64,000 nucleotides of DNA, from NCBI GenBank assembly GCA_029547185.1, contig JAKPPU010000170.1, forward strand, positions 1-64,000. Direction: 5' to 3'. The notes beneath the pieces are model-generated. The model made no database searches. It was not told the origin of the DNA and saw nothing but the letters and a program-made list of their open reading frames with translations. The position numbers and the translations under genes were made by a program. How positions within the stretch are numbered: the first letter of the stretch is position 1; the number at the start of each line of letters is the position of its first letter. Below, piece by piece: positions 1-64,000 of this stretch. This stretch comes from Deltaproteobacteria bacterium (lineage in GTDB: Bacteria > Desulfobacterota > Desulfomonilia > UBA1062).

Positions 1-561
1 GAGCTTTCCCGATACGCGGGCGTAGTAGCCCTTGCTGAAGTCATAGTCCAGGGCGGGGTGCACAACGGGGTAGATGAGACGCGCCAGGATTTCCCGTGAA
101 TAGTTCACGATGTCCGTGTCGTGCAGGGCAATGGCGTCCACATCCTTGTCCGAGAGGATATACCCGAGCGTCATCCACACCGAGCGTCCCTTTCCCGGAA
201 ACTCCAGCTTGAAATCGTTGCCGCGGAGTTCCTTGTAGAAGGCGTTCATTCTCGGGCCGTCGTGCCAGACGATCCTGACCTCGGTCGGAAGCTCGGACAT
301 GATCCCCTTTATCCGCTTGAACTGGACGGCATCCGCCCGGTCGAGCGAGAGCACGATCTTGTTGAGGTACTTCACCTTCCCAAGCTCCGAGAGGATCTGC
401 GGCATAGCCGGGGTATCGAACTCCGAGACGAGGGCGGGCAGCAGAAGGACCATCTTGCTCTTTTTCGACCGCTCGCAGAGTTCGTTCTCAAGGTCTTCCA
501 CCGGCCTGCAGCGCAATTTCTGCAAGGTGGCTATCATGCCGTGCTGATAGAAATCCGCCAT
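1..561 (-). CDS. Glucosyl/mannosyl-3-phosphoglycerate synthase (partial, C-terminus outside window)
   Basis: Only the first 187 codons are present; the gene runs off the left edge. ATG at 561 follows an AAGGAGG ribosome site. The visible protein is a GT-A type sugar-nucleotide transferase of the GpgS/MpgS kind. It has an N-terminal region with KMVLLLPALVSEF, a conserved LSLDRAD segment, a GKGRS motif about residue 133, and a metal/nucleotide motif HDTDI about residue 156. The family joins a sugar from an NDP-sugar to 3-phosphoglycerate, first step of glucosyl- or mannosylglycerate synthesis (a compatible solute or polysaccharide primer). The gene 41 bases upstream encodes the matching phosphatase, so the two form one operon. 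Which sugar is used cannot be told from this fragment. Confidence 0.8.
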   Translation of the reverse strand, partial: MADFYQHGMIATLQKLRCRPVEDLENELCERSKKSKMVLLLPALVSEFDTPAMPQILSELGKVKYLNKIVLSLDRADAVQFKRIKGIMSELPTEVRIVWHDGPRMNAFYKELRGNDFKLEFPGKGRSVWMTLGYILSDKDVDAIALHDTDIVNYSREILARLIYPVVHPALDYDFSKGYYARVSGKL

Positions 562-601
562 GGCGCTCCTCCTTCACGTTTTCTCGTGGATGAAGCTGCT
601 T

Positions 602-1534
602 TCAAACCCTCGATGGATCGTGACCCATCGAAGAAACAGGCTTCTGTTCTCGTGCGTACACGCCTGCGTTCCTGGCAGACGACCCCTTCGCGAAGCGATG
701 AAGCTCCACGAACCTCGATCCCTTCCCGTGCGCCCGGTCATAGGTATCGAGGATGTCTCCGAGCGCGTCGTTCCACCCCATGCTTCCAGGGAAGGGCGCG
801 TGAATGAGGCCGGGAAGGTCGACCTTCTCATACCTCCCGTCGGGATGAGGGATAAGAATCGGGATGTCGACCTGCTCGAGCATGGGCAGGTCGTTGCGAC
901 TGTCTCCGAGGCCTACCGTGATCACGCTTTTCTTCCGGTTTCTCTCGAAGATTGAGGTCACGTACTTTACGGCCTCGCCCTTGTCGTTGCCGCGGCCGAT
1001 GAAGTGATAGAACCTTCCCCCGCGGGTGATCCTGATCCCTGCCTCGGATGCCGCCCTTTCCAGATCGGGCAGCTTCTCATCGTCCTCGATGATGAAGGGC
1101 TCGGTGAATTCCCTGGCCCTTGCCGATGCAGCGATCTCGGCCGGCAGGCCGGTGAGATCCGCAATCTCCTGCTCGGTCATGTCGCCGAATCCCCTGATCG
1201 AGTATCGTGCACCTGCCCGCTTCATGAACGCCCTGATCCTGACATAGGGGATGCCGAGCGGGATGCATTTCGCTCCGCGGATGCCCAGGCTTTCCTCGAT
1301 CCGGAAGCCCCGGTATGCCGAAGGAAAGAAGATCCCACCCCCGTTTTCCACGATGAAGGGCTCCGACAAACCCATGGTGCGCTGGAGGATTTCGACTTCC
1401 CTGCGGGTTTTGCTGGTGCACATGATGAGCGGGATCCGGCGTGACCGGATCTTTTTCAATGCAGGCAGCGCCTCACGGTAGGAGTAATCCCGATGGTTCA
1501 ACAAGGTTCCGTCAAGGTCGGTAAAGATTATCAT
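602..1534 (-). CDS. HAD-family glucosyl/mannosyl-3-phosphoglycerate phosphatase
   Basis: 310 residues from ATG 1534, chosen because AGGAG lies 7 bases before it; two upstream in-frame ATGs (1558, 1549) lack a good site. HAD motif I is at the N-terminus (IIFTDLDGTLL, catalytic Asp pair), motif II is CTSKTRRE, and the C-terminal motif IV is GLGDSRNDLPML. A Cof-type cap domain lies between them, with the VENGG signature of mannosyl-3-phosphoglycerate phosphatases. It should remove the phosphate from the product of the neighbouring synthase (ends 602, synthase starts 561) to release glucosyl- or mannosylglycerate in the cytoplasm. Close HAD relatives (sucrose-phosphate phosphatase, YedP) are alternatives, but the context favours the phosphoglycerate pathway. 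Confidence 0.8.
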   Translation of the reverse strand: MIIFTDLDGTLLNHRDYSYREALPALKKIRSRRIPLIMCTSKTRREVEILQRTMGLSEPFIVENGGGIFFPSAYRGFRIEESLGIRGAKCIPLGIPYVRIRAFMKRAGARYSIRGFGDMTEQEIADLTGLPAEIAASARAREFTEPFIIEDDEKLPDLERAASEAGIRITRGGRFYHFIGRGNDKGEAVKYVTSIFERNRKKSVITVGLGDSRNDLPMLEQVDIPILIPHPDGRYEKVDLPGLIHAPFPGSMGWNDALGDILDTYDRAHGKGSRFVELHRFAKGSSARNAGVYAREQKPVSSMGHDPSRV

Positions 1535-2046
1535 CCCAGTGCTCCTCATCTTTCCCATGCCTCAAAGGCATACGCAATCGAACGAACGATGTACTCGCAA
1601 AGGCGATCTAAAAAATCCGTGACAGCCTTATAAGGGCTCGAGCCGAGGTTATCCTGCCGTCTTCCTCGGGCTAAAGAGCAACGAGCGTACCAACATTTTA
1701 CCTTGAGAAGGTCCGGGAATGCCGGGATGAGGGATAGCCTGTGAAAAAATTATAGAAAGTCCTGTAATTGCATCTAGACCGATCGACATACGCCGGATGT
1801 GTAAATCTTTTGTTCCTTAAAGCTCAAATTCGCGGGAAGACATCGAAACGTCTGCGCGGCAATCTGATTCCTGTATTATTTCATGATACTGGCCGATGTG
1901 CCGGAAGGTGCGGCACATGGATGGATGCCCCGGAGCGCCGATTCGATCTTGAGATGGGTGAACTGCCCGGGCAGAGGATATCTTCCCACATATCCTGCGG
2001 TAATTGTACAGGTGATTGCCAGAATTGTAACAGGGGAGACGTCTGT
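1535..2046. other. Intergenic region without a supported gene
   Basis: About 510 bases between two minus-strand genes. The reading frames here look random. On the minus strand a TATAAT followed by a T-run (near 1746-1756) could be the -10 of the phosphatase/synthase operon, but no convincing -35 precedes it. A loose inverted repeat (AGCCGAGG / CCTCGGGCT, about 1650-1675) has no T-tract. Nothing else is seen. Confidence 0.4.
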
Positions 2047-2718
2047 CTAGAGGCTGTTTACATACTGGTAGAGCATCTCGGTGAGCTCTTCGATGAGGCG
2101 CTCCTTGTTCATGGGCGAATCGAGGAATTTTACCGCGTGGGCGATGTTCTCCACTGAGCTGTGGATGACCTTCGACACCTCCTGCAGGTCTTCGGGTTTT
2201 CTCTTGTGACAGTAGGGCTCCACGAGCGAGCTGATGATGAGGATCTGCTCCTGCTCGACCTCATCGAAGAGCTTCTTCACCTCGGGGTCCGAGAACTTGA
2301 GGACGAGGGCCTCCTTGTGGAAGGAGGGGTGGAGGTCGAATACCTTAAACGCCTTGCGGATGTGTTCTCTGATGTTGTCCTTGAGAGAGATCGTAGCATC
2401 CGTCTGCAGCGAGTAGATGTCCGTAACGAAAAGCTCGAGGTGCTCGCGGAGGATTTCGAGGAACAGGGTTTTCTTGTTTTCGAAATAGCTGTAGAAGGTC
2501 CCGATGGAGACCCCGGCCTGCCTGGCGATCTCGTTTGAGCTCGTGCCGTTTATCCCCTTGCGCGCAAAGAGATCCCGGGCCGCTTCCATGATCTTGAGCC
2601 GTCTTTCCCTGCTCCGCTGCTGCCTGGGGATACGAATCCTCATGAGCGCCCCGCGTATAAGAGACAGGCCTTCACTTCCCTCATGATCCGCACCTGTTGT
2701 TGCCTCATATGATTGCAT
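2047..2718 (-). CDS. TetR/AcrR-family transcriptional regulator
   Basis: 223 residues; ATG 2718 has GGAG four bases upstream, while an internal ATG at 2643 is a possible shorter start. The N-terminal TetR helix-turn-helix is clear at about residues 40-85 (IMEAARDLFARKG, then SSNEIARQAGVSIGTFYSYF). The C-terminal ligand domain is all-helical and not diagnostic. The gene is divergent from the SDR/SCP2/TPP/ADH operon starting at 2952. Two copies of TGAG-N6-CTCA lie between them, one across the operon promoter, so it most likely represses that operon and possibly itself. The ligand is unknown; an acyl-CoA or aromatic intermediate would fit the operon but is a guess. Confidence 0.85.
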   Translation of the reverse strand: MQSYEATTGADHEGSEGLSLIRGALMRIRIPRQQRSRERRLKIMEAARDLFARKGINGTSSNEIARQAGVSIGTFYSYFENKKTLFLEILREHLELFVTDIYSLQTDATISLKDNIREHIRKAFKVFDLHPSFHKEALVLKFSDPEVKKLFDEVEQEQILIISSLVEPYCHKRKPEDLQEVSKVIHSSVENIAHAVKFLDSPMNKERLIEELTEMLYQYVNSL

Positions 2719-2782
2719 CTTTCTCCATCAGATTTATTATTAAGAGAACTAATACCAGGACGAGGATGTGTCAAACATAAAG

Positions 2783-2796
2783 TGAGTAATTGCTCA
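2783..2796. promoter_or_regulatory. Candidate TetR operator 1 (TGAG-N6-CTCA)
   Basis: Inverted repeat TGAGTAATTGCTCA, same half-sites and spacing as the repeat at 2815-2828. The centres are 32 bases apart, about three helical turns, on one DNA face. It lies just upstream of the -35 box at 2806. Assignment to the neighbouring TetR protein is inference. Confidence 0.55.
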
Positions 2797-2805
2797 TGTT
2801 TAGCC

Positions 2806-2834
2806 TTGACAATATGAGCTTTGACTCATATTAT
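2806..2834 (+). promoter_or_regulatory. Sigma-70 promoter of the SDR/SCP2/TPP/ADH operon
   Basis: Perfect -35 TTGACA at 2806-2811, 17-base spacer, and -10 TATTAT at 2829-2834. Transcription would start about 2842, leaving a leader of about 110 bases before the ATG at 2952. The spacer contains an inverted repeat that a bound repressor would occlude. Confidence 0.75.
2815..2828. promoter_or_regulatory. Candidate TetR operator 2 inside the promoter spacer
   Basis: TGAGCTTTGACTCA, extended outward by matching ATA/TAT to an inverted repeat at 2812-2831. It fills the spacer between the -35 and -10 boxes and overlaps the -10, the classical position for repression. It shares TGAG-N6-CTCA with the repeat at 2783-2796. 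Confidence 0.6.
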
Positions 2835-2951
2835 GGTTTTTGCTCAGGATCCACGGCGATTGTCCGGTCGTTGAGAACTTGACGTGAGGCTTGGGTCTCT
2901 CGAGAAAGCCGGCATTTCTCTCTTTAGCCGGGCAGATATGAGGAGGTGGAT

Positions 2952-3932
2952 ATGAAGGCACTGGTTACCGGGGCAACCGGGTTCATTGGCTCGGTTCTCA
3001 CGAAAGACCTCATCGGGCAGGGACATCAGGTGAGGGCCTTGGCCCTCCCGGGCGAAAACACGACAGCGCTTAAGAAGCTCGGGGTCGAAGTTCTCGCCGG
3101 TGACCTCCTGAAGAGAGAGACCATCACAGGGATCTGCGACGGCATCGACACGGTCTTTCACCTTGCCGGGCGCGTCACCGACTGGGGCACCAGGGAACAG
3201 TTCTACAGCGCAATCTACGACGCCACGATGAACCTTCTCCAGGAGGCGGCAGGCAGGGCCTCGAGGTTCGTCTACATAAGCTCGATTGCCGCGATCGGCT
3301 TCGGCCGACACATGAAGGGCATCAGGGAGACCGATCCCGCATTCAAATCCGGCATCCCCTACAACGACGCCAAGCTCGATACGGAAAAGCTCGTGAAGAG
3401 CTACCACGACGGAGGCAGGATCGCCTGCACCGTCATCCGGCCGTCTAATGTGACAGGCCCGGGCAGCGTCTGGGTGAGGGACATCGTCGAGAAGATGATG
3501 AGCATGCCCCTGCCTCTCATCGACGGCGGCCGGTACAGCTCCAGCTTCATCTATGTCGACAACCTCGTGGACGGCATCATCCTGGCAGGGACGCTCGACG
3601 TCGCGAAGGGAAAGACGTATCACCTGCGGGATGACTGGAATGTGACCTGGAAGCAGTACATCGGCGATCTCGGGTCGTTCGTCGGCAGGAAGCCCATAGG
3701 GAGCCTTCCCTACGGCCTGGCCCGCGCGCTGGGCATCCTGTTCGACCGAGTCTGCACTCCGCTCGGGCTTCGGCCGCCGATCACGCGGATGGGCATCGAG
3801 ATCATAGGCCGCGACAACGATGTCGACACCTCTCTGGCTCGGAGCGAGCTGGGATGGAAGACGAGGATCCCGTATCCCGAGGCTATGGAGAGGATAGGGG
3901 CCTGGGTAAAAGAGACCTACGGGAAAGGATGA
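2952..3932 (+). CDS. NAD(P)-dependent extended SDR (epimerase/dehydratase family)
   Basis: 326 residues from ATG 2952, five bases after AGGAGG (2941-2946); a GTG at 2946 overlaps that site and is unlikely. The extended SDR nucleotide motif GATGFIG is at residues 7-13. The usual active-site region follows: SSIAAIGFG then YNDAKLDTEK, where the expected YxxxK reads as Y-N-D-A-K. The sequence resembles the 3-beta-hydroxysteroid dehydrogenase/dihydroflavonol reductase branch. First gene of an operon with SCP2-like, TPP-enzyme and zinc-ADH genes, under the promoter at 2806-2834. It likely oxidises or reduces a hydroxy/keto group on the same substrate the operon handles; the substrate is not identifiable. 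Confidence 0.85.
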   Translation: MKALVTGATGFIGSVLTKDLIGQGHQVRALALPGENTTALKKLGVEVLAGDLLKRETITGICDGIDTVFHLAGRVTDWGTREQFYSAIYDATMNLLQEAAGRASRFVYISSIAAIGFGRHMKGIRETDPAFKSGIPYNDAKLDTEKLVKSYHDGGRIACTVIRPSNVTGPGSVWVRDIVEKMMSMPLPLIDGGRYSSSFIYVDNLVDGIILAGTLDVAKGKTYHLRDDWNVTWKQYIGDLGSFVGRKPIGSLPYGLARALGILFDRVCTPLGLRPPITRMGIEIIGRDNDVDTSLARSELGWKTRIPYPEAMERIGAWVKETYGKG

Positions 3933-4002
3933 CGGCCGGGGCCTTCAGGGGAGCTGTCTCCCGAGGGCCACGGCTGCACACATTACGATCGAGGAGGTAT
4001 CC

Positions 4003-4359
4003 ATGCAATTATCACTGCTTCTCTACATCTTATCGTTGAAGCTCCAGATTGCTGCAAAGATGAACAAGGCCTTCCGCAACTACATCGGCACCGTCCAGCT
4101 CAAGATCCTCATCAAGACCGCTGACGGAAAGTGGGGGAGGCTCTTCGTGTTCGACAAGGGGAAGGTGACCTCCATAGGCGGAGGCAATCACAATTGCGAT
4201 GCCGCGCTCGTCTGGTCCGATCCGGGGACCGCCTTCAAGACCATGGTCAAGGCAAGCGACGAGGCCACGTTCTATGCCGCCGCCGCCGGCAAGGTGAAGG
4301 TTGAGGGCATGGCATACTACATCCAGTGGTTCAATGACGGGGTCAAGCTCACCATGTAG
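4003..4359 (+). CDS. SCP2 sterol-binding-domain-like small protein
   Basis: 118 residues; ATG 4003 follows GAGGAGG. The body matches an SCP2-type lipid-carrier fold: LKILIKTADGKWGRLFVFDKG, then a CDAALVWSDPGTAFKTMVK segment and a glycine/alanine-rich end KVKVEGMAYYIQWF. Such proteins bind acyl chains, sterols or acyl-CoA. The first 15 residues are hydrophobic (LSLLLYILSLKLQIA), so it may associate with the membrane. It is 70 bases after the SDR gene and 70 before the TPP enzyme in the same operon, suggesting a hydrophobic substrate or product is carried between these enzymes. Confidence 0.65.
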   Translation: MQLSLLLYILSLKLQIAAKMNKAFRNYIGTVQLKILIKTADGKWGRLFVFDKGKVTSIGGGNHNCDAALVWSDPGTAFKTMVKASDEATFYAAAAGKVKVEGMAYYIQWFNDGVKLTM

Positions 4360-4429
4360 CTTCACGTATCGTCGCTTTTCGCTCCGGTGCGGCCGCGAGC
4401 CGCATAAAATCACTCTGAGGGGGATACAT

Positions 4430-6100
4430 ATGACACAGATACTCGGCGGTCACCTGGTTGGAAAATATATGAAGGAAGTCGAAAAGGTCGACACGGTCTT
4501 CTGCATATCGGGAGGCCACATCGAGGCGATCCTCGACAGCTTCACGGAATACAGGATACGCACCATCGACGTGCGGCACGAGCAGGCTGCCGCCATGATG
4601 GCCCAGGCCTGGTCGGTCTACACGGGCAGGCCCGGCGTCTGCCTGGTGACGGCCGGCCCCGGCTTCACCAATGCGCTCACCGGCATCGCGAACGCCTATC
4701 TCGACAACGCGCCGCTCGTGGTGCTGTGCGGCAGGCATCCCTTAAGGGACGATCTGAAAGGCGCGCTCCAGGAGATGAACCAGATGGACGTCGTAAAGCC
4801 CATCACCAAGTGGGCCGCCACCTGCTACGAGACGAAGCGCATCCCCGAGTACCTCAACATGGCCTTCAGGCACGCGGTCGAGGGCAGGCCGGGGCCTGTC
4901 TTCCTCGAGCTGCCGCCCGACATCCTGAACGTCAAGGTCCCCCTCGAGAGGGTGCCCATGATCACCCGCATGACGCGCAAATATACGGTCCACCCGGACG
5001 ACTGGGACCTCAGGCAGGCCGCCGACATCATCAACATGGCGAAGCGGCCCCTGTTCATCGGCGGAAGCGGCATCGGCTTGAGCTGCTGCAGCGCCTCATT
5101 AAGCCAGTTCATCGACAAGTCGGGGATTCCCTTCATCCTCCTGAACTACGGCAGGGGCGAGCTCCCGGACAACCACCCGATGTCCCTGTGGGATATCGGG
5201 AACGTGGGGATCCAGCTCGGCATCACCCAGGCGGACGTGATCGTGGCCGTGGGCTTCCGGTTCAACTGGCTCCTCCAGTCGGGCGCCATCATCCCGCCCC
5301 AGACCAAGGTCATCCGCATCGACATCGACCCGCACGAGGTCGACCGCAACCGGGTCGCCGACGTGGGTCTCGTCGGGGACGCCTCTTCGGTGCTGAGCCA
5401 GCTCATCCCGCTCATCAAAAGGGGCGAGCACAGCGAATGGATAAAGACGCTGCGCGCCGCAAGCAACGCCTTCCTCGACCCCGAGCTCAAATTGCGGGTT
5501 GCGCCCTCGAGCCCCATCCACCCGATCCGGCTCGTGGCCCAGATCCAGAAGTTCGTCGGAGACGACGCCATCTACGTGGTCGACGGCGGAGACACCCAGT
5601 ATTTCGGGCTCACCGGCTTCTTCTCGAAAGAGAAGGCAGGGGTCATGGCCACGGCGGCAGGCCTGCTGGGCTGCCTGGGCACGGGCATCCCCTTTGCCAT
5701 GGCCGCCAAGCTCGCCAGGCCGGACAAGAAGGTTGTGCTCCTCCAGGGCGACGGCTCCTTCGGGTTCAACTCCATGGAGTTCGACACCATGGTCCGTCAC
5801 AACATACCCGTGGTGTGCGTGGTGAACAACGACACGGCCTGGGGCATGATCAAGCACAGCCAGGAGCTCTCCATCGGCTGCGACCGGCTCCAGTGCGCCG
5901 AGCTCGGCGAGCGGCACTACGAGAAGATGGTCGAAGGCCTGGGCGGCTACGGCGAGTTCGTCACGAAAGACGAGGAGATCATCCCGGCGCTCGAGAGGGC
6001 TTTTCAGTCAGGCAAGCCCGCCTGCATCAACGTCATGACCGACCCGACCGTGACGAGCCCCGCGACCCCGCTCTTCTACCAGTCGCTCAAGATGGATTGA
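4430..6100 (+). CDS. Thiamine-pyrophosphate-dependent enzyme, acetolactate synthase/2-hydroxyacyl-CoA lyase-like
   Basis: 556 residues, the usual length of the family. ATG 4430 follows GAGGGGG; an upstream in-frame stretch from 4301 overlaps the SCP2 gene and is not coding. Three TPP domains are in order. The N-terminal pyrimidine-binding domain has the catalytic Glu in VRHEQAAAMMAQAW and the VTAGPGFTNALTGIANA motif. The central domain is near residues 195-330. The C-terminal pyrophosphate domain has GDGSFGFNSMEFDTMVRHNIPVV, the GDGS...N metal motif. The ilvB-like family also includes glyoxylate carboligase, oxalyl-CoA decarboxylase and 2-hydroxyacyl-CoA lyase. No small regulatory subunit lies nearby, which argues against valine biosynthesis. 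It probably forms or cleaves a C-C bond on an operon intermediate. Confidence 0.85.
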   Translation: MTQILGGHLVGKYMKEVEKVDTVFCISGGHIEAILDSFTEYRIRTIDVRHEQAAAMMAQAWSVYTGRPGVCLVTAGPGFTNALTGIANAYLDNAPLVVLCGRHPLRDDLKGALQEMNQMDVVKPITKWAATCYETKRIPEYLNMAFRHAVEGRPGPVFLELPPDILNVKVPLERVPMITRMTRKYTVHPDDWDLRQAADIINMAKRPLFIGGSGIGLSCCSASLSQFIDKSGIPFILLNYGRGELPDNHPMSLWDIGNVGIQLGITQADVIVAVGFRFNWLLQSGAIIPPQTKVIRIDIDPHEVDRNRVADVGLVGDASSVLSQLIPLIKRGEHSEWIKTLRAASNAFLDPELKLRVAPSSPIHPIRLVAQIQKFVGDDAIYVVDGGDTQYFGLTGFFSKEKAGVMATAAGLLGCLGTGIPFAMAAKLARPDKKVVLLQGDGSFGFNSMEFDTMVRHNIPVVCVVNNDTAWGMIKHSQELSIGCDRLQCAELGERHYEKMVEGLGGYGEFVTKDEEIIPALERAFQSGKPACINVMTDPTVTSPATPLFYQSLKMD

Positions 6101-6104
6101 CGCC

Positions 6105-7316
6105 ATGAAGGCCCTGACGTTCAATGTAACCGTCCCCAATTTCCTGGTGCTCCAGGTGCTGGGAAGGGTGAACAGGAAGTTCTTCTACGACGGCCCCTTC
6201 TCCACGGTGAGGCTCGTCGATGTCCCGGAGCCCGGGCTGCCGGGAAGCGACTGGGTGAAGATCAGGATAAAGCTCTGCGGGTTCTGCGGGAGCGACGTGA
6301 ACCTCATTCAGGTGAAAGACTCGCCCATGGCCTCGCCCTTCACCTCCTTCCCCTGCATATTCGGCCACGAGGTCTGCGGAGAGGTCGTCGAAGCCGGGAG
6401 CGGCGCTGCCGATTTCTCGAAAGGCAACCGGGTGACGGTCAATCCGGCCCTGTCCTGCGTGCCGCGGGGCATTGCCCCGGTCTGTGCACCCTGCGCCGCA
6501 GGAAGGCCCGGGAACTGCGAGAAGGTCGCCGAAGGCGGATTCTCCCCGGGCATGTTCACGGGAATCTGCAAGGACATCGGAGGAGGGTTCGCGGAGTTCA
6601 TGGTGGTGCACAAGTCCCAGCTCCACCGGGTCCCGGACGGGGTGAGCGACGAGTCCGCCGTCCTCACCGAGCCGCTGGCAGTGGGCCTCCAGGCCGTGCT
6701 GGACAACAAACCGGCAGAGTCCGACAGGGTCCTCGTCATCGGCGGAGGCGTAATCGGGGCCATGATCGTCAAGGCCATACGCGGGCTGGGGATCGGCTGC
6801 TCCATCACGGTGGCCGAGCCCAACTCCTTCAATGCCGAGTATGTCAGGAGATCGGGCGCCGACCACATCGTCTCCGGCAGCATCATAGAGGCTGCCGAGA
6901 GGATAACCGGCGCAAAGGCCTACAAGCCCATGCTCGGCGAGCGCATCGTCCAGGGCGGGTTTGAAAAGGTGTTCGACACCGTGGGCCACTCCCCCACGCT
7001 CCAGACGGCGCTCATTGTCACGGCAACCGGCGGGACCGTGAGCCTCGTGGGGATCGGCAACAAGGTGACCATCGACCCCACCCCCCTGTGGCTCAAGCTC
7101 CAGACCGTGAAAGGCTGCTACGCCTACGGCATAAACGATATCGGCGGCGGCCCAGTGCACGTCTTCGAGACCGCGCTCGATCTCATGGACAAAAAGAAGA
7201 TCCACGTGGAGGACATGCTCACCCATACCTTTGCCATAGATCAGTACCGGGAGCTCATCGAGGTGAACATGAACAAGGCGGGGAGCAGGGCGATCAAGAC
7301 GGCGATACGCTTTTAG
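6105..7316 (+). CDS. Zinc-dependent medium-chain alcohol dehydrogenase
   Basis: 403 residues, starting four bases after the TPP enzyme stops, so translationally linked. Catalytic zinc ligands are visible in CGFCGSD (about residue 64) and GHEVCGEVVEAG (about 88). A cysteine-containing loop (SCVPRGIAPVCAPCAAGRPGNC) sits where the structural zinc lobe lies in the family. The Rossmann motif is VIGGGVIGAMIVKAI at about 207. Slightly longer than typical members (about 350), with extra N-terminal residues. It should oxidise or reduce an alcohol/aldehyde with NAD(P), last step of this operon. Confidence 0.85.
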   Translation: MKALTFNVTVPNFLVLQVLGRVNRKFFYDGPFSTVRLVDVPEPGLPGSDWVKIRIKLCGFCGSDVNLIQVKDSPMASPFTSFPCIFGHEVCGEVVEAGSGAADFSKGNRVTVNPALSCVPRGIAPVCAPCAAGRPGNCEKVAEGGFSPGMFTGICKDIGGGFAEFMVVHKSQLHRVPDGVSDESAVLTEPLAVGLQAVLDNKPAESDRVLVIGGGVIGAMIVKAIRGLGIGCSITVAEPNSFNAEYVRRSGADHIVSGSIIEAAERITGAKAYKPMLGERIVQGGFEKVFDTVGHSPTLQTALIVTATGGTVSLVGIGNKVTIDPTPLWLKLQTVKGCYAYGINDIGGGPVHVFETALDLMDKKKIHVEDMLTHTFAIDQYRELIEVNMNKAGSRAIKTAIRF

Positions 7317-7408
7317 CCGGCTCTCCGCAATGCCCGAAGCGGGAGCAAGCGGTTCGGTATGCGGGGAAGGGTGCGGGATCCCGCACAAGCCGGAAGAGAG
7401 GTCTGACA

Positions 7409-8563
7409 TCATCCGAGCTGCCGGGTGACCGCCCTCTCCATCCTTTGAAGCGCCTCTTTGAGGGTGCTTCGCGGACAGCCGAAGTTCAGGCGGACGAATC
7501 CGGGAGAGCCGAAATCGCATCCGTCGGACAGGCCGACCCCGAAATCTTCGAACAGGGCTGCCGAATCTTTTACGCCCAGCTCGCGGCAGTCGATCCAGGC
7601 GAGGTAGGTTGCCTCGACGTGGTGCATGCTCATGCCGGGAGTCTGCGAGACGAATTCTTCAACCAGGTCCCGATTTTCCTTGAGGTAGTCGATGAGGGCC
7701 AGGCGCCAGTCTTCGCTGTCCCGGTACGCTGCCAGGGCAGCGGTGAATCCCAGCGCGTTCACGTGCGGAACGATGCCGTTCATGACCTTCGTGAAACGCG
7801 ACCTCAGCCCGGGATCGGGTACGACGGCAAAGGAGCAGCCCAGCCCCGGGAGGTTGTAGGTTTTGCTTGGCGCCAGCAGGGTGATCGTGTGCCGGGCGAT
7901 CTCCTCGTCGAGGGCGGCAATGGAGATGTGGCGCGCATCCTCATCGAGGACGAGCCCGCAGTGGATCTCGTCCGAGCAGATGACGACCTCTCGTTCGAGG
8001 CAGACTGCTGCAAGCCGTTCGAGCTCGCCCCTCGTGAAAACCCTGCCTGTGGGATTCTGCGGGTTGCAGAGGAGGAACATCCTCGTGCGCTCCGTTTCGG
8101 CCTTCCCGATCCCTTCGAAGTTGAAAACGTACCTGCCGCCCTCCACGGCAAGGGGAACAGTGATCAATCGCCGTCCCGACAGGACAGGGGCGCTCAGGAA
8201 CGGAGGGTAGGCAGGGACGGTGGTCATAACCGCATCGCCCTCTTCGCCTACGGCGCGGCAGGCGACGTTGATCCCGGTCACGAGGCCCGGCAGCCAGACG
8301 ATCCACAGAGGATCGACCTTCCACGAATGCGCCCTCTCGAGCAGTGAAACGACCTCCTCGATGAGCCCCTCGGGCGGACAGGTATAGCCGAAGACGCCGT
8401 GCTCGACGCGCCTGACAAGGGCATCGATGACAGCGGGCGGAGACTTGAAGTCCATGTCCGCAACCCACAACGGCAGGACGTCCCTGCCTTTGTACCTGTC
8501 CCACTTGATGCTCTCGGTGCACCGGCGCTCGACGGGCGTGTCGAAGTCAAAGGATATCGTCAT
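7409..8563 (-). CDS. MalY/PatB-family PLP-dependent aminotransferase (putative C-S lyase)
   Basis: 384 residues, full length for the MalY/PatB family. The signature N-terminus is present (FDFDTPVERRCTESIKWDRY, then LPLWVADMDFKSPP). The GYTCPPEGL substrate region follows, the PLP pocket NPQNPTGRVF, the SDEIHCGLV aspartate, and the Schiff-base lysine in APSKTYNLPGL. Members of this group are cystathionine beta-lyases or aminotransferases. The gene is monocistronic and convergent with the operon ending at 7316. Confidence 0.88.
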   Translation of the reverse strand: MTISFDFDTPVERRCTESIKWDRYKGRDVLPLWVADMDFKSPPAVIDALVRRVEHGVFGYTCPPEGLIEEVVSLLERAHSWKVDPLWIVWLPGLVTGINVACRAVGEEGDAVMTTVPAYPPFLSAPVLSGRRLITVPLAVEGGRYVFNFEGIGKAETERTRMFLLCNPQNPTGRVFTRGELERLAAVCLEREVVICSDEIHCGLVLDEDARHISIAALDEEIARHTITLLAPSKTYNLPGLGCSFAVVPDPGLRSRFTKVMNGIVPHVNALGFTAALAAYRDSEDWRLALIDYLKENRDLVEEFVSQTPGMSMHHVEATYLAWIDCRELGVKDSAALFEDFGVGLSDGCDFGSPGFVRLNFGCPRSTLKEALQRMERAVTRQLG

Positions 8564-8581
8564 GGTACAACCAGGTAGATC

Positions 8582-9544
8582 GTGCCGCCATGGGTGTCAA
8601 GGGTGAAATATCGCGGATGCTTTTTATTTCATCGAGAGCTCTTTGAGATCCGGCCACAGCCGGACGACTTTGCCGTCAATAGGCAGCACATTGCCGGCAC
8701 GGCTCAAAAACACGTTCGTCACATCGGCATCGGCAATAATGATGCAGCCGGCAGCAATATCCTTTTCACGGTGATGATGAACTGCCCCACTGTCGGGGCT
8801 GCGTTCGATGCGCTGTCCAGATACCATAACCTGATGAACGATGCTCTGCGCCCCAGGGTCAAACTGGAACAGGGCCATGCGCTTCTGGGCTGGGAGGTCA
8901 CGCATGAAGGCGTGCGCTTCGGACGCCATGCAACCGAGACGCTCCTGTCCATCTTAAACGCGCTATTTGTCCGCCTCACCGAAAAATCCTGCAGGCCCGA
9001 GGCCGTACACTTCCGGCATAAAAGGCCCGCGGACACCGCCGAGCACGCGAGGATCTTCCGGGCTCCCCTGCATTTCAGCCGCCCGGAGAGCTTTCTGGTC
9101 CTCGCGGCAGAAGACCTGAACCGGCCGGTCAAAGCGGCAGACCCCGAGCTCCTGGGTGCACTCGAAGCCTTTGCAGACGGCCTCCTTAAGAGGCGGTATC
9201 CCGACGGCACCTGGTCGGGCAGGGTGCTCCGGTCCATCTCAAAGGGCCTGACCGGGGAACGCCCCACCATCGAGTCCGTCTCGCGCGACCTGATAGTGGG
9301 CAGCAGGAGCCTTCAGAACAGACTGAAGGAAGAAGGCACCACATTCACTGCGCTGCTCGACAGGGCGAGAAAGGAATTTGCCCTCTCGCTCATGAAGAAC
9401 GCGAAGATGTCGTTGTGCGACATGGCCTTTCTGCTGGGATTTTCCGAGCAGAGCTCTTTCACCCACACCTTCAAGCGCTGGACCGGCTCGACACCGGGCG
9501 CGTACAGGAAGGGCAGGGCCCGGGAAAAGAGCCAGCTGTTTTAA
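8582..9544 (+). CDS. AraC-family regulator, probably 5'-truncated
   Basis: At most 320 residues: a stop at 8576-8578 precedes a GTG at 8582 that has no ribosome site and is only 18 bases from the divergent aminotransferase start. The C-terminal two-helix AraC domain is good (SVSRDLIVGSRSLQNRLKEEG; SLCDMAFLLGFSEQSSFTHTFKRWTG). An arabinose-binding-type sensor domain is recognisable from NILFTVMMNCPTVGAAFDALSRYHNLM (about residue 59) onward. The first 55 residues do not look like the family, and the first ATG in frame is at about 8774. The gene probably lost its start and promoter. A GC-rich terminator at 9699-9730 follows. Confidence 0.55.
   Translation: MPPWVSRVKYRGCFLFHRELFEIRPQPDDFAVNRQHIAGTAQKHVRHIGIGNNDAAGSNILFTVMMNCPTVGAAFDALSRYHNLMNDALRPRVKLEQGHALLGWEVTHEGVRFGRHATETLLSILNALFVRLTEKSCRPEAVHFRHKRPADTAEHARIFRAPLHFSRPESFLVLAAEDLNRPVKAADPELLGALEAFADGLLKRRYPDGTWSGRVLRSISKGLTGERPTIESVSRDLIVGSRSLQNRLKEEGTTFTALLDRARKEFALSLMKNAKMSLCDMAFLLGFSEQSSFTHTFKRWTGSTPGAYRKGRAREKSQLF
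8624..8755 (-). pseudogene. Possible C-terminal remnant of an unrelated gene, antisense to the AraC 5' end
   Basis: Minus-strand residues reading IIIADADVTNVFLSRAGNVL then PIDGKVVRLWPDLKELSMK and a stop at 8624 look more like protein than the overlapping plus-strand frame. Upstream (past about 8755) this frame becomes the shadow of the AraC gene. It may be the tail of a gene joined to the AraC fragment by a deletion. Weak evidence. Confidence 0.25.
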
Positions 9545-9698
9545 TCGGGCTGCCGTCCAAGCTTTTCTCTTGATATTACGATACCGAAAAAGGCTTCCGG
9601 CCTTATTTTGGTTATCACGCCCTCACGTGAACCCCGCAATCCTGACGACCCCGCCCATGATACTCGATTCATGCATGAACGGTCCCGTAGAATAAACG

Positions 9699-9730
9699 GG
9701 CGGAGCCGACCGGAACGGCTCCGCCTTTTT
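9699..9730 (+). terminator. Rho-independent terminator
   Basis: Nine-base perfect stem GGCGGAGCC / GGCTCCGCC with a nine-base loop, followed by TTTTT at 9726-9730. It terminates the AraC gene and, in the other direction, could serve the minus-strand oxidoreductase gene ending at 9737. Confidence 0.85.
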
Positions 9731-9736
9731 CCCCTT

Positions 9737-12409
9737 CTATTTGTTTTCCGGCCGCTCTCTCTTCCGGCGTTCCGCAATCTTCTGCTGGCGTTCCACGGCG
9801 TACGACATCACCGTCTCCACGGTTTTTTCGATCGGGACCATCCTGCCGTCAAACTTCTTTTCCAGCGTGATCGCATCGAACTTGCACTTGGTGGTGCATA
9901 CGCCGCAGCCAAGACAGACATTCTGGTCCACGATACTCACGCCGCAGCCAAGGCAGCGCTCGGTCTCCTTCTTGAGCTGCTCCTCGGTGAAGGTACACCT
10001 CTGGTCACGGAAGCTCGCCTTTGCATCTCCGGGGATGCGGCTCGGCTTCTGGCGCGGCGTATGGTCGTAATCGTCTATCACGACGGCGCCCTTGTTGAGC
10101 ATCGTATAGACGCGGCGATCACGGCCTATGGTAAGGCTCTGGCCCGACCATACCTTGCGGTGCAGCGAGATCGCGGCCTGCTTTCCGGCGGCGATCGCGT
10201 CGATGGCGAATTTCGGACCGGTGTATGCGTCGCCGCCCACGAACACGTCCTCTTGGCGAGTTTGATAGGTCAGCTCATCGGCCTTTGCGGTGCCGTCATC
10301 GCCCAGCTCGACGCTGAGGCCGATAAGCAGATTGCCCCAGATGATGGACTGGCCGATGGAAACAAGAACACGATCGGCCGGGACGGTGACGGTTTCGTTC
10401 TCGTCATACTTCGGAGCAAACCTGCCGTCCGCGTCGAACACGGACGTGCACTTCCTGAATTCCACGCCTTTCACCTTGCCGTCCTCGACGATGATGCGCT
10501 TCGGACCCCAGCTGTTGTGTATCGAGATGCCTTCTTCGAGGGCCTCTTCAATCTCGTCGGCTGAGGCCGGCATCTCCCCCTCGGACTCAAGGCAGTACAT
10601 GGCTACGGAAGCAGCCTCGGTCCGGACAGCCGCCCTGGCCACGTCAACCGCGACGTTGCCGCCGCCTATGACCAAGACGTGTCCGCTGATGTCGGCGGAC
10701 TTGCCCAGGTTGATCTGTTTGAGGAAGTCCACGCCGGAGATGACGCCCTGCGAGTCCTCGCCTTCGATGCCGAGATTCCTGCCGCCCTGAGCGCCGATGG
10801 CGATGTAGAAGGCTTCAAACCCCTCTGTACGGAGCTCCGGGATGGTGACATCCTTGCCGACTTCGACGCCGGTCTTGAACTTTACGCCCATCTCTTTGAT
10901 GATCCCGATCTCCGCCTCGATGACGTCCTTTTCCAGACGGAAGGAGGGGATACCCAGGGTGAGCATGCCGCCGAGACGGTCCTCCTTCTCGAATACCGTG
11001 ACGTCATAGCCGTCTATTGCCAGATAATAGGCACACGAAAGGCCCGCCGGACCGGAGCCCACGATAGCGATCTTTTTGCCGTAGTCGTGCATCTTCTCCG
11101 GTACGAAGCGCGCCGCGGGATCGAGCTCCTGGTCGGCGATGAACTTCTTGATCTCATCGATGGCGATGGGCTGATCGAGGTCGCCCCTGGTGCATTCGAA
11201 CTCACAGCGGCGGTTGCAGATACGTCCGCAGACGGCCGGCAGCGGGTTCTCCTTGCGGATGAGCTCCAGTGCATCCTTGTATCTGCCCAGCGCTGCAAGC
11301 TTGATATAGCCCTGTACGGCAATGTGCGCGGGACAGTTGACCTTGCAGGGTGCGGTGCCGGTGGGAACCACGCCCACCTTGGAGTCGCGGAAATCGGGGT
11401 TCCACATATCCCTGCCCCACTCGTGGTCGTCGGGCAGGATGGTTTCCGGCTGCGCGATGGGGGTCCTGGAGGCGATCTTCTGGCCCAGCTTGACCGCGTT
11501 GGCAGGACAGTATTCCACACACTGCCCGCAGGCGACGCATTTTCCGTCGTCGATCTTCGCCACGAAGTTGGAGCGGGACATGTTGGGCGTGTTGAAGAAC
11601 TGTGAAGTGCGTAAGCCGAAGCAGGAGCAGCGGCAGCAGTTGCATATGCCGAAGATCTTGTCCGGCCCATCCACGTTGGTGATCTGGTGCACCAGACCGT
11701 TATCCTCAGCCTTCCTGAGGACCTCGAGGCACTCCTCGTAGGTGATCCTGCGCCCCCTGCCGGTATTCACGGCAAATTCGGCCGTGTCGCCCAAGGCGAT
11801 GCACATGTCCTTTTCCAGGTGGCCGCAGCCCTCGCCCATCAGGCGGCGCGTGATGCGGCACGAGCAGTCACCGACGGCGATATAGTCATACTTCTTCAGC
11901 CAGTAGGAGAGCTGCTCGTAGGAGGCTGTCGTTGTCTCCGAGGGGATGGCTTCTTCAACGGGGATGACGTGCATGCCCAGGCCTCCGCCGCCCACGGGGA
12001 TCATCGGTGTAACCTCCTCCAGAGGCTTCAGCGACAATTGCTCGAACGCACGGGCGATCTGCGGGAATTTCTCCACCTGACTGACATTCATCACCATGAA
12101 TTCCATCACGCCCGGCACGAAAATGGGCAGCGTATACTCCAGTTCGCCATGCTCCCGGGTACTTTCCACTACGCCGATCACGGCCAGCTCATCCAAAAGC
12201 CGCATTGTCTTTTCAAGGGATTTGCCGCACTTTCGAGAAAGCTTCTCGGGTGAGATCGGAACGCGGACATCCATCTGCAGTGCCACGTCCGCCTGTTCGT
12301 CCGTCACCACGCATTCGAGGGCATAGTATTCCGGATCCTGCTCTGTGAACTCTTTCTTGGATTTCGCGATCTTTTTCGCAAGCGCCACGATCTTTTCTCT
12401 GGTTGCCAT
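9737..12409 (-). CDS. Multi-domain FAD/NAD(P)-dependent Fe-S oxidoreductase (GltD-like fused to ferredoxin domains)
   Basis: 890 residues. The N-terminal 130 residues resemble a winged-helix fold (ISPEKLSRKCGKSLEKTMRL). Then come cysteine clusters DCSCRITRRLMGEGCGHLEK (about 184) and CNCCRCSC (about 255), and a 4Fe-4S motif CVACGQCVEYCPANAV (about 290). Next is a GltD-type N-terminal module (CKVNCPAHIAVQGYI; CGRICNRRCEFECTRG), an FAD motif GSGPAGLSCAYYLA (about 450) and an NAD(P) motif GGGNVAVDVA (about 585). A C-terminal ferredoxin pair CLGCG...CLGCGVCTTKCKFDAI completes it. The family moves electrons between NAD(P)H and ferredoxin or a partner reductase. No partner subunit adjoins; a terminator separates it from the peptidylprolyl isomerase gene. 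Confidence 0.8.
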   Translation of the reverse strand: MATREKIVALAKKIAKSKKEFTEQDPEYYALECVVTDEQADVALQMDVRVPISPEKLSRKCGKSLEKTMRLLDELAVIGVVESTREHGELEYTLPIFVPGVMEFMVMNVSQVEKFPQIARAFEQLSLKPLEEVTPMIPVGGGGLGMHVIPVEEAIPSETTTASYEQLSYWLKKYDYIAVGDCSCRITRRLMGEGCGHLEKDMCIALGDTAEFAVNTGRGRRITYEECLEVLRKAEDNGLVHQITNVDGPDKIFGICNCCRCSCFGLRTSQFFNTPNMSRSNFVAKIDDGKCVACGQCVEYCPANAVKLGQKIASRTPIAQPETILPDDHEWGRDMWNPDFRDSKVGVVPTGTAPCKVNCPAHIAVQGYIKLAALGRYKDALELIRKENPLPAVCGRICNRRCEFECTRGDLDQPIAIDEIKKFIADQELDPAARFVPEKMHDYGKKIAIVGSGPAGLSCAYYLAIDGYDVTVFEKEDRLGGMLTLGIPSFRLEKDVIEAEIGIIKEMGVKFKTGVEVGKDVTIPELRTEGFEAFYIAIGAQGGRNLGIEGEDSQGVISGVDFLKQINLGKSADISGHVLVIGGGNVAVDVARAAVRTEAASVAMYCLESEGEMPASADEIEEALEEGISIHNSWGPKRIIVEDGKVKGVEFRKCTSVFDADGRFAPKYDENETVTVPADRVLVSIGQSIIWGNLLIGLSVELGDDGTAKADELTYQTRQEDVFVGGDAYTGPKFAIDAIAAGKQAAISLHRKVWSGQSLTIGRDRRVYTMLNKGAVVIDDYDHTPRQKPSRIPGDAKASFRDQRCTFTEEQLKKETERCLGCGVSIVDQNVCLGCGVCTTKCKFDAITLEKKFDGRMVPIEKTVETVMSYAVERQQKIAERRKRERPENK

Positions 12410-12581
12410 CGTTGCATCCTCCTCGTTGTATTCCTGCCGGGCCTCGGCCTGGTCATGCAGTCATTGCGCCCATTATCACTTGGAGACAATCTCACGGATG
12501 AGACAGTATATCACTGACCGCATCATAACGTCCCCTTGTAAATCCTCATGCAAAGAGCGGGGGGAAGGGCCGGATAAGAAT

Positions 12582-12627
12582 AAAGGGATCGAGAAGCCTT
12601 CATGGGAATGGGCTCTCGATCCCTTTT
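12582..12627. terminator. Bidirectional rho-independent terminator
   Basis: GGGATCGAGA and TCTCGATCCC form a perfect ten-base stem around a 19-base loop, flanked by AAA and TTTT. It lies just past the stop of the peptidylprolyl isomerase gene (12657, minus strand) and ends that transcript. Confidence 0.85.
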
Positions 12628-12656
12628 ATCGTCCTGGTGCCTGAATGATACTTCTG

Positions 12657-13604
12657 CTATTTGGGTGCGTTTCCGGCCGGCTTCTCGTCGGGGAGTGCGG
12701 CGGGAGGCATGCCCGGCTCCGGCATGGGCATGGCTGCCTCTTCCTGAGCCTTCTTGAAGTAGTCCTCGTTGATCGTGATGGGCGTGTTCTTCTTCACCTG
12801 CTCGAGGAGGGCCTTGATCGCCCCTTCGCTCTTTTCGCCCTTCATCTGCCTCTCGATTGCGGGCTTTGCCTCGGTCAGCTCCATCAGCTTTCCGGCCTCG
12901 ATGTCATCGCACATGATGACGTGATATCCGAACTGGGTCTTGACCACGCCGCTCATCTCCCCCTTCTTGAGGGCAAAGGCCACGTTCTCGAACTCGGGGA
13001 CCATCATGCCCTTGGTCGCCCATCCGAGGTCTCCTCCCTTCTGTGCAGAGGGGCACTTCGATTTTTCTTTCGCGAGCGTCGAGAAGTCTGCGCCCTTCTT
13101 CAGCTGGGCAAGGATCGCTTTGGCCTCGGGCTCGGTGCTCACGAGGATGTGCCGCAGCTTGACCCTGGGCCCGACGTTGAACTTGTCCTTGTTGTCGTTG
13201 TAGAACTTGGTGATATCCTCGTCGGTGACCTTGATTTCTTTCATCGCTGACTCGGCAAGGCCTCTTGCCAGGAGCTGCGAACTGATGAAGTCGAGCTTGC
13301 GCTTCATGTCCGGATCTTTATCCAGTCCGCGTTTCTTTGCCTCCTGCGCCATCAGCTTGATCTCGGCCAGGCTGGTCACGAACTCACGTTTTCCTTCGGG
13401 AGATTCATACCGTGCCCGTGCCTGCTCGGGCATCTGCGAAAGGAATGCATCGATATCGGAATCCATGATCTTCTCGTCACCGATGGTTGCCACGACATGG
13501 GGGTCCTTGGCCCCATCACTCCCTGAAGCGGACACGGCCTTCTCCTTCGAACAGCCAATGAGGGCAAACACAAGTATCAATACCGGCACTATAAGTTTTT
13601 TCAC
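12657..13604 (-). CDS. Parvulin-type peptidylprolyl isomerase lipoprotein (PrsA/SurA-like)
   Basis: 315 residues. Type II signal peptide MKKLIVPVLILVFALIGCSK with lipobox LIGC, so the mature protein is lipid-anchored outside the cytoplasmic membrane. A SurA-N-like helical segment (MDSDIDAFLSQMPEQARARY) precedes one PpiC rotamase domain at about residues 145-240 (VKLRHILVS, GGDLGWATKGMMVPEFENVAF, QFGYHVIMCDDIEAGK). A Pro/Met/Ala-rich tail ends the protein. It assists folding of exported proteins. Monocistronic, bounded by the terminator at 12582-12627. Confidence 0.9.
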   Translation of the reverse strand: MKKLIVPVLILVFALIGCSKEKAVSASGSDGAKDPHVVATIGDEKIMDSDIDAFLSQMPEQARARYESPEGKREFVTSLAEIKLMAQEAKKRGLDKDPDMKRKLDFISSQLLARGLAESAMKEIKVTDEDITKFYNDNKDKFNVGPRVKLRHILVSTEPEAKAILAQLKKGADFSTLAKEKSKCPSAQKGGDLGWATKGMMVPEFENVAFALKKGEMSGVVKTQFGYHVIMCDDIEAGKLMELTEAKPAIERQMKGEKSEGAIKALLEQVKKNTPITINEDYFKKAQEEAAMPMPEPGMPPAALPDEKPAGNAPK

Positions 13605-13869
13605 GTAACTCTCCTTTTGGGAATTTTCATGCTAGCGCTTCTGTACCACAACTCGGCCGTGAACGAGAAAGGGAAAAAGAACCGGAATGAAAAATCCCGT
13701 CCTCCTCCTGCGGGAGACCCTGTGGGAAAAGAAGGGAAGCCTTTCCCTTATCATGCGCGGCATGTCCGTTCTCCATGGCCTCCTTTGAGCAGGAATCAAA
13801 AAAGCAGACCATAGGGCATAACAGCTCCCCGCCCCTTCGGTTGCAGGGAGGCGCGACTTCAACGGGGAC

Positions 13870-14547
13870 TCATTGCCAGGGTCCGAGGTGGCAGAAGGGA
13901 TCGTCCGGCTCGCCGTCCTGATGGAGCTCGAAATGAAGGTGAGGGCCGGTTGACGCACCCGAATTCCCGGACAGGGCGACCACTTCCCCCATCCCGACGT
14001 ATCCTCCCAGAGGCACGAGAATCTCCCCGAGGTGGCCGTAGAGGGTGTCGATGCCGTTCCCGTGGCTGATTTTCAGGACGTTTCCCTTCGAGCGGTCGTT
14101 TTTTATGACCTCGGCGACGACCCCGTCTCCTGCCGCGAGCACGGGAGTCCCTTCGGGCACCCTGAAATCGACGGCCCTGTGCCCGATCGAATACCCGCTC
14201 GTGACACAGGCCGGCCCGACGGGGGCCAGCAGGTATTCATCAGGGTTGCCCTCCGCGTATCCGCACCGCATGCAACTGCCGATGAAGGAAACATTGTCCC
14301 TCGCTCCGCATCTCGGGCATGCCCAGGTGATATCTCCATCGTTTCCCCGCCACGGGAGGACCTTTTTCAGCCGGGCGCTGTCTTCTCCGCTTTGGGGGGG
14401 ACGCATCTCGAAAGCGGCGTGGCCCGGGATCAGGACCTCTGCATGATCATGTGCATGGAGCACCGGAAACAGGGCGAACACGAGAAGGCAGCAGACCATG
14501 GCGATGTGAGATCCGCTTTCCCTGCCCGGTCCCCGTGATTTCATCAT
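13870..14547 (-). CDS. Exported M23-family metallopeptidase with a zinc ribbon
   Basis: 225 residues. N-terminal hydrophobic signal (HIAMVCCLLVFALFPVLHA) is followed by a histidine-rich patch. Then a double-zinc-ribbon-like motif CPRCGARDNVSFIGSCMRCG (about residues 80-100) precedes a LytM/M23 peptidase domain. The zinc ligands are in GHRAVDF (first His/Asp) and HLHFELH (second motif); a third catalytic His lies in YGHLG. M23 enzymes cut peptidoglycan cross-links. A cytoplasm-type zinc ribbon in a secreted peptidase is unusual and could aid binding or metal storage. It stands alone on the minus strand and overlaps no neighbour. Confidence 0.8.
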   Translation of the reverse strand: MMKSRGPGRESGSHIAMVCCLLVFALFPVLHAHDHAEVLIPGHAAFEMRPPQSGEDSARLKKVLPWRGNDGDITWACPRCGARDNVSFIGSCMRCGYAEGNPDEYLLAPVGPACVTSGYSIGHRAVDFRVPEGTPVLAAGDGVVAEVIKNDRSKGNVLKISHGNGIDTLYGHLGEILVPLGGYVGMGEVVALSGNSGASTGPHLHFELHQDGEPDDPFCHLGPWQ

Positions 14548-14701
14548 GCGTCCTCATGCCGGTTTCATAAGATCAGCTTATTATCATGGCTTAGGACAAA
14601 GGAAGGATCAAGCTTTTTCTGCAGGGAACTTGAGTTACTGCTGCAAAGCGGCATCAATAATCAAAAAGGAAACGGGAACAGCCCGAGAAAGGAGGCAAAC
14701 C

Positions 14702-14992
14702 ATGGCCATGTCAATGTCCAAGATATCGGAGTGTGACGTTACGAACTGCTCGTACAACGTTGATAAAAAGTGCCACACCCTTGGCATTACCGTGGGAGAT
14801 CAGTCCTGCGCCAGGTGCGACACATATTTCGATTCCGGGACCAAGGGCGGTGATCTGGAGGTCAGCGGCGGGGTAGGGGCATGCAAGACCGCAGACTGTA
14901 AATTCAACACGGCATTCGAGTGCTCGGCGCTCGCAATAAAGGTCGGGAGACATTCCGGCCATGCAGATTGTGAGACCTACACCCCCAGGTGA
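14702..14992 (+). CDS. DUF1540-family cysteine-rich protein with two repeats
   Basis: 96 residues; ATG 14702 has AGGAGG six bases upstream. Two DUF1540 units: CDVTNCSYNVDKKCHTLGITVGDQ...CARCDTYF and CKTADCKFNTAFECSALAIKVG...CETYTP. Each has the C-x4-C-x6-C...C spacing expected of a small metal-binding or disulfide fold. The function of DUF1540 is unknown. It is followed by the superoxide dismutase gene 240 bases downstream; any link with oxidative stress is only suggested by position. Confidence 0.85.
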   Translation: MAMSMSKISECDVTNCSYNVDKKCHTLGITVGDQSCARCDTYFDSGTKGGDLEVSGGVGACKTADCKFNTAFECSALAIKVGRHSGHADCETYTPR

Positions 14993-15231
14993 GGTTTTGT
15001 CGGCAAAGGGGCAAGAGGAACGAAAGACCCGCCGTTTGTCCGGGAATTGAATCCGGGCTCCTTCTCTTATTGAGCCGACTTTTTAAGAGGACCAACCATG
15101 TGGAGATCCCCTTCCTGGGCGAACATTTTGTGCAGGTCTTCCATTCCGCAAGCACGGGCCTATTAAGTATTCAGGGATTATCCCCAAGCTGGCGCATGCC
15201 GCTCAAAGAAAGAGAGAAAAGGAGACAGATT

Positions 15232-15822
15232 ATGATCGAACTGCCGAAACTGCCGTATCCCGAGAATGCCCTGGAGCCGACGATAAGTGCAAGAACCCTG
15301 GAGTTCCACCACGGAAAGCACCACAAGGCCTATGTTGACACCACGAACAAGCTCATCTCGGGAACCGACCTGGAGAATGCCTCTGTGGAAGACATCATAA
15401 AGAAGGCGGCCGCCGACCCCTCGAAAACGACGCTCTTCAACAATTCGGCCCAGGTCTGGAACCATGACTTTTACTGGAAATGCCTCAAACCGGGCGGAGG
15501 GGGTGCTCCTTCGGGGAACATCGCCTCGAAGATCAATTCGACCTGGGGCAGTGCAGACAAATTCTTCGAAGAGCTCAAGAATGCCGGGGCCACCCAGTTC
15601 GGCAGCGGATGGGCATGGCTGGTCCTCGACAACGGAGAGCTCAAGATCACGAAGACCCCGAATGCCGACAATCCTCTCACCCACGGGCAGAAGGCACTGC
15701 TCACCATCGATGTGTGGGAGCACGCCTATTACCTCGACTATCAGAACAGGAGGGCGGACTACCTTTCGGGCGTGATCGAAAAGCTCATAAACTGGGACTT
15801 CGTGAACGCGAACTTCGGCTGA
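15232..15822 (+). CDS. sodB: Fe/Mn superoxide dismutase
   Basis: 196 residues; ATG 15232 has AAAGGAG upstream, and the longer frame from 14989 is not coding. All four metal ligands are visible: His in EFHHGKHHKAYV, His in QVWNHDFYW, and Asp and His in DVWEHAYYLDY. The QFGSGWAWLV signature is present. FNNSAQVWNH and the pattern GxxxFGSGWAWL suggest the iron-type subgroup, although Fe/Mn choice is not decisive from sequence. It converts superoxide to peroxide and oxygen in the cytoplasm and fits with the flavodiiron protein and bacterioferritin at 24-26 kb. Confidence 0.93.
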   Translation: MIELPKLPYPENALEPTISARTLEFHHGKHHKAYVDTTNKLISGTDLENASVEDIIKKAAADPSKTTLFNNSAQVWNHDFYWKCLKPGGGGAPSGNIASKINSTWGSADKFFEELKNAGATQFGSGWAWLVLDNGELKITKTPNADNPLTHGQKALLTIDVWEHAYYLDYQNRRADYLSGVIEKLINWDFVNANFG

Positions 15823-15885
15823 AGTCTCGGTCGATGAAAAGTTGCCTGGTGACATCGTGAAGATACCGTATTAAACTCACGGGCA

Positions 15886-16662
15886 ATGAAATTCACATCG
15901 AGGCCTCCGGCAGCCAAAGTACTTTCAGTCAGGGACCTGCGCAAGCACTACGGCGACCTTGTCGCTGTCGACGGCATCTCGTTCGAGGTGAGCCCCCGTG
16001 AGATCGTGGGCCTTCTCGGGCCCAACGGTGCAGGAAAGACCACGACCCTCGACATGATCCTCGGTGTCCTCGAGCTCACCTCCGGGGAGATCTCCGTCGA
16101 AGGCATCGATATTGGGATGCACCGCTCCCGGGCCCTCGAGCGGACGAACTTCGCAGCCGTCTACACGCCTCTTCCCGGAAACCTCACCGTGTATCAGAAC
16201 CTGAAGGTCTTCGGCCTGATCTACGGCGTCAAGGATCTTTCGAGGCGGATCGAAGACGTTATCAAGCAGTTCGAGCTCGAGGCGTTCCGGGATGTGAAGT
16301 GCGGCGTTCTCTCGTCCGGAGAGCAGACCCGGGCAGGGCTCGCCAAGGCCATGATCAACCGCCCGGACCTCCTTCTCCTCGACGAGCCCACGGCATCGCT
16401 CGACCCGGCGATCGCCGTCGATATCCGCGCGAAGATCCGCGAATTCGCCTTGAGCGGGTACGGGGGCGTGCTGTGGACGTCGCACAACATGTACGAGGTC
16501 GAAGACATATGCGACCGGGTGCTCTTTCTCTCTCACGGAAAGATCCTGCTCGAGGGAGATCCGAAAACCCTGCCTTCAGAGTACGGCAAGGAGAATCTCG
16601 AGGAGCTTTTCATCCAGGTGGCGCGCGAGCCGCTCACGATCAGGGAGATCGGGACATCATGA
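15886..16662 (+). CDS. ABC transporter ATP-binding protein (ABC-2 type)
   Basis: 258 residues. Walker A GPNGAGKTT at about residue 46, Q-loop region AVYTPLPGNLTVYQN, ABC signature LSSGEQTRAGLAKAM, Walker B LLLLDEPTASLDP, and a switch His in WTSHNMYEVE. In the signature the usual LSGGQ is LSSGE, as in several ABC-2 exporters. Its stop overlaps the permease start (ATGA at 16659-16662), so one permease and one ATPase are made together. Related pairs export drugs, lipids or polysaccharides; the cargo is unknown. Confidence 0.9.
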   Translation: MKFTSRPPAAKVLSVRDLRKHYGDLVAVDGISFEVSPREIVGLLGPNGAGKTTTLDMILGVLELTSGEISVEGIDIGMHRSRALERTNFAAVYTPLPGNLTVYQNLKVFGLIYGVKDLSRRIEDVIKQFELEAFRDVKCGVLSSGEQTRAGLAKAMINRPDLLLLDEPTASLDPAIAVDIRAKIREFALSGYGGVLWTSHNMYEVEDICDRVLFLSHGKILLEGDPKTLPSEYGKENLEELFIQVAREPLTIREIGTS

Positions 16663-17462
16663 AATGCAGGCGCATCTTCGCCGTCGTCCTCAGGCAGTTC
16701 TACCTCATACGCGGGAGCTTCTCGCGCGTGGTGCCGCTCTTTGCCTGGGTCACCATCGATGTCGTCCTGTGGGGATTCATCACGAAGTACCTCAACTCCG
16801 TCACGGCGAGCGGGTTCAACTTCGTGCCCGTGCTGCTGGGCGCGGTTCTCTTCTGGGATTTCTTCATACGGGTCATGCAGGGGGTCACGATGGCCTTTTT
16901 CGAGGACGTGTGGTCGAGGAACTTCCTCAACTTCTTCGCGACGCCGCTTTCCGTATCCGAGTATGTGGGCGGCCTCGTGCTTTCGAGCATCGCGACGAGC
17001 TCGATCGGGCTCCTCGTGATGCTGATCATGGCGGTTATCGTTTTCGGCCTGTCCTTTTTCGGGTTCGGCCTCCTGCTCGTCCCGTTTCTCTTCGTGCTCT
17101 TCCTGTTCGGCATCGCGCTCGGCATCCTGGCGAGCGCCATGGTGCTCCGGCTCGGGCCGTCGGCAGAATGGTTCGTCTGGCCCATTCCTGCCCTCATCTC
17201 GCCGTTTGCCGGTGTGTTCTATCCCCTCTCGACCCTGCCCCACTGGATGCAATACATCTCCTCCCTGCTTCCGCCCGCATACGTGTTCGAGAACATGAGG
17301 GCGATCGTGCTGGGAAAAGCGGCATCGGGGTCTGACCTCCTGGTGGCTGTCTGCCTCGCTGCCCTGTATATCCTGATCTCGGGACGGCTCTTCGTTCGAA
17401 CCTACCGGCATGCCGTGCGAACGGGCCTCCTCGCCCGCTACAGCGCCGAGAGCGTGAGCTAG
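16659..17462 (+). CDS. ABC-2 type transporter permease
   Basis: 267 residues; start taken at the ATGA overlap with the ATPase gene because the upstream frame is only a shadow of that gene. Six hydrophobic segments are visible (for example VPLFAWVTIDVVLWGF, FVPVLLGAVLFWDFFI, LVMLIMAVIVFGLSFFGFGL, LLVPFLFVLFLFGIALGIL, WPIPALISPFAGVFYPL, LVAVCLAALYILISG). The typical ABC-2 C-terminal motif FAGVFYPLSTLPHWMQYISSLLPPAYVFE is present. It works as the membrane half of the exporter with the preceding ATPase. Confidence 0.88.
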   Translation: MKCRRIFAVVLRQFYLIRGSFSRVVPLFAWVTIDVVLWGFITKYLNSVTASGFNFVPVLLGAVLFWDFFIRVMQGVTMAFFEDVWSRNFLNFFATPLSVSEYVGGLVLSSIATSSIGLLVMLIMAVIVFGLSFFGFGLLLVPFLFVLFLFGIALGILASAMVLRLGPSAEWFVWPIPALISPFAGVFYPLSTLPHWMQYISSLLPPAYVFENMRAIVLGKAASGSDLLVAVCLAALYILISGRLFVRTYRHAVRTGLLARYSAESVS

Positions 17463-17573
17463 AAACACCGGAAGGAAAAGAAACAGCCGACCCGCTACTC
17501 CAAGCGATTCAGAAACGTCTCCGGTCAGCCGAAAAGAATCAGCATATATTCCCCACGGCATTCGGAGAAGGCA

Positions 17574-20099
17574 ATGCAGATATCGGCCAGCACTCGAAAG
17601 CTCCTGTCGGTCCTGAGGATCGTGCTCATCTATGCGTTCTTCGGGAGCCTCTGGATATATTTTTCCGATACCCTCCTCGGATGGCTCGTCCATGAACCTG
17701 AGATCATGACATCCATTGCCCTGGTGAAGGGAATACTCTTCATCCTTTGTACCTCCATGCTTCTCTCTGTCCTCATTTTCAGGCATGTGCGGCAATCGGA
17801 CAAGACGGAAAGGCTGCTCCGCGAAAGCGAGTCGCGCTATCGGCTCCTGGCAGAGAATGCCCATGACATCATCTTTACCATGGACCCGGACCTGCACTTC
17901 ACCTATATCAGCCCCTCCATAAAACGGATCAGGGGCTTGAGCGTGGAAGAGGGCATGGCGCAGGAGATCACGGAGGTCCTGACCCCGGATTCCCTGGAAG
18001 TCGCCGGCAGGATCTTCCAGGAGGAGATGGAGATCGAAGCGAAGGCTGAAAAGAAGCTTTCAAGAATCCGCACCATCGAGCTGGAAGAGTACTGCAAAGA
18101 CGGTTCGACCATATGGACGGAGACTACCTTTTCACCAATACGGGATGAGAAAGATAAGTTGATCGGGATCTTCGGCATCACCCGCGATATCAGCGAGCGC
18201 AAGGAGGCGGAGGAGGCGATCAGGAGGAGCGAAGCGCGGTACCGGGCGGTCTTCGAAGGTGCCGCGACAGCCAACATCGTTGTGTCGGAGGATACGACGA
18301 TCCAGCTGGCCAACTCGAATTTCGAGGCAATGACGGGATACTCAAGGCAGGAGCTGGAAGGGAAGATGAGCTTCGCGGACTTCGTGGCAGAAGAAGACCT
18401 CGAGAGGGTGGCGGGGAACCATTGGAAGCGAAGGAGGGAACCCGGCTCGGTTCCCGACTCCTACGAACTGAAGTTCATCGACCGGAAGGGACAGGAGAGG
18501 AACCTCTACATGAGCGTAGCCCTTCTGCCGGAAACGAGCGAGACGATCGCCTCCATGATCGATATCACCGACTGGAAGAGCACCGAAAAGGCCAAGAGCG
18601 AGAGCGAGGAACGCTTCCGCGAGCTTGCCGGGATGCTTCCCGAGACAATGTACGAGGCCGACAGGGACGGATTGTTCACCTTCGTCAACGACTCCGCCTA
18701 CGAGAAGTTCGGTTACACGAGAGAGGACTATGCCAAGAAGTTTTCCGTGTTCGACATGGTCGTGCCCGAAGAGCACCCGCGCATGGTGGCGACATACCTG
18801 CGGCTCATCTCGGGTGAGAAGGTCTCGCTGGGCGAGTATACTGCAAGGAGAAAGGACGGCAGCACCTTCCCGGCACTGGTCCACGCGACAGCGATCTTCC
18901 GCGACGGAAAGCCGGTCGGACACAGGGGCTTCGTCATCGACATCTCGGAGAAAAAGCTCCTCGAGAACCAGCTCATGCGCGCCCAGAAGATGGAGGCCAT
19001 CGGCACGCTCGCAGGAGGCATCGCCCACGATTTCAACAATCTGCTCATGGGGATACTCGGCAACATATCCCTGATCCTCATGAACCTCGATGAAACGCAT
19101 CCGGCCCATGACCGGCTCAAGAGCATGGAGGAATACGTCAGGCATGGCTCGGACCTCACCAAGCAGCTGCTCGGCTTTGCACGCGGAGGCAAATACGAGG
19201 TCAAGCCCACCGACCTCGGAAGGTTCGTGTGCGAGAGCGCCGAGCTGTTCGGCAGGACGAAGAAGGAGATCCGCATCCATCGCAAGACCCAGGACCGCCT
19301 CTGGACGGTGGAGGTCGATCGGGGACAGATGGAGCAGGTCATGCTCAACCTGTATGTGAATGCCTGGCAGGCCATGCCGGGGGGAGGGGACCTCTATCTG
19401 TCGGAAGAGAACGTTAACCTGGACGAGATCGATGTGAACCCGTACGGCGTACATCCGGGAAGATACGTCAAGGTCACCGTCACGGATACCGGCGTCGGCA
19501 TGGATGAAGCCGTCAAGGCGCGCATCTTCGAACCCTTCTTCACCACCAAGGAAAGGGGCCGGGGCACCGGCCTCGGTCTTGCCTCGGCTTACGGCATCGT
19601 GAAAAACCACGGCGGATTCATTCACGTGGAGAGCGAAAAAGGAGCAGGCTCGTCTTTCATGATCTATCTTCCTGCATCGGACAAAGAGGTCAAGGAAGAC
19701 CGGAAGGCCGATGTCGAGATCCGCAAAGGCCAGGGAACCATCCTCCTCATCGATGACGAGGACATGATCTTGAACGTCGGATCTGAAATGCTTGCAAGCC
19801 TTGGCTATGCGGTTGTCACCGCCGCAGGCGGGAAGCAGGGGATAGAGATCTACGAGCAGAACAGGGACAGTGTAGACCTCGTCATCCTGGACATGATCAT
19901 GCCGGGGATGGGCGGGAAAGAAACCTTCGAAGGCCTGCGGCAGCGTGATCCGTCCGTGAAGGTCCTGCTCTCGAGCGGCTACAGCCTTCACGGCCAGGCA
20001 GAAGAAATCATTCGGAGCGGCTGCAGGGGATTCATCCAGAAGCCGTTCACCCTTGGGGACCTCTCAAAGAAGATCAGGATGATCCTCGACGGAGACTGA
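17574..20099 (+). CDS. Membrane hybrid histidine kinase with three PAS domains and a receiver
   Basis: 841 residues. Two N-terminal membrane helices (about 13-35 and 45-70), then PAS domains at about 85-210, 215-335 and 345-465. The HisKA dimerisation domain has the phospho-acceptor in GGIAHDFNNLLMG (about 485). The HATPase domain has the N box (NLYVNAWQAM), DTGVGMD and GRGTGLGLA. A C-terminal receiver has its phospho-Asp in LVILDMIMPGMGG and Lys in IQKPFT. The short periplasmic loop means sensing probably occurs through the PAS domains. The in-cis receiver suggests phosphorelay, but no histidine phosphotransferase or output regulator is adjacent. Confidence 0.9.
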   Translation: MQISASTRKLLSVLRIVLIYAFFGSLWIYFSDTLLGWLVHEPEIMTSIALVKGILFILCTSMLLSVLIFRHVRQSDKTERLLRESESRYRLLAENAHDIIFTMDPDLHFTYISPSIKRIRGLSVEEGMAQEITEVLTPDSLEVAGRIFQEEMEIEAKAEKKLSRIRTIELEEYCKDGSTIWTETTFSPIRDEKDKLIGIFGITRDISERKEAEEAIRRSEARYRAVFEGAATANIVVSEDTTIQLANSNFEAMTGYSRQELEGKMSFADFVAEEDLERVAGNHWKRRREPGSVPDSYELKFIDRKGQERNLYMSVALLPETSETIASMIDITDWKSTEKAKSESEERFRELAGMLPETMYEADRDGLFTFVNDSAYEKFGYTREDYAKKFSVFDMVVPEEHPRMVATYLRLISGEKVSLGEYTARRKDGSTFPALVHATAIFRDGKPVGHRGFVIDISEKKLLENQLMRAQKMEAIGTLAGGIAHDFNNLLMGILGNISLILMNLDETHPAHDRLKSMEEYVRHGSDLTKQLLGFARGGKYEVKPTDLGRFVCESAELFGRTKKEIRIHRKTQDRLWTVEVDRGQMEQVMLNLYVNAWQAMPGGGDLYLSEENVNLDEIDVNPYGVHPGRYVKVTVTDTGVGMDEAVKARIFEPFFTTKERGRGTGLGLASAYGIVKNHGGFIHVESEKGAGSSFMIYLPASDKEVKEDRKADVEIRKGQGTILLIDDEDMILNVGSEMLASLGYAVVTAAGGKQGIEIYEQNRDSVDLVILDMIMPGMGGKETFEGLRQRDPSVKVLLSSGYSLHGQAEEIIRSGCRGFIQKPFTLGDLSKKIRMILDGD

Positions 20100-20200
20100 T
20101 CCTCATCGTTTTGATTCATATGCCTCATGATTTGTTAAAATCTTTTATTGCGATCGTAAAGAATGCTAATATTTGTTGATTATGTCACAGAAATATTATT

Positions 20201-20206
20201 TATAAT
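20201..20206 (+). promoter_or_regulatory. Possible -10 box of the ArsR-family gene
   Basis: TATAAT in an AT-rich stretch 36 bases before the ATG at 20242. The best -35, TTGATT at 20176-20181, is 19 bases away, slightly long. Confidence 0.4.
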
Positions 20207-20241
20207 GATTAAAGCATCAGAGAAAGAAAGAGGAACAGAGA

Positions 20242-20523
20242 ATGGAAAAGAACGAAGTATCGGCTTCTATCTTTAAGGCCCTGGGGCATCCCTTGAGAGT
20301 CGGAATAGTACGAGAGCTCCTGAAGGGAGAGAAGTGCGTAGGAGATATCGTAAGCCGTTTCAAGGTCAATCAGGCGAATGCCTCGCAGAACCTCAACATC
20401 CTGAGGATCAACGGAATAGTAAAAAATAAGAAAAAGGGAACATTCATCTACTATTCCCTCAAGGAGCCGGGGAAGATCAAGCAGATACTCGATGTCCTCG
20501 AGGCCAAGAAAAAGAAATCCTGA
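20242..20523 (+). CDS. ArsR-family winged-helix transcriptional regulator
   Basis: 93 residues, typical of the family; AGAGGAA precedes the ATG. The fold begins IFKALGHPLRVGIVRELLKGEKCVGDIV; the recognition helix is QANASQNLNILRINGIV and the wing KNKKKGTFIYYSL. Of the usual ELCVCDL metal site only a single Cys remains (GEKCVGDI), so an arsenic/antimony-type alpha-3 site is not supported. It may sense something else or be a non-metal member. The Lys-rich tail is unremarkable. It is convergent with the kinase ending at 20607. Confidence 0.88.
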   Translation: MEKNEVSASIFKALGHPLRVGIVRELLKGEKCVGDIVSRFKVNQANASQNLNILRINGIVKNKKKGTFIYYSLKEPGKIKQILDVLEAKKKKS

Positions 20524-20606
20524 AGACCGGATGAGGCGTCTTCCTCGCGGGATTGTCGGGAATCTCCAAGACAACCGCGTTCAACCACTGCATACAATTG
20601 AAATAC

Positions 20607-23600
20607 TCAGACATCCGGGCTTTTTTCGCGCTCGAGAGCCCGGTTGATGGCTCCCGCCAGGTCATCGATGTCTGCGGGCTTCTCCAGCAGTTCGCGGATG
20701 CCTGTATCTCTTGCATGCTGTGAATTTACAGAATCGCTCAGTCCGGTGCACAGGATGACGGGGATGTCTGAGCGAATACCGAGAAGCTTCTCGGCAAGCT
20801 CTAAACCCGTCATTCCTGGCATGGTCATGTCCGAGATGACCAGGTCGATTCCTTCAGGCGTTCCTGAAAATACCTCTACGGCTTCAGAGCCGCTCTTCGC
20901 CGTGGCCACGTCATAGCCCAGGACCTTCAAGACCTTGCTCACGCTTTTGAGGACGATTTCCTCGTCGTCCACAAGGAGGACCCTTCCCGTGCCTTTCACC
21001 CGGTCAATGCTTCCTGCTCCCTGTTCGTCCGTGCCGGGATCACCGTCAACGAGCGGCAGGTGGACGACAAACCGAGAGCCTTTCCCTGCCTGGCTCTCCA
21101 CGGTCACCGTGCCTCCATGGCTCTTGATGATTCCATGGATGACGGCGAGCCCCATGCCCGTCCCCTTGCCGACCTCTTTGGTGGTAAAGAAGGGCTCGAA
21201 GATGCGGCTCATGACCTCGGGCGTCATCCCGCAACCGGTATCCTTCACCGAAAGCTCGAGGTACTCCCCCGCCTTCCTGTCTGGATGGGCCTTGTCAGGT
21301 TCGAGACGAGCGCTCCCGATGCTTACCTCTATCGTGCCCGTGAGCGACTCCATGGCGTCTGCGGCATTCCTGCACAGGTTCATGACGATCTGCTGGATCT
21401 GGGTCGGATCGCCCAGGACAGTGTCGGGTGATCCGTCGATATTCTCTTTGATCTCGACCGTGCTCGGAATGAGGGACCGAAGGAGGCCTATGGTCTCTTT
21501 GACGATGGGCTTGACCCGTACCGGCTTGAACTGCTGCTCGTTCCTCCTGCTGAACGAAAGGATCTGCCTGATGAGGTCCCTCTGCCGGTAGATTGCCGTG
21601 AGCGTCTGCTCCAGGGTCTGATGCATGGAGCTGCCCGGTGTGCTGTCGGCCAGGAGCATCTGGGTATTGAGAAGCACGGGATACAGGATATTGTTCAGAT
21701 CGTGGGCAATGCCTCCTGAAAATCTGCCGAGAGCTTCCATTTTCTGAGCTTGGACGAGCTGTGCCTCGATCGCCTTCTTTTCTTCTTCGGCCCGCTTGCG
21801 CTCTGCCATCTCTGTTTCGAGCTGCAGATTTCTCGCTTCCAGCTCATGGGTACGTTTTTTCACGGTCTCTTCCAGGTGGTCACGATGGCGGCGGACCTCT
21901 TCTTCCGCCTTCAAACGGATCATGGCAACTGCAACCTGGTCGGCTACGGCCCTCATCAGGGACAGGTCCGACTCGCTGAAGGTCTCCCGTGTTCTGGTTC
22001 CGAACGAAAGTGTTCCGATCACCTTTCCGTTCTCCGCCAGAAGCGGATGTACCGCATAGGCTTTAATGCCGTAAGACTTGATGGTCTCGGTCCGGATATC
22101 GGGCGTCGAGAAGATGTGCTCGGCCACGATGCGACGGCCTTCCTGCGCTGCACACCCGCAGACGGCCGCACCACATTCAAGCCATTCGATCTTTCGGGCC
22201 TCCTCCTCGGGGATTCCCGCATACGCATTGAGATGGAGAATCTCGCGGCGCTCGTCCACGAGGAAATGGAAGAAGGCATGGCAGTCGAGATGCTCCATCA
22301 CCTTCAGGCAGAGGGACTCGACCACTTTCTGCGCATCCGGCGATTGAAGGAGCTCGCCGGCGGTATTCGTCAGCAGCTCGAAACGGCTGACCATCCGCTT
22401 CAGAGATTCCTCGGCCTGGGATTTTATCAGGGCCGAAACGAAATAATCGCCCAGCCGCTCCCAGAGGGCGATAGACCCCCGAGAAAATACACCCTTCCGC
22501 GGATCGTTCAACTGAATGAGCCCTAACCGCTTCTCCCCTGAACGGAGAGGGATCAGGGCTACCGATTCATAGCCGAAGGCATTGCACCGGTTCCGCGGCC
22601 GGGTCTTAAGCTCCTGCTCGCTCGCAGCGGCTATGAGCTCGGTCGTGCTGTTCGTCCAGAAGCTTCCCCGTGCAGTAAAGAAAGGCTTCGAGGCATCGAC
22701 ATTCCCCCGGATGACGTTCCCGCACAGGCATTCCAGGATCGGCCTGCCGGAGTCGTCACGTTTGGTCTTTCCCTCTGAATCCGTCTCACACAGGATGCTC
22801 TCCAGCTTGATAAACTCTTCCGGAAACCCGGAAGAGTCGAGATAGGGAAAATCTTCGCCTGCCTGGAGCCTGATGCCGACAGCCTGGCAGCCGGACTGCT
22901 GCTTCAGGAAGTTGACGGTCATGCGGATCAGATCCTCGGATGCCGAGCTCTCGTTTGCAAGGCGCATGAACTCGACGGCTGCATCGCGCTCGCGAACCCG
23001 CTCTTCAAGCTCCTTATTTATCCTGTCCTGCACTTCCCGGCTCTGCCTCAGGTTCCTGAAGATGAGGTCGTAGGGTTTGTCCAGGCCGGTCACGATCACT
23101 GCCCTGTAGACAAGATAATATGCAGCGATCTCGAAGAAATGGCCGAGCTCGTTGAAGAAATCGTAGACCCCGAGATAGTTGGTAAACGAGAGCTCCGCGG
23201 CAATATTGAGCACGATGGAGCCGAGAAGGAGCTGAAAGACGCGCTTGTCGAACCACTGCCTCAATGCAGAGACCGCCCCGAGGGAGGCGAGGAAGATGAG
23301 GATGATAACGTACTCGCTTCCTACCTTGAACGCTGTCAGCCCTGAGCCCTCCACGTAGCAATCCGGAAATACATCCCAGAAGAAGATCGAAAGGAGCGAG
23401 AGGACCGTCACGGCTGCATATGCACCGAATGCGGCCCACGCCCTGATGGACCTTTTCAGGAAGACCGCAGCGGCAAGGAAGGACACGCTTTCAAGATATC
23501 TCGACAGGATCCACAGCTGGGTCGGGAGGTTTGCATCATATCCGTGAAACACCCCTATGCCCTTGTAGGAAAGTGCATGGATGCCATCGATGAATCCGGT

Positions 23601-23849
23601 GAACAGAAAGGCGATGCCGAGGAGCAGCACGTAAGAGTTATCCTTGAATCTGCGGGAATTCCAGGCAAACATGAAGATCCCTATGGAAATGCAGATGCTG
23701 AAGCCTTCGGCAAGGCTATGGAAAAGCGTATAGTTGTACAGCGTGGTCAGGTGAAGTAAGGCCAATACGCTGATGCCGATCAGGGAGTACCTTGTGATGC
23801 CGGATAGGTTGTGAGGTTTTTCTCTTTGCCGATGGTCAGGTTGTATCAT
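20607..23849 (-). CDS. Hybrid histidine kinase with MASE3 membrane sensor and GAF domains
   Basis: About 1080 residues from ATG 23849; an in-frame TTG at 23873 is a possible alternative and neither has a strong ribosome site. The N-terminal 230 residues contain seven or so membrane segments with MASE3-like features (LLGIAFLFTGFIDGIHALSYKG, AELSFTNYLGVYDFFNELGHFF). Then come two GAF-like domains (about 290-450 and 480-640) and a coiled coil. HisKA has its His in GGIAHDLNNILYP. HATPase motifs are NLCRNAADAM, DTGCGMT and GTGMGLAVI, and the receiver has LVISDMTMPGMTG. The signal is unknown. It has no adjacent response regulator. Confidence 0.88.
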   Translation of the reverse strand: MIQPDHRQREKPHNLSGITRYSLIGISVLALLHLTTLYNYTLFHSLAEGFSICISIGIFMFAWNSRRFKDNSYVLLLGIAFLFTGFIDGIHALSYKGIGVFHGYDANLPTQLWILSRYLESVSFLAAAVFLKRSIRAWAAFGAYAAVTVLSLLSIFFWDVFPDCYVEGSGLTAFKVGSEYVIILIFLASLGAVSALRQWFDKRVFQLLLGSIVLNIAAELSFTNYLGVYDFFNELGHFFEIAAYYLVYRAVIVTGLDKPYDLIFRNLRQSREVQDRINKELEERVRERDAAVEFMRLANESSASEDLIRMTVNFLKQQSGCQAVGIRLQAGEDFPYLDSSGFPEEFIKLESILCETDSEGKTKRDDSGRPILECLCGNVIRGNVDASKPFFTARGSFWTNSTTELIAAASEQELKTRPRNRCNAFGYESVALIPLRSGEKRLGLIQLNDPRKGVFSRGSIALWERLGDYFVSALIKSQAEESLKRMVSRFELLTNTAGELLQSPDAQKVVESLCLKVMEHLDCHAFFHFLVDERREILHLNAYAGIPEEEARKIEWLECGAAVCGCAAQEGRRIVAEHIFSTPDIRTETIKSYGIKAYAVHPLLAENGKVIGTLSFGTRTRETFSESDLSLMRAVADQVAVAMIRLKAEEEVRRHRDHLEETVKKRTHELEARNLQLETEMAERKRAEEEKKAIEAQLVQAQKMEALGRFSGGIAHDLNNILYPVLLNTQMLLADSTPGSSMHQTLEQTLTAIYRQRDLIRQILSFSRRNEQQFKPVRVKPIVKETIGLLRSLIPSTVEIKENIDGSPDTVLGDPTQIQQIVMNLCRNAADAMESLTGTIEVSIGSARLEPDKAHPDRKAGEYLELSVKDTGCGMTPEVMSRIFEPFFTTKEVGKGTGMGLAVIHGIIKSHGGTVTVESQAGKGSRFVVHLPLVDGDPGTDEQGAGSIDRVKGTGRVLLVDDEEIVLKSVSKVLKVLGYDVATAKSGSEAVEVFSGTPEGIDLVISDMTMPGMTGLELAEKLLGIRSDIPVILCTGLSDSVNSQHARDTGIRELLEKPADIDDLAGAINRALEREKSPDV

Positions 23850-24124
23850 ATCGTCCCGTTCGAAGCTGCTCAATCTTTCTGCGGCCTGCCTTATACCTGT
23901 GAAAGCAACGCACCAAAGTATCCTCCCTGATACAGAATTACAAGCCTTATGTAAACCGCTGTTGCGACTTTTAAAGCATACCTATCGGCTCACGATCAAG
24001 AGCTTCCGCATGCCATCGGGCACGAATGCATACACCCGGCTCGGAGAGCCGTCCGGTATGCGAAGGCCTTGCCCGTGTGTCATCCGGAACATATTAATAA
24101 TCAAACACGAGCAGGAGGTGTGCA

Positions 24125-24667
24125 ATGCCCACGGATACCAGGCAGGCAAGGAAGAAGAAAGTCATCGGGGTGCTGAACAAGGCGCGCTCCATGGAGCTGC
24201 AGGCGATCTATCAGTACATGAACCAGCACTACAATCTTGACAACATGGATTACGGAGACCTTGCCCTCAAGGTAAAGCTCATTGCCATCGATGAGATGCG
24301 CCATGCAGAGATGTTCGCCGAGCGCATCAAGGAGCTCGATGGGGAGCCGTCTGCCGAGCCTGCCGCAATGATCGTGAAGGCGCAGAAGATCGATGCCGTC
24401 TTCCCCTTCAATGCGCGGCTCGAAGATGACACGATAGACGTCTACAACCAGCTCCTCCTGGTATGCAGGGAAAACGGCGACAGCATCAGCATGAAGCTCT
24501 TCGAGACCATTATCGATGAGGAGCAGGCACACTTCAATTATTTCGACAATGTGAGCGATCACATCCGGACTCTCGGAGCGGCCTATCTGTCTCAGATAGC
24601 CGGCACCCCCGCTGATACCGGCACGCCTGCGCAGGGGTTCATCGCTTCCACCGGAGGCGGGGCGTGA
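24125..24667 (+). CDS. bfr: Bacterioferritin-like ferritin
   Basis: 180 residues; ATG 24125 follows AGGAGGT. The four-helix ferritin fold is clear with di-iron ligands: Glu in SMELQAIYQYMNQHY, Glu and His in DEMRHAEMF, Glu in helix C, and Glu/His in DEEQAHFNYF. The heme-binding Met of true bacterioferritins is not clearly placed. The C-terminal 25 residues (GTPADTGTPAQGF) extend past the fold. It would store iron and quench Fenton chemistry. It is convergent with the flavodiiron gene ending at 24707. Confidence 0.85.
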   Translation: MPTDTRQARKKKVIGVLNKARSMELQAIYQYMNQHYNLDNMDYGDLALKVKLIAIDEMRHAEMFAERIKELDGEPSAEPAAMIVKAQKIDAVFPFNARLEDDTIDVYNQLLLVCRENGDSISMKLFETIIDEEQAHFNYFDNVSDHIRTLGAAYLSQIAGTPADTGTPAQGFIASTGGGA

Positions 24668-24706
24668 TCACCTCCTGCATCGAACCGCAGTGAGAGAGGA
24701 GCAGTG

Positions 24707-25900
24707 TCAGGGCTTCACGGCTGCCGCCATGTTCCTGCCGAGCTGCATACACTCATCGAGTTGAGCGTCCCGGGCCGAGCACTTGACCTCGAGGACCGGG
24801 TCCACCAGGTCCCAGGACACGGTGCCGGCGAACTCCTTCAGGCGCTTCACGGCGCCGCCGGACCAGCCGTAGGTGCCGAAGAGGCCGAGGCGCCTGTTCT
24901 TCAGGGCCTTCTCCTCGAGCAGCTCCACGAGGTTGCGCATGAGGGGGAACAGGCCCAGTTCGTAGGTGCAGCTTCCGAGCACGACGCCGCCGTAGCGCCA
25001 TATGTCCCTGATGATGAAGGAGGCATGGACCTTCGAGACGTCATGCATCATGATATCCTTCAAGCCCCCGAGGGCGAGACCCCGGGCCACGGCCTCTGCC
25101 ATCCGCAGGGTGCTCCCGTACATGGACGCGTATGCGAGCACAGCGCCCGGCTCAGGTTCGAACCGGCTCCACCGGTCATACCGGCTGATGGGGTAGCCCG
25201 GGTCCTTCCGCCACACCGGGCCGTGCGTGGAAGCGACCATCCTGATGTCCAAGGGTTCCACCTTCCGGATCGCCTTGTGCACCATGGCCGAGAACCTGCC
25301 GATGATGTTCGAGTAGTATCTGAGCATCTCGCCCTCGTAGACGTCCGGGTCGATCTCGTCATCGAAGAGTCCGCCATCGAGCGTTCCGAATGAGCCGAAG
25401 GCATCTCCCGAGAAGAGGATTCCGGCCGTCTTGTCATAGGTCATCATGGTCTCGGGCCAGTGCACCATGGGGGTGATATGGAATGAGAGCTTCCGGCCTC
25501 CGAGGTCCAGCTCGTCCCCGTCCTGGACGGCATGGAGATTCTCCGTCATGCCGTAGAATCCCTCCATGAGGTCGAATGTGCGCTTGTTGCCCGCGATCTT
25601 CATGCCGGGATAGAGTGAGGAGAGCACCTCTATCGCACCGGAATGATCCGGCTCGATGTGATTGATGATGAGATAATCAATGGATCTGCCGGGCGGCAGG
25701 GCCTTGCGGACTGCGGCGATGAAGCCGTCGATCTGAAGCTTCTTGACCGCATCCACGAGGGCGATCTTCTCGCCCACGATGAGATACGCGTTGTAGGATA
25801 TGCCTCTCGGAAGAGGCCACATGGACTCGAAGAGCCCGGTCTCACGGTCGTTGACCCCGACCCACGAGACCCCTGGACTGATCTCTATGGGATCATGCAT
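24707..25900 (-). CDS. Flavodiiron protein (rubredoxin:oxygen oxidoreductase / FprA family)
   Basis: 397 residues, full length; ATG 25900 follows AGGAGG. The metallo-beta-lactamase-like di-iron domain holds HIEPDHSGA (His, Glu, Asp, His), a ligand His in MVHWPE, the bridging Asp in SGDAFGSFG and His in STHGPVW. The C-terminal flavodoxin domain starts ASMYGSTLRMAEAVA and contains GSCTYELG and TYGWSGGA. Such enzymes reduce O2 to water or NO to N2O using rubredoxin. No rubredoxin gene is adjacent. Together with bacterioferritin and SodB it forms an anaerobe's oxygen defence. Confidence 0.93.
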   Translation of the reverse strand: MHDPIEISPGVSWVGVNDRETGLFESMWPLPRGISYNAYLIVGEKIALVDAVKKLQIDGFIAAVRKALPPGRSIDYLIINHIEPDHSGAIEVLSSLYPGMKIAGNKRTFDLMEGFYGMTENLHAVQDGDELDLGGRKLSFHITPMVHWPETMMTYDKTAGILFSGDAFGSFGTLDGGLFDDEIDPDVYEGEMLRYYSNIIGRFSAMVHKAIRKVEPLDIRMVASTHGPVWRKDPGYPISRYDRWSRFEPEPGAVLAYASMYGSTLRMAEAVARGLALGGLKDIMMHDVSKVHASFIIRDIWRYGGVVLGSCTYELGLFPLMRNLVELLEEKALKNRRLGLFGTYGWSGGAVKRLKEFAGTVSWDLVDPVLEVKCSARDAQLDECMQLGRNMAAAVKP

Positions 25901-26070
25901 GGATTGTCCTCCTTATAAGCTGATATTTTAACCCGGGCTGATATCCGGGCAAGTGCTGCCTGAATGACGGGGTGCCGGCTCATCGCATCGGCATGGAGCA
26001 TACACCGTCCGGCACAGGGGCAAGAGGAGAAAATTATTTAAATACCGAACATTGTATTTCCCTTTCCGGC

Positions 26071-26078
26071 AATTATAT
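26071..26078 (+). repeat. Target-site duplication, left copy
   Basis: AATTATAT immediately left of the insertion sequence; an identical copy flanks the right end at 27197-27204. Confidence 0.85.
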
Positions 26079-26098
26079 GAGGGGTGGTCATAAATCAG
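26079..26098 (+). repeat. IS left terminal inverted repeat
   Basis: GAGGGGTGGTCATAAATCAG, perfect over 20 bases against the right end. Confidence 0.9.
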
Positions 26099-26105
26099 AA
26101 GGGTA

Positions 26106-26145
26106 ATAAAAAAGCCGCGCTTTTCAGAGTTGAAAAGAGCGCGGC
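26106..26145 (-). terminator. Hairpin in the IS leader; a terminator on the minus strand
   Basis: GCCGCGCTTTTCA and TGAAAAGAGCGCGGC (26114-26145) form a strong stem with a two-base bulge. Read on the minus strand it is followed by TTTTTT, a rho-independent terminator against antisense or outward transcription. In the plus-strand transcript it forms a leader hairpin before the transposase, like the protective hairpins that stop read-through expression in some IS elements (inference). Confidence 0.65.
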
Positions 26146-26235
26146 GTCTCCGTTACGTAGAAGGTCGCCAAACCGAAACGAACGGAGGAAAGAATTATCA
26201 GATTCAAAGAACCACTTCTTGTCACGTTTGTAAAG

Positions 26236-27180
26236 ATGGTCGATTTGATTCCCATACCCGAGGAAAAGAGCACGCGAGGCCGAGGAAGGCCGAGAGACTT
26301 TTCGGATCGTTTGATGCTCAAGGCATTGATCATTATGGTCGTCAGGCGTCTTTATTCTGCATACAGTCTGCTGGCATTTCTGGAACAGGATACCGAGCTT
26401 ACCGAGAAGCTGCGTCCCTTGCTGATGGAGAAGGGCCGCATGCCGACCCGGCGCACCTGGGAGAGGCGGTTCAAGAGCTTACCCGATAGCTTACCTGGAC
26501 TTATTGGCTGTATGGGTCGATATCTTGTCAGCATCCTGAAACCTTGGGCAGCGCAGGGACGTGCTGCTGTCTTCGACAGTACCCCTCTGAAGGCAAAGGG
26601 GGGCGTATGGCATAAGAAAGATCGGGAAAAAGGCTTCGTCCCGCATAGCACCATTGACACGCAAGCTCACTGGTCCAAGTCCGGATATCATGGCTGGTGG
26701 TACGGGTGGAAGCTCCATATTGCGTCAGCCATCGGCTCTGTCTGGATCCCTCTGGCTGCTCATCTCACCCCAGCCAATGAAGCAGACAACAAAGTGGCTC
26801 CTAAGCTCTTGCACGAGTTACCATTGGATACTCGTTATATCCTGGGCGATACAACCTACAATGACCCCGAGCTCCGGAAGGTATGCGGGCGAACCAACCG
26901 ACTCCTTGTGGCTACCAAAAGGGGACCGTATCCTCATCTCGATCAGGGCTCTGCAGTTCGCCAGATCTTCCATCTCCTGAGAACGAAAGCTATCGAACCC
27001 TTCAATGGCTTGTTCAAAAACATATTCGAATGGAGCGGCCAGGTTCCGGTGAAGGGCCTTCTCCGAACTCAATTGATCATCCTCGGAGCCGTTTTCCTCT
27101 ATCAAATGGCCCTGCTTTATCAGTCCGAGAATCAACAAAATATTGGCCGTGGTATTAAACCATTACTGAGGGCTGCCTGA
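26236..27180 (+). CDS. IS4/IS5-superfamily DDE transposase
   Basis: 314 residues from ATG 26236. Catalytic residues of the DDE domain: Asp in AAVFDSTPLK, Asp in RYILGDTTYND, Glu in KAIEPFNGLFKNIF. The ATG lacks a good ribosome site. The frame is open back to a stop at 26158-26160 with no ATG, GTG or TTG in between, and a perfect GGAGG (26184-26188) lies five bases before an ATT codon at 26194. Translation from there adds 14 residues (IIRFKEPLLVTFVK) that blend with the following LIPIPEE region. A non-canonical ATT start, which would keep transposase low, is therefore likely. Confidence 0.9.
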   Translation: MVDLIPIPEEKSTRGRGRPRDFSDRLMLKALIIMVVRRLYSAYSLLAFLEQDTELTEKLRPLLMEKGRMPTRRTWERRFKSLPDSLPGLIGCMGRYLVSILKPWAAQGRAAVFDSTPLKAKGGVWHKKDREKGFVPHSTIDTQAHWSKSGYHGWWYGWKLHIASAIGSVWIPLAAHLTPANEADNKVAPKLLHELPLDTRYILGDTTYNDPELRKVCGRTNRLLVATKRGPYPHLDQGSAVRQIFHLLRTKAIEPFNGLFKNIFEWSGQVPVKGLLRTQLIILGAVFLYQMALLYQSENQQNIGRGIKPLLRAA

Positions 27181-27196
27181 TTTATGACCACCCCTC
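27177..27196 (-). repeat. IS right terminal inverted repeat
   Basis: Exact reverse complement of the 20-base left end; it overlaps the last codons of the transposase gene (stop at 27178-27180). Confidence 0.9.
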
Positions 27197-27204
27197 AATT
27201 ATAT
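27197..27204 (+). repeat. Target-site duplication, right copy
   Basis: AATTATAT, identical to 26071-26078. Confidence 0.85.
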
Positions 27205-27278
27205 AGTAGAATTATTGTTTGTTGTTCCGGTCACTGCGGAATTCGGTTTCAGGCTTGGATGCAGGGGGAGCAATTGAT

Positions 27279-30080
27279 ATGGCTCGTAAGCTGAGGAAGA
27301 CAGGCATCGACGTTGTCGGGCGCGTTCCCTGGGGGACGCATTTCTGCCAGTTCTATCAGACCAGGGAAGACCTGATGGAGATCCTGGTTCCCTACTTCAT
27401 TGCCGGTCTCGAGAACAACGAGCTCTGCATGTGGGTCACGTCATCCCTCCTCTCCGAGCGCGATGCCCTGGAAGCCCTGCGTAAGGCATTTCCCGAGACC
27501 AGCCGGTGCCTGGACAGGGGCCGGATCGAGATCGTCTCCTCTATCGACTGGTATCTCGAAAAGGGCATCTTCGATTCGGGAAAGGTCCTCCAGGATTGGA
27601 CCGGCAGGCTGGAGACGGCCATAAGACTCGGCTTCGAAGGACTGAGGCTGGCCGGGGACACCTTCTGGATCGAGAAGAAGGACTGGAAGAGCTTCATGGA
27701 GTATGAAAAGGAGATCGACAGGGTCATCGACAACAGCCGGATGATCGCCCTGTGCACATATTCCCTCGACAGGTGCAGCGCAGCCGAGGTCATCGATGTG
27801 GTGAGCTGCCACCAGTTCGCCCTGGCAAAGCGCGAGGGCTCATGGGAGTTGATCGAGAACTCGAAGCGAAAGAAGGTTCTCGAGTCTCTCAGGCAGAACG
27901 AAGAGGCCCTCAATCAGGCGTGCAGGGATGCCCTGAACGAGAAGAACCGTCTCGAGGCAGTCATGGAGGCCCTTCCCGTGGGAGTTGCCATCCTTGACGG
28001 GAGGGGCGGAAATGTCCTTTCGAACAGCATGTTCGAAAAGATCTGGGGCGGTCCCAGGCCCGCGGCGCGGGACGTCGGCGATTATGCCGCCTACAAGGCA
28101 TGGTGGGCGGAAACGGGCGAGCCTGTCCGGCCCGAGGAGTGGGCTTCGGCAAGGGCCGTTCAGAAGGGGGAGACCGTCATCGGGCAGCTTATCGATATCG
28201 AGGGGTTCGACGGCGTGCACAGGACGGTCATCAACAGCGCTGCTCCCGTGCTGGACGCCGAGAGGAACATCGTGGGCTCTGCCGTTGCGATGCAGGACGT
28301 CACGCTCAAGCGGCAGGCCGAGCAGGAGCTCAAGAAGCTCTACCGGACGCTCCATGCCCTGAACGAAAGCAACCAGGCCATGATGCGGGCCAGGGACGAA
28401 TCGACGTTCCTGCAGGATGTATGCAGGATCATAGCGCAGGACTGCGGATATTCCATGGTCTGGATCGGCTATGCCGATGAAGGCGAGGGCAAGCCCATCA
28501 TCCCTGTCGCTCATGCAGGATTCGGACGGAGATATCTCGATAAGCTGAACCTCACCTGGGCGGATACCGAGAGAGGGAGGGGGCCGACAGGCACGGCAAT
28601 CCGGACGGGAAGGCCGGTCCTCTGCCGGAACATGCTGGTCGATCCCAATTTCGCCCCGTGGCGTGAGGAGGCCCTGAAGCACGGATATGCCTCCTCGCTG
28701 GCCGTGCCCCTGATCTGGGGAGGCAAGGCCTTCGGGGCCATAACCGTCTATGTAAAAGAGGTCGACTATTTTTCCGAAGACGAGGTGAAGCTGCTTGCCG
28801 AGCTGGCCGGAGACCTTTCCTACGGAATAACCATGATCAGGCTCAATGCGGCGAACGCCCGGGCCGAAGAAGAGCTGCGCCGGCACCGCGACCACCTCGA
28901 AGAGCTCGTGAAAGAGCGCACGGCCGAGCTCGAAGAGGAGATCGCCCGGAGGGAAAAGGCGCAGGACGCCCTCGCGGTAAGCGAGGCGCTCCTGAGAAGG
29001 GCGCAGGAGGTGGCCGTCATCGGGAGCTGGTGTCTGGACATCCCCGGAGGCACCCTCTCGTGGTCGGACGGGGTCTATGATATCTTCGGGCTGCCTCGGG
29101 GGACGCAGATGAATTACGAGAAGTTCCTGGACCTCGTTCATCAGGACGACCTCGAGTATGTGGACAGGAGCTGGAAGGCGGCACTGACAGGAGGCGCCTA
29201 TGACATCGAGCACCGCATTATCGTGAACGGTGCCCTGAAGTGGGTGCGGGAAAAGGCCGAGGTGGATTTTTCGGAAGACGGGACACCGCTGCGCGGGATA
29301 GGAATCGTGCAGGACATCACTCCGCGCAAGATCGCCGAGGAAGAGCAGCACAAGCTTCGCCAGTCGCTGGCCCACGTCTCCCGGGTGGCGACCGTGGGTG
29401 AGCTCACCACGGCGCTGGCCCACGAGATCAACCAGCCCCTGGCGGCGATCCTCGCGAATGCCCAGGCGGCGCGGCATATCGTCGAGGAAGAAAAGCCGGA
29501 CATCCAGGAGCTCAAAGAGGCCCTCGACGACATCATCAACGACGACAAGCGCGCCCGGGAGGTGATCAGGCGGATCCGCTCCCTGCTTCGGAAGGACGTC
29601 TCGCTGCCCGAGCTCGTGGACATCAACACGGTGATCCAGGAATCCGTGAAGCTGATCGAGAGGGAATCGATTTTGAAGGGCATACCCATCAGGCTGAATC
29701 TCGAAGGCTCGGTGCCGCAGGTGGAGGCCGACCCGATTCAGATAGGACAGGTCGTGATCAATCTCATCGTCAATGCGATCGAGGCGATGGGGGATGACTC
29801 GGGTGCGATGCGGCTCATTACCGTCCACAGCCGGATGACCGACGAGGGGGAGGTCGTGGTTTCGGTCCACGACACCGGAAAGGGAATCGACGAGAAGTCG
29901 TCCCGCCTCCTGTTCGAGCCGTTCTTCACGACAAAGGCCCACGGGCTGGGATTGGGGCTGTCCATCAGCCGCTCCATCGTCGAGGCGCACGGCGGCAAGC
30001 TGTCAGCCTTGCCGAACCAGGGCCGCGGCGCCACGTTCTCCTTCAGGCTGCCCACAGGGGGGCAGCAGAGGACAGCATGA
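27279..30080 (+). CDS. Sensor histidine kinase with MEDS, PAS and GAF domains (FixL/TodS-like)
   Basis: 933 residues; ATG 27279 has GGGGGAG upstream. An N-terminal MEDS domain ([21 protein letters not shown]...NELCMWVTS, about 10-180) is followed by a coiled coil and PAS (about 220-340). A GAF domain (about 355-520), a second coiled coil and another PAS with PAC (about 590-700) come next. HisKA has the His in [16 protein letters not shown]; HATPase has [17 protein letters not shown] and GLGLGLSIS. No membrane segment, so it senses in the cytoplasm. The FixJ-type regulator gene overlaps its stop by ATGA. The insertion sequence ends 82 bases before its start and probably separates it from its original promoter. 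Confidence 0.9.
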
Positions 30081-30703
30081 TGAAAGAGCTCGAACCCGAA
30101 GTCCTGATCATCGATGACGATCCCTCTCTGCGTGGCGCCATCGAAAGGCTTCTCCGGGCCACAGGCTTCAAGACCCGCACCTTTTCGTCGGCAGACGAGT
30201 TTCTCCGCACCGATTTCGGACCCGGCAGGGTGGGCTGTCTCGTGCTCGACGTCAGGATGCCGGGAATGAGCGGGATAGATCTCCAGGAAGAGCTCCTCAA
30301 GCGGGACCTGGCATTGCCCATCGTCTTCATAACCGGCCACGGCACCGTCCCCATGAGCGTCAAGGCCATGAAGTACGGGGCAGTCGATTTTCTCGAAAAG
30401 CCGTTCGACGAGGAGGATCTGCTCCAGGCGATTTCCCGCGCCCTCGAGAAGGGGAAAAAGAACATCGAGCAGCAGAGCGAGTCGCGAAGCCTCCTGCAGC
30501 GCTTCGGGACACTGACCCCGCGCGAGCAGGAGGTCTTCACCCTCGTGGTTTCAGGCATGCTCAACAAGCAGGTGGCGGCCGAGCTCGGGACCTCGGAGAA
30601 GACCATCAAGGTGCACCGTGCCAGGGTGATGGAAAAGATGCAGGCAGAGTCCCTCGCCGACCTGGTCCGCATGGCGGAAAAACTCAAGGCTTCTTCGAAC
30701 TGA
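30077..30703 (+). CDS. FixJ-family response regulator (receiver plus LuxR-type DNA-binding domain)
   Basis: 208 residues. Receiver domain with DDD near residue 13, phospho-Asp in [13 protein letters not shown] and Lys in FLEKPFDE. The LuxR helix-turn-helix is [43 protein letters not shown]. Its ATG overlaps the kinase stop (ATGA), so the two are a cognate pair. The HTH keeps the EKTxK pattern seen in NarL/FixJ proteins such as DosR. Box-like palindromes GGACTAAAGTCC and GGACCAAGGTCC lie 0.5 kb downstream before the sigma-factor gene and are candidate targets. Confidence 0.92.
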
Positions 30704-30811
30704 CGTTTCGTGAAAAATATCGGGGTGCCATTGCTTTTCTCCCGGGTTCCTCTATCTAAAAGCTAGCGAGAATTTCGATAGAGCAAATCGGTATATTTCT
30801 CGGAGCGAAAC

Positions 30812-31186
30812 TTGAATCGGAAAGAACGGACCATTTTCATCGTTGACGACGACAGCTCTCTCTGCCGTGCCTTGGGACGCCTGATGAAGTCTGCCGGATA
30901 CCGGAACGTGCACAAGTTCACCTCTGCCGAGGAATTCCTGAGCTCTGTCCCGTTCGAGAGCCCGTCGCTTCTGATCCTCGACCTGCAGCTCCCCGGCATG
31001 AGCGGCGTCGATCTACTGAAATACCTGCGCGTATACGGCATCTCTCTTCCCATCGTGCTGATCTCGGCACACGACGAGGAGCTGGCCCGCGCCAAGAGCA
31101 TGAAGAACCCCGCCCTGTCGTTCCTCCACAAACCCTTCGACGAGAAGGAGCTCCTCTCGGTCATCCATTCACTGATCCCTGAATAA
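30812..31186 (+). CDS. Stand-alone response-regulator receiver domain
   Basis: 124 residues, receiver only. A TTG start at 30812 follows GGAG by six bases; no other start gives the full domain. DDDSSLCRAL, phospho-Asp in LLILDLQLPGMSG, Thr/Ser in VLISAHDEE and Lys in FLHKPFDEKE are all present. It resembles the receiver of FixJ-type regulators without the DNA-binding part. It could act as a phosphate sink or relay for the kinase upstream. Confidence 0.85.
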   Translation: MNRKERTIFIVDDDSSLCRALGRLMKSAGYRNVHKFTSAEEFLSSVPFESPSLLILDLQLPGMSGVDLLKYLRVYGISLPIVLISAHDEELARAKSMKNPALSFLHKPFDEKELLSVIHSLIPE

Positions 31187-31213
31187 GGGCTATCTTGCCC
31201 GGCCCGGCATGTA

Positions 31214-31241
31214 GGACTAAAGTCCAATGGACCAAGGTCCA
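31214..31241. promoter_or_regulatory. Two DosR-box-like palindromes upstream of the sigma-factor gene
   Basis: GGACTAAAGTCC (31214-31225) and TGGACCAAGGTCCA (31228-31241) are both perfect palindromes with AA centres, 15 bases centre to centre. The first matches the core GGACTWWAGTCC of the site bound by the NarL/FixJ regulator DosR/DevR. They lie 62-89 bases before the sigma-factor ATG and downstream of a FixJ-type regulator gene. Binding by that regulator is inference. Confidence 0.55.
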
Positions 31242-31302
31242 ATTTATGTCTCCCGAAATCCCGGATATACAGATGTCATACTGATCATGAGAGGAGGAAG
31301 AC

Positions 31303-32064
31303 ATGAGGAGGAAGAACCTGCCGTATGAGCTTTCACTGTATGCAAAGAGGGTGAATGAGTTCGAATATCTGCATCTTGAAGAAGAGCTCGAGCTTGCCAG
31401 ACGATACAGGAGCGGCGACCTCGAGGCCGGCCGGACACTCATAAGCGCGAATCTCCGTTTTGCCCTCAAGATCAGCAGCTACTACTTCCAGAGCGGCCAC
31501 AACCCCATGGAGATCGTCCAGGAGGGCAACATGGGCCTCATGAAGGCGCTCGAGAAGTTCGATCCGGACAGAGGCTTCAAGTTCTTCAGCTATGCCATCT
31601 GGTGGGTCCATGCCTGCATCAGGGAGTTCATCTACAAAGACTCGAAGAAGGCGCTCGGGTTTGCATCGGGCCTTTTCCCCCTCGATTCGGCCCTGTCGGA
31701 CGATTCGGACGAGTGCTTCGTCGACAGCATCCAGGACGATTCTCCCGGCCAGGAAGAGCTGTTTTTCTCAAGCCAGAAGCGGGAGCTCCTCCTTAAATTC
31801 CTTTCTCCCGACCACCGGCTCCTGACAGACCGCGAGAAGTACATCCTCAAGAGGCGATACTTCGAGGAGCCGACGCCGACCCTGAGGCAGATCGCCAAGA
31901 AGCTGAAGATCACCAAGGAGAGGGTCAGGCAGCTCCAGATCAAGTCCCTCGATATCATACACGACTACATGGTCAAGGAGCACTCCATGAGAAGGGATGA
32001 TTTCATGGGCACGGACCATGACCCGATGCTGGGGATCGGGGTGTTCTCAGCCCTGAGGGCATGA
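31303..32064 (+). CDS. RNA polymerase sigma factor, RpoH-like
   Basis: 253 residues; ATG 31303 follows GAGGAGGAAG. Region 2 is clear (LISANLRFALKISSYYFQ, NPMEIVQEGNMGLMKALEKFDPDRGFKFFSYAIWWVHACIREFI). Region 4 has a helix-turn-helix (LTDREKYILKRRYF, TLRQIAKKLKITKERVRQLQIKSL). The short N-terminus lacks region 1.1, so it is an alternative sigma, closest in form to heat-shock sigma-32. Regions 3/4 are linked by an acidic stretch (DDSDECFVDSIQDDS). Position after a kinase/regulator/receiver set suggests its transcription is signal-controlled. Confidence 0.9.
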   Translation: MRRKNLPYELSLYAKRVNEFEYLHLEEELELARRYRSGDLEAGRTLISANLRFALKISSYYFQSGHNPMEIVQEGNMGLMKALEKFDPDRGFKFFSYAIWWVHACIREFIYKDSKKALGFASGLFPLDSALSDDSDECFVDSIQDDSPGQEELFFSSQKRELLLKFLSPDHRLLTDREKYILKRRYFEEPTPTLRQIAKKLKITKERVRQLQIKSLDIIHDYMVKEHSMRRDDFMGTDHDPMLGIGVFSALRA

Positions 32065-32268
32065 CCTTTCATAGATGTTCTGGTTTCGGGCGCCCTGGAG
32101 CGACGGGGCGCCCGCCGTCCTGCCCATAGGCGGCAGGGACAATCCCGGCATTGAGCCTTCCCGTACCAATCCTGCCCATTCAGCATTGACAGCGTGGATG
32201 ATGTCACATTATGTATTCCCATCTTGAAGGCTTGCAGAATCGAATACTGGCTTGAGGGGAAGGCATTC

Positions 32269-33159
32269 ATGAACAAGCTTCAACACTGGTTTCTGGCAAC
32301 GAGGCCCTGGTCGTTCACGATGACCGTCATATCGGTGAGCGTGGGCGCTGCGCTCGCAGCCATCGAGGGCGGGATATCCTGGCCTCTCTATTTTCTCACC
32401 GCGCTGGGCGTCGTGCTCATGCACGCGGGCACGAACCTCATGAACGACTACTACGACGTCAGGTACGGGGTCGACACCGAATCGGCGGAGACGGCGAAAT
32501 ACCGCCCGCACATCATCATCCTCGGGGTGGTGCCTGCCCGGCAGGTGCTCTATGCAGCCTTCGGGTCATTTGCCGCAGCGGCTGCCATCGGACTCTATCT
32601 CACCTATACAAGCGGTCCGATGGTGCTCTGGATCGGCGTGATCGGCGTCCTGGCAGGGGTCGGCTACACCGCGCCGCCCATGAAATACAAATACATCGGC
32701 CTGGGCGAGCTCTCGGTGTTTCTCATGTGGGGCCCTCTCATGGTCGAGGGCGCCTACTATGTCCAGAGGCACAGTTTGAGCCTCGACGCACTCCTCGTCT
32801 CGATCCCCTTCGGCACTCTCGTGGCGCTGGTGATCTTTGCAAACAACATCCGCGACATCGAGCACGACAGGAGCCAGCACATCAGGACCGTTGCCATGGC
32901 CCTCGGTCCAAGGCTGGGGATCCACGCCTACCTGCTGCTCATGGCTTTCGCCTATGCGGTTACGCTCATCCTGACCCTGACCGGCGTGCTCACGCCGTGG
33001 GGGCTCCTCGTATTTCTGTCCCTGCCGGTCGCGATCAAGCTCCTTCGTCAGATGGAGGCGTGCGTCCCGTCGGATGCCGATGCCCGGACAGCCCAGCTCG
33101 ACACGGCGTTCGGCCTTCTCCTCGTGGCAGGTCTCGTGATTCAGGGTCTCGCCGGATGA
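32269..33159 (+). CDS. menA: UbiA-family prenyltransferase, MenA-like
   Basis: 296 residues; start at ATG 32269 after GAGGGGAAGG. Eight or nine hydrophobic segments. Both Asp-rich metal/prenyl-diphosphate motifs are present: NLMNDYYDVRYGVDTE (about residues 44-59) and NNIRDIEHDRSQ (about 187-198). RPWSFTMTVISVSVG at the N-terminus is typical of 1,4-dihydroxy-2-naphthoate prenyltransferase. It would attach the polyprenyl tail in menaquinone synthesis at the membrane. No other menaquinone genes are adjacent, so another UbiA acceptor remains possible. Its stop overlaps the next gene. Confidence 0.8.
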   Translation: MNKLQHWFLATRPWSFTMTVISVSVGAALAAIEGGISWPLYFLTALGVVLMHAGTNLMNDYYDVRYGVDTESAETAKYRPHIIILGVVPARQVLYAAFGSFAAAAAIGLYLTYTSGPMVLWIGVIGVLAGVGYTAPPMKYKYIGLGELSVFLMWGPLMVEGAYYVQRHSLSLDALLVSIPFGTLVALVIFANNIRDIEHDRSQHIRTVAMALGPRLGIHAYLLLMAFAYAVTLILTLTGVLTPWGLLVFLSLPVAIKLLRQMEACVPSDADARTAQLDTAFGLLLVAGLVIQGLAG

Positions 33160-33782
33160 GGCGGTCCGGGTTCGATTCGAGGCTCGTCGGGTTGACGGTC
33201 CTCCTCGCCTTTGGGCTGTGGTTCGTCACCTTTTATCTGGGGTGGCTCAACTTCTGGGTGAAGATATCCTTTTCCGCAGGTCTGCTCGCGACACTGGCCG
33301 TCTCTGCCGGCGCCATCCGCAACAACAGGCTTCTCTTCGACCGGACAGCGGTCATCCAGGGGATCGTCTCGGCAGCGGTTCTGTACCTCATCTTCTGGAT
33401 GGGCAACGCGGTATCGTCGTGGATCTTTCCCTTCGCTGCAGGCCAGGTAGGCGCGATCTACGGCAAGGGGCAGGGGTTTCCGACCATTGTCGTCTTCTTC
33501 CTCCTCCTGCTCGTGACCGGGCCGTGCGAAGAGATCTACTGGCGGGGCTTTCTGCAGAAGAGCCTCATGAGCCGCTACGGAAAGACGGTCGGCTGGCTCG
33601 CCGCCACGGCGATCTATACCGGGGTGCACATCTGGTCGCTCAACTTCATGCTCATCGGCGCAGCAGCCGTGGGCGGCGCGTTCTGGGGGTTCCTCTACAT
33701 GAAGCTCGGCCGCCTCGACTCGCTCATCATCTGCCATTCGCTCTGGAGCGCCTTCATCTTCGCCGTCGTGCCGATCTCATGA
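33156..33782 (+). CDS. CPBP-family intramembrane metalloprotease homologue
   Basis: 208 residues, starting at an ATGA overlap with the prenyltransferase. Membrane segments throughout. The CPBP/Rce1 motifs are present: EEIYWRGFLQKSL (EExxxR), a His in IYTGVHIWSLNF, and the C-terminal His in SLIICHSLWSAF. The family includes CAAX prenyl proteases and bacteriocin-immunity proteins. Coupling to a prenyltransferase gene is a common arrangement but no substrate is evident. Confidence 0.85.
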   Translation: MRRSGFDSRLVGLTVLLAFGLWFVTFYLGWLNFWVKISFSAGLLATLAVSAGAIRNNRLLFDRTAVIQGIVSAAVLYLIFWMGNAVSSWIFPFAAGQVGAIYGKGQGFPTIVVFFLLLLVTGPCEEIYWRGFLQKSLMSRYGKTVGWLAATAIYTGVHIWSLNFMLIGAAAVGGAFWGFLYMKLGRLDSLIICHSLWSAFIFAVVPIS

Positions 33783-33870
33783 GGCCGCGCAGGCCTTCGA
33801 GGGCGAGCATGATACCTCCTCGTGTGAAAGAATTCAATAACAGCAATTGCTGAAATACGATTGCGATCTC

Positions 33871-34404
33871 CTATCTCGGTCCGGCAGACACCTGGATGTC
33901 GACGTTCACCTGGTTTCCCACGTCCTCGAGGGCCGATCTCCATTTCTTGCCGGGCAGCTCGGGCGGCACCAGGACGAGGGCGGACATGGAGAACAGGGGC
34001 GCTCCGCTCACGGGCGCCCGGGTCGTCACCGTGTCCATGGATTCGATATTGATGCCGAACTGCGAGAGGGTGTGGGCGATCTCGTGGATGATGCCCTCGT
34101 GGTCGGCGCCGTAGACCTCGATCTGGTACGGCAGCCAGCCGACGTGGGACTCGGCGTGGGTCTGGCCGGTGGGGCTGGTCGTGACCGTGTATCCCCGGCC
34201 TGTCAGGCTCTGTACGCTTCTGCCGAGGTCGGCGAGCTTTTCCTGCGGCATGGAGACCAGCATGAGGACGGCGAACTCTCCGCCCAGCCTGGCCATGCGG
34301 CTCGTCTCAACATTGCCGCCGAGATCGAGGAGCAGCTTCGTGATCTCTTTGACGACCCCTGCCCGGTCCGGACCGGTGAGGGTGAAAACAATGTTCGTAC
34401 GCAT
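33871..34404 (-). CDS. Double ACT-domain regulator (GcvR-like)
   Basis: 177 residues with two ACT domains. The first runs from VFTLTGPDRAGVVKEITKLLLDLGGNVETSRMARLGGEF. The second is QIEVYGADHEGIIHEIAHTLSQFGINIESMDTVTTRAP. GcvR-type proteins respond to glycine and act by protein contact rather than by binding DNA; others are amino-acid sensors. No glycine-cleavage gene is in the window. It is convergent with the CPBP gene. Confidence 0.85.
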   Translation of the reverse strand: MRTNIVFTLTGPDRAGVVKEITKLLLDLGGNVETSRMARLGGEFAVLMLVSMPQEKLADLGRSVQSLTGRGYTVTTSPTGQTHAESHVGWLPYQIEVYGADHEGIIHEIAHTLSQFGINIESMDTVTTRAPVSGAPLFSMSALVLVPPELPGKKWRSALEDVGNQVNVDIQVSAGPR

Positions 34405-34737
34405 ACGGAACTATCCTTTCGAGACCATAGTATATTGTACGTCATTGCTTCCACTCTTTCCAGATACGTCGGATTTAAGGCAGGGAGCCGATTTGCAGCA
34501 GGCAGACGGTCCGCACGTTGAGCGGAGAGCTGCTGATTTCAGATGGCCGTTACCATGTGAAAGCCGGGCGGATTTGCACAAGAACATAAAAACGCCCCCC
34601 TACCTGGGCGAGAGGAGAGGGGCGAAAAAAGAGTATTGGAACTGTCGAAGTTTCCACAACTAGCACTTAAGGAGGGGCCTGTCAATATGCCAGTGAAGGC
34701 AAGATCGATCTGCTGTCCGGACGTTATGGCGGGAAGC

Positions 34738-34760
34738 GCCTGCAGAGCGTCTCTGCAGGC
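34738..34760. repeat. Perfect inverted repeat (10-base arms, 3-base loop)
   Basis: GCCTGCAGAG and CTCTGCAGGC around CGT. No T-tract follows (CTTTCCC), so it is not a standard terminator. Confidence 0.7.
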
Positions 34761-34910
34761 CTTTCCCGGGCGGCCCGCTTTGCATCTCGGATCCGGGCGA
34801 TCATGATGTGCGGCAGGCTTCCGACCCTGAGTCCGTCTGTGCGGCCGAAGCATTCTCTCCGCCGATGGTGGGCAGGGCCACCGGGTCGTCGAGAACCTTG
34901 GGGTCGTCAA

Positions 34911-34944
34911 GCGTCGCAGTGAAGCGCGCGCTTTACTGCGACGC
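34911..34944. repeat. 34-base palindrome
   Basis: Arms GCGTCGCAGTGAAGCGC and GCGCTTTACTGCGACGC pair over all 17 positions with one G.T wobble and no loop, enough to form a cruciform or an RNA hairpin. It lies 165 bases before the selenoprotein start. Confidence 0.75.
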
Positions 34945-35108
34945 GCTGTGCCGCGGCGCTCGAACGGTTTCCCTTCACGGACCAGTCCCATTTCGAGACC
35001 GACGGCATGAGCGAGCCCGGCCTCTTGAAATGCCGCAGCTTCTTTTTACTTTTTCTGTATACCTCTTTTCATTTCCCGGTAAATTCAAATGCGCGAACCG
35101 GAGGACCT

Positions 35109-35978
35109 ATGGAACAGAGCAATACCGTGAACGAAGTGTTCGAAAACAAGCTGGACCGTCTTCCTGCTGCAGAATACAACTACGATCGCTACACCAGGGA
35201 GGATGCGATGATGGACATGAGGGGCACCCTCTCCGCGCGGGGGATCGGGCCCGGATGCCTCGCACCCGATTTCGAGCTCGAAGACACAGACGGAGGCAGG
35301 GTGAGGCTGAGCGACCTCAGGGGCAGGCCGGTAATCCTGCGCTTCGGAAACATCAGTTGACCTGCCACCATCGGCTCGGTCGAGCCGTTCAAGAAGCTCT
35401 TCCAGACGTGGGCAGACCAGGTGCACTTTCTCGACATCTTCGTGCGCCAGGCCCACCCGGGACCCATGGTCCCGCCATACACGTCCTACGAGCAGAAGAT
35501 GAGCGATGCAAAGATCTACAAGGAATCCGAAGAGATCCCCTGGCAGGTGCTGGTGGACGACCTCGAAGGCCGGGTGCACCAGGTATACGGAACCCTTCCG
35601 AACCCGACGTACGTGCTGACCGGTGAAGGCCGCATAGCGTTCTATGACGTGTGGTCGCACGCGCCCACGGTCTTCCGCACCCTCGAAGACATGATGGGAC
35701 CGGGCGGCGCCTGCGTGGTCCGGGGAGGCATCGACAGGATGCCTCACGCGATAGCCTCGATGGCGAACGGATGGCCCGCTCTGGAGCGCGGGCTTCCGCA
35801 GAGCTATTCCGATCTCGAGAAGGTCATGCCGGGGCTGGCAGCAGGCATCAAGTACGGCTACAGGCTCAAGCCCGTACTCGCTCCCCTTGCGCTGCGCGCA
35901 AAGCCGTTCCCCATAACATCAAAGGGGACGGCTCTCGGCGCAGGCGTCTACCTGGGTGCAAAGATCCTCTCACGCTGA
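35109..35978 (+). CDS. Selenocysteine-containing deiodinase-like thioredoxin-fold protein (in-frame UGA)
   Basis: 289 residues if the in-frame TGA at 35358-35360 is read as selenocysteine (residue 84). ATG 35109 follows GGAGG. The N-terminal half is a redoxin start (CLAPDFELEDTDGGRVRLSDLRGRPVILRFGNIS). Right after the TGA the same frame stays open for 205 codons (PATIGSVEPFKKLFQTW, then FLDIFVRQAHPGP). This matches the iodothyronine deiodinase family pattern, in which NFGS-x-T-U-PP is followed by an I-x-EAHP segment. A hairpin CGGCTC-GGTC-GAGCCG begins 11 bases past the TGA, the bacterial SECIS arrangement. The C-terminal 120 residues (DRMPHAIASMANGWPAL... GAGVYLGAKILSR) extend beyond the fold. 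A probable redox enzyme; substrate unknown. Automatic annotation would split it or call it a pseudogene. Confidence 0.85.
35358..35387 (+). promoter_or_regulatory. Bacterial SECIS element (UGA plus hairpin)
   Basis: TGA at 35358-35360; stem CGGCTC (35372-35377), loop GGTC (35378-35381), stem GAGCCG (35382-35387). The loop starts 17 bases after the TGA. In the well-studied E. coli fdhF element the same GGUC loop follows its UGA at about 18 bases. SelB recognises such a loop with a guanine pair. Confidence 0.8.
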
Positions 35979-36058
35979 GGGGGTCACGGATTTATCAGCA
36001 GTAAACGGGAGTGATGACGGCAGCAGGCTGCTTCCTTGCCGGAGGGCATCATGCCGCA

Positions 36059-36556
36059 TCAGTAGACAAAGGGGATGAGCTTGCGCACCCGCCGCTGATA
36101 GTCGCTGTAGTCGGGGAACCTCTCGGCGAGCCACTGTTCTTCCCGGGCTGACTTGATGTCGAGGAAGACCAGGAGCACGGTGGCATAGGCGAGGGTGAGC
36201 CAGCCGCCTGCGGCGAGAGCCCAGCCATAGGCCAGGATGATCCCGCCCGAGTACATTGGATGCCTGACGAGCCGGTAGGGGCCCGTCTGGACCAGGGTCG
36301 CATCCTCCTTGGGAAAGGGCAGGGGGGTGAGGTTGGAGCCGAGCCGGACCAGGCCTGCGAGGAGGAGGCAGACGCCCGAGAGCATGAGCGCGCCGCCAAT
36401 AAAGACCGAAATCCGGCCGACGGATACCGGCAGCAGGGGCAGCCCTGACAGGGTGCGGGGGCCGAGGAACACGAGCCCAATGAGCGCGAGCTGAGCAGCG
36501 ACATACCACTCGCCGTGCGTGCCGCGCCACCAGGGAGGGCGGGTATCGTTCGTCAT
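36059..36556 (-). CDS. Isoprenylcysteine carboxyl methyltransferase (ICMT/PEMT)-family membrane protein
   Basis: 165 residues with three or four membrane helices. The ICMT/PEMT C-terminal motif is clear: GPYRLVRHPMYSGGIILAYGWAL, then EEQWLAERFPDYSDYQRRVRKLIPFVY, the S-adenosylmethionine-binding signature. Substrates range from isoprenylcysteine to phospholipids and small alcohols; nothing nearby decides. It is convergent with the selenoprotein gene. Confidence 0.85.
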   Translation of the reverse strand: MTNDTRPPWWRGTHGEWYVAAQLALIGLVFLGPRTLSGLPLLPVSVGRISVFIGGALMLSGVCLLLAGLVRLGSNLTPLPFPKEDATLVQTGPYRLVRHPMYSGGIILAYGWALAAGGWLTLAYATVLLVFLDIKSAREEQWLAERFPDYSDYQRRVRKLIPFVY

Positions 36557-36894
36557 GGATCTCCCATGCCTCGTGAGTCCTCCTCCCTATCTTTCATCAT
36601 GATCCTTGGATGAACCGGGAGCATTCATAGCCCCGTGAATAACGGCAAGGACGTCGATCTGATCCGGCTTGATGAAATATATGATGCGGTAAGATCCCTC
36701 TTGATGAGGTTATGGGCTTCTTCCTTTTTCATTACCCGGGACATACAACATTCTCCTGCGTTCTTACGTATATTGTACCAAGGAAAGTCCATGTAATCAA
36801 TTCTCTCAAAAGATCTGCCCGGAGTGAAAGGAAAGCCCGAAGCGGGCTCCGGGCTTATGGCATCGAACCATGAATCCCTTGCGGGAGGAATGCT
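36557..36894. other. Intergenic region with a toxin remnant
   Basis: About 340 bases. Its only coding trace is the RelE/ParE-like fragment described at 36587-36732. The rest shows no gene, terminator or clear promoter. Confidence 0.5.
36587..36732 (-). pseudogene. RelE/ParE-family toxin C-terminal remnant
   Basis: A minus-strand frame from 36697 to the stop at 36587 reads GSYRIIYFIKPDQIDVLAVI then HGAMN, the typical C-terminal strand pair of RelE/ParE toxins. It has no start. A start-like ATG at 36732 (MKKEEAHNLIKR) lies in another frame and would need a frameshift near 36697 to join it. No intact antitoxin is present. Decayed toxin-antitoxin locus. Confidence 0.5.
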
Positions 36895-38610
36895 CTATGA
36901 CTTCGACACGATCTTTTTCGTGATCGGGTGCTCCTCGGGCAGATGGTCGGGCAGGGGCTTCTCCATGAGCAGGGTATCGTTCTCCTCGATGGGCACAACG
37001 TTCAATACGTTGGCAAAGGAGATCCAATGGGGCAGGTTCAACTTCTTGCCTTCCGCGTGGTTCCACGTGCGGTACCAGAAGAGGTCGTTGACCGACTTGC
37101 GCATTTCCATGGCCTGGCGCTCCGCGATGATGGCATCCTGCTCGCGCTTGGCGCAGATCGAGATCACGGCCTGCATCTTGTCTCCCGGCTTGATGTCCGG
37201 GGCCAGGATGTCGGTGAAGCCCACGGCGCGGCCGCTTGCGAGCATGTCGTCGCTGTCGAGGATCTCGGCCGAGTGGATGGGGCCTGTCATGCAGAAGGCG
37301 CCGTACTTGAGGTCGTCTCCCCTGGGGATGTTCGTGGTCGCGTCGAGGTGGATGGAATTGAGCCCGCACTGAACGGCCTCGCCCACAGCGTGCTCCACCA
37401 CGTCGATGGGGTAGCCGAAGATCCCGGCGCTCTCCATGTCGATGGCGAGGAAGACGATCCGGTGGCCGTCCTCCCTGGGCTTGAGCACCTTCTTGCCCAT
37501 CTCGATGATGAGCTCTGCAAACTGCTTGTATGCCAGGTAGTCGCTCGATCTGAAGATGGGGTTGTTCTTGTTGAACGCGTACGCATCGAGCACTTCCTTG
37601 CAGGCCTTGTCCATGCCCCGTCTCACGCGGCTCCTCATGAGGGAGAGGATGGCCTTGCCCTTCATGGTGGTGCCGTCCACGATGTGAATCTTCACAGCCT
37701 CGCGCACGCCCAGCCTGCTCAGGGTGAAGTTGCAGCTGTCCACGAAGTTGTCGATGACCTTGTCGGGTACGGACAAGCTGAAGTCCGCGTTCCTGCGCTC
37801 GCTCTTGCGCTCGATGAGCTTGGCGCCGGCCATGGCCATCATGTCCGGGTCGAAGAACGACCGATCCTCGATCTTCTTGAAGCCGAGCTGTACGAGCGTC
37901 ACGATCCTGCCCTTGTCGTCCATGCCCGGGACCATGACCAGCTTTCTCAGCATCTCGTAGCCTTCGCGGTTCGGGCCGTTCACGAGGTCTTCGGAGAGCG
38001 ACTGCCTGATCACGTTCACGCCGATTCCACCGCCAAGGACGGCTCCGATCGCGCACATGAGGTTGTGCTCGAAGGTGCCCATGTCGAGGTTCTCGAGGCT
38101 GCGGATGCTCGGGGGGATGGGCTTGTGCCGCAGGTTGAGGATGTCCCTGAAGTCACCCTTGTAGCCCGTATTGATCATGACGACCGTGGCAAAGGCGTTT
38201 TCCGAAAACCTCTCGCCCGCCCGGATCTCCTTCATCTTCGCGAAGGCCGCCCGGCACTCCTTGTTGAAGGTCCAGTCGAAGTACATGCCCTGCCAGTGCT
38301 GCGAATAGGTCGCGCACGAGGCCTTCAGGCCGCACGCCAGAACCTGCCCGAGCTTGTACTTGTTCGGCACCTCCTTGATGTTGAAGGGAGCAAAGTCCTT
38401 TCCGCAATAGTGGCTCGACCGCCAGATGGAGCGGATAGCCTTGTTCGTCTTCTCGTTGATCGACTTGGGGTAGAGCAGGTACGGGACCTCACACGTAGCC
38501 GGATGCCTGTCCGGATACCACTGGGACCTGTGCACTGCCGGATTTCCGTCGACCGCGATCCTGCGGCCGTTTTCCTTTCCCAACACTCCGTTTTCTTCCT
38601 GCCTCTTCAT
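36895..38610 (-). CDS. Unrecognised 571-residue protein
   Basis: I do not recognise the family. 571 residues; ATG 38610 follows AAGGAGGAGG, so it is well translated. No signal peptide and no membrane segments, so it is cytoplasmic. The N-terminal 140 residues hold conserved-looking Cys and His (SHYCGKD, ACGLKASCATYSQHWQ). A Gly-rich stretch AIGAVLGGGIGVNVIRQSLSEDL is at about 190. The C-terminal half is barrel-like (IVFLAIDMESAGIFGYPIDVVEHAVGEAVQCGLNSIHLDATTNIPRGDDL; DILAPDIKPGDKMQAVIS). Codon use is like the neighbours. It lies 85 bases downstream of a TetR-type regulator gene on the same strand, so it is probably controlled by it. An enzyme of organic-acid or aromatic metabolism is a guess. 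Confidence 0.8.
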   Translation of the reverse strand: MKRQEENGVLGKENGRRIAVDGNPAVHRSQWYPDRHPATCEVPYLLYPKSINEKTNKAIRSIWRSSHYCGKDFAPFNIKEVPNKYKLGQVLACGLKASCATYSQHWQGMYFDWTFNKECRAAFAKMKEIRAGERFSENAFATVVMINTGYKGDFRDILNLRHKPIPPSIRSLENLDMGTFEHNLMCAIGAVLGGGIGVNVIRQSLSEDLVNGPNREGYEMLRKLVMVPGMDDKGRIVTLVQLGFKKIEDRSFFDPDMMAMAGAKLIERKSERRNADFSLSVPDKVIDNFVDSCNFTLSRLGVREAVKIHIVDGTTMKGKAILSLMRSRVRRGMDKACKEVLDAYAFNKNNPIFRSSDYLAYKQFAELIIEMGKKVLKPREDGHRIVFLAIDMESAGIFGYPIDVVEHAVGEAVQCGLNSIHLDATTNIPRGDDLKYGAFCMTGPIHSAEILDSDDMLASGRAVGFTDILAPDIKPGDKMQAVISICAKREQDAIIAERQAMEMRKSVNDLFWYRTWNHAEGKKLNLPHWISFANVLNVVPIEENDTLLMEKPLPDHLPEEHPITKKIVSKS

Positions 38611-38695
38611 AGATCCTCCTCCTTAAGGTGAATGCGAGCCTTGGTGTGCAAGACAGGTTTCATTGGCCTTACCGGCTTTTCCTTGAACTATTGCT

Positions 38696-39712
38696 TTAGC
38701 TTTCCCGATCCTTCGTCTGTGCGAAGAACCTTTTCCTTCCGGCATCCTCGCCGGCAATTCCGTTGAACAGCACTTCGAGGATCGCGGGCAGCTCCTGTTT
38801 AAGGGGATATCCCATGCCCGACTGCAGCCACTTGTACACGACCCCGTCGATGAATCCCATGATGCCGTAGAACGCCGTGTAGAAGTTCATAGTCTTCATC
38901 CGGCCTTCCGTGTTCAGCTCTACGATGCGCTCTTTGAGCATGGGGAGGCGGCTTATGACGGTGTTGTAGAACATGGCCTTGCCGCCCGGCTTGTACATGA
39001 TCTCCTCTTTCTGAATGAGGCGGTAGAGCAGGTGGTTCTTCTCGATGAACCCGATCCAGAACGAAATCGCCTCTTCGACCAGCTCGAGGATGTCGCCTGC
39101 CTTCATGAGCTCCTCTCTGAACACGGAGACGATCTCGTCGGTCTTCTCCGAGATGAGCTTTTCGAGGAGGACTTCCTTGCTCTTGAAGGTGCGATAGATC
39201 GTGCCCTTGCCCATGCCGCACAGGCTGGCGATCTCATCCACGGTCGTGCTGTGGAACCCCTTCTCCACAAAAAGCTTCAGGGCGGCATTGAAGATGTTCT
39301 CCCGGTTCAAGGGCGCGCTCTTCTTCACCTTGGCGAGAGGGAAGACCTGGGCCTGGGTGAGCACGAACCTCAGCATGTCCGGGGATACGGGCACCCTGCC
39401 TATGCTCATGAAGGACGCCTCCTCGGCTACGGCCCTGAAGAAGGCAAGGGCGTGCTCCTGCGATCCCATTTCCTTGAGGGCTGGGGCGAGCTTTTCGAGA
39501 AAGGATGCGAGCCACTCCGACGAATGTTTTTCGAATTCCTTTTTCGCCGTGAACGTGCGGGAGACGGCATTGAGGTTTTCCCTGACGTACGCCCGGAAGG
39601 CATCCTCATCCGGGGTTCCGTCGGCGGAAAAAAACCTTCCCCATTCGGCGGAGAGATCCGATCCTATGCCCTTGGGATCGATCTTCGATGGCTCGCTTAA
39701 GTCCTTGCTCAT
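38696..39712 (-). CDS. TetR-family regulator with an N-terminal extension of about 150 residues
   Basis: 338 residues from ATG 39712, which has GAGGAG upstream. The TetR HTH is internal instead of N-terminal: NRENIFNAALKLFVEKGFHSTTVDEIASLCGMGKGTIYRTFKSKEVLLEKLI at about 142-193. The C-terminal domain is that of a TetR regulator of normal size. The extra N-terminal 140 residues are helical (AFRAYVRENLNAVSRTFTAKKEFEKHSSEWLASFLEKLAPALKEMG) without a domain I can name, possibly a second sensor. A perfect palindrome at 39739-39752 just upstream suggests autoregulation and control of the 571-residue protein downstream. Confidence 0.85.
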   Translation of the reverse strand: MSKDLSEPSKIDPKGIGSDLSAEWGRFFSADGTPDEDAFRAYVRENLNAVSRTFTAKKEFEKHSSEWLASFLEKLAPALKEMGSQEHALAFFRAVAEEASFMSIGRVPVSPDMLRFVLTQAQVFPLAKVKKSAPLNRENIFNAALKLFVEKGFHSTTVDEIASLCGMGKGTIYRTFKSKEVLLEKLISEKTDEIVSVFREELMKAGDILELVEEAISFWIGFIEKNHLLYRLIQKEEIMYKPGGKAMFYNTVISRLPMLKERIVELNTEGRMKTMNFYTAFYGIMGFIDGVVYKWLQSGMGYPLKQELPAILEVLFNGIAGEDAGRKRFFAQTKDRES

Positions 39713-39738
39713 TCTCCTCAATGTTCCCCAATAACAAA

Positions 39739-39752
39739 ACGGACTAGTCCGT
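39739..39752. promoter_or_regulatory. Candidate operator of the extended TetR regulator
   Basis: ACGGACTAGTCCGT, a perfect 14-base palindrome 27 bases upstream of the regulator start codon. Size and position suit a TetR dimer acting on its own promoter. Confidence 0.6.
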
Positions 39753-40008
39753 CCATTATCCCTTTCCCAGTCGGCTGTCAATAGGATTGATTTCAAAGAC
39801 GGAAGTGGAAAAAGGAAGGTCTCTTTTTTATTGTAAATTTATCAGGAATTAATTTATGCTCACCAGATACTGCTTGGAGAGGGGCTTGTTCTTCCAGGGC
39901 TCCCGGCTCCTCTTTGCTGGCTTTGAATACATCCCGGCACCTGCATGCCCGGTTGGAAGGGGCACCCGCAAGCCCTGATTACGTTTCATGACTGAGGAGG
40001 TTCATGCC

Positions 40009-40050
40009 ATGAAGAAGACCGTGATTCTGCTTTTCCCTGATCGTCATTGA
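40009..40050 (+). other. 13-codon ORF with strong ribosome site
   Basis: GAGGAGG then ATG at 40009 encodes MKKTVILLFPDRH and stops at 40048-40050. It resembles the start of a signal peptide cut short: either a leader peptide for the gene at 40104 or the broken 5' end of a lost gene. Confidence 0.3.
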
Positions 40051-40103
40051 CTTTGAAAGATAATTGCTAGGTAAATGTGGTACGTGAACAAAAGGGAGCG
40101 CGT

Positions 40104-41051
40104 ATGATCGGATTCAAGATGAATGAGATCATGGTGGGCGCCCACCGGTTCGAGGGGGGCGATGCCGAGCTGCCCATGCTCTTTCACCTGACCTGGGGCC
40201 GCAAGAGCCTCCGCGAATATTGCAGCCCGTCCTCGCCTGACTTCCTCAAGGCAGAGGCAAAGGGCATCATCACGGTGGAAGGCCTCGTTCACAAGGCCGA
40301 GTGCGAGGGAAGCCTGCACTTGCTCTACTTCACCGGGAGCAAGGTCCGCTATGAGCTCGCATTTGAAGACGGGCAGGGAAGGGCATACGAATACGTGGGC
40401 GAGAAGGTGAACATCCGGCCCTGGAACCTCCATAAGAGCCACACCACCTGCTACGGCACGATCACCGAATGCGGGACCGGCAGGGTCGTCTCGAAGTCCG
40501 TCGTCCATTTCCCCTTAAGAGAGCTCCTCACCTTCATGAAGTCCTTCAGACTCGTGTTCTCCGACGAGTGGGGGAGGGAGAGAACACCGGGGCCCGGGCC
40601 GGAAGGTCCGGGAGGCGGGCCGTACAAGGTGCTCGGCAGCAAGGAGGCAGAGATCCTCGCCGCCATGGCCGGTGCCATCATCCCGCGGGGAGGAGAGAGC
40701 TTCAGGCTCGGCGCCGCAGACCTCGAAGAGAAATGGCTCCCGCGGACCGATTACGTGCTCTCGAAGATGCCGCTTCTCACCCGGTCGGGCTTCAGGCTGA
40801 ATCTCCATATCCTCAACCGGCTTTTGCCTTTTCTGTTCCTCAAGAGGCGGTCACAGCTGACCGGGCTCGACGAGTTCGAGCGCACCCGGCTCTTCAAAAT
40901 GATCGAAAGCTCAGCGTTTCCGGGTCCGCTCGCCGTGCTTCTGACGAAGATCCTCGTGTTCCCGGCGTTCTATGGTCTGCCCGAGGCAAAGGAGGCCATC
41001 GGCTATGAGGAGAGGTTTCCGAACCCGCGGTTCGAAGGCCTCAAAGACTGA
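40104..41051 (+). CDS. GMC-oxidoreductase partner protein with gluconate-2-dehydrogenase-subunit-3-like domain
   Basis: 315 residues from ATG 40104 (GGGAG upstream); a GTG at 40077 is an alternative. The N-terminal 165 residues form a beta-rich domain (MLFHLTWGRKSLREYC, LHLLYFTGSKVRYELAFEDGQGRAYEYVGEKVNI) of a type found attached to large GMC oxidoreductases of the cholesterol-oxidase group. A Gly/Pro linker (GPGPEGPGGGP) then leads to an all-helical domain (EAEILAAMAGAIIPRGGESF ... FERTRLFKMIESSAFPGPLAVLLTKILVFPAFYGLPEAKEAIGYEERF) resembling gluconate dehydrogenase small subunits. The GMC flavoprotein gene follows at 41209, so the two should form one complex. Confidence 0.7.
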   Translation: MIGFKMNEIMVGAHRFEGGDAELPMLFHLTWGRKSLREYCSPSSPDFLKAEAKGIITVEGLVHKAECEGSLHLLYFTGSKVRYELAFEDGQGRAYEYVGEKVNIRPWNLHKSHTTCYGTITECGTGRVVSKSVVHFPLRELLTFMKSFRLVFSDEWGRERTPGPGPEGPGGGPYKVLGSKEAEILAAMAGAIIPRGGESFRLGAADLEEKWLPRTDYVLSKMPLLTRSGFRLNLHILNRLLPFLFLKRRSQLTGLDEFERTRLFKMIESSAFPGPLAVLLTKILVFPAFYGLPEAKEAIGYEERFPNPRFEGLKD

Positions 41052-41089
41052 CATGCTGCCAGCTTTAGTCGCGCAAATTGCCTCCATGT

Positions 41090-41156
41090 CACCCCCGCGC
41101 AAGCGGGGGTCCAGGAAGAGCCGGATCCCCTGGATTCCCGCTTTCGCGGGAACGAC
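41090..41156. repeat. Dispersed REP-like double hairpin
   Basis: CCCCCGC-GCAA-GCGGGGG followed by CCAGG, a short spacer, CCTGGATTCCCGC-TTTC-GCGGGAA. This double-hairpin sequence, with CCAGG/CCTGG pairing, is the form of repeat scattered through many proteobacterial genomes. It lies between the two GMC genes of the module. Confidence 0.7.
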
Positions 41157-41208
41157 CAAAGGGGAGAGCGGGAATGAAGACTAACTAATATCATGTGGAC
41201 AGTTCGAT

Positions 41209-42726
41209 ATGCTGAAAGAATATCGTGAAATAAGCGGTCCTGTGCATGAAGATGCGGACGTGTGCGTCATCGGCACGGGTGCGGGCGGGGCGGTCGCCGC
41301 AAAGGAGCTTGCCGAGAAGGGCCTCACGGTGGTCGTCCTCGAAGAGGGAAGCCTCTTCACCGTAAAGAACTTCAACCAGGACCCGGGCGACATGCTCGCC
41401 ATGATGTACCGGGACAGCGGAACCACGATGGCGCTGGGCATCCCGCCTGCCTTCATCACCATGGGAAAATGCATCGGCGGCACCACGACCGTGAACTCCG
41501 CGACCTGCTTCAGGACCCCTCCCGAGGTCTTCGAGGAATGGTCGCAGAATTGGGGCTGCGAAGGGCTCACCTGCGAGGAGCTGGTTCCCCACTTCGAGAA
41601 GGTCGAAAGGGAGATCAGCGTGGTCGAGCTTTCCGAAGACGTGCTCGGCAACGTGTACAAGATCGTCAGGAGGGGTGCGGAAAGGCTCGGGCTCAAGGCG
41701 AGGCCGCTCAAGCACAACGTGAAGGGCTGCGAGGGCGCCGGGGTCTGCCAGTGGGGCTGCATCAGGGGCGCGAAGCAGTCCATGGACGTCACCTATGTAC
41801 CCAAGGCCGAGAGGGCGGGTGCGCATATCTACGCCAACTGCCGGGCAGTGAAGATCGGCGTGGAGAACGGGCGGGTGACGGGCGTGCAGGGCGTGTTCGT
41901 CGATCCGTGCACGGGTGCAAAGGGATACGGCCTCTCCGTGAAGGCGCGGGTCGTCTGCCTTGCCATGGGGGCGCTCATCACCCCGGCATTCCTCCTCAAG
42001 AACGGGCTCGCCGACTCCTCCGGCATGGTGGGCAGAGGACTCACGATCCATCCCTGCGGCAGGGTCGTGGCAGAGATGGACGAGGTCGTGGACGGCCACC
42101 ACGGCGTATCCCAGGGCGGGCTCATCGATGCCTACAAGGACGAAGGCATCATGCTCGAAGGCGTCTTCGTTCCTCCCGCGATCATGGCCATGGCGCTGCC
42201 GGGCGTGGGAGAGGAACACAAGGCCCTTGCCAAACGCTACCGGAACCTCGCTGCCTTCGGCGTCATGGTGAGCGACACCACGAGGGGCCGGGTGCTCCCC
42301 GGTTTGTTCGGCTACCCGTTCACGGCCTTCTACTCGCTCAAGCGTGAGGATGCGGAAAAGCTCCACAAGGGCATCGGCTATCTGGCGGACATCTTCTTTG
42401 CCGCCGGCGCGAAGCGGGTATTCACGGGGTGCTACCCCATGCCCGTGCTCGGCTCGAAGGCCGAGCTCAAGAGGTTCAAGGGAATGAGGTTCAAGCCGCG
42501 GCACTTCGAGGTGATGGCCTTCCATCCCCTGGGCACCTGCCGGATGGGGAACGACCCGCGGCAGTCCGTGCTCGACCTGAACCTCGAGACGCACGACATC
42601 AAGGGCCTGTTCATCCCGGACGGAAGCCCCTTCCCGACATCCCTCGGTGTCAATCCGCAGGAGACCATCATGGCCTTTGCCGACCGAACGGCCGGCTATA
42701 TCGCGGAGCATATCGGGAGATACTAG
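41209..42726 (+). CDS. GMC-family FAD-dependent oxidoreductase
   Basis: 505 residues. FAD-binding GTGAGGAVAAKELAEKG at about residues 22-38; second GMC signature GKCIGGTTTVNSATCFRTP at about 86; C-terminal GMC motif FHPLGTCRMGNDPRQSVLDLNLETHDIKGLFIPDGSPFPTSLGVNPQETIMA with the catalytic His region. A four-cysteine insert CEGAGVCQWGCIRGAKQS near 178 is characteristic of the subgroup with a Fe-S-like or structural cysteine loop. Family members oxidise alcohols and sterols and pass electrons on; the helical partner encoded at 40104 supports a membrane-linked dehydrogenase. The substrate is unknown. Confidence 0.88.
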   Translation: MLKEYREISGPVHEDADVCVIGTGAGGAVAAKELAEKGLTVVVLEEGSLFTVKNFNQDPGDMLAMMYRDSGTTMALGIPPAFITMGKCIGGTTTVNSATCFRTPPEVFEEWSQNWGCEGLTCEELVPHFEKVEREISVVELSEDVLGNVYKIVRRGAERLGLKARPLKHNVKGCEGAGVCQWGCIRGAKQSMDVTYVPKAERAGAHIYANCRAVKIGVENGRVTGVQGVFVDPCTGAKGYGLSVKARVVCLAMGALITPAFLLKNGLADSSGMVGRGLTIHPCGRVVAEMDEVVDGHHGVSQGGLIDAYKDEGIMLEGVFVPPAIMAMALPGVGEEHKALAKRYRNLAAFGVMVSDTTRGRVLPGLFGYPFTAFYSLKREDAEKLHKGIGYLADIFFAAGAKRVFTGCYPMPVLGSKAELKRFKGMRFKPRHFEVMAFHPLGTCRMGNDPRQSVLDLNLETHDIKGLFIPDGSPFPTSLGVNPQETIMAFADRTAGYIAEHIGRY

Positions 42727-43216
42727 GATATTTCCGGCGTGCGCCGGTCAGCCCGGGTTGTCGTTTCATGGTTTCGGGAGCATCTCCCAGCAGCTTGCCG
42801 CCTGGTTATCCAGCTTAATATTGCCGGGCCTCCCGGCTGAGCCTCAACTGAAAATATGAATCCCTGCCGGAGTCCCGCCTTTTAAGAGGTAACGAAAATT
42901 GATTGTTTTCGAGACTGAAGGCGCAGCCCGAAGTTTGCCCCGCCCCGTTTTCCCCCTTGTACGATATCGTCTGCTCGTTGAGATACCAGGCAGGAGGGGT
43001 ATTATTAAGCTATAATAGAGACAAAGGCATTGAACATATCGTAACTTATGAATAATCCTATCTCGATATGCAGTGGCAACCATTGCCGGGGGTACGATAG
43101 ATGACCGATACCGGCTGATATCTTCAAACCAGGTAAACCATTTCCTGCATCCAGAGTGATTATCGAGGACCCTGCATACCCGAGAGGAAATGAAAAAGCG
43201 AATAAAGGAGGAGGCC
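42727..43216. other. Intergenic region before the multicopper oxidase
   Basis: About 490 bases without a convincing gene. A TATAAT at 43011-43016 has no matching -35. A small GC hairpin GCCGGGCCTCCCGGC is near 42824. A long minus-strand frame (42844-43287) is not protein-like and overlaps the oxidase start. Confidence 0.4.
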
Positions 43217-45340
43217 ATGAAATTGAAGTATGTATGCATCCTCGTGCTTCTCTCTACGGTGTGTGCCTGCTCGAACAGCAGCCACAATTCAAGTGAAAGT
43301 TCTGAACCTCAATCCCAGGTCGCGGCCGAGAACCTGGATCCTGCTTCGATCCCGAAATTTGTGAGCTCGCTGGTCATGGTCCCTGTAATGCCGAACAAAG
43401 GCACCGTTGATGTCCAGGGCGAGACCGCGGATTACTATGAACTCGCAGTACGGCAGTTCGAACAGCAGATTCTCCCCGGCAGCTATCCCATGACCACGGT
43501 CTGGGGTTTCGGCCCTTCCGACGACCCGAGAACCGTTGCCCAGGGAGGAAGATACTTCTATCCGTCCCTCACGATTGAGGCAAGGCAGGATGTCCCCGTG
43601 AGGGTCAAATGGATCAACGCCCTCGTTGATGAGCAAGGAAATTTCCTTCCACACCTGTTCCCCATCGATCAGACGATACATTGGGCTAATCCCGTAGGAC
43701 CCCGCGACGATCACGGCACGAGCCAGGAGCCGTATGAAGGGCCTGTTCCCGTAGTCATTCATCTCCATGGAGGCCACGACAATGACGAATCCGACGGCTT
43801 CCCCGAGGCATGGTTTCTCCCGGATGCCGCGAATATCCCTTCGGATATTCAGTTCACAACAGGTACATTCTACGACTATTTCGTCAGCAAGTTCGGGCTC
43901 GACTGGTCTCCCGGGACGGCAACCTACACCTATCCGAACGACCAGAGGGCAACGACCCTCTGGTATCACGACCACACGCTGGGCATCACACGGGTGAACA
44001 TCTATGCAGGACTGGCGGGATTCTATCTCATCCGAGGCGGCTCTGACGATGTCGTGCTGGATACGAGGTCGGAAAACCAGTCCTCCCCCGCGGTCCTTCC
44101 CGGGCCTGCGCCAAGTACGGAGATAAACCTTTCCGGCTCCTTCCGCGAGATTCCCATCATGATCCAGGACCGCTCGTTCAATACGGACGGCTCGCTGTTC
44201 TATCCCGACAACCGAGCCTTTTTCGAAGGGCTCGATCCATCACAGCTCCAGATCCCCTTCACCCCGGATCCGGGTTGCGACGGAATGCCCAGCGACGTGG
44301 CCCCGATCATCCAGCCCGAGTTCTTCGGAGACTGTATCGTTGTCAACGGGCAGACATGGCCGTTTCTCAATGTTGAGCAGCGCCGCTACCGCTTCCGGAT
44401 CCTCAACGCATGCAACTCGCGCACCCTCATCCTTGACTTCAATGGCATTCCCGGACTGGAAGTCTGGCAGATCGGGGCAGACGGCGGTTTCCTGGCGGCT
44501 CCGGTCGACATGAATGCTGCCAATGACGGCAGGCTTTTAATGGGGCTTGCAGAGAGAGCCGACATCATTGCCGACTTCACGAATGTGCCGGCAGGGAACT
44601 ATGTTCTGACCAATCTTGGCCCCGACGAAGCCTTTGACGGAGGTGAGCCCGGAGTCGATTTCGATCCGGCGGACCCGCAGACTACCGGCCAGGTCCTGCA
44701 GTTCAGGGTCGGCCCGAGAGTCGGCGAAGACACAACCACTCCACCTCAGTTCATGAAGCTTCCTGCCATAACCCCTCTTGTCCCGACCGTTACCCGCAGG
44801 ATCTCCCTGAACGAGAACGCCTCCATGAATGTCTTTGTCAGGCAGGAAGCGGACGGCAGCCTGATATACGACTGCAACAGCAGTACACCCATCGACCCGG
44901 TAAAGACTCTGCTGGGCACGTATGATCTGAATACGGGCATGCCGACGGAAGCCCTATGGTCGGGAGCCATCACGGAAACGCCTGCAGTAGGGGCTGTCGA
45001 AACCTGGGAGATCTACAACTTCACCATGGATGCCCATCCCATCCATATCCATCTGGTCCAGTTCCAGGTCGTCAATCGCCAGGCCCTCGCACCCCTCGAT
45101 GAAAACGGCATGGCAATACCTCCTGCCTTCCCGACAGGAACACCTCGCGAACCCGAGGTCTGGGAGAGCGGATTCAAGGATACGGTGATCGTCTATCCCG
45201 GCGAGCTGGCCCGCGTCAGGGCGGTGTTCGACGATGAAGGCTTCTCCGTGTGGCACTGCCACATCCTGGAGCATGAAGACAACGAGATGATGCGGCCGTA
45301 TCATGTGGGGCCCGTCCCTGCAGATGCGCCGCCGCTCTAG
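43217..45340 (+). CDS. Multicopper oxidase, probable lipoprotein (CotA/bilirubin-oxidase-like)
   Basis: 707 residues; ATG 43217 follows AAAGGAGGAGG. Signal peptide MKLKYVCILVLLSTVCACSN with a probable lipobox ending in Cys, then a Ser/Asn linker. Copper motifs are complete: HLHGGHDND (about 178), WYHDHTLGITRVN (about 247), HPIHIHLVQFQV (about 610), and HCHILEHEDNEMMRPY (about 677), with Met as type-1 axial ligand. It oxidises metals or phenols and reduces O2 to water outside the cell membrane. An O2-using enzyme in an apparent anaerobe suggests periodic oxygen exposure or metal detoxification. Confidence 0.92.
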   Translation: MKLKYVCILVLLSTVCACSNSSHNSSESSEPQSQVAAENLDPASIPKFVSSLVMVPVMPNKGTVDVQGETADYYELAVRQFEQQILPGSYPMTTVWGFGPSDDPRTVAQGGRYFYPSLTIEARQDVPVRVKWINALVDEQGNFLPHLFPIDQTIHWANPVGPRDDHGTSQEPYEGPVPVVIHLHGGHDNDESDGFPEAWFLPDAANIPSDIQFTTGTFYDYFVSKFGLDWSPGTATYTYPNDQRATTLWYHDHTLGITRVNIYAGLAGFYLIRGGSDDVVLDTRSENQSSPAVLPGPAPSTEINLSGSFREIPIMIQDRSFNTDGSLFYPDNRAFFEGLDPSQLQIPFTPDPGCDGMPSDVAPIIQPEFFGDCIVVNGQTWPFLNVEQRRYRFRILNACNSRTLILDFNGIPGLEVWQIGADGGFLAAPVDMNAANDGRLLMGLAERADIIADFTNVPAGNYVLTNLGPDEAFDGGEPGVDFDPADPQTTGQVLQFRVGPRVGEDTTTPPQFMKLPAITPLVPTVTRRISLNENASMNVFVRQEADGSLIYDCNSSTPIDPVKTLLGTYDLNTGMPTEALWSGAITETPAVGAVETWEIYNFTMDAHPIHIHLVQFQVVNRQALAPLDENGMAIPPAFPTGTPREPEVWESGFKDTVIVYPGELARVRAVFDDEGFSVWHCHILEHEDNEMMRPYHVGPVPADAPPL

Positions 45341-45691
45341 AAGCGCAGCATTTCGTACCCCGGATCCGAGATCCGATAGCTGCTTATAATAGCCGCACAC
45401 CTGTGGCGACAATCACGGATTGCAAGGGGATACCTATACTCATTCAGCTTTATGCAACCCCGGCTGATTTCATGAAAAATATTTCAAGAATTATGCCTCT
45501 TGAACCATCTTGACTTCAAAATAATCGCTCCTACGTATGTCGCACAGTGAAAATCATTCCTGAGAAGGCCAAGGGAGGAAAGACGAGGTCGCGGTGCACG
45601 TGATCTCATAAGTGCAGAGGCAGATCATTTCACGACGATCCCGAGCAGAAATCCTGGAATAGTATATCCATTCATGAAAGGAGAAAGAACC
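45341..45691. other. Intergenic region with candidate promoter
   Basis: About 350 bases without a gene. TTGACT (45510-45515), a 16-base spacer and TACGTA (45532-45537) could drive the YsnF-like gene 155 bases further on. No terminator for the oxidase gene is obvious. Confidence 0.4.
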
Positions 45692-46378
45692 ATGATGCAC
45701 AGAGAACAGTTCTTGAAGGCACATCCCAATGTAAAGGGTGAAATGATTGCCTATACCCGGGATGGCGAGAAGCTGGGACGGGTCACGACCCTCAATGAGG
45801 ACAACGTCAATATCGAGAAGGGCTTCTTTTTCCCCAGGGATTTTGTCGTGAGCTACGATGACATTGTGGAGGTCAGGGGAAATGAGATGATCATCAAGAG
45901 GCGGGGGACTGAACTGAGAGAGATGAGCGGCGGAGAGATCGGGGGATGGAATAAGCTCGACGCGCTGAGCAGGGGGGAGGAAGTCGATATTCCCCTTTTT
46001 GAAGAGGAACTCCAGGTAAACAAGTCGACCCGTAAGGCAGGAGAGGTCCATCTCAAGAAGATCGTGCGGACGGAGGAGAAGAGCTTCTCCATACCGGTGA
46101 ACAAGGAGGAAGTGGTAATCGAGCATATTCCTGCAGGCCAGGCCAGAGAAGTGTCACCTGACGAGGCTGTTTTTTCCGAGCGGGAGATGTCGGTTCCTCT
46201 CATGGAGGATGATGTGGAAGTGACGAAGACGCAGAGGGTGAGAGAGATGATACATGCCAAGAAGGTAACCCACACCGATCAGCGAGAGGTGAGCGGCGAG
46301 GTGAGGAAGGAAGATCTCGAAGTGGAAACGACGGGAGAAACCATGAAAGAAACCGGTGGAACTAAGATAGAAGAATAG
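45692..46378 (+). CDS. YsnF/AvaK (DUF2382)-type stress protein with PRC-like N-terminus
   Basis: 228 residues; ATG 45692 follows AAAGGAG. An N-terminal PRC-barrel-like segment (GEMIAYTRDGEKLGRVTTLNEDNVNIEKGFFFPRDFVVSYDDI) is followed by a DUF2382 domain: DIPLFEEELQVNKSTRKAGEVHLKKIVRTEEKSFSIPVNKEEVVIEHI, then a second VPLMEDDVEVTKTQRVREMIHAKKVTHTDQREV. Highly charged, no signal peptide. Such proteins are induced in general stress responses; molecular role unknown. A GGGGCGGA/TCCGCCCC hairpin (46453-46477) follows without a T-tract. Confidence 0.85.
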   Translation: MMHREQFLKAHPNVKGEMIAYTRDGEKLGRVTTLNEDNVNIEKGFFFPRDFVVSYDDIVEVRGNEMIIKRRGTELREMSGGEIGGWNKLDALSRGEEVDIPLFEEELQVNKSTRKAGEVHLKKIVRTEEKSFSIPVNKEEVVIEHIPAGQAREVSPDEAVFSEREMSVPLMEDDVEVTKTQRVREMIHAKKVTHTDQREVSGEVRKEDLEVETTGETMKETGGTKIEE

Positions 46379-46602
46379 CATCTGAATGCAACGTTCATCC
46401 TGTTCAAGGGGCATGAGGGGGAGGATGTTTTGAAATGACAGAGCTGGTGTGAGGGGCGGAGGAACACGATCCGCCCCCTGCCATGGGAGGATCATACCAT
46501 TTTAGTTCGAGAAACGGGTGCGGACAGCAGACCATCCCGGCCTTTATCCATATACGCTCTCATTACGAACCCGGTAATGATCCGCACTGAAAGGGAGAAG
46601 CC

Positions 46603-47475
46603 ATGGACAGGAAATCAATGATGGAGAAATTCATTGAGCATGAGAAGAGCGCTTTTAACAGCCTCGTCGGCAGTATGTCGGCCATTCAGGATCAGGCGGA
46701 AGAATCATTGAGCTTTTTTCTCGATAACAACCCCTTCATACCCGAGCAAGGTAAATCCTTAATCAAGGACATAACCAAGAGAAGCAGGGAAAGCTTCAAA
46801 CAGGTCATCGATACCGGTTTCGAAAGGATTGAGCCTTATTCCCGAGACACTGATGAGACGGCCCAATGGGAAGAGAATGTGGCAGAGGAGATCGGAGGTG
46901 ACGGCAGCAGGCCCGATGTCCTTCTGGATGTACCGACTCTCGATGTCGATGAGATCAGATTGAAAGTCGAAACTTTGAAGGCTCATGTTGCTGTGCTGGC
47001 CGAGGTGGCCAATCTGGTCCGTCTCAATGTTGGAGCTGATGTCGAGATAGGAGATGTGGATCTCGATATCAAAGGCGTGGAGGCAAAAGCTCTGCTGAAG
47101 GTCAGGCTGAGGTATATCTACGCCATTCTCGCCCGCACCCTCCAGACACTCGACCGGCATCCCGAGATCATCCAGAGTCTTGCAAGCCTGGTTGGCGAGA
47201 CCGGGAAGGCGGTAGGAAAGGAAACCGGCAAGGCATCAGGTGAGATTGGTGAAGGCGCTGCTCGTTCTTTGGCCGGGATGGAACCGCTCAAGCAAGTTTC
47301 CAGGGAAGTAGCCGCCAGAGAAGGGCCTGTCGAGGAAGCGGTCAAAGGAGTGAGCGAAGGGGTGGGCCAGGCGGTCAAAGGTGCGAGCGACGTTAAGGTA
47401 AAAGAAAGACGGCGTGTTCGGAAAACGAAGCTGGATGAAAAATCCGGGGCAGGCAGGAAGAAACCACAGCCCTGA
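46603..47475 (+). CDS. Unrecognised helical stress-island protein with repetitive Ala/Gly/Lys C-terminus
   Basis: 290 residues; ATG 46603 follows AAGGGAG. I do not know its function. The N-terminal 90 residues are helical and charged. A core at about 115-170 (DEIRLKVETLKAHVAVLAEVANLVRLNVGADVEIGDVDLDIKGVEAKALLKVRL) looks conserved, with alternating strands. The C-terminal 110 residues carry GETGKAVGKETGKASGEIGEGAARSL repeats, then a basic tail (KVKERRRVRKTKLDEKSGAGRKK), which suggests nucleic-acid or membrane contact. No signal peptide. It sits between the YsnF-like and DUF1328 genes. Confidence 0.7.
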   Translation: MDRKSMMEKFIEHEKSAFNSLVGSMSAIQDQAEESLSFFLDNNPFIPEQGKSLIKDITKRSRESFKQVIDTGFERIEPYSRDTDETAQWEENVAEEIGGDGSRPDVLLDVPTLDVDEIRLKVETLKAHVAVLAEVANLVRLNVGADVEIGDVDLDIKGVEAKALLKVRLRYIYAILARTLQTLDRHPEIIQSLASLVGETGKAVGKETGKASGEIGEGAARSLAGMEPLKQVSREVAAREGPVEEAVKGVSEGVGQAVKGASDVKVKERRRVRKTKLDEKSGAGRKKPQP

Positions 47476-47913
47476 ACCGGAGGTAGAGTGATCAGGGAAT
47501 CATGAGAGATGATGATTCTTGATGCGGAAAATGTATGAGGCCTGCATTTCTCCCCGGAAGCCCATGAAAGCGGCTCCACAGGCCTGTTGAGCAAAATTAT
47601 CGGTCTCCCTGATTCACCCCTTGTGAAAAGTATGGACCCCCTTATAATAAACTTTCACGAGCCGACTGCATTCCAGAAAAGGGGATAAGCAACCACTTTC
47701 CCTGCAATGGATTGCTTTCGGCTCGTTTTATTGAGACGGCATCGCAAAGGCCTTTTTAAGGATACGGAAGCATCGGCTCCATTCGTGGCAGCATCTCGAT
47801 CAAGGCTCTCCAGCCGATTCGTGTCTTCTGCTGTTCTCAGGAGCAGATACCGCGATGGTTGGACTTGATGCAGGGGCAGGGTGAGGGGCTCCTTCTCAAA
47901 GGAGGCAAAGACG
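47476..47913. other. Intergenic region with a candidate promoter
   Basis: About 440 bases without a gene. TTGTGA (47621-47626), 16-base spacer, TATAAT (47643-47648) is a plausible sigma-70 promoter for the small membrane proteins at 47914 and 48161, with a 260-base leader. Confidence 0.45.
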
Positions 47914-48081
47914 ATGTTACGGTGGGCAATCCTTTTCCTCATTGGCGCAGGCATCGCAGCCATCCTCGGATTTATCATATTCGTGGATATCCTCTCTTTC
48001 ATCTTCAAGCTTCTGGCCATAGCCCTCTTCATTCTCTTCGTCGTAACGTACCTGAAGGGGAGAGGGCGGGTCATAACGTGA
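47914..48081 (+). CDS. DUF1328/UPF0391-family small membrane protein
   Basis: 55 residues; ATG 47914 has AAGGAGG upstream, so the longer in-frame start at 47881 is not needed. Two membrane helices: LRWAILFLIGAGIAAILGFIIF and ILSFIFKLLAIALFILFVVTYL. MLRWA at the start is the family signature. Function unknown; often found beside stress genes. Confidence 0.8.
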   Translation: MLRWAILFLIGAGIAAILGFIIFVDILSFIFKLLAIALFILFVVTYLKGRGRVIT

Positions 48082-48160
48082 TCGGAGCTCCCCGCCGTTT
48101 TTCCGGCCGATGGATGATGGCCCGACGCTGAAGCACGAAACAGTGAAGAGGTGGACGGAA

Positions 48161-48394
48161 ATGAACGTTTCCAGGAAATTCTTGAGCAGATACGAAAGAG
48201 GCGCTGTCAAGCAGAACATCTATGCGTTCGGTGCGATAACGGCATCGATCCTCGCCCTGGCGGCAGTGGTGAAGGTCATGGCATGGGTCACCAAGAGCCT
48301 GCTGGCCATTCTCGTCATTTTCGTCGCCGTATCGTATGTCGCGGTGAAAACGCGGGGAGATCGCCGCTTCATGAGTGCTCCCCGTCCGGCCTGA
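48161..48394 (+). CDS. Small single- or double-span membrane protein
   Basis: 77 residues from ATG 48161, preceded by GAGGTGG; an ATG at 48110 is an alternative. Two hydrophobic stretches: IYAFGAITASILALAAVVKVMAWVT and SLLAILVIFVAVSYVAV, then a basic tail. Not a known family to me. It follows the DUF1328 gene by 80 bases and may share its transcript. Confidence 0.55.
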   Translation: MNVSRKFLSRYERGAVKQNIYAFGAITASILALAAVVKVMAWVTKSLLAILVIFVAVSYVAVKTRGDRRFMSAPRPA

Positions 48395-48698
48395 CTTCGC
48401 GGCTGTCTCCCGGGGCCGCCGTACTGCGTGAAACCACGTTCCAGCTGCTTGCAAAATCCCGATCGTCTCTTATCATCAATAGTACGAGCCAAGCGTACCT
48501 CCCGGAGGGTAGTTCCCTCCCATGCCCTGTAGAGATACCTTTGGCTCGTCCATTCCATATTGGGGGTGCGGGGCAGGATCACACAGGCTCACCGCCCGAT
48601 ATCAAAGAGGAGGGAGGCCTGGCGGATGGGCCTCTCGCCTGTCTGTCCGGCCCGGTTCGCGTTCCTGACAAAAGATCATACTTTCAAAAGGATGTGCC
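48395..48698. other. Intergenic region with a structured RNA candidate
   Basis: About 300 bases, no gene. It contains a two-level inverted repeat at 48484-48549 described separately. Confidence 0.4.
48484..48549. repeat. Nested stem-loop element
   Basis: Outer nine-base perfect stem ACGAGCCAA (48484-48492) and TTGGCTCGT (48541-48549). It encloses an inner hairpin GGAGGG-TAGTT-CCCTCC (48504-48520). No T-tract follows. It could be a leader RNA of the FAD-Rieske gene starting 150 bases downstream or a palindromic repeat. Confidence 0.5.
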
Positions 48699-50258
48699 AT
48701 GGACGAATACCGGAAAAAGCGGCCCGAAACCAGCCAGGACCTGCCGGGAAAGGCGGCGAGCCTGTGGCTGGATACTACGCCGGAGACCGATTTCCCTGTC
48801 CTGGAAAGGCCCCTGCGCGTGGACACGGCAATCGTGGGAGGCGGGATCGTCGGCCTGACCACGGCATTGCTGCTGCAGGAAGCCGGACTGAATGTCGCGG
48901 TCATCGAATCAGGACGCATCGTGACCGGGGTGACGGCGAATACGACGGCAAAGATCACGGCCCTGCACGGAATCACCTATCAGAAGCTGGTCTCGACCTT
49001 CGGGCATGAAGGGGCGCAAACATACGCCAATGCCAACCAGATCGCCATTGCAAAGATTGCCGCCCTGATCGAAAAGGAGGCCATCGACTGCGACTTCCAG
49101 TGGACGTTTGCCTGTACGTATACCGTTTCCGAAAAGAATGCGGGCAGGATCGAAGAAGAGGTCAGGGCCACCGAGAAGATCGGCCTTCCGACCTACTTCA
49201 TGGAAACGACCGACCTGCCGTACCCTGTCAAGGGTGCGATCTGCCTCAAGGATCAGGCACGATTTCATCCCAGGAAATATCTCCTTGCACTGGCCGTGAG
49301 ATTTACCGGCTCGGGAGGCCTGATCTTTGAGAGCACGCGGGCCATCGGAATCAAGAAGGGGAGGCTCCCTGAGGTCGTGACGGAAAGGGGGTCGGTCAGG
49401 GCCCAGGACATAATCATTGCCACCAACTACCCGTTCTTCGATCCGGCGTTCTATTTCACCAGGCTGTATCCGATACGCTCGTATGTCTACGGCGTCCGGC
49501 TGAACACTCCCAGCCCGGAGGGCATGTACATCAGCATCGAAGACCAGTTCCACTCCGTGCAGAACCATCCCATGGAAGGCGGGGATATCCTCCTCATCGG
49601 AGGCCTCCAGCACAAGACGGGCCACGGAGGGAATACGATAGGCTACTACGACAGGCTCGAGAGGTTCGCCCGGGAGAACTTCGACCTGAAGTCGATCGAT
49701 TTTCACTGGTCCACCCAGGACAACTGGACCCCCGACAATGTCCCCTATATCGGGCCTGCCTCGCCCTTCCACAAAAACCTCTATGTCGCCACCGGCTTTG
49801 CCGGATGGGGAATGGCGCACAGCATGGTGGCGGCGACGATCCTCTCCGATGCGGTCCTCGGAAGGCACAGCGACTGGGCCCCGCTCTACAATCCGACGCG
49901 CTTCAAGCCCTCGGGCACGTATTCCTTTGCAAAGGAGAATATTCATGTGGCAAAGACCTTCGTGGAAGAACGCCTGATGAAGGCCGAGCCCCTCGATATC
50001 GGCAGCCTCCAGCCCGATGAGGGCTGCGTGATGCAGGGCGGCCACGGGAAGGTCGCCGTGGCAAAGGACAGCCAGGGCGTCATCCATGCCGTATCCCCCG
50101 TATGTACGCACCTGGGCTGCATCGTGAGCTGGAACAATGCCGAGGAAACCTGGGACTGCCCCTGCCACGGCTCGCGCTTTTCCGGCGATGGGCAGGTGAT
50201 CCACGCACCGGCTTTCAAGGACCTGGAGAAAAAGCATTTCAAAGAAGAGGAGAGATGA
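48699..50258 (+). CDS. FAD-dependent oxidoreductase with C-terminal Rieske [2Fe-2S] domain
   Basis: 519 residues. DAO-type FAD domain with VDTAIVGGGIVGLTTALLLQEAGLNVAVIE at about 41-70 and the C-terminal FAD loop YVATGFAGWGMAHSMVAATIL near 365. A Rieske domain at about 430-510 has both cluster motifs CTHLGC and CPCHGSRFSGDG. Short signal-less N-terminus, so cytoplasmic. This fusion occurs widely in bacteria, annotated as FAD-dependent oxidoreductase; the substrate is unknown. It is 36 bases from the glycosyltransferase gene and probably shares its transcript. Confidence 0.9.
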   Translation: MDEYRKKRPETSQDLPGKAASLWLDTTPETDFPVLERPLRVDTAIVGGGIVGLTTALLLQEAGLNVAVIESGRIVTGVTANTTAKITALHGITYQKLVSTFGHEGAQTYANANQIAIAKIAALIEKEAIDCDFQWTFACTYTVSEKNAGRIEEEVRATEKIGLPTYFMETTDLPYPVKGAICLKDQARFHPRKYLLALAVRFTGSGGLIFESTRAIGIKKGRLPEVVTERGSVRAQDIIIATNYPFFDPAFYFTRLYPIRSYVYGVRLNTPSPEGMYISIEDQFHSVQNHPMEGGDILLIGGLQHKTGHGGNTIGYYDRLERFARENFDLKSIDFHWSTQDNWTPDNVPYIGPASPFHKNLYVATGFAGWGMAHSMVAATILSDAVLGRHSDWAPLYNPTRFKPSGTYSFAKENIHVAKTFVEERLMKAEPLDIGSLQPDEGCVMQGGHGKVAVAKDSQGVIHAVSPVCTHLGCIVSWNNAEETWDCPCHGSRFSGDGQVIHAPAFKDLEKKHFKEEER

Positions 50259-50293
50259 TCTTTCCCCAAGAATCGAAAGGAGGCCGCAATCGG

Positions 50294-51358
50294 ATGCGGA
50301 TAGCGCAGGTCGCTCCTCTCATCGAGCCCGTACCTCCGAAGCTTTATGGAGGAACGGAGAGGGTCGTATCATACATAACCGAAGAGCTCGTAAAGCGGGG
50401 CCACCGGGTCACGCTGTTCGCAAGCGGCGATTCAAAGACAAAGGCCGAGCTCCGGAGCGTGATAGGAAAATCCATCCGCCTCGACGGCAGCAACCCCGAC
50501 TCCTTTGCATACCACACCCTGGAGCTGAGCGATGTCCTGTCTCTGGCGGATGAGTTCGACGTGATCCACTGCCACCTCGAGTACCTGGCCTTTCCCTTCA
50601 GCCGGCTGTTCGGGGTGCCGACCGTGCACACACTCCACGGCAAACTCGACTATCCCTACTGGAGGCCGATGATGGAGTGCTATCCCGACGTCCCTCTGGT
50701 TTCAATCAGCGACAGCCAGCGCCGGCCCGTAAGCGACATGGATGTATGCTGGATGGACACTATCCATCACGGCCTGCCGGAGAGCAACTTCATGCTCTAC
50801 CCGGGCGAGGATGGATACCTGGCGTTCTATTCCCGGATGTCTCCGGAAAAGCACCCGGACCTGGCGATCGAGGTGGCGAAGAGGTCGGGGATACCCCTCA
50901 AGATGGCGGGAAAGGTCGACAACAAGGACAGGGAGTATTTCAAGACAAAGATAAAACCCATGCTCGATCATCCCCTTGTCGAATTTATCGGGGAGATAGG
51001 CGAGGAAGAGAGGCCCGTGTTCCTCGGCAATGCCAGGGCCCTCCTGTTTCCCATAGAATGGCCCGAGCCTTTCGGCCTGGTCATGATCGAGTCCATGGCT
51101 GTGGGGACGCCGGTGATCGCGAGACCGTACGGGGCTGTTCCCGAGGTGATCGACGAAGGTGTCACCGGGCTCATTGCGCAAGATGTCGAAGGTCTGGTGG
51201 ATGCGGTAAGGAAGGTCGACCGGATAGGCCGGGAGGGCTGTCTGCTGAGGGCTCAGGAGCAATTTTCGGTTGAGGCCATGGTCGACCGCTACGAGAAGGT
51301 CTATCAGAGGCTCATCGTGCAGGATGAATCGACGAGGTCCGGCCTCTTTAAAATTTGA
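50294..51358 (+). CDS. GT4-family glycosyltransferase
   Basis: 354 residues from ATG 50294, downstream of AGGAGG; an ATG overlapping the previous stop (50255) would add 13 residues. Rossmann-type N-domain MRIAQVAPLIEPVPPKLYGGTERVVSYITEELVKRGHRVTLFASGDS; C-domain with YSRMSPEKHPDLAIEVAKRSG and the GT4 E-x7-E motif in EWPEPFGLVMIESMAVGTPVIA. Retaining GT-B enzyme. Coupled to a debranching enzyme gene (overlap at 51355), so it may work on an alpha-glucan or a trehalose-like product. Confidence 0.88.
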   Translation: MRIAQVAPLIEPVPPKLYGGTERVVSYITEELVKRGHRVTLFASGDSKTKAELRSVIGKSIRLDGSNPDSFAYHTLELSDVLSLADEFDVIHCHLEYLAFPFSRLFGVPTVHTLHGKLDYPYWRPMMECYPDVPLVSISDSQRRPVSDMDVCWMDTIHHGLPESNFMLYPGEDGYLAFYSRMSPEKHPDLAIEVAKRSGIPLKMAGKVDNKDREYFKTKIKPMLDHPLVEFIGEIGEEERPVFLGNARALLFPIEWPEPFGLVMIESMAVGTPVIARPYGAVPEVIDEGVTGLIAQDVEGLVDAVRKVDRIGREGCLLRAQEQFSVEAMVDRYEKVYQRLIVQDESTRSGLFKI

Positions 51359-53580
51359 ATTCCCACACCATTCATATCACGTACTGCAAAGGAGACCGGG
51401 TCGTGGATGAGATCGTAGAAATATCGGGCAACTATTACGTCCTGGCGACCTCTGCCCTGGCCATGGAGCAGAACCGCGTCGTGAAACACGCCAACACCTT
51501 TTCGGTGTTCGACAGCCGCGGAGATATCCGGTCCGCCTTCTTCAATGACCAGGGCCTCTTCAATAACGGGACCCGCTACCTGTCGGAGGCCCAGTTCTTC
51601 ATCGAAGGGAGGAAGCCCCTCCTCCTGAGCTCCGACGTGACCAGGGACAACCACCTGCTCACTGTGGATCTCACCAATACGGACCTCCTGATCAGCCCGG
51701 AAAGGCAGATCCGCCGGGGCGCGATCCATATCTTCAGGTCCATATTCATCTGGGAAGGCAGGTGCTACCAGAAGTACCGCCTCAGGAACTTCGGGCTCGA
51801 TCACCTGTCTTTCACGATAAGCCTGAGGTTCGGATGCGATTTTGATGACATCTTCGAAGTCAGAGGCATGAAGCGGACGATGAAAGGCACGTTTCTCGAC
51901 GTACAGGTGGGCGAGCGCTCACTCGATTTCCCCTATCTCGGCCTGGACAACATCCTCAGGCGCACGCTCATCGACTTCTCGCTGGCGCCGGATACCCTCA
52001 AAAAGAACGGCGAAGCCTTTTATGCGATTTCACTCGCCCCCTATGGGGATGTGGAGTTCGAGGTGGTCGTGTCCTGCCTCGAAGATCACGCGGCCGGGGA
52101 AGCTTCGGCCCCTTCGTATGCGGATGCCCTCTCGGTCTCTTCACGGTTCTTCTCCATGGCCAGAGGCCGCGAGAGCATCATCAGCACCTCGAACGAAGAC
52201 TTCAACGTCCTCATCGAGCGGTCCGTTTCAGACCTCCGGATGATGCTCACCGATGTCGGAAACGGCATACTCTATCCCGATGCGGGGATTCCCTGGTTCT
52301 CCACCCCGTTCGGCAGGGACGGCATCATTACGGCATGGGAGACGCTGTGGTTCAACCCCGATATCGCCAGGGGGGTCCTCGCGTATCTCTCCGACAATCA
52401 GGCAAGGAGCTTCAACGATATTCAGGATGCGGAGCCGGGCAAGATCCTTCACGAGGTGCGCATGGGGGAAATGACCAATACGGGCGAGCTTCCCTACGCC
52501 AGGTACTATGGGAGCTCGGATTCCACCCCCCTCTTCATCATGCTCGCAGGCCGCTATCTGCAGAGGACAGGGGATCTCGCCTTCGTCGAGTCGATCTGGC
52601 CGCACATCAAGCGCGCTCTGGACTGGATCAATATGTACGGAGACATGGACGGGGACGGCTTTGTGGAGTACGCCAGAAAGACCGAGATCGGGATCAGGAA
52701 CCAGGCCTGGAAGGACTCGCCCGAGTCGGTGTTCCACGAGAACGGCGACCTCGCCACCCCGCCCGTCGCGATCTGCGAGATCCAGGGTTATGTCTTCGCG
52801 GCGAAGAGGCAGGCTGCCTACATTGCGCAGCAGCTCGGGCTTCAGCAGATCGCCTTCGAGCTCCTCTCCCAGGCCAAAGAGATTCAGAGAAACTTCGAAG
52901 AGACCTTCTGGGATGAAACACTGCCCGGCTATGTCCTTGCCCTCGACCAGAACAAGAGGCCCTGCCGGGTGAGGGCCTCGAACATGGGCCACTGTCTCTT
53001 TTCGGGCATTTCGTCGAGCGCCCATGCACGGATAGTGGCCGACTCCCTGATGGATGAGACCTTCTTCAGCGGATGGGGCGTGAGGACCCTGGCCAAGGGT
53101 CAGCCGCGCTTCAACCCGATGTCCTATCACAACGGCTCCATATGGCCGCACGACAATGCCATGATTGCCGAAGGCATGTCGCGGTACGGCTTCAAGGTGT
53201 ATGCAGGCAGGATCCTCGATGCCATGTTCCGCGTGAGCCAGTTCACGGAACTGCGGAGGTTCCCCGAGCTCTTCTGCGGCTTCGACCGCCGGCCGAACCA
53301 GGGGCCGACCCTCTATCCCGTCGCCTGCTCGCCCCAGGCATGGGCGGCGGCCAGCATCTTTTCCCTGCTGCAGTCATGCCTCGGGCTCTCCATTCAGGCA
53401 TCTTCCAAGCAGATACAATTCACCCAGCCATACCTGCCCGAGTTCCTGAGCAGCATCCATATCAGGAACCTCGCAATATGGGATGCCTTCATCGATTTTG
53501 TAGCCGAGCGGCATGAGCTGAGCGCCAGCATTACCGTGCTCAGGCGCACCGGCGACATCTCGGTGATAGTGAGCAAGTGA
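51355..53580 (+). CDS. Amylo-alpha-1,6-glucosidase (glycogen debranching enzyme-like)
   Basis: 741 residues; the likely TTG start at 51355 overlaps the glycosyltransferase stop. N-terminal GDE beta-domain (YYVLATSALAMEQNRVVKHANTFSVFDSRGDI; GTRYLSEAQFFIEGRKPLLLSSD), then an (alpha/alpha)6 glucosidase domain: AGIPWFSTPFGRDGIITAWETLWF, DSTPLFIMLAGRYLQRTG, GFVEYARKTEIGIRNQAWKDSPES and SYHNGSIWPHDNAMIAEGM. The Asp/Glu-rich motifs of the GH133/GH63-like family are present. It should trim branched glucans or glucosylated metabolites in the cytoplasm. With the GT4 gene it forms a small carbohydrate operon. Confidence 0.88.
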   Translation: MNSHTIHITYCKGDRVVDEIVEISGNYYVLATSALAMEQNRVVKHANTFSVFDSRGDIRSAFFNDQGLFNNGTRYLSEAQFFIEGRKPLLLSSDVTRDNHLLTVDLTNTDLLISPERQIRRGAIHIFRSIFIWEGRCYQKYRLRNFGLDHLSFTISLRFGCDFDDIFEVRGMKRTMKGTFLDVQVGERSLDFPYLGLDNILRRTLIDFSLAPDTLKKNGEAFYAISLAPYGDVEFEVVVSCLEDHAAGEASAPSYADALSVSSRFFSMARGRESIISTSNEDFNVLIERSVSDLRMMLTDVGNGILYPDAGIPWFSTPFGRDGIITAWETLWFNPDIARGVLAYLSDNQARSFNDIQDAEPGKILHEVRMGEMTNTGELPYARYYGSSDSTPLFIMLAGRYLQRTGDLAFVESIWPHIKRALDWINMYGDMDGDGFVEYARKTEIGIRNQAWKDSPESVFHENGDLATPPVAICEIQGYVFAAKRQAAYIAQQLGLQQIAFELLSQAKEIQRNFEETFWDETLPGYVLALDQNKRPCRVRASNMGHCLFSGISSSAHARIVADSLMDETFFSGWGVRTLAKGQPRFNPMSYHNGSIWPHDNAMIAEGMSRYGFKVYAGRILDAMFRVSQFTELRRFPELFCGFDRRPNQGPTLYPVACSPQAWAAASIFSLLQSCLGLSIQASSKQIQFTQPYLPEFLSSIHIRNLAIWDAFIDFVAERHELSASITVLRRTGDISVIVSK

Positions 53581-53942
53581 GCAGAGACAGGCTCTACCAG
53601 GCAGAGATCAGGTTCGGTAGGGCCTGGATCGCTCCCCGGAGGAGCTCATCGAAAGAGGCCGGGAGCCAGGCGACCTGCCGCACCTCCATCCGGCAGTAAT
53701 CTCCTTTCTGCGGGGTGTCCGTGAAGGAAAAAGGGCTGTCCCGAGCTTCCGGATGTCCGGCTCCATGCCTCCTGAGGCTCGCCTTTCTTCACATGACGAC
53801 CCCGTGGGGCACTTCCTCAGTGGAAACGCTCACGGTGAAATCAACGGATCTCCGCGGTTCGTCCGCCGGAATGGCGTCGCCCATCATGAGGGGTCAAGCT
53901 GAACATCCTCCAACCTGAATGCCGAGACCGGTTTCAATATTT
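53581..53942. other. Region with a possible frameshifted small gene
   Basis: About 360 bases between the debranching gene and the ion-channel gene. The only coding-like trace is on the minus strand (53594-53887). Confidence 0.35.
53594..53887 (-). pseudogene. Possible small frameshifted gene
   Basis: From ATG 53887 a frame reads MMGDAIPADEPRRSVDFTVS then VSTEEVPHGVVM and a stop at 53789-53791. A second frame from a GTG overlapping that stop (53792) reads KKGEPQEAWSRTSGSSGQPF then SFTDTPQKGDYCRMEVRQVA and on to LISAW, stop at 53594. Together they look like one small protein split by a shift near 53790. No family recognised. The plus strand is also open, so coding is not certain. Confidence 0.3.
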
Positions 53943-54677
53943 TCAGTCATTCCCTGCGGCATCTCCCGGCCCGGCCCCCCTGCCCACGAGGATGGAGGCA
54001 ATGAAGGCGGTGAAATAGCCGAATATGCTGAAGGCGTACAGGGCGAGGAGGAAGCAGAGGACCCTGCCTTCTCCGGTCCTGGGCCAGTAGTCCGACCCCA
54101 TGGTGGTCATGATCATGGCAGTCCACCACAGGGCGTCTCCGTAATCCTCAAGCCCCTTGCCGGACTCTCCGTGCCCTTTTTCAAAGGCGAGCATGCCGGC
54201 GGCACCGCCGAACACGACAATGACCGTGGAGAGGACGACATACCCGAAACCGCCCCGCCTCATGTATGCCTGCAGGGCATGCATGGTGCGGTTGAGGGTG
54301 CTCACCACCCTGATGAGCCTCAATCCCCTGATGGCGCTCGCCAGTTTGAGGATCGGGAGAAGCCGCAGGACGCGGAAAATGCGGAAAGCAGGGACGAAGA
54401 GGGAAAGCATGACGATCCAGTTGTGCCGGACATAGAGCCCTTTGTCCGGCGTGAGCACGATTTCCGTCAGGGTCTCGGCGATGAAGACGATCCAGATCAG
54501 AATTCCGAGGAATTCTCCAAGAGGACTGATTCCCCAGACGTATTCGATGATCAGGAGGGCAAACCAGACGAAGGCAAGCACGACCATGGGCGTCTCGACC
54601 CAGTTCTGGAACTGTCCGAGGGCTGTTTCCCTCTCTTGGGGAGGCACTTCTTTCAGCCTTTCGCCCGTGTCACCCAT
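53943..54677 (-). CDS. Voltage-sensor ion channel with an atypical selectivity filter
   Basis: 244 residues from ATG 54677; no clear ribosome site, and an ATG at 54746 is an alternative. Six-segment ion-transport fold: S1-S3 (MVVLAFVWFALLIIEYVWG, FLGILIWIVFIAETLTEIVL), an Arg-rich S4 (FRIFRVLRLLPILKLASAIRGLRLIRV), then S5, a pore region and S6. In place of the potassium filter TVGYGD it reads TTMGSDYWP, so selectivity may differ. MscL is encoded divergently 317 bases away, giving two membrane channels in this stress island. Confidence 0.85.
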   Translation of the reverse strand: MGDTGERLKEVPPQERETALGQFQNWVETPMVVLAFVWFALLIIEYVWGISPLGEFLGILIWIVFIAETLTEIVLTPDKGLYVRHNWIVMLSLFVPAFRIFRVLRLLPILKLASAIRGLRLIRVVSTLNRTMHALQAYMRRGGFGYVVLSTVIVVFGGAAGMLAFEKGHGESGKGLEDYGDALWWTAMIMTTMGSDYWPRTGEGRVLCFLLALYAFSIFGYFTAFIASILVGRGAGPGDAAGND

Positions 54678-54994
54678 CGTCCCTGAACCGCGGCCCTCCT
54701 TCCTGCCCAGCTTTACTCCTGTAATAACAATAGGGCATGCCGGCATGGACGCAAGTATTCCGCTTCCAATCCCGCTGACAGCTCCCGGATGCGACGGAGC
54801 CTTTCAGTCGAAATCGGGCTCAAGACTTGATCGGAAATGATAATGGGGTTATCAATACATGGGGACCTCGTGTGTATGCAGTAAGGTCGGGGCGAGGTCG
54901 GGGCAGTGCGGGTCGGGTTCATCCCGTGTCTTTCCGGGAGAGAGCGCCCGATGCGCCTCATGGAGTTCAAAAAATGCACAAGCTGGGAGGAGAG
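54678..54994. other. Divergent intergenic region between channel and mscL
   Basis: About 317 bases. An AT-rich inverted repeat TGATAA-TGGGG-TTATCA (54838-54854) lies about 140 bases before mscL; a regulator site is possible. No gene seen. Confidence 0.4.
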
Positions 54995-55390
54995 ATGAGT
55001 GTTCTGAAAGAATTCAAGGAATTCGCCGTCAAAGGGAATGCGATGGATATGGCCGTAGGCATCATTATCGGGGCTGCCTTCGGCAAGATCGTTTCCTCTC
55101 TCGTGGCCGACGTGATCATGCCGCCCATCGGGATCATCGTGGGCGGCGTCGACTTTACGGACCTCGCGATCACGCTCAAGGCCGCAAGCGCCGGTGCGCC
55201 GGCCGTCGTGCTGTCATACGGCAAGTTCATCCAGACAGTGGTGGACTTCACGATCATCGCCTTTGCGATCTTCCTTCTGGTCAAGGGGATGAACACCATG
55301 AGGAAGCCCGAGCCCGAGAGCGCTCCGGAGGTCCCCAACCAGGAAAAGCTCCTTGCCGAGATCCGTGACCTCCTCAGAAAGAAAGGGTGA
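54995..55390 (+). CDS. mscL: Large-conductance mechanosensitive channel MscL
   Basis: 131 residues; ATG 54995 follows GGGAGGAG. The first helix has the hallmark [47 protein letters not shown], then a periplasmic loop, the second helix [18 protein letters not shown] and a cytoplasmic helix [17 protein letters not shown]. Length and motifs are standard. It opens under membrane tension to release solutes on hypo-osmotic shock. Confidence 0.95.
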
Positions 55391-55399
55391 GGGGCTGCA

Positions 55400-56809
55400 T
55401 CACACTTCGAGAATCGCACCCTGCCTGATGAGCTCTTTCTGTACGTCCTTGAACGGGACCTGTCTCGGAGGGCGGAAGGTGCGGGCGGCGATTGCGGCAC
55501 AGACGCCTGCTGCATGGCCCGTGGCCATCGATATCGGCATCACCCGGTAGGATGTGTTGGCCTCGTGCGTCCCGGATATGCACCTTCCGGCGACGACGAG
55601 GTTCTCCACCCCTTTGGGGATCAGGCATCGCAAGGGGATATCGTATGCCCGGCCGGCGGGGACAGGCTTGAGCATCGTGCCCTTTCCCTTTGGATTGTGC
55701 TCGTCGATGGGGTAGGTGCCGAGCGCGATGACATCGTCGTGCTTGCGGGCTTCGAGGACGTCGTCTGCGGTAAGCTGGTATTCGCCCAGGATCCTCCTCG
55801 TCTCCCGCACGCACACGGTGGTGCCGCTCTGGATGGTGTAGGCCTTCTCGAATCCGGGGACATACCTGCGGAAGAAGGCCGAGATCATGCTCACCTGCCT
55901 CCGGCCTTCCCACTCGGCATACGTGAGGTCCCAGACATCGGTTCCGAGCACGTTGATGATGCGCGAGCTGTTCACATCCACCTCCTTCTCGTGGGGGCTG
56001 CCGAAGAAGAGGATGTCTTCGCGGGGGAGATCGAGCTCGCCCGCCTCCTCGGCCTTCCTGATGAGGTCCCAGAGCCCGTGAATGCCGTACCACTGGTCGG
56101 GATGTTCCTTCACATACGCATCGAACGCAGCCTTTTCGAACTCTCCCATCCTGAAGAGCAGGGTCATGGGCTGTACGCCGCCGTCTTCACGGCCGACCTC
56201 GAAGGTTGCGCCGGCGCTGGCGGCCATGTCGCCGTCACCCGTGCAGTCGACCACCACCTGGGCTCTGATGACGACGGGACCCGATTTGGTTTCGAAGACC
56301 GCACCCGAGACCGCGTCCTCGATGAAGGCACTGCTTGCGAAGCAGTGGAGCAGATAGTTCGCCCCTGCGCTGTCGAGCATGCCGAATGCGGCCGCTTTGA
56401 AGATCTCGGGATCGAAGGGAACGGTATATCCGGTTCTGTCGGATGGAGGCAGGGCTCCGCCGCCGAGAACCAGCCTGGAGACAAGGTCTCCGAGCGCCCC
56501 TGCAATGGTGGGGTTGCCGTCTCCGTGGTCCGTGGGAAACAGGCTGGTAGAGCCGCGCGTCTGGTGCTCGTTCTGATGGGTGTAATAGGATGAGATGGGG
56601 ATCACCAGGGCAGCGGTGGCATTGCCTCCGAGGAACCCGTATCGTTCAGCCAGGATGACATCCGCCCCGGCACGGGCAGCCCCGAAGGCGGCGCCCAATC
56701 CTGCCGGGCCGCCGCCCACGATAAGCACCTGCGTTTCGGCTGCCACCACTGCCGTCCTCGAGGGCAGGGTGACAGTGCTGATTTTCTCCGGCCGTCTCAG
56801 AATGGGCAT
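55400..56809 (-). CDS. FAD-dependent oxidoreductase (FAD_oxidored family)
   Basis: 469 residues. FAD motif VLIVGGGPAGLGAAFGAARAGADVILAE at about 28-55, followed by YGFLGGNATAALV, the signature of this branch. A middle substrate domain precedes the FAD loop VENLVVAGRCISGTHEANTSYRVMPISMATGHAAGVCAAIA near 410-450. Known relatives include succinate/fumarate-type and xylitol or glycine-like oxidoreductases; substrate not identifiable. It is convergent with mscL and 24 bases from the pyruvyl transferase gene on the same strand. Confidence 0.85.
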   Translation of the reverse strand: MPILRRPEKISTVTLPSRTAVVAAETQVLIVGGGPAGLGAAFGAARAGADVILAERYGFLGGNATAALVIPISSYYTHQNEHQTRGSTSLFPTDHGDGNPTIAGALGDLVSRLVLGGGALPPSDRTGYTVPFDPEIFKAAAFGMLDSAGANYLLHCFASSAFIEDAVSGAVFETKSGPVVIRAQVVVDCTGDGDMAASAGATFEVGREDGGVQPMTLLFRMGEFEKAAFDAYVKEHPDQWYGIHGLWDLIRKAEEAGELDLPREDILFFGSPHEKEVDVNSSRIINVLGTDVWDLTYAEWEGRRQVSMISAFFRRYVPGFEKAYTIQSGTTVCVRETRRILGEYQLTADDVLEARKHDDVIALGTYPIDEHNPKGKGTMLKPVPAGRAYDIPLRCLIPKGVENLVVAGRCISGTHEANTSYRVMPISMATGHAAGVCAAIAARTFRPPRQVPFKDVQKELIRQGAILEV

Positions 56810-56833
56810 ATCCTTCTCCTTAAAGTCCGGTCT

Positions 56834-57967
56834 TCAGGGCTGTCGATGCATCCTCTCCAGCAGACTGACCGCGATTCTGTTGTTCTTGCAGGCCCGCTTT
56901 TTCATTTCAGGGAGGGCCTTGGCGATCCGGTCCCGGAAGGAATCCTTCGAATCCCAGACCCGGTCGATATAGGCGATGAGCCTCCCCGCATTCACCAGCC
57001 TGAGCGGAGGGAATTCGAAGTTCATGTCCTTCAGGAAATACATGACCTTTGTCGAATAGGGCAGCCCGATGAACGGGACCTCCTGGAGCGCAGCGAAGAT
57101 AAGGAAATGGAGACGCATCCCCAGGGCAAAATCAAAATGCTTCATCAGCGTCAGAAGCTGCCCGGGAGTGTACTCCCCGGCGAGGACAGTGCAGGATTGG
57201 GGCTTCAGCGTTTTTGCGATCACTGCATGGGAGTGCTGCATGTCCTGCTCGCTCCGCTCCATGGGGACGAAGACCACCCTCGCGCCATACCGGTCGATGA
57301 TATAGTCTGCAGCGTTCGCCAGGAGTGAATGGTAGTAGTCGATATCGATATCCGGTGCGGCGGGTCCGGGCTCGCGGACGGACATGCCCACAAGCCTTTC
57401 GCCCCCGTCCATGTGCTCGCGCATCAGGGCGTTTTCGGGCAGAGGCTTCGGGCTCAGGAGCAGGGCAGGGTCTGCGGTAACGATGATCTCGCATCCGACC
57501 CCTGCATCCTCCAGAACCCTCTTTGCCCCCCGTTCCCGGACGGTTATCACCGCTGACTTATCGAGCATATCTCCTACCAGCTTCTGGATGGACTGGCTTT
57601 TCAGAGGGCCGGCGCTCACGGCATACACCATGACGGGCACACCCGCCTCGTGCGCGATTTCCACCTCGCGCAGATACGTCTTTGCATCGGCATCGTAAAG
57701 GATCCCGCCGCCTCCGAGGATGAAGAGGTCGAGGTCCTCGACCTCGGGCCTGATTTCACTGCGCGTGAGGTCCCTCACCGGAACAACCTTATCGACGGGG
57801 TGCCTCCGGATCGTATCGTCGGGATTGCGCGAGAACACGGTGATCCTGACAGGGACCGAGCTTCGGAGCTCGGTTATGATCGATTCGAGGATCGCCTCGT
57901 CACCGAGGTTGAAGCCTCCGTAGGAGCCTGAGATGCCTACACGGTATACAAGGTCTTCCGAATTCAT
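56834..57967 (-). CDS. Polysaccharide pyruvyl transferase family protein (CsaB-like)
   Basis: 377 residues. Fold of the PF04230 pyruvyl transferase family: VGISGSYGGFNLGDEAILESII at the N-terminus, DLFILGGGGILYD, a middle FVPMERSEQDMQHSHAVIAKTL, then MRLHFLIFAALQEVPFIGLPYSTKVMYFL. CsaB-type enzymes transfer pyruvate from phosphoenolpyruvate onto cell-wall polysaccharide, a mark for S-layer anchoring. No S-layer gene is in the window. Confidence 0.85.
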   Translation of the reverse strand: MNSEDLVYRVGISGSYGGFNLGDEAILESIITELRSSVPVRITVFSRNPDDTIRRHPVDKVVPVRDLTRSEIRPEVEDLDLFILGGGGILYDADAKTYLREVEIAHEAGVPVMVYAVSAGPLKSQSIQKLVGDMLDKSAVITVRERGAKRVLEDAGVGCEIIVTADPALLLSPKPLPENALMREHMDGGERLVGMSVREPGPAAPDIDIDYYHSLLANAADYIIDRYGARVVFVPMERSEQDMQHSHAVIAKTLKPQSCTVLAGEYTPGQLLTLMKHFDFALGMRLHFLIFAALQEVPFIGLPYSTKVMYFLKDMNFEFPPLRLVNAGRLIAYIDRVWDSKDSFRDRIAKALPEMKKRACKNNRIAVSLLERMHRQP

Positions 57968-58160
57968 CCCGTTCCTGCCTTTTTATTTGCCTTTTGATGA
58001 TGTATCTCTCTTAAGAAGATACTGCACGGCATGGACCATAACTCAATATGCCTTCACTGCCCGGCCAGGCTTTGAGGCCCGGGCTGCAGTTTTTTAATGT
58101 GCTGCGGGCTGATAATTGCTATACTTGCGTGAACATTATCGATTCTCAAGGAGGGAAGGT

Positions 58161-58466
58161 ATGCTGACCGTTGTAGCCGTGCTCAAGGCCAAACAGGGCA
58201 AAGAGAAGGAGATGGAGGATGCCCTCGCGGGAATAGTGCCGAAGGTCGGGGCGGAGGAAGGAACCCTGGCGTATGTCCTCCACCGTGCGAAGAAGGAGCC
58301 GGGGAAATTTCTCCTCTATGAGAAGTATCAGGACAAGGACGCCCTGAACCGCCACAGCGCAACGCCGTATTTCGTGGAGCTCTTCGGGACCATAGGGCCT
58401 CTGCTCGACGGCAATCCCTCGATCGAGGTCTTCGAGGAGATCGCAGCAATACCCGGCAAGGGATAG
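58161..58466 (+). CDS. ABM-domain quinol monooxygenase
   Basis: 101 residues; ATG 58161 follows AAGGAGGGAAGG. One ABM (antibiotic biosynthesis monooxygenase, YgiN-like) domain: TVVAVLKAKQGKEKEMEDALAGIVPKVGAEEGTLAYVLHR, then FLLYEKYQDKDALNRHSATPYFVEL. The family works as a dimer without cofactor to oxidise or protect quinols. Monocistronic. Confidence 0.88.
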   Translation: MLTVVAVLKAKQGKEKEMEDALAGIVPKVGAEEGTLAYVLHRAKKEPGKFLLYEKYQDKDALNRHSATPYFVELFGTIGPLLDGNPSIEVFEEIAAIPGKG

Positions 58467-58540
58467 CTGCGGTTTTCTTCATGCTGTTCGGTGGAGAGGG
58501 GGCCGGGAGGAGCCCTTCCTTCACCGGAATCACTTGTTTG

Positions 58541-58649
58541 TTTGCGTCCTATGGCTCGCCTTACGGGCGATCCCGTAAACTCGCTTAAGCTTCGCTACGC
58601 TCAGACAGTACGGGATCAAGAGCCCTCCAGGCTTCGCCATGGACGCAAA
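58541..58649. repeat. Nested inverted-repeat element (MITE-like)
   Basis: Outer near-inverted ends TTTGCGTCCTATGGC (58541-58555) and GCCATGGACGCAAA (58636-58649). Inner perfect pair GATCCCGTA (58569-58577) and TACGGGATC (58609-58617). The whole forms a 109-base hairpin-like unit with no coding capacity, in the 300-base gap between the ABM gene and the CoA-transferase. Mobile-element or attC-like origin is possible. Confidence 0.5.
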
Positions 58650-58762
58650 TCAAAAAGTGCTTAACGGTTCATCCAGGACTCCTCCCGGCCCCCTTGTCAC
58701 GCCCTTTCAGATTCAAAATCCCTTTGTCTGCCATGGCAGCGGCGAGAGACCGTTCGATCAGC

Positions 58763-60754
58763 TCATGCGGTGCGGGAGAGGGCCTTTCTCGCCTCTGCCC
58801 TCGTCTCGTAGATGTGCGGGGCGAGCTTTCTCTCCTTGAGGGCGTCGCCGAGCTTCATCCGCAGGAAGGTGTTCGTGGTGTAGCGCGTCACGCCGGTGTA
58901 GTATCCGTCCATGAGGCGCTTGACCATGTCGGTGTACTCGTCCACGAGCTCGGGCAGGATGTCGAAGTTGTCGTAGTTCACGATGGTGTAGACCTTCCGC
59001 CTGAGCGGGGACAGGATCTTCATGACCATCTCCTCCACGGCACGGATATCCTCCGATGACCTGATCCTGTAGCCCTCGAAGTTCACGAAGAAGAGATCCT
59101 CCTCCGGGTCGTAGGTGAGCCGCTCTTCGAGGGTGAGGCCGAAGATGCAGTCCTTGAGGTTCATGGGGCCTTCCTCGAAGATCCTGCTGTCCATGAGCGC
59201 AGGATTCTTCTTCATGATCGGGATAAACTCCATGAGGCGCAGGATGTCCTTCTCGATGTCGATGCCGGGCGCGACCTCGATGAGCTCCATGCCCTCTCCG
59301 GTGAGCCTGAGCACGCACCTCTCGGTCACGAAGTAGACGGGCTGGCCCTTCATGACCGCATACCTGCCGCTGAAGGTCACGTGCTCCACGCGCGAGCGGA
59401 ATTTGATCGTGCTTCCTTCCCGGACGATCTTCAACTTTCCGTCCTCGACCGAGACCTCGAGGCCGCCTGCCGTGAAGGTACCCACGAACACGACCTTTCT
59501 CGCATTCTGGCTGATGTTGATGAAGCCCCCGCACCCCGCCATCTTCGTGCCGAACTTGCTCACGTTCGCGTTCCCCTCCGCGTCGGCCTGGGCGAGCCCC
59601 AGGAAGCAGCAGTCGAGCCCTCCTCCGTCGTAGTAGTCGAACTGGTAGGGCTGGTCGATGATGCAGTCCGCGTTCGTCGCCGCACCGAAGCTCAGGCCCC
59701 CGGCCGGAAGCCCCCCGATGATGCCGGGCTCGGCCGTGAGCGTGATGTACTCGAGGACCTTCTCCTCGTGGGCCACGTTCGATACGCCCTCGGGCATGCC
59801 GATGCCCAAGTTGATGATGCTGTTTCCCTTGAGCTCGAAGGCGGCCCTGCGGGCGATGATCTTCCTGGCGTCCATCTCCATGAGGGGAAGCGTCGCCATG
59901 GGCACCTTGACCTCGCAGCTGAATGAGGGATTGTACTGGACGGAAAAGGTCTGCCAGTGGTTCTCCGGCTGCGAGAGGACCACGCAGTCGACCATGATGC
60001 CGGGGATCTTGACCTGCCGGGCGTTGAGCGTGCCCCTGTCCGCAATGCGCTCCACCTGGACGATGACGAAGCCCCCCGAGTTCTTCGCGGCCATGGCGAT
60101 GGAGAGGGCCTCCTGGGTGAGGGCCTCCCTTTCGAAGGTGATGTTGCCGTCCGTGTCCGCGGTCGTTCCCCGTATGATCGCCACGTTGACGGGAAAGGTC
60201 TTATACGCCAGGCAGTCCTGTCCGTCGAAGCTCATGAGCTCGACGAGGTCTTCTTTTGCTGCGTCGTTTATCTTTCCGCCCCCGAAGCGCGGGTCGACAT
60301 AGGTCCACAGGCCCACGGTCGTCAGTGTCCGGGGCTTGTGGGCCGCAATGTCCCTGAACATGTGCGAGATGACGCCCTGGGGGAGGTTGTAGGCCTCGAT
60401 TCTGTTCTCCATGGCCAGCCTGCCGAGCTTGGGGACGAGGCCCCAGTGCCCGCCGACCACCCGCTTGACGAGTCCCTCGTGGCCGAAGTGGTTGAGCCCC
60501 CTGTCGCGGCCGTCGCCCTGGCCCGCTGCATAGAGCAGGGTGAGATTTCTCGGTTTTCCCGTCTCGAGGTAAGACGTCTCGATCCTTTTGAGGATCTCTT
60601 CCGGGACCCCGATGCTGACGAATCCGCCGGTTGCGATGGTATCGCCGTCCTGGATGGCCCGTACCGCCTCTCCTGCCGATACCACCTTGCCCCTGCGCAT
60701 CCGTGAGGGCGGGAGATTCGAAAGCATCGGATGGATACGGTTGTTTCTCGCCAT
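58763..60754 (-). CDS. Class I CoA-transferase (Pct/YdiF-like) with C-terminal extension
   Basis: 663 residues; ATG 60754 follows AGGAGG. Both alpha and beta CoA-transferase halves are fused. The alpha half has GDTIATGGFVSIGVPEEILKRIE near the N-terminus. The beta half has GNSIINLGIGMPEGVSNVAHE and the catalytic-Glu region TAEPGIIGGLPAGGLSFGAATN. The typical length of such acetate/propionate CoA-transferases is about 520-530. Here about 130 extra residues follow (MNLKDCIFGLTLEERLTYDPEEDLFFVNFEGYRIRSS ... DEYTDMVKRLMDGYYTGVTRY). They look like a defined domain, possibly for partner binding. It moves CoA between organic acids in the cytoplasm; the flavoprotein divergent to it may provide a substrate. 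Confidence 0.88.
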   Translation of the reverse strand: MARNNRIHPMLSNLPPSRMRRGKVVSAGEAVRAIQDGDTIATGGFVSIGVPEEILKRIETSYLETGKPRNLTLLYAAGQGDGRDRGLNHFGHEGLVKRVVGGHWGLVPKLGRLAMENRIEAYNLPQGVISHMFRDIAAHKPRTLTTVGLWTYVDPRFGGGKINDAAKEDLVELMSFDGQDCLAYKTFPVNVAIIRGTTADTDGNITFEREALTQEALSIAMAAKNSGGFVIVQVERIADRGTLNARQVKIPGIMVDCVVLSQPENHWQTFSVQYNPSFSCEVKVPMATLPLMEMDARKIIARRAAFELKGNSIINLGIGMPEGVSNVAHEEKVLEYITLTAEPGIIGGLPAGGLSFGAATNADCIIDQPYQFDYYDGGGLDCCFLGLAQADAEGNANVSKFGTKMAGCGGFINISQNARKVVFVGTFTAGGLEVSVEDGKLKIVREGSTIKFRSRVEHVTFSGRYAVMKGQPVYFVTERCVLRLTGEGMELIEVAPGIDIEKDILRLMEFIPIMKKNPALMDSRIFEEGPMNLKDCIFGLTLEERLTYDPEEDLFFVNFEGYRIRSSEDIRAVEEMVMKILSPLRRKVYTIVNYDNFDILPELVDEYTDMVKRLMDGYYTGVTRYTTNTFLRMKLGDALKERKLAPHIYETRAEARKALSRTA

Positions 60755-60971
60755 GGATTCCTCCTGTATGTGGTATGCACGGTGTTCTGATGAGAACTTC
60801 CTTATGTGCACCAATTGGGACTCAAGAGGCCCTGTTTGTCAAGTGCCTCGTGAGGCCGTGCAAAGGCCTGCCTGCTCGATTATGAGCGGTTGGCCATCGA
60901 AGTGATTGATGAGAGCTGGATATTTTTCCTGATCCGTGTATTTTGTTATGGGTAATAAAAATCTGGGGTGT

Positions 60972-62588
60972 ATGATGAGCACGCATCGGATCGTCCTCGA
61001 AGAGATCATTCCCCGGGAGCGCTATGGGGACATCGACCGGGTATGCGGCCGGAGCAGGGGCGTGCAGAACCTGCCCGCGATCGCCGCCTTTCTTCAGGAA
61101 AGCTCGCTCGCACGGATCGATCTCGACCGGGACATCGTCGAAGGCTACATCGCGGACAGCTCCAACCTTCCGGGGAGTGCCCAGGCCCTCGCGAGGCCCC
61201 GCTCGGCAGAGGAGTGCGCTGCGGTCTTCCGGGCATGTTTTTCCGCAGGCATCCCCTTCACCGTCTCCGCAGGCCGGTCGAACCTCACCGGCAGCGCCAC
61301 CCCGGAAGGCGGGGTCATCGTGTCCATGGACCACATGACCTTTCCGCCTGTCAGGGTGGAGACCGATGCGAAGATCGTCCGGAGCCCGGCAGGCATCATC
61401 CTCGAAGACCTGCGCAAGGCCGTGCTCGAGCAGAGCGGGAATTCCCTCATCTTCCCCGTGGACCCCACGAGCCGGTCGGATGCCATGGTCGGAGGGGCGA
61501 TCGCCAGCAACGCCTCGGGGTTCACCCCGGGAATTGCCGGCGCCATGAGGGGCTGGGTTTCCGCCCTCGACGTCCTCGTTCCCTCCGGGCTCATGATCCG
61601 CGCCCGGAGGGGCCGGTATATCTCGGAGGGAGGCTTTTTCCTCCTCTCCCATGAAGGCAGGGAGACGGCGCTTCCCGTGCCGGGGTACCGCAGGCCTGAT
61701 GTCAAGAATGCGAGCGGTCCTTTTTCCTCGCCCGAAGGCGTGATGGACTTCGTCGATCTCATTGTCGGCAGCGAAGGCATCTTTGGCATCGTGACCTCGT
61801 GCATCCTGGGGCTTAAAGGCCGGCCCGGGGACTGCCTCGATATCTTTCTCTCCCTGGAGGACGAAGACACAGCGCTCAAGCTTCTCGCCTATCTGCGGGA
61901 TTTCCTTGCAGGCGATTTCAGCGGCCTCACCGCCCTCGAATACTTCGGGGTGAACTGCAGGGCCTACATGGATCATGAAGAAAGGCTCTTCCGGTCGGAT
62001 GACGAGGTGGGCGTCTACCTCCAGGTCCCCCTCTATGAAGAGACCATCGAGGAGGCGTCGGAGGAATGGTTCAATATCCTGGTGAGCTGCCCCTGCGACA
62101 TCAATGAAGAAGGGATCCTCATCATGGCGAGCGACCGGGACAGGGCGCTCTTTCTCGAGGCGAGGCATTCCCTGCCCGCGAACTCGCTCGAGATCGTGAA
62201 GCAGAGGGGAACGTACACCCTCATGACCGACACCGTGGTGCCGCCCGACAGGTTTGCAGAGTTCCTCGCCTCAGCTAACGATCTCATCCAATCGGAAGGG
62301 CTCGACTACCTCTCTTTCGGCCATCTCGGCGACTGCCACGTCCACTTCATGATCCTCCCGGAGAGGCAGCAGATCAAACAGGCGGCAAAGGTCTACGACA
62401 GGATCATCGAAGAGTCGGCGCGGCTGGGCGGCGTGTACTCGGGCGAGCACGGGACCGGAAAGCGCAAGCGGGCCGATTTCCTGAAATGCTATGGAGAGAA
62501 GGCCGCAGACGGGGTGAGACATACGAAGGCAGCGCTCGACCCGCTCTTCCTCCTGAACAGGGGCAATGTGGTCGAGCCTTCCTATTGA
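60972..62588 (+). CDS. FAD-binding D-lactate/2-hydroxyacid dehydrogenase-like flavoprotein
   Basis: 538 residues from ATG 60972; GTG 60936 and ATG 60948 are upstream in frame with no better ribosome site. FAD_binding_4 N-domain: AQALARPRSAEECAAVFRAC, TVSAGRSNLTGSATPEGGVIVSMDHM, DAMVGGAIASNASGFTPGIAG and DLIVGSEGIFGIVTSCIL. FAD-oxidase C-domain: YLSFGHLGDCHVHFMILPE, with the GHxGDGNxH-like motif, and GVYSGEHGTGKRK...FLKCYGEKAADGVRHTKAALDPLFLLNRGNVV. It oxidises D-lactate, glycolate or a similar acid and passes electrons to the ETF or quinone pool. It is divergent to the CoA-transferase. Confidence 0.88.
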   Translation: MMSTHRIVLEEIIPRERYGDIDRVCGRSRGVQNLPAIAAFLQESSLARIDLDRDIVEGYIADSSNLPGSAQALARPRSAEECAAVFRACFSAGIPFTVSAGRSNLTGSATPEGGVIVSMDHMTFPPVRVETDAKIVRSPAGIILEDLRKAVLEQSGNSLIFPVDPTSRSDAMVGGAIASNASGFTPGIAGAMRGWVSALDVLVPSGLMIRARRGRYISEGGFFLLSHEGRETALPVPGYRRPDVKNASGPFSSPEGVMDFVDLIVGSEGIFGIVTSCILGLKGRPGDCLDIFLSLEDEDTALKLLAYLRDFLAGDFSGLTALEYFGVNCRAYMDHEERLFRSDDEVGVYLQVPLYEETIEEASEEWFNILVSCPCDINEEGILIMASDRDRALFLEARHSLPANSLEIVKQRGTYTLMTDTVVPPDRFAEFLASANDLIQSEGLDYLSFGHLGDCHVHFMILPERQQIKQAAKVYDRIIEESARLGGVYSGEHGTGKRKRADFLKCYGEKAADGVRHTKAALDPLFLLNRGNVVEPSY

Positions 62589-63171
62589 GGTATCCTCCGG
62601 TCAGCAGTTTTCCGGAAAGTACCGGGATCTAACCGGGGAGCCATTGTTTTGGATATCCGTGATACCCTGCATTTTTTGCAGAGTGAGAAATTTATCGGAC
62701 AAAGACTTCTTGATGGGATGAGCAGACTCATTTTGTAATTTATTTATATAACCGTAATAGTACCATGGCCTATCATCAGCAGTTGAATGGCGCTACACAA
62801 TGAGGGGGTGAATGCCATGAACGTCGTAACAAGCCAGGCGATGAAGAAGGCAGGATTTCTAATTTGGACTTCCAGATCAAAGCCCTCACCACCCCTCAGG
62901 AATGGAAAACCATCTTCGGCCCTCAGGGGCAGAGTCCATCCCCATGATGAGATCGACGTGCCGGGAAGATTATCGTTCTCGTCGATTTCATTACGGTTTT
63001 TTATCAATTATATTTCATGTTAAAATTATACTTGATAACGCATGTAATTTGGTATAGTGTTTCTTTTCATAGAATCTGCCTTCTGTAAAAGGAAGGCATG
63101 AGTTTTGGGGTATTGGATCTACAAGCTGTATGTGATTTGAAATCTATTGTTTTATTGGTAGGGCGAGAAGT
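62589..63171. other. AT-rich intergenic region
   Basis: About 580 bases, markedly AT-richer than the rest. A 78-codon plus-strand frame (62787-63023) has poor protein character. TTGATA (63032-63037) and TATAGT (63053-63058) with a 15-base spacer is a weak promoter candidate for the gene at 63172. A short stem GCCTTC/GAAGGC is at about 63080-63100. No other gene seen. Confidence 0.4.
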
Positions 63172-63675
63172 ATGAAGGGGGTTATCCTTTCCGGATTCCT
63201 TTTGGTACTCGTTCTTGCAGTTGCAGGGAATGCGTCGGCAGGCGTTGATGACGCCGATGGATTCAGCGGCCTCAAGTGGGGAACCGAGTATTCAACCATC
63301 AAGGACGAAATGACCTATGTCTGCACCAGCCCGGCCTATGGGGGCATACGGTTCTATACAAGGAAAAATGACGAACTGACCATAGGTCCTGCCCGGGTTC
63401 AATATATCAACTATGGCTTCTGGCACGGCAAGTTTTTCAATGTCATCGCGGTCGTTCCGAATCATGAGTCATACGATAAACTGAAAAAGGCGGTGTTCCG
63501 CAAGTACGGGGAAGGCCAGGAGCTGAGGCAGGCCCGTGAGTTCTATACCTGGACAGGGAAGAAGACGAGCATTGTCGTTGAATACGGCCACCGCTTTCCG
63601 GGACTGGGATGTCTCATGATGCTCTCCACGGAGATCCTGAACGGAGATATGAAGGCCCTGGCAAAGGGAGATTGA
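63172..63675 (+). CDS. Exported protein of unknown function
   Basis: 167 residues; GAGAAG precedes ATG 63172. Signal peptide MKGVILSGFLLVLVLAVAGNASA, so it is periplasmic or secreted. The mature part has a small alpha/beta look: GFSGLKWGTEYSTIKDEM, then TRKNDELTIGPARVQYINYGFWHGKFFNVIAVVPNHESYDKLKKAVFRKYGEG. The WGTxxxxIKDEM opening is typical of a group of deltaproteobacterial hypothetical proteins. Function unknown. Confidence 0.75.
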   Translation: MKGVILSGFLLVLVLAVAGNASAGVDDADGFSGLKWGTEYSTIKDEMTYVCTSPAYGGIRFYTRKNDELTIGPARVQYINYGFWHGKFFNVIAVVPNHESYDKLKKAVFRKYGEGQELRQAREFYTWTGKKTSIVVEYGHRFPGLGCLMMLSTEILNGDMKALAKGD

Positions 63676-63744
63676 AGAGATTGCGGCGATGATCGCCGGA
63701 CATGAATGATATGTGTTTACTGATATGCAACAGGAGGTGTTGCC

Positions 63745-64000
63745 GTGAACATCGAGTACAAAAAAGAGAACGAGATCGGCTTGTTTCGCCTGGAGGGAAC
63801 AAAGAGGTACTATGAGGCGAGACTGGCCTGGTGGCGTTTCCTGCAGGCCTTCAAGGATGACGATATCAAGGCCGCCCTCGTATTCGACAACTCCGTAAAC
63901 GAGATAACCCCGGCTGATGTACTGGATCTGGAGCAGTGGTTCTGCGAGATAAACTTTCCCCGACAGAGAAAGGTCGCCATCGTCAATTCGGACAGCAGGG
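63745..64000 (+). CDS. Partial gene, possible STAS-like protein
   Basis: The last 256 bases of the window: GTG 63745 follows CAGGAGGTG. The visible 85 residues read NIEYKKENEIGLFRLEGTKR, then a helix-rich EARLAWWRFLQAFKDDDIKA and a strand ALVFDNSVNEITPADVLDLE. The alternation of short strands and helices after ENEIGLFRLEG recalls a STAS or enoyl-hydratase-like fold, but the end is missing and the call is tentative. Confidence 0.45.
   Translation, partial: MNIEYKKENEIGLFRLEGTKRYYEARLAWWRFLQAFKDDDIKAALVFDNSVNEITPADVLDLEQWFCEINFPRQRKVAIVNSDSR

Follow-up and report, generated by a model that had tools for sequence, protein, structure and literature searches.

The question raised by this locus is whether two short inverted repeats, found between a TetR/AcrR-family gene and a divergent four-gene operon in a 64,000-nucleotide stretch of DNA (the window) from a bacterium of Syntrophaceae type, are the operators of the adjacent regulator. 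We consider it highly probable that they are, and that the TetR protein would block the operon, and probably its own gene, until a ligand relieves the repression. The basis is the position of the repeats, their overlap with a promoter, their co-conservation with the regulator, their absence from regulator-free operons, and their persistence after regulator and operon have been split. The features of the locus are collected in Table 1.

Table 1. Features of the tetR-operon region, in window coordinates.
Feature	Position	Strand	Description
tetR	2047-2643	-	TetR/AcrR-family regulator, 198 aa; ATG at 2643
tetR-side element	2749-2774	-	TTGACA-N14-TATTAG; possible tetR promoter
Candidate operator O1	2779-2800	none	AAAGTGAG-TAATTG-CTCATGTT; core TGAGTAATTGCTCA at 2783-2796
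Operon promoter -35	2806-2811	+	TTGACA
Candidate operator O2	2811-2832	none	AATATGAG-CTTTGA-CTCATATT; core TGAGCTTTGACTCA at 2815-2828
Operon promoter -10	2829-2834	+	TATTAT
Four-gene operon	2952-7316	+	Four co-directional ORFs
SDR, first operon gene	2952-3932	+	NAD-dependent epimerase/3-beta-HSD-type, 326 aa; PF01370, PF01073
118-aa conserved protein	4003-4359	+	Fold of its low-confidence model weakly resembles SCP2
ThDP-dependent enzyme	4430-6100	+	556 aa; PF02776, PF00205, PF02775
Alcohol dehydrogenase (ADH), last operon gene	6105-7316	+	Zinc-type, medium-chain, 403 aa; PF08240, PF00107

An earlier, sequence-only reading had placed a pair of TGAG-N6-CTCA repeats between the TetR gene and the operon, and both are found there; a pattern search of the 64-kb window returns exact TGAG-N6-CTCA only as the cores of O1 and O2. 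The interval from the tetR start codon to the SDR start codon is 308 nt. O2 is a perfect 22-mer palindrome, with arms of 8 bp, AATATGAG and CTCATATT, around an N6 centre. O1 is weaker, its arms AAAGTGAG and CTCATGTT departing from AATATGAG-N6-CTCATATT at three of 16 positions, so the “identical architecture” claimed for the two repeats holds for the core and fails for the full arms. The promoter described in the same reading is borne out: TTGACA-N17-TATTAT matches the consensus at 11 of 12 positions and is the sole promoter-like match between positions 2600 and 3000. Since O2 starts on the last base of TTGACA and ends at the fourth base of TATTAT, it fills the 17-nt promoter spacer. O1 is 4 bp from the TTGACA of the tetR-side element and 5 bp from that of the operon promoter. 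The core starts of O1 and O2 are 32 bp apart, or 3.05 turns at 10.5 bp per turn; the three-turn spacing that had been claimed therefore stands in the window, and outside the two-site loci described below it is not maintained.

The comparison set consisted of 42 genomes of the class Syntrophia. At a threshold of E <= 1e-30, tetR orthologs occur at 12 loci in 11 of the 42 genomes, the window's included, and the eleven other proteins are 55-76% identical to that of the window. One of the genomes, G003, belongs to the same genus as the window, and another, G021, has two tetR-operon loci in one assembly, on C291 (L061; TetR 72% identical to that of the window) and C207 (L060; 70%). The prediction was exposed to homologous intergenic regions lacking the repeats; these were looked for, and the 22-bp motif was found upstream of tetR at every one of the 12 loci. 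With a site alignment seeded with the window motif and a profile trained without the clade under test, the best site at each locus was matched by none of 300 shuffles. Eight of the 12 loci have at most one mismatch to AATATGAG-N6-CTCATATT, and the clade formed by G001, G004, G005 and G006 has three to four. Across the loci both arms are conserved and the 6-bp centre is variable.

A second site, at 32-33 bp, is present at seven of the 12 loci, namely the window, both G021 copies and the G001/G004/G005/G006 clade. In the window and the two G021 loci none of 300 shuffles reaches its score; in the clade, with its degenerate sites of 3-6 mismatches, the second one is weak, its score being reached by 10, 2, 11 and 4 of 300 shuffles. 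At the two-site loci the spacer is filled by one site, and the other adjoins the -35. A single site is found at the remaining five, which are G003, G022, G016, G019 and the tetR locus of G013. The first four of these keep the operon, and there the sole site precedes the -35 by 3-4 bp, so that a blocked spacer cannot be a feature of every locus. The -35 (TTGACA or TTGACT) is 3-6 bp from the O1-like site at 11 of the 12 loci, the exception being G013, where no operon adjoins tetR, and the promoter boxes score 10-12 of 12 at ten loci and 9 in G001. Helical phasing was considered as a general rule and rejected, given the single-site loci, a spacing of 60 bp at the moved operon of G013 and one of 28 bp in G076. 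The clade with the recognition-helix variant SIGTFYNYFRNK (G001, G004, G005 and G006) has altered sites, and loci with SIGTFYSYF keep TGAG; a covariation of recognition helix and operator is suggestive, its basis being four closely related loci.

On the tetR side, TTGAC[AT]-N14-TA[TC]TA, with exactly 14 nt between the boxes, lies upstream of tetR at seven of the 12 loci (the window, L006-L008, L013, L014 and L036), and the TACC of this element (given as the complement) is invariant in eight aligned loci. A 14-nt gap is abnormal for a sigma-70 promoter; the alternative at 17 nt has poor -10 boxes.

The same geometry could serve a TetR protein acting as an activator or dual regulator, with O1, centred some 51 bp ahead of the likely transcription start, recruiting polymerase and O2 exerting negative feedback. 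All 12 tetR loci carry an O1-like site, which precedes the -35 by 3-6 bp wherever the operon adjoins and which stands alone at five of them, and FasR, which NCBIfam labels an activator, is among the fold neighbours of the TetR protein. However, promoters with boxes so near the consensus rarely need an activator, a spacer-sited O2 is hardly compatible with polymerase binding, and the studied members of the TetR family are mostly repressors, according to PMC3511530. We regard an activating role as improbable and prefer repression from both sites.

The assignment of the operators to this regulator finds a seldom available natural test in G013, where regulator and operon are split. The G013 tetR (68% identity) is on contig C47 (L057/L089), where one good site and the tetR-side TTGACA are kept, the tetR-side element staying with tetR though the operon is gone; all that remains beside it is a ThDP-enzyme-like stretch of 49 residues. 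The complete SDR/118-aa/ThDP/ADH operon is on contig C49 (L088), with identities of 73, 75, 86 and 75%. Upstream of its SDR gene are two copies of the motif, the first 4 bp from a TTGACA, like O1 elsewhere, and the other 60 bp downstream. The motif thus tracks the separated regulator and its presumed target alike.

Thirteen of the 42 genomes carry, by the thresholds applied, the ThDP or SDR gene and no tetR ortholog. Ten of these are testable, G002, G010 and G018 being left out as having hardly any upstream DNA, and in none of the ten is the motif found near the operon genes, within the nearest 400 nt upstream or all of the upstream DNA where there is less. The best match there has 5-7 mismatches within 400 nt (320 nt for G039). 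Over longer stretches, the best match of G007 has seven mismatches in 1,053 nt, and G014 has one with four mismatches at 712 nt, with one good half only. In G007, G026, G031 and G039 the upstream stretch reads partly or wholly as a coding region like that of the 118-aa protein, so the head of the operon may lie further up; the other six genomes are the cleaner controls. Together with the 12 tetR loci and the G013 split, these ten operons lend support to the earlier prediction of one regulator and its site, and, since the sites are kept both at the regulator gene and at the moved operon in relatives, the proposed switch is well supported.

The palindromes might instead belong to another regulator, for example one of the CRP/FNR type, the neighbouring TetR being incidental. 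Such an owner would fit with the frequency of TGAG-N6-CTCA, found at 86 places in the window's 4.19-Mb genome, and with the degenerate pattern occurring, at up to one mismatch, in 19 of the 42 genomes, some of them without a tetR ortholog. However, the motif follows the tetR ortholog, at 12 of 12 loci versus none of the ten testable regulator-free operons, and marks both halves of the split system; there is no further convincing full-motif site in the genome, unlike what is expected of a global regulator; and the CRP-type site, TGTGA-N6-TCACA, has a spacing unlike that of the window motif. We judge this ownership very unlikely and retain the adjacent TetR as the reader of the sites.

Similar operators are also seen beside more distant TetR genes. 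An exact copy of the degenerate motif lies just upstream of a different TetR gene in G012, on C62 (L085, 2490-2511), whose product shows 32% identity across 105 N-terminal residues, so other TetR proteins may read similar operators, and several TetR proteins of this group may use them. Outside the class, G076 has a TetR homolog (40%) beside relatives of the 118-aa and ThDP genes, and our reading of its sequence finds the layout repeated: the spacer of a TTGACA-N17-TATTCT promoter holds the palindrome AATATGAACTAAAGTTCGTATT, and another palindrome follows 28 bp downstream.

Within the window's own genome the full 22-mer, unlike its core, is distinctive: an exact match occurs once, as O2, with O1 at three mismatches. 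At up to three mismatches there are eight places, O1 and O2 included, against five for a reversed-pattern control; the other six, each with three mismatches, are close to the control count, and a genome-wide regulon of the 22-mer was rejected. The most attractive of the extra matches, G000:C173:3221, lies upstream of a gene whose sequence we read as that of an iron-type alcohol dehydrogenase; it was rejected as a target since it is not conserved, the best matches in nine relatives having 5-8 mismatches, and is probably due to chance. The genome search for further copies that had been suggested thus gave no convincing extra target, and the regulator appears to be local, acting on one operon plus its own gene.

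Taken by itself, the window sequence is improbable only to a moderate degree. Two copies of TGAG-N6-CTCA in the 308-nt intergenic region were seen in none of 20,000 dinucleotide shuffles. Two copies in the whole window are not rare (46 of 100 shuffles), which, together with its frequency genome-wide, means that the core alone is not special. With arms and spacer left free (4-bp arms, a spacer of 0-12, both palindromes sharing their arms), a repeated palindrome arises in 71 of 1,500 intergenic shuffles, and a single sequence is therefore no proof of operators. That the repeats are accidental or structural, such as an mRNA hairpin, draws on this last count and is extremely unlikely, as it is already contradicted by the comparative data, with both arms conserved around a variable centre, and as an element upstream of the likely transcription start would be absent from the operon mRNA.

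For repression by TetR, we propose that a dimer bound at O2, in the -35/-10 spacer, would deny RNA polymerase access to the promoter of the SDR-118aa-ThDP-ADH operon. Bound at O1, between the two TTGACA boxes, a dimer would probably repress tetR, giving autoregulation, and may also add to the repression of the operon. TetR would be released by a pathway metabolite, for which an acyl-CoA or a related thioester is the likeliest candidate.

The kind of switch is an ordinary one, and the present system is a fresh instance of it. As in Tn10 tetR/tetA, a divergent TetR-family gene and its target have two similar palindromes among their promoters; two such sites in the divergent promoter region are found in the window and in six of the 11 other tetR loci, and a site overlapping the target promoter is found in O2, within TTGACA-N17-TATTAT. 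In Tn10, as described in PMC3037858 and PMC3511530, a repressor bound at tetO2 shuts off tetA and no more than reduces tetR, which can still be transcribed when tetO1 is free; the roles proposed for O1 and O2 resemble this division of labour between tetO1 and tetO2. As to cooperative binding, the Tn10 model paper states that there was no sign of it (PMC3037858). Unlike Tn10, whose target is an efflux pump, the window system would control enzymes through another operator sequence, its loci vary in spacing, with five of 12 having a single site, and its operators are predicted from sequence. The 308-nt intergenic distance also exceeds 200 bp, the limit that PMC3511530 gives, with named exceptions, as a rule of thumb for a TetR regulator to control its divergent neighbour.

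What gives the case its value is strong comparative evidence, together with a prediction for an operon of unassigned substrate. Snowprint, as outlined in PMC10858194, predicts regulator:operator pairs from genomes by conservation; our aim and logic are similar, and differ in adding a natural regulator-operon split and regulator-free controls. The core motif, in six spellings, was not found in the literature searched by text, and nothing that the searches brought up was recognised as this TetR/operator system. The result is a specific regulator/operator pair, cheap to test, in Syntrophia, known here mostly from assembled environmental genomes, and it offers a handle on the substrate of the operon, as the compound releasing the repressor is probably a substrate or product of the pathway.

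The TetR protein has an N-terminal helix-turn-helix (Pfam PF00440 TetR_N, 61.9 bits, cut-off 24) and a C-terminal ligand-binding/dimerisation domain (PF17918 TetR_C_15, 30.7 bits, cut-off 26.8). Its AF2 model (pLDDT 84.7) has nine helices and an all-helical C-terminal domain, and matches EthR and FasR over about 180-190 residues. The closest named fold neighbours are EthR (Z about 20), mycobacterial FasR (Z 19.2, rmsd 2.1, 178 residues aligned), DesT (Z 17.2, rmsd 3.0, 191 aligned) and Bacillus FadR (Z 16.5, rmsd 2.9, 179 aligned), several of which were solved with acyl-CoA. In common with the acyl-CoA sensors FadR, FasR and DesT, the window system has an enzyme of CoA-thioester type, here in the operon. 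The fold kinship and a ThDP enzyme like 2-hydroxyacyl-CoA lyase (HACL) and oxalyl-CoA decarboxylase suggest a CoA thioester as the ligand; EthR scores at least as high as the other three, so that the ligand may be of another class. The protein misses all NCBIfam cut-offs, its best match being Bacillus FadR, and it differs from that regulator in scoring 54.5 bits against a cut-off of 200 for the Bacillus-type equivalog NF053878 and in an operon where no beta-oxidation gene is seen.

Among the operon products, the ThDP enzyme belongs to the 2-hydroxyacyl-CoA lyase / oxalyl-CoA decarboxylase / acetolactate synthase group. Its nearest solved sequences are HACL-like and oxalyl-CoA decarboxylase enzymes (1.4e-80), it reaches no NCBIfam cut-off among the matches listed (25 families), and with 338.9 bits against the 600 of the 2-hydroxyacyl-CoA lyase equivalog NF058623 it is only a relative of these enzymes. 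The 118-aa protein, perhaps of the SCP2 type, has no Pfam match even at E 10 and no PDB sequence match; the top fold matches of its low-confidence model (pLDDT 60.5) are SCP2 types, with a best Z of 6.4, a weak indication. The SDR gene is found in 17 of the 42 genomes at E <= 1e-90.

More tentatively, and with a good deal of doubt, one may picture a lineage-specific TetR with its own operator code governing a CoA-thioester carbon-shortening or acyloin-type pathway in Syntrophia, made up of the SDR, a lipid-carrier-like protein, the HACL-like lyase and the alcohol dehydrogenase. A shared operator would be wedged between two divergent -35 boxes and the spacer site repeatedly added or lost, so that the strength of the regulator would evolve by operator number. 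Further along the window, an AraC-type ORF at 8582-9544 seems, from an impression of its translation only, to be without the normal N-terminal part and is possibly a truncated gene.

Follow-up and report, generated by a model that had tools for sequence, protein, structure and literature searches.

Organization of the locus

The DNA analyzed here (hereafter "the window") is a stretch of 64,000 nucleotides belonging to a 4.19-Mb assembly, the nearest named relatives of which bear labels such as Syntrophaceae bacterium UBA6087. The locus comprises two genes on the minus strand. The upstream gene (38696..39712) encodes a predicted TetR-family repressor of 338 residues, as judged from the Pfam model TetR_N, a structure prediction, and homologues. 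The downstream gene (36895..38610), termed P571, was defined by its open reading frame and its homologues; it starts with the ATG at 38610, its stop codon ends at 36895, and its product is an orphan of 571 residues. Between the TetR stop codon and the P571 start lie 85 bases (38611..38695, minus strand), as given in the preliminary description of this DNA. This spacer holds a strong ribosome-binding site (AAGGAGGAGG) ahead of the P571 ATG, and a sequence scan of its minus strand listed no terminator- or promoter-like sites.

The longest open reading frame of the regulator opens with a TTG at 39796. This start was rejected, as the promoter and palindrome detailed below would then fall inside the gene. 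The ATG at 39712 yields the 338-residue protein and agrees with the start positions of homologues.

A perfect 14-base palindrome (ACGGACTAGTCCGT; 39739..39752, no strand assigned) lies upstream of this ATG, at a distance of 26 bases (27 had been stated earlier). It is regarded as a candidate operator on the strength of its recurrence, its rarity, and its position in the promoter. It abuts a weak -10 box, TAATGG (39753..39758, minus strand), which is spaced 17 bases from a -35 box, TTGACA (39776..39781, minus strand). The first base of the latter is 36 bases from the operator center.

Distribution and conservation

P571 was found in 10 of the 24 genomes of the window's family (its own and 9 of 23 others), for a total of 13 copies. 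The 12 other family copies have open frames and are 53–78% identical to the P571 of the window, and the protein is therefore taken, by sequence comparison, to be under constraint at the protein level. When 395 genomes drawn from the phylum were searched, the carriers were members of the window's family only; in the spirochaete phylum, P571 occurred in 3 of 247 genomes, and no relatives were found in plasmid and viral collections. Judged by these searches, P571 is rare outside the window's family.

The preliminary description had called the protein unrecognised and had raised a match to a known enzyme family as the contrary outcome. No such sequence-family match appeared: single-sequence searches of Pfam, NCBIfam, and the PDB returned nothing, nor did Pfam searches with each of 14 P571 members, PF00881 being among the families without a match. 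PDB profile searches with the whole P571 profile and with each half were likewise empty, neither half retrieving a nitroreductase. P571 represents a family of very strongly conserved proteins that is absent from these catalogs, and its repressor and operator provide a handle on function.

A check of co-occurrence across genomes had also been suggested, and the pair does recur. Of the 16 P571 copies from the family and the spirochaetes combined, 11 have the extended TetR gene immediately ahead of them. Within the window's family this holds for 9 of 13 copies, and among the spirochaetes for two of three, the third having both genes on separate contigs. The four P571 copies that lack the regulator form one group (70–72% identity to the P571 of the window), and three genomes with such a copy also carry a second one that is accompanied by TetR. 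On this comparative evidence, TetR–P571 is a real conserved gene pair that spans two phyla, Desulfobacterota and Spirochaetota. A limited literature search located no publications on it. A TetR repressor beside the enzyme that it controls is a familiar arrangement; what is new here is the orphan effector.

Promoter and candidate operator

Allowing up to two mismatches, the palindrome has one match in the 64-kb window (0.12 expected), and the 4.19-Mb genome contains a single exact copy of its 12-base core. Four genomes carry the same sequence (ACGGACTAGTCCGT) ahead of their TetR genes, and others have symmetric variants of it there (GACTGACCGGTCAGTC and GACCGACTAGTCGGTC); both spirochaetes have imperfect versions. 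From lineage to lineage the letters of the palindrome differ, with full or almost full retention of the symmetry. Its position is also fixed. In the 11 promoters compared, 34–37 bases separate the first base of TTGACA from the center of symmetry, and a -10-like hexamer, the first two bases of which are TA in most cases, is present at a spacing of 17 from TTGACA. Because this distance is held constant, the palindrome appears to sit on the expected transcription start. A symmetric site is suited to the dimeric TetR repressors, and the comparison of the 11 promoters places a candidate palindromic operator near the regulator's own promoter, as is typical of the TetR family. The palindrome therefore looks like a TetR operator.

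It is very probable, given this layout, that TetR represses its own promoter and, with it, P571. The single occurrence of the exact core in the genome suggests that the regulation is local.

The extended regulator

The predicted regulator consists of a helical extension (residues ca. 1–135), a helix-turn-helix (HTH) domain (140–185), and a FadR-like ligand domain that continues to ca. residue 322, as delineated from the structural model, Foldseek and VIA matches, and homologues. Pfam TetR_N (PF00440) was matched at residues 140–185 with E = 4e-17 and 62 bits (cut-off, 24). Thus, ca. 135–139 residues precede the TetR_N domain, close to the figure of about 140 given earlier.

The extension (39308..39712, minus strand) was delineated from the structural model and from its recurrence in aligned regulators. 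In the model, the first ca. 19 residues are disordered, and residues 20–121 form five helices (20–25, 36–53, 57–82, 85–101, and 111–121), with pLDDT values of 73–90 over residues 21–120. No Pfam family scored above its cut-off for this region, consistent with the preliminary description. The extension was present in all 23 regulators aligned, including those that accompany other effectors. Within the protein, conservation is lowest here (mean identity 35%, vs. 56% in the HTH and C-terminal domains); the extensions of families f1 and f2 share a weak profile similarity (E = 9e-4 over 37 columns). Since it is found with several unrelated partners, the alignments assign it to the regulator lineage rather than to the P571 pair. 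The effect of an added N-terminal module on a TetR switch could be studied in this lineage.

A VIA structural search of the regulator, which covered residues 132–324, identified FadR as the best structural match (5gp9; Z = 18.0, 182 residues, rmsd 2.9), in accord with the all-helical C-terminal ligand and dimerization domain of the TetR family. FadR models were also the best NCBIfam matches of the window regulator, and all nine regulators tested matched them (best E = 9e-23). The score against the FadR equivalog model NF053878 was 66 bits, well below its curated cut-off of 200. Among known regulators, the C-terminal domain most resembles FadR and FasR, both of which bind acyl-CoAs. The TetR-type FadR of Bacillus subtilis and B. 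halodurans and the FasR of Mycobacterium tuberculosis share the HTH and C-terminal ligand domains with the window protein; unlike them, the latter has ca. 135 additional N-terminal residues and is predicted to act locally, on its own gene and an orphan. Because the fold is FadR-like and lipid-type genes lie beside related regulators, our best guess is that the ligand is a lipid or an acyl-CoA.

Other partners of the regulator lineage

In the sister family f2, the extended TetR gene overlaps by 4 bases the gene for a giant synthase with nitronate-monooxygenase (NMO), ketoacyl-synthase (KS), acyltransferase (AT), and carrier (ACP) domains, the open frame of which extends to ca. 3,500–3,640 residues where the contig allows. 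One spirochaete has a split form. Across the seven f2 loci (L064–L070) and that of spirochaete G420 (L071), the extended TetR overlaps or directly precedes the giant synthase, and the upstream bases contain GGTCAGTC/GACTGACC repeats that resemble the operators of the P571 pairs. The f2 pairs accordingly have the same regulator architecture and similar half-sites (GGTCAGTC); they differ in that the partner is a multidomain synthase instead of P571 and in that their regulators group apart, in a clade with a long branch. In two f1 genomes, an acyl-CoA dehydrogenase and a GMC-type oxidoreductase reside beside the regulator instead. P571 has no constant lipid-gene neighbor. For family f1, the idea of P571 as a substitute for the giant synthase, or as an accessory to it, was abandoned, as the synthase was absent from the f1 genomes searched.

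A protein of 407–418 residues that resembles class II aminoacyl-tRNA synthetases (PF00152, E = 1e-7 to 9e-7; L127:8567-9820 and L062:4435-5655) adjoins an extended TetR in a spirochaete and is located near one in a family member.

Fold of P571

The AlphaFold model of P571 is poor (mean pLDDT 49, pTM 0.43), and the fold matches below are to be read with that in mind. In a Foldseek search of the PDB with this low-confidence model, the top 23 hits all belonged to the nitroreductase-fold superfamily (best E = 6e-3, probability 0.99); they included NADH oxidase, NfrA1, iodotyrosine deiodinase, BluB, and FbiB. All 50 matches listed by VIA for the same low-confidence model also had the nitroreductase fold, nearly all of them over residues ca. 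74–254, with Z from 8.0 to 6.9, a range in which values below 8 can reflect a common arrangement. The match at rank 50 still scored 6.9, compared to the 4–5 typical of models without a clear match. A fold search of the viral BFVD with the model gave nothing above a probability of 0.12.

Two halves are proposed (residues ca. 45–256 and 257–500), along with conserved N- and C-terminal tails. Helices and strands follow one another in a comparable order in both, again in a poor model and with residues 478–486 read as a strand against it. The segments GRIVTLVQLGFK and DKMQAVISICAK constitute parallel ends of the halves, a weak correspondence (E = 0.08). R-x-S-x-R is the flavin phosphate motif of nitroreductases. 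By eye, an invariant R268-K-S270-E-R272 was noted at the start of the C-terminal half, and its R268/S270/R272 spacing equals that of the nitroreductase motif (R34/S36/R38 in A4); for so short a motif, chance agreement is possible. In the N-terminal half the R-S-R positions are replaced, and D-x-G and LGG spacing was seen there by eye. With the motif present in the C-terminal half and replaced in the other, a pseudo-dimer made of one chain would have a single working flavin site.

Profile methods were less favorable. Comparisons of P571 with nitroreductases in hhalign were not significant (E = 0.05–0.6), nor was the profile comparison of one half with the other (E = 0.08–0.13). A shuffle test of P571 against nitroreductases was ambiguous, and at the level of sequence and profile P571 does not qualify for PF00881.

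The layout proposed for P571 is like that of mycobacterial Acg and of TyzC, which belong to the flavin-dependent oxidase (FDO) subgroup of the nitroreductase superfamily; R-x-S-x-R is found in one half of P571. In Acg and TyzC, one chain mimics the nitroreductase homodimer and has one flavin site (PMC10404671). Unlike these proteins, P571 is much longer (571 residues vs. 372 in TyzC) and has no detectable sequence similarity to nitroreductases, and its FMN binding is a prediction. Tandem nitroreductases of the same class (510–546 residues) also contain two nitroreductase-like halves in one chain, as proposed for P571, and are close to it in length; both of their halves are seen by profile, whereas P571 is unrelated to them by profile comparison (E = 0.5). 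One tandem protein of this kind is encoded in each of seven f2 genomes (L111–L117), and single-domain nitroreductases are matched better by its second half than by its first.

Judged from the low-confidence model, P571 may be a distant, double-length relative of the flavin-using nitroreductases, and the odds are roughly even that it works like one without being filed as one. Should the fold lead hold, the nitroreductase superfamily extends further in sequence than profile models see.

Proposed mechanism

From the gene pair, its conservation, and its promoter–operator layout as seen in sequence comparison, we infer repression, a ligand class, a flavin enzyme, and a role for the extension. TetR and P571 would make up a self-contained two-gene transcription unit. 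TetR would bind the palindrome at the start of its own promoter and repress both its gene and the one that follows, P571; a dimer bound on the transcription start would be placed to block the polymerase. Release of TetR would come from a ligand bound in its FadR-like C-terminal pocket, for which an acyl-CoA or a related lipid thioester is the most likely candidate. P571 would then be made and would act on the ligand compound or on the redox stress that it causes. The extension would be a helical module common to the regulator lineage, probably serving as a second interaction surface. P571 itself would combine two nitroreductase-like halves, both very divergent, in one chain that forms a pseudo-dimer with one FMN site. 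The probability of this scheme in its entirety (an autorepressed two-gene unit, release by acyl-CoA or lipid, and a pseudo-dimeric flavin protein) is put at about 0.5. Against it stand the four P571 copies without an adjoining TetR, the poor P571 model with its non-significant nitroreductase comparisons, and the inconstant lipid neighborhood of P571, including the missing synthase in the f1 genomes searched. A heterologous host would allow the repressor and operator to be tested, and the releasing compound is likely to be close to the P571 substrate.

Were the palindrome an RNA hairpin in the leader (a terminator or attenuator) and not an operator, its flagging by the terminator scan (39757-39738) and the T-rich stretch that follows it in the window and in genome G003 would be accounted for. 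However, the T run is absent in genomes G001, G004, G005, and G013, the fixed distance from TTGACA puts the palindrome at the transcription start and hence only partly in the RNA, and its perfect or near-perfect symmetry fits a dimeric TetR; this reading is very improbable. Slightly less so, yet still improbable, is loose pairing, with TetR controlling its own gene only and P571 transcribed from a promoter of its own. Three of the four regulator-less copies, which are from one clade, do have a promoter-like TTGACA-17-TATATG, and the spacers of genomes G004 and G005 are ca. 190 bases long and contain an inverted repeat, but the 85-base spacer of the window has no promoter-like site and the pairing recurs in two phyla.

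The extension had been cast earlier as a sensor. It could be a true one (a second site for a ligand or partner, giving two inputs), or P571 could dock there and feed back. Its ordered helices and its retention in every regulator of the set, whatever the effector, are in favor; its low conservation, its association with unrelated partners (hence no specificity for P571), and a regulator fold search that covered the TetR domain alone count against this reading, which we deem unlikely. A more serious competitor, though still the less probable one, is that P571, whether an enzyme or a binding protein, has an unrelated fold, the structural matches reflecting a weak model; the autorepressed pair would be real nonetheless. 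The lack of significant sequence or profile matches and the mean pLDDT of 49 are consistent with this, whereas the restriction of the top PDB hits to one superfamily and the parallel helix/strand order of the halves speak against it. Of the sensor-regulator and effector pair suggested to be undescribed, the conserved, uncatalogued pair with its operator-like palindrome is retained, while the sensor role is doubtful and the novelty of P571 in kind is tempered by the model's resemblance to a known fold. A bolder formulation is conceivable, at somewhat less than an even chance: P571 would found a new family (a deeply diverged, single-chain pseudo-dimeric flavoenzyme or an unrelated new fold) induced via a repressor that senses lipids and has a helical domain as its second input, in a lineage wired to at least three effectors. 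In Desulfobacterota and Spirochaetota, P571, the giant fatty-acid/polyketide-type synthase, and acyl-CoA dehydrogenase were observed beside this regulator lineage.

Other genes in the window

Two plus-strand genes point away from the TetR gene. One (40104-41051) encodes a 315-residue protein with no Pfam match and precedes the other (41209-42726), which encodes a GMC oxidoreductase similar to cholesterol oxidase and choline dehydrogenase; a multicopper oxidase (43190-45340) follows. The GMC oxidoreductase and its neighbor were considered as fixed partners of the pair and rejected, there being no relatives within the flanks examined of other copies.

On the other side of the pair, a redoxin-type gene (35109-35978, plus strand) has an in-frame TGA at codon 84, in the context GNIS-U-P. 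Read through, it codes for a 289-residue protein resembling iodothyronine deiodinase and AhpC (PF00837, E = 1e-9, above the cut-off). The hairpin after the TGA is weakly stable (z = -1.2). By its sequence, this gene likely specifies a selenoprotein, which ordinary gene calling breaks into two pieces.
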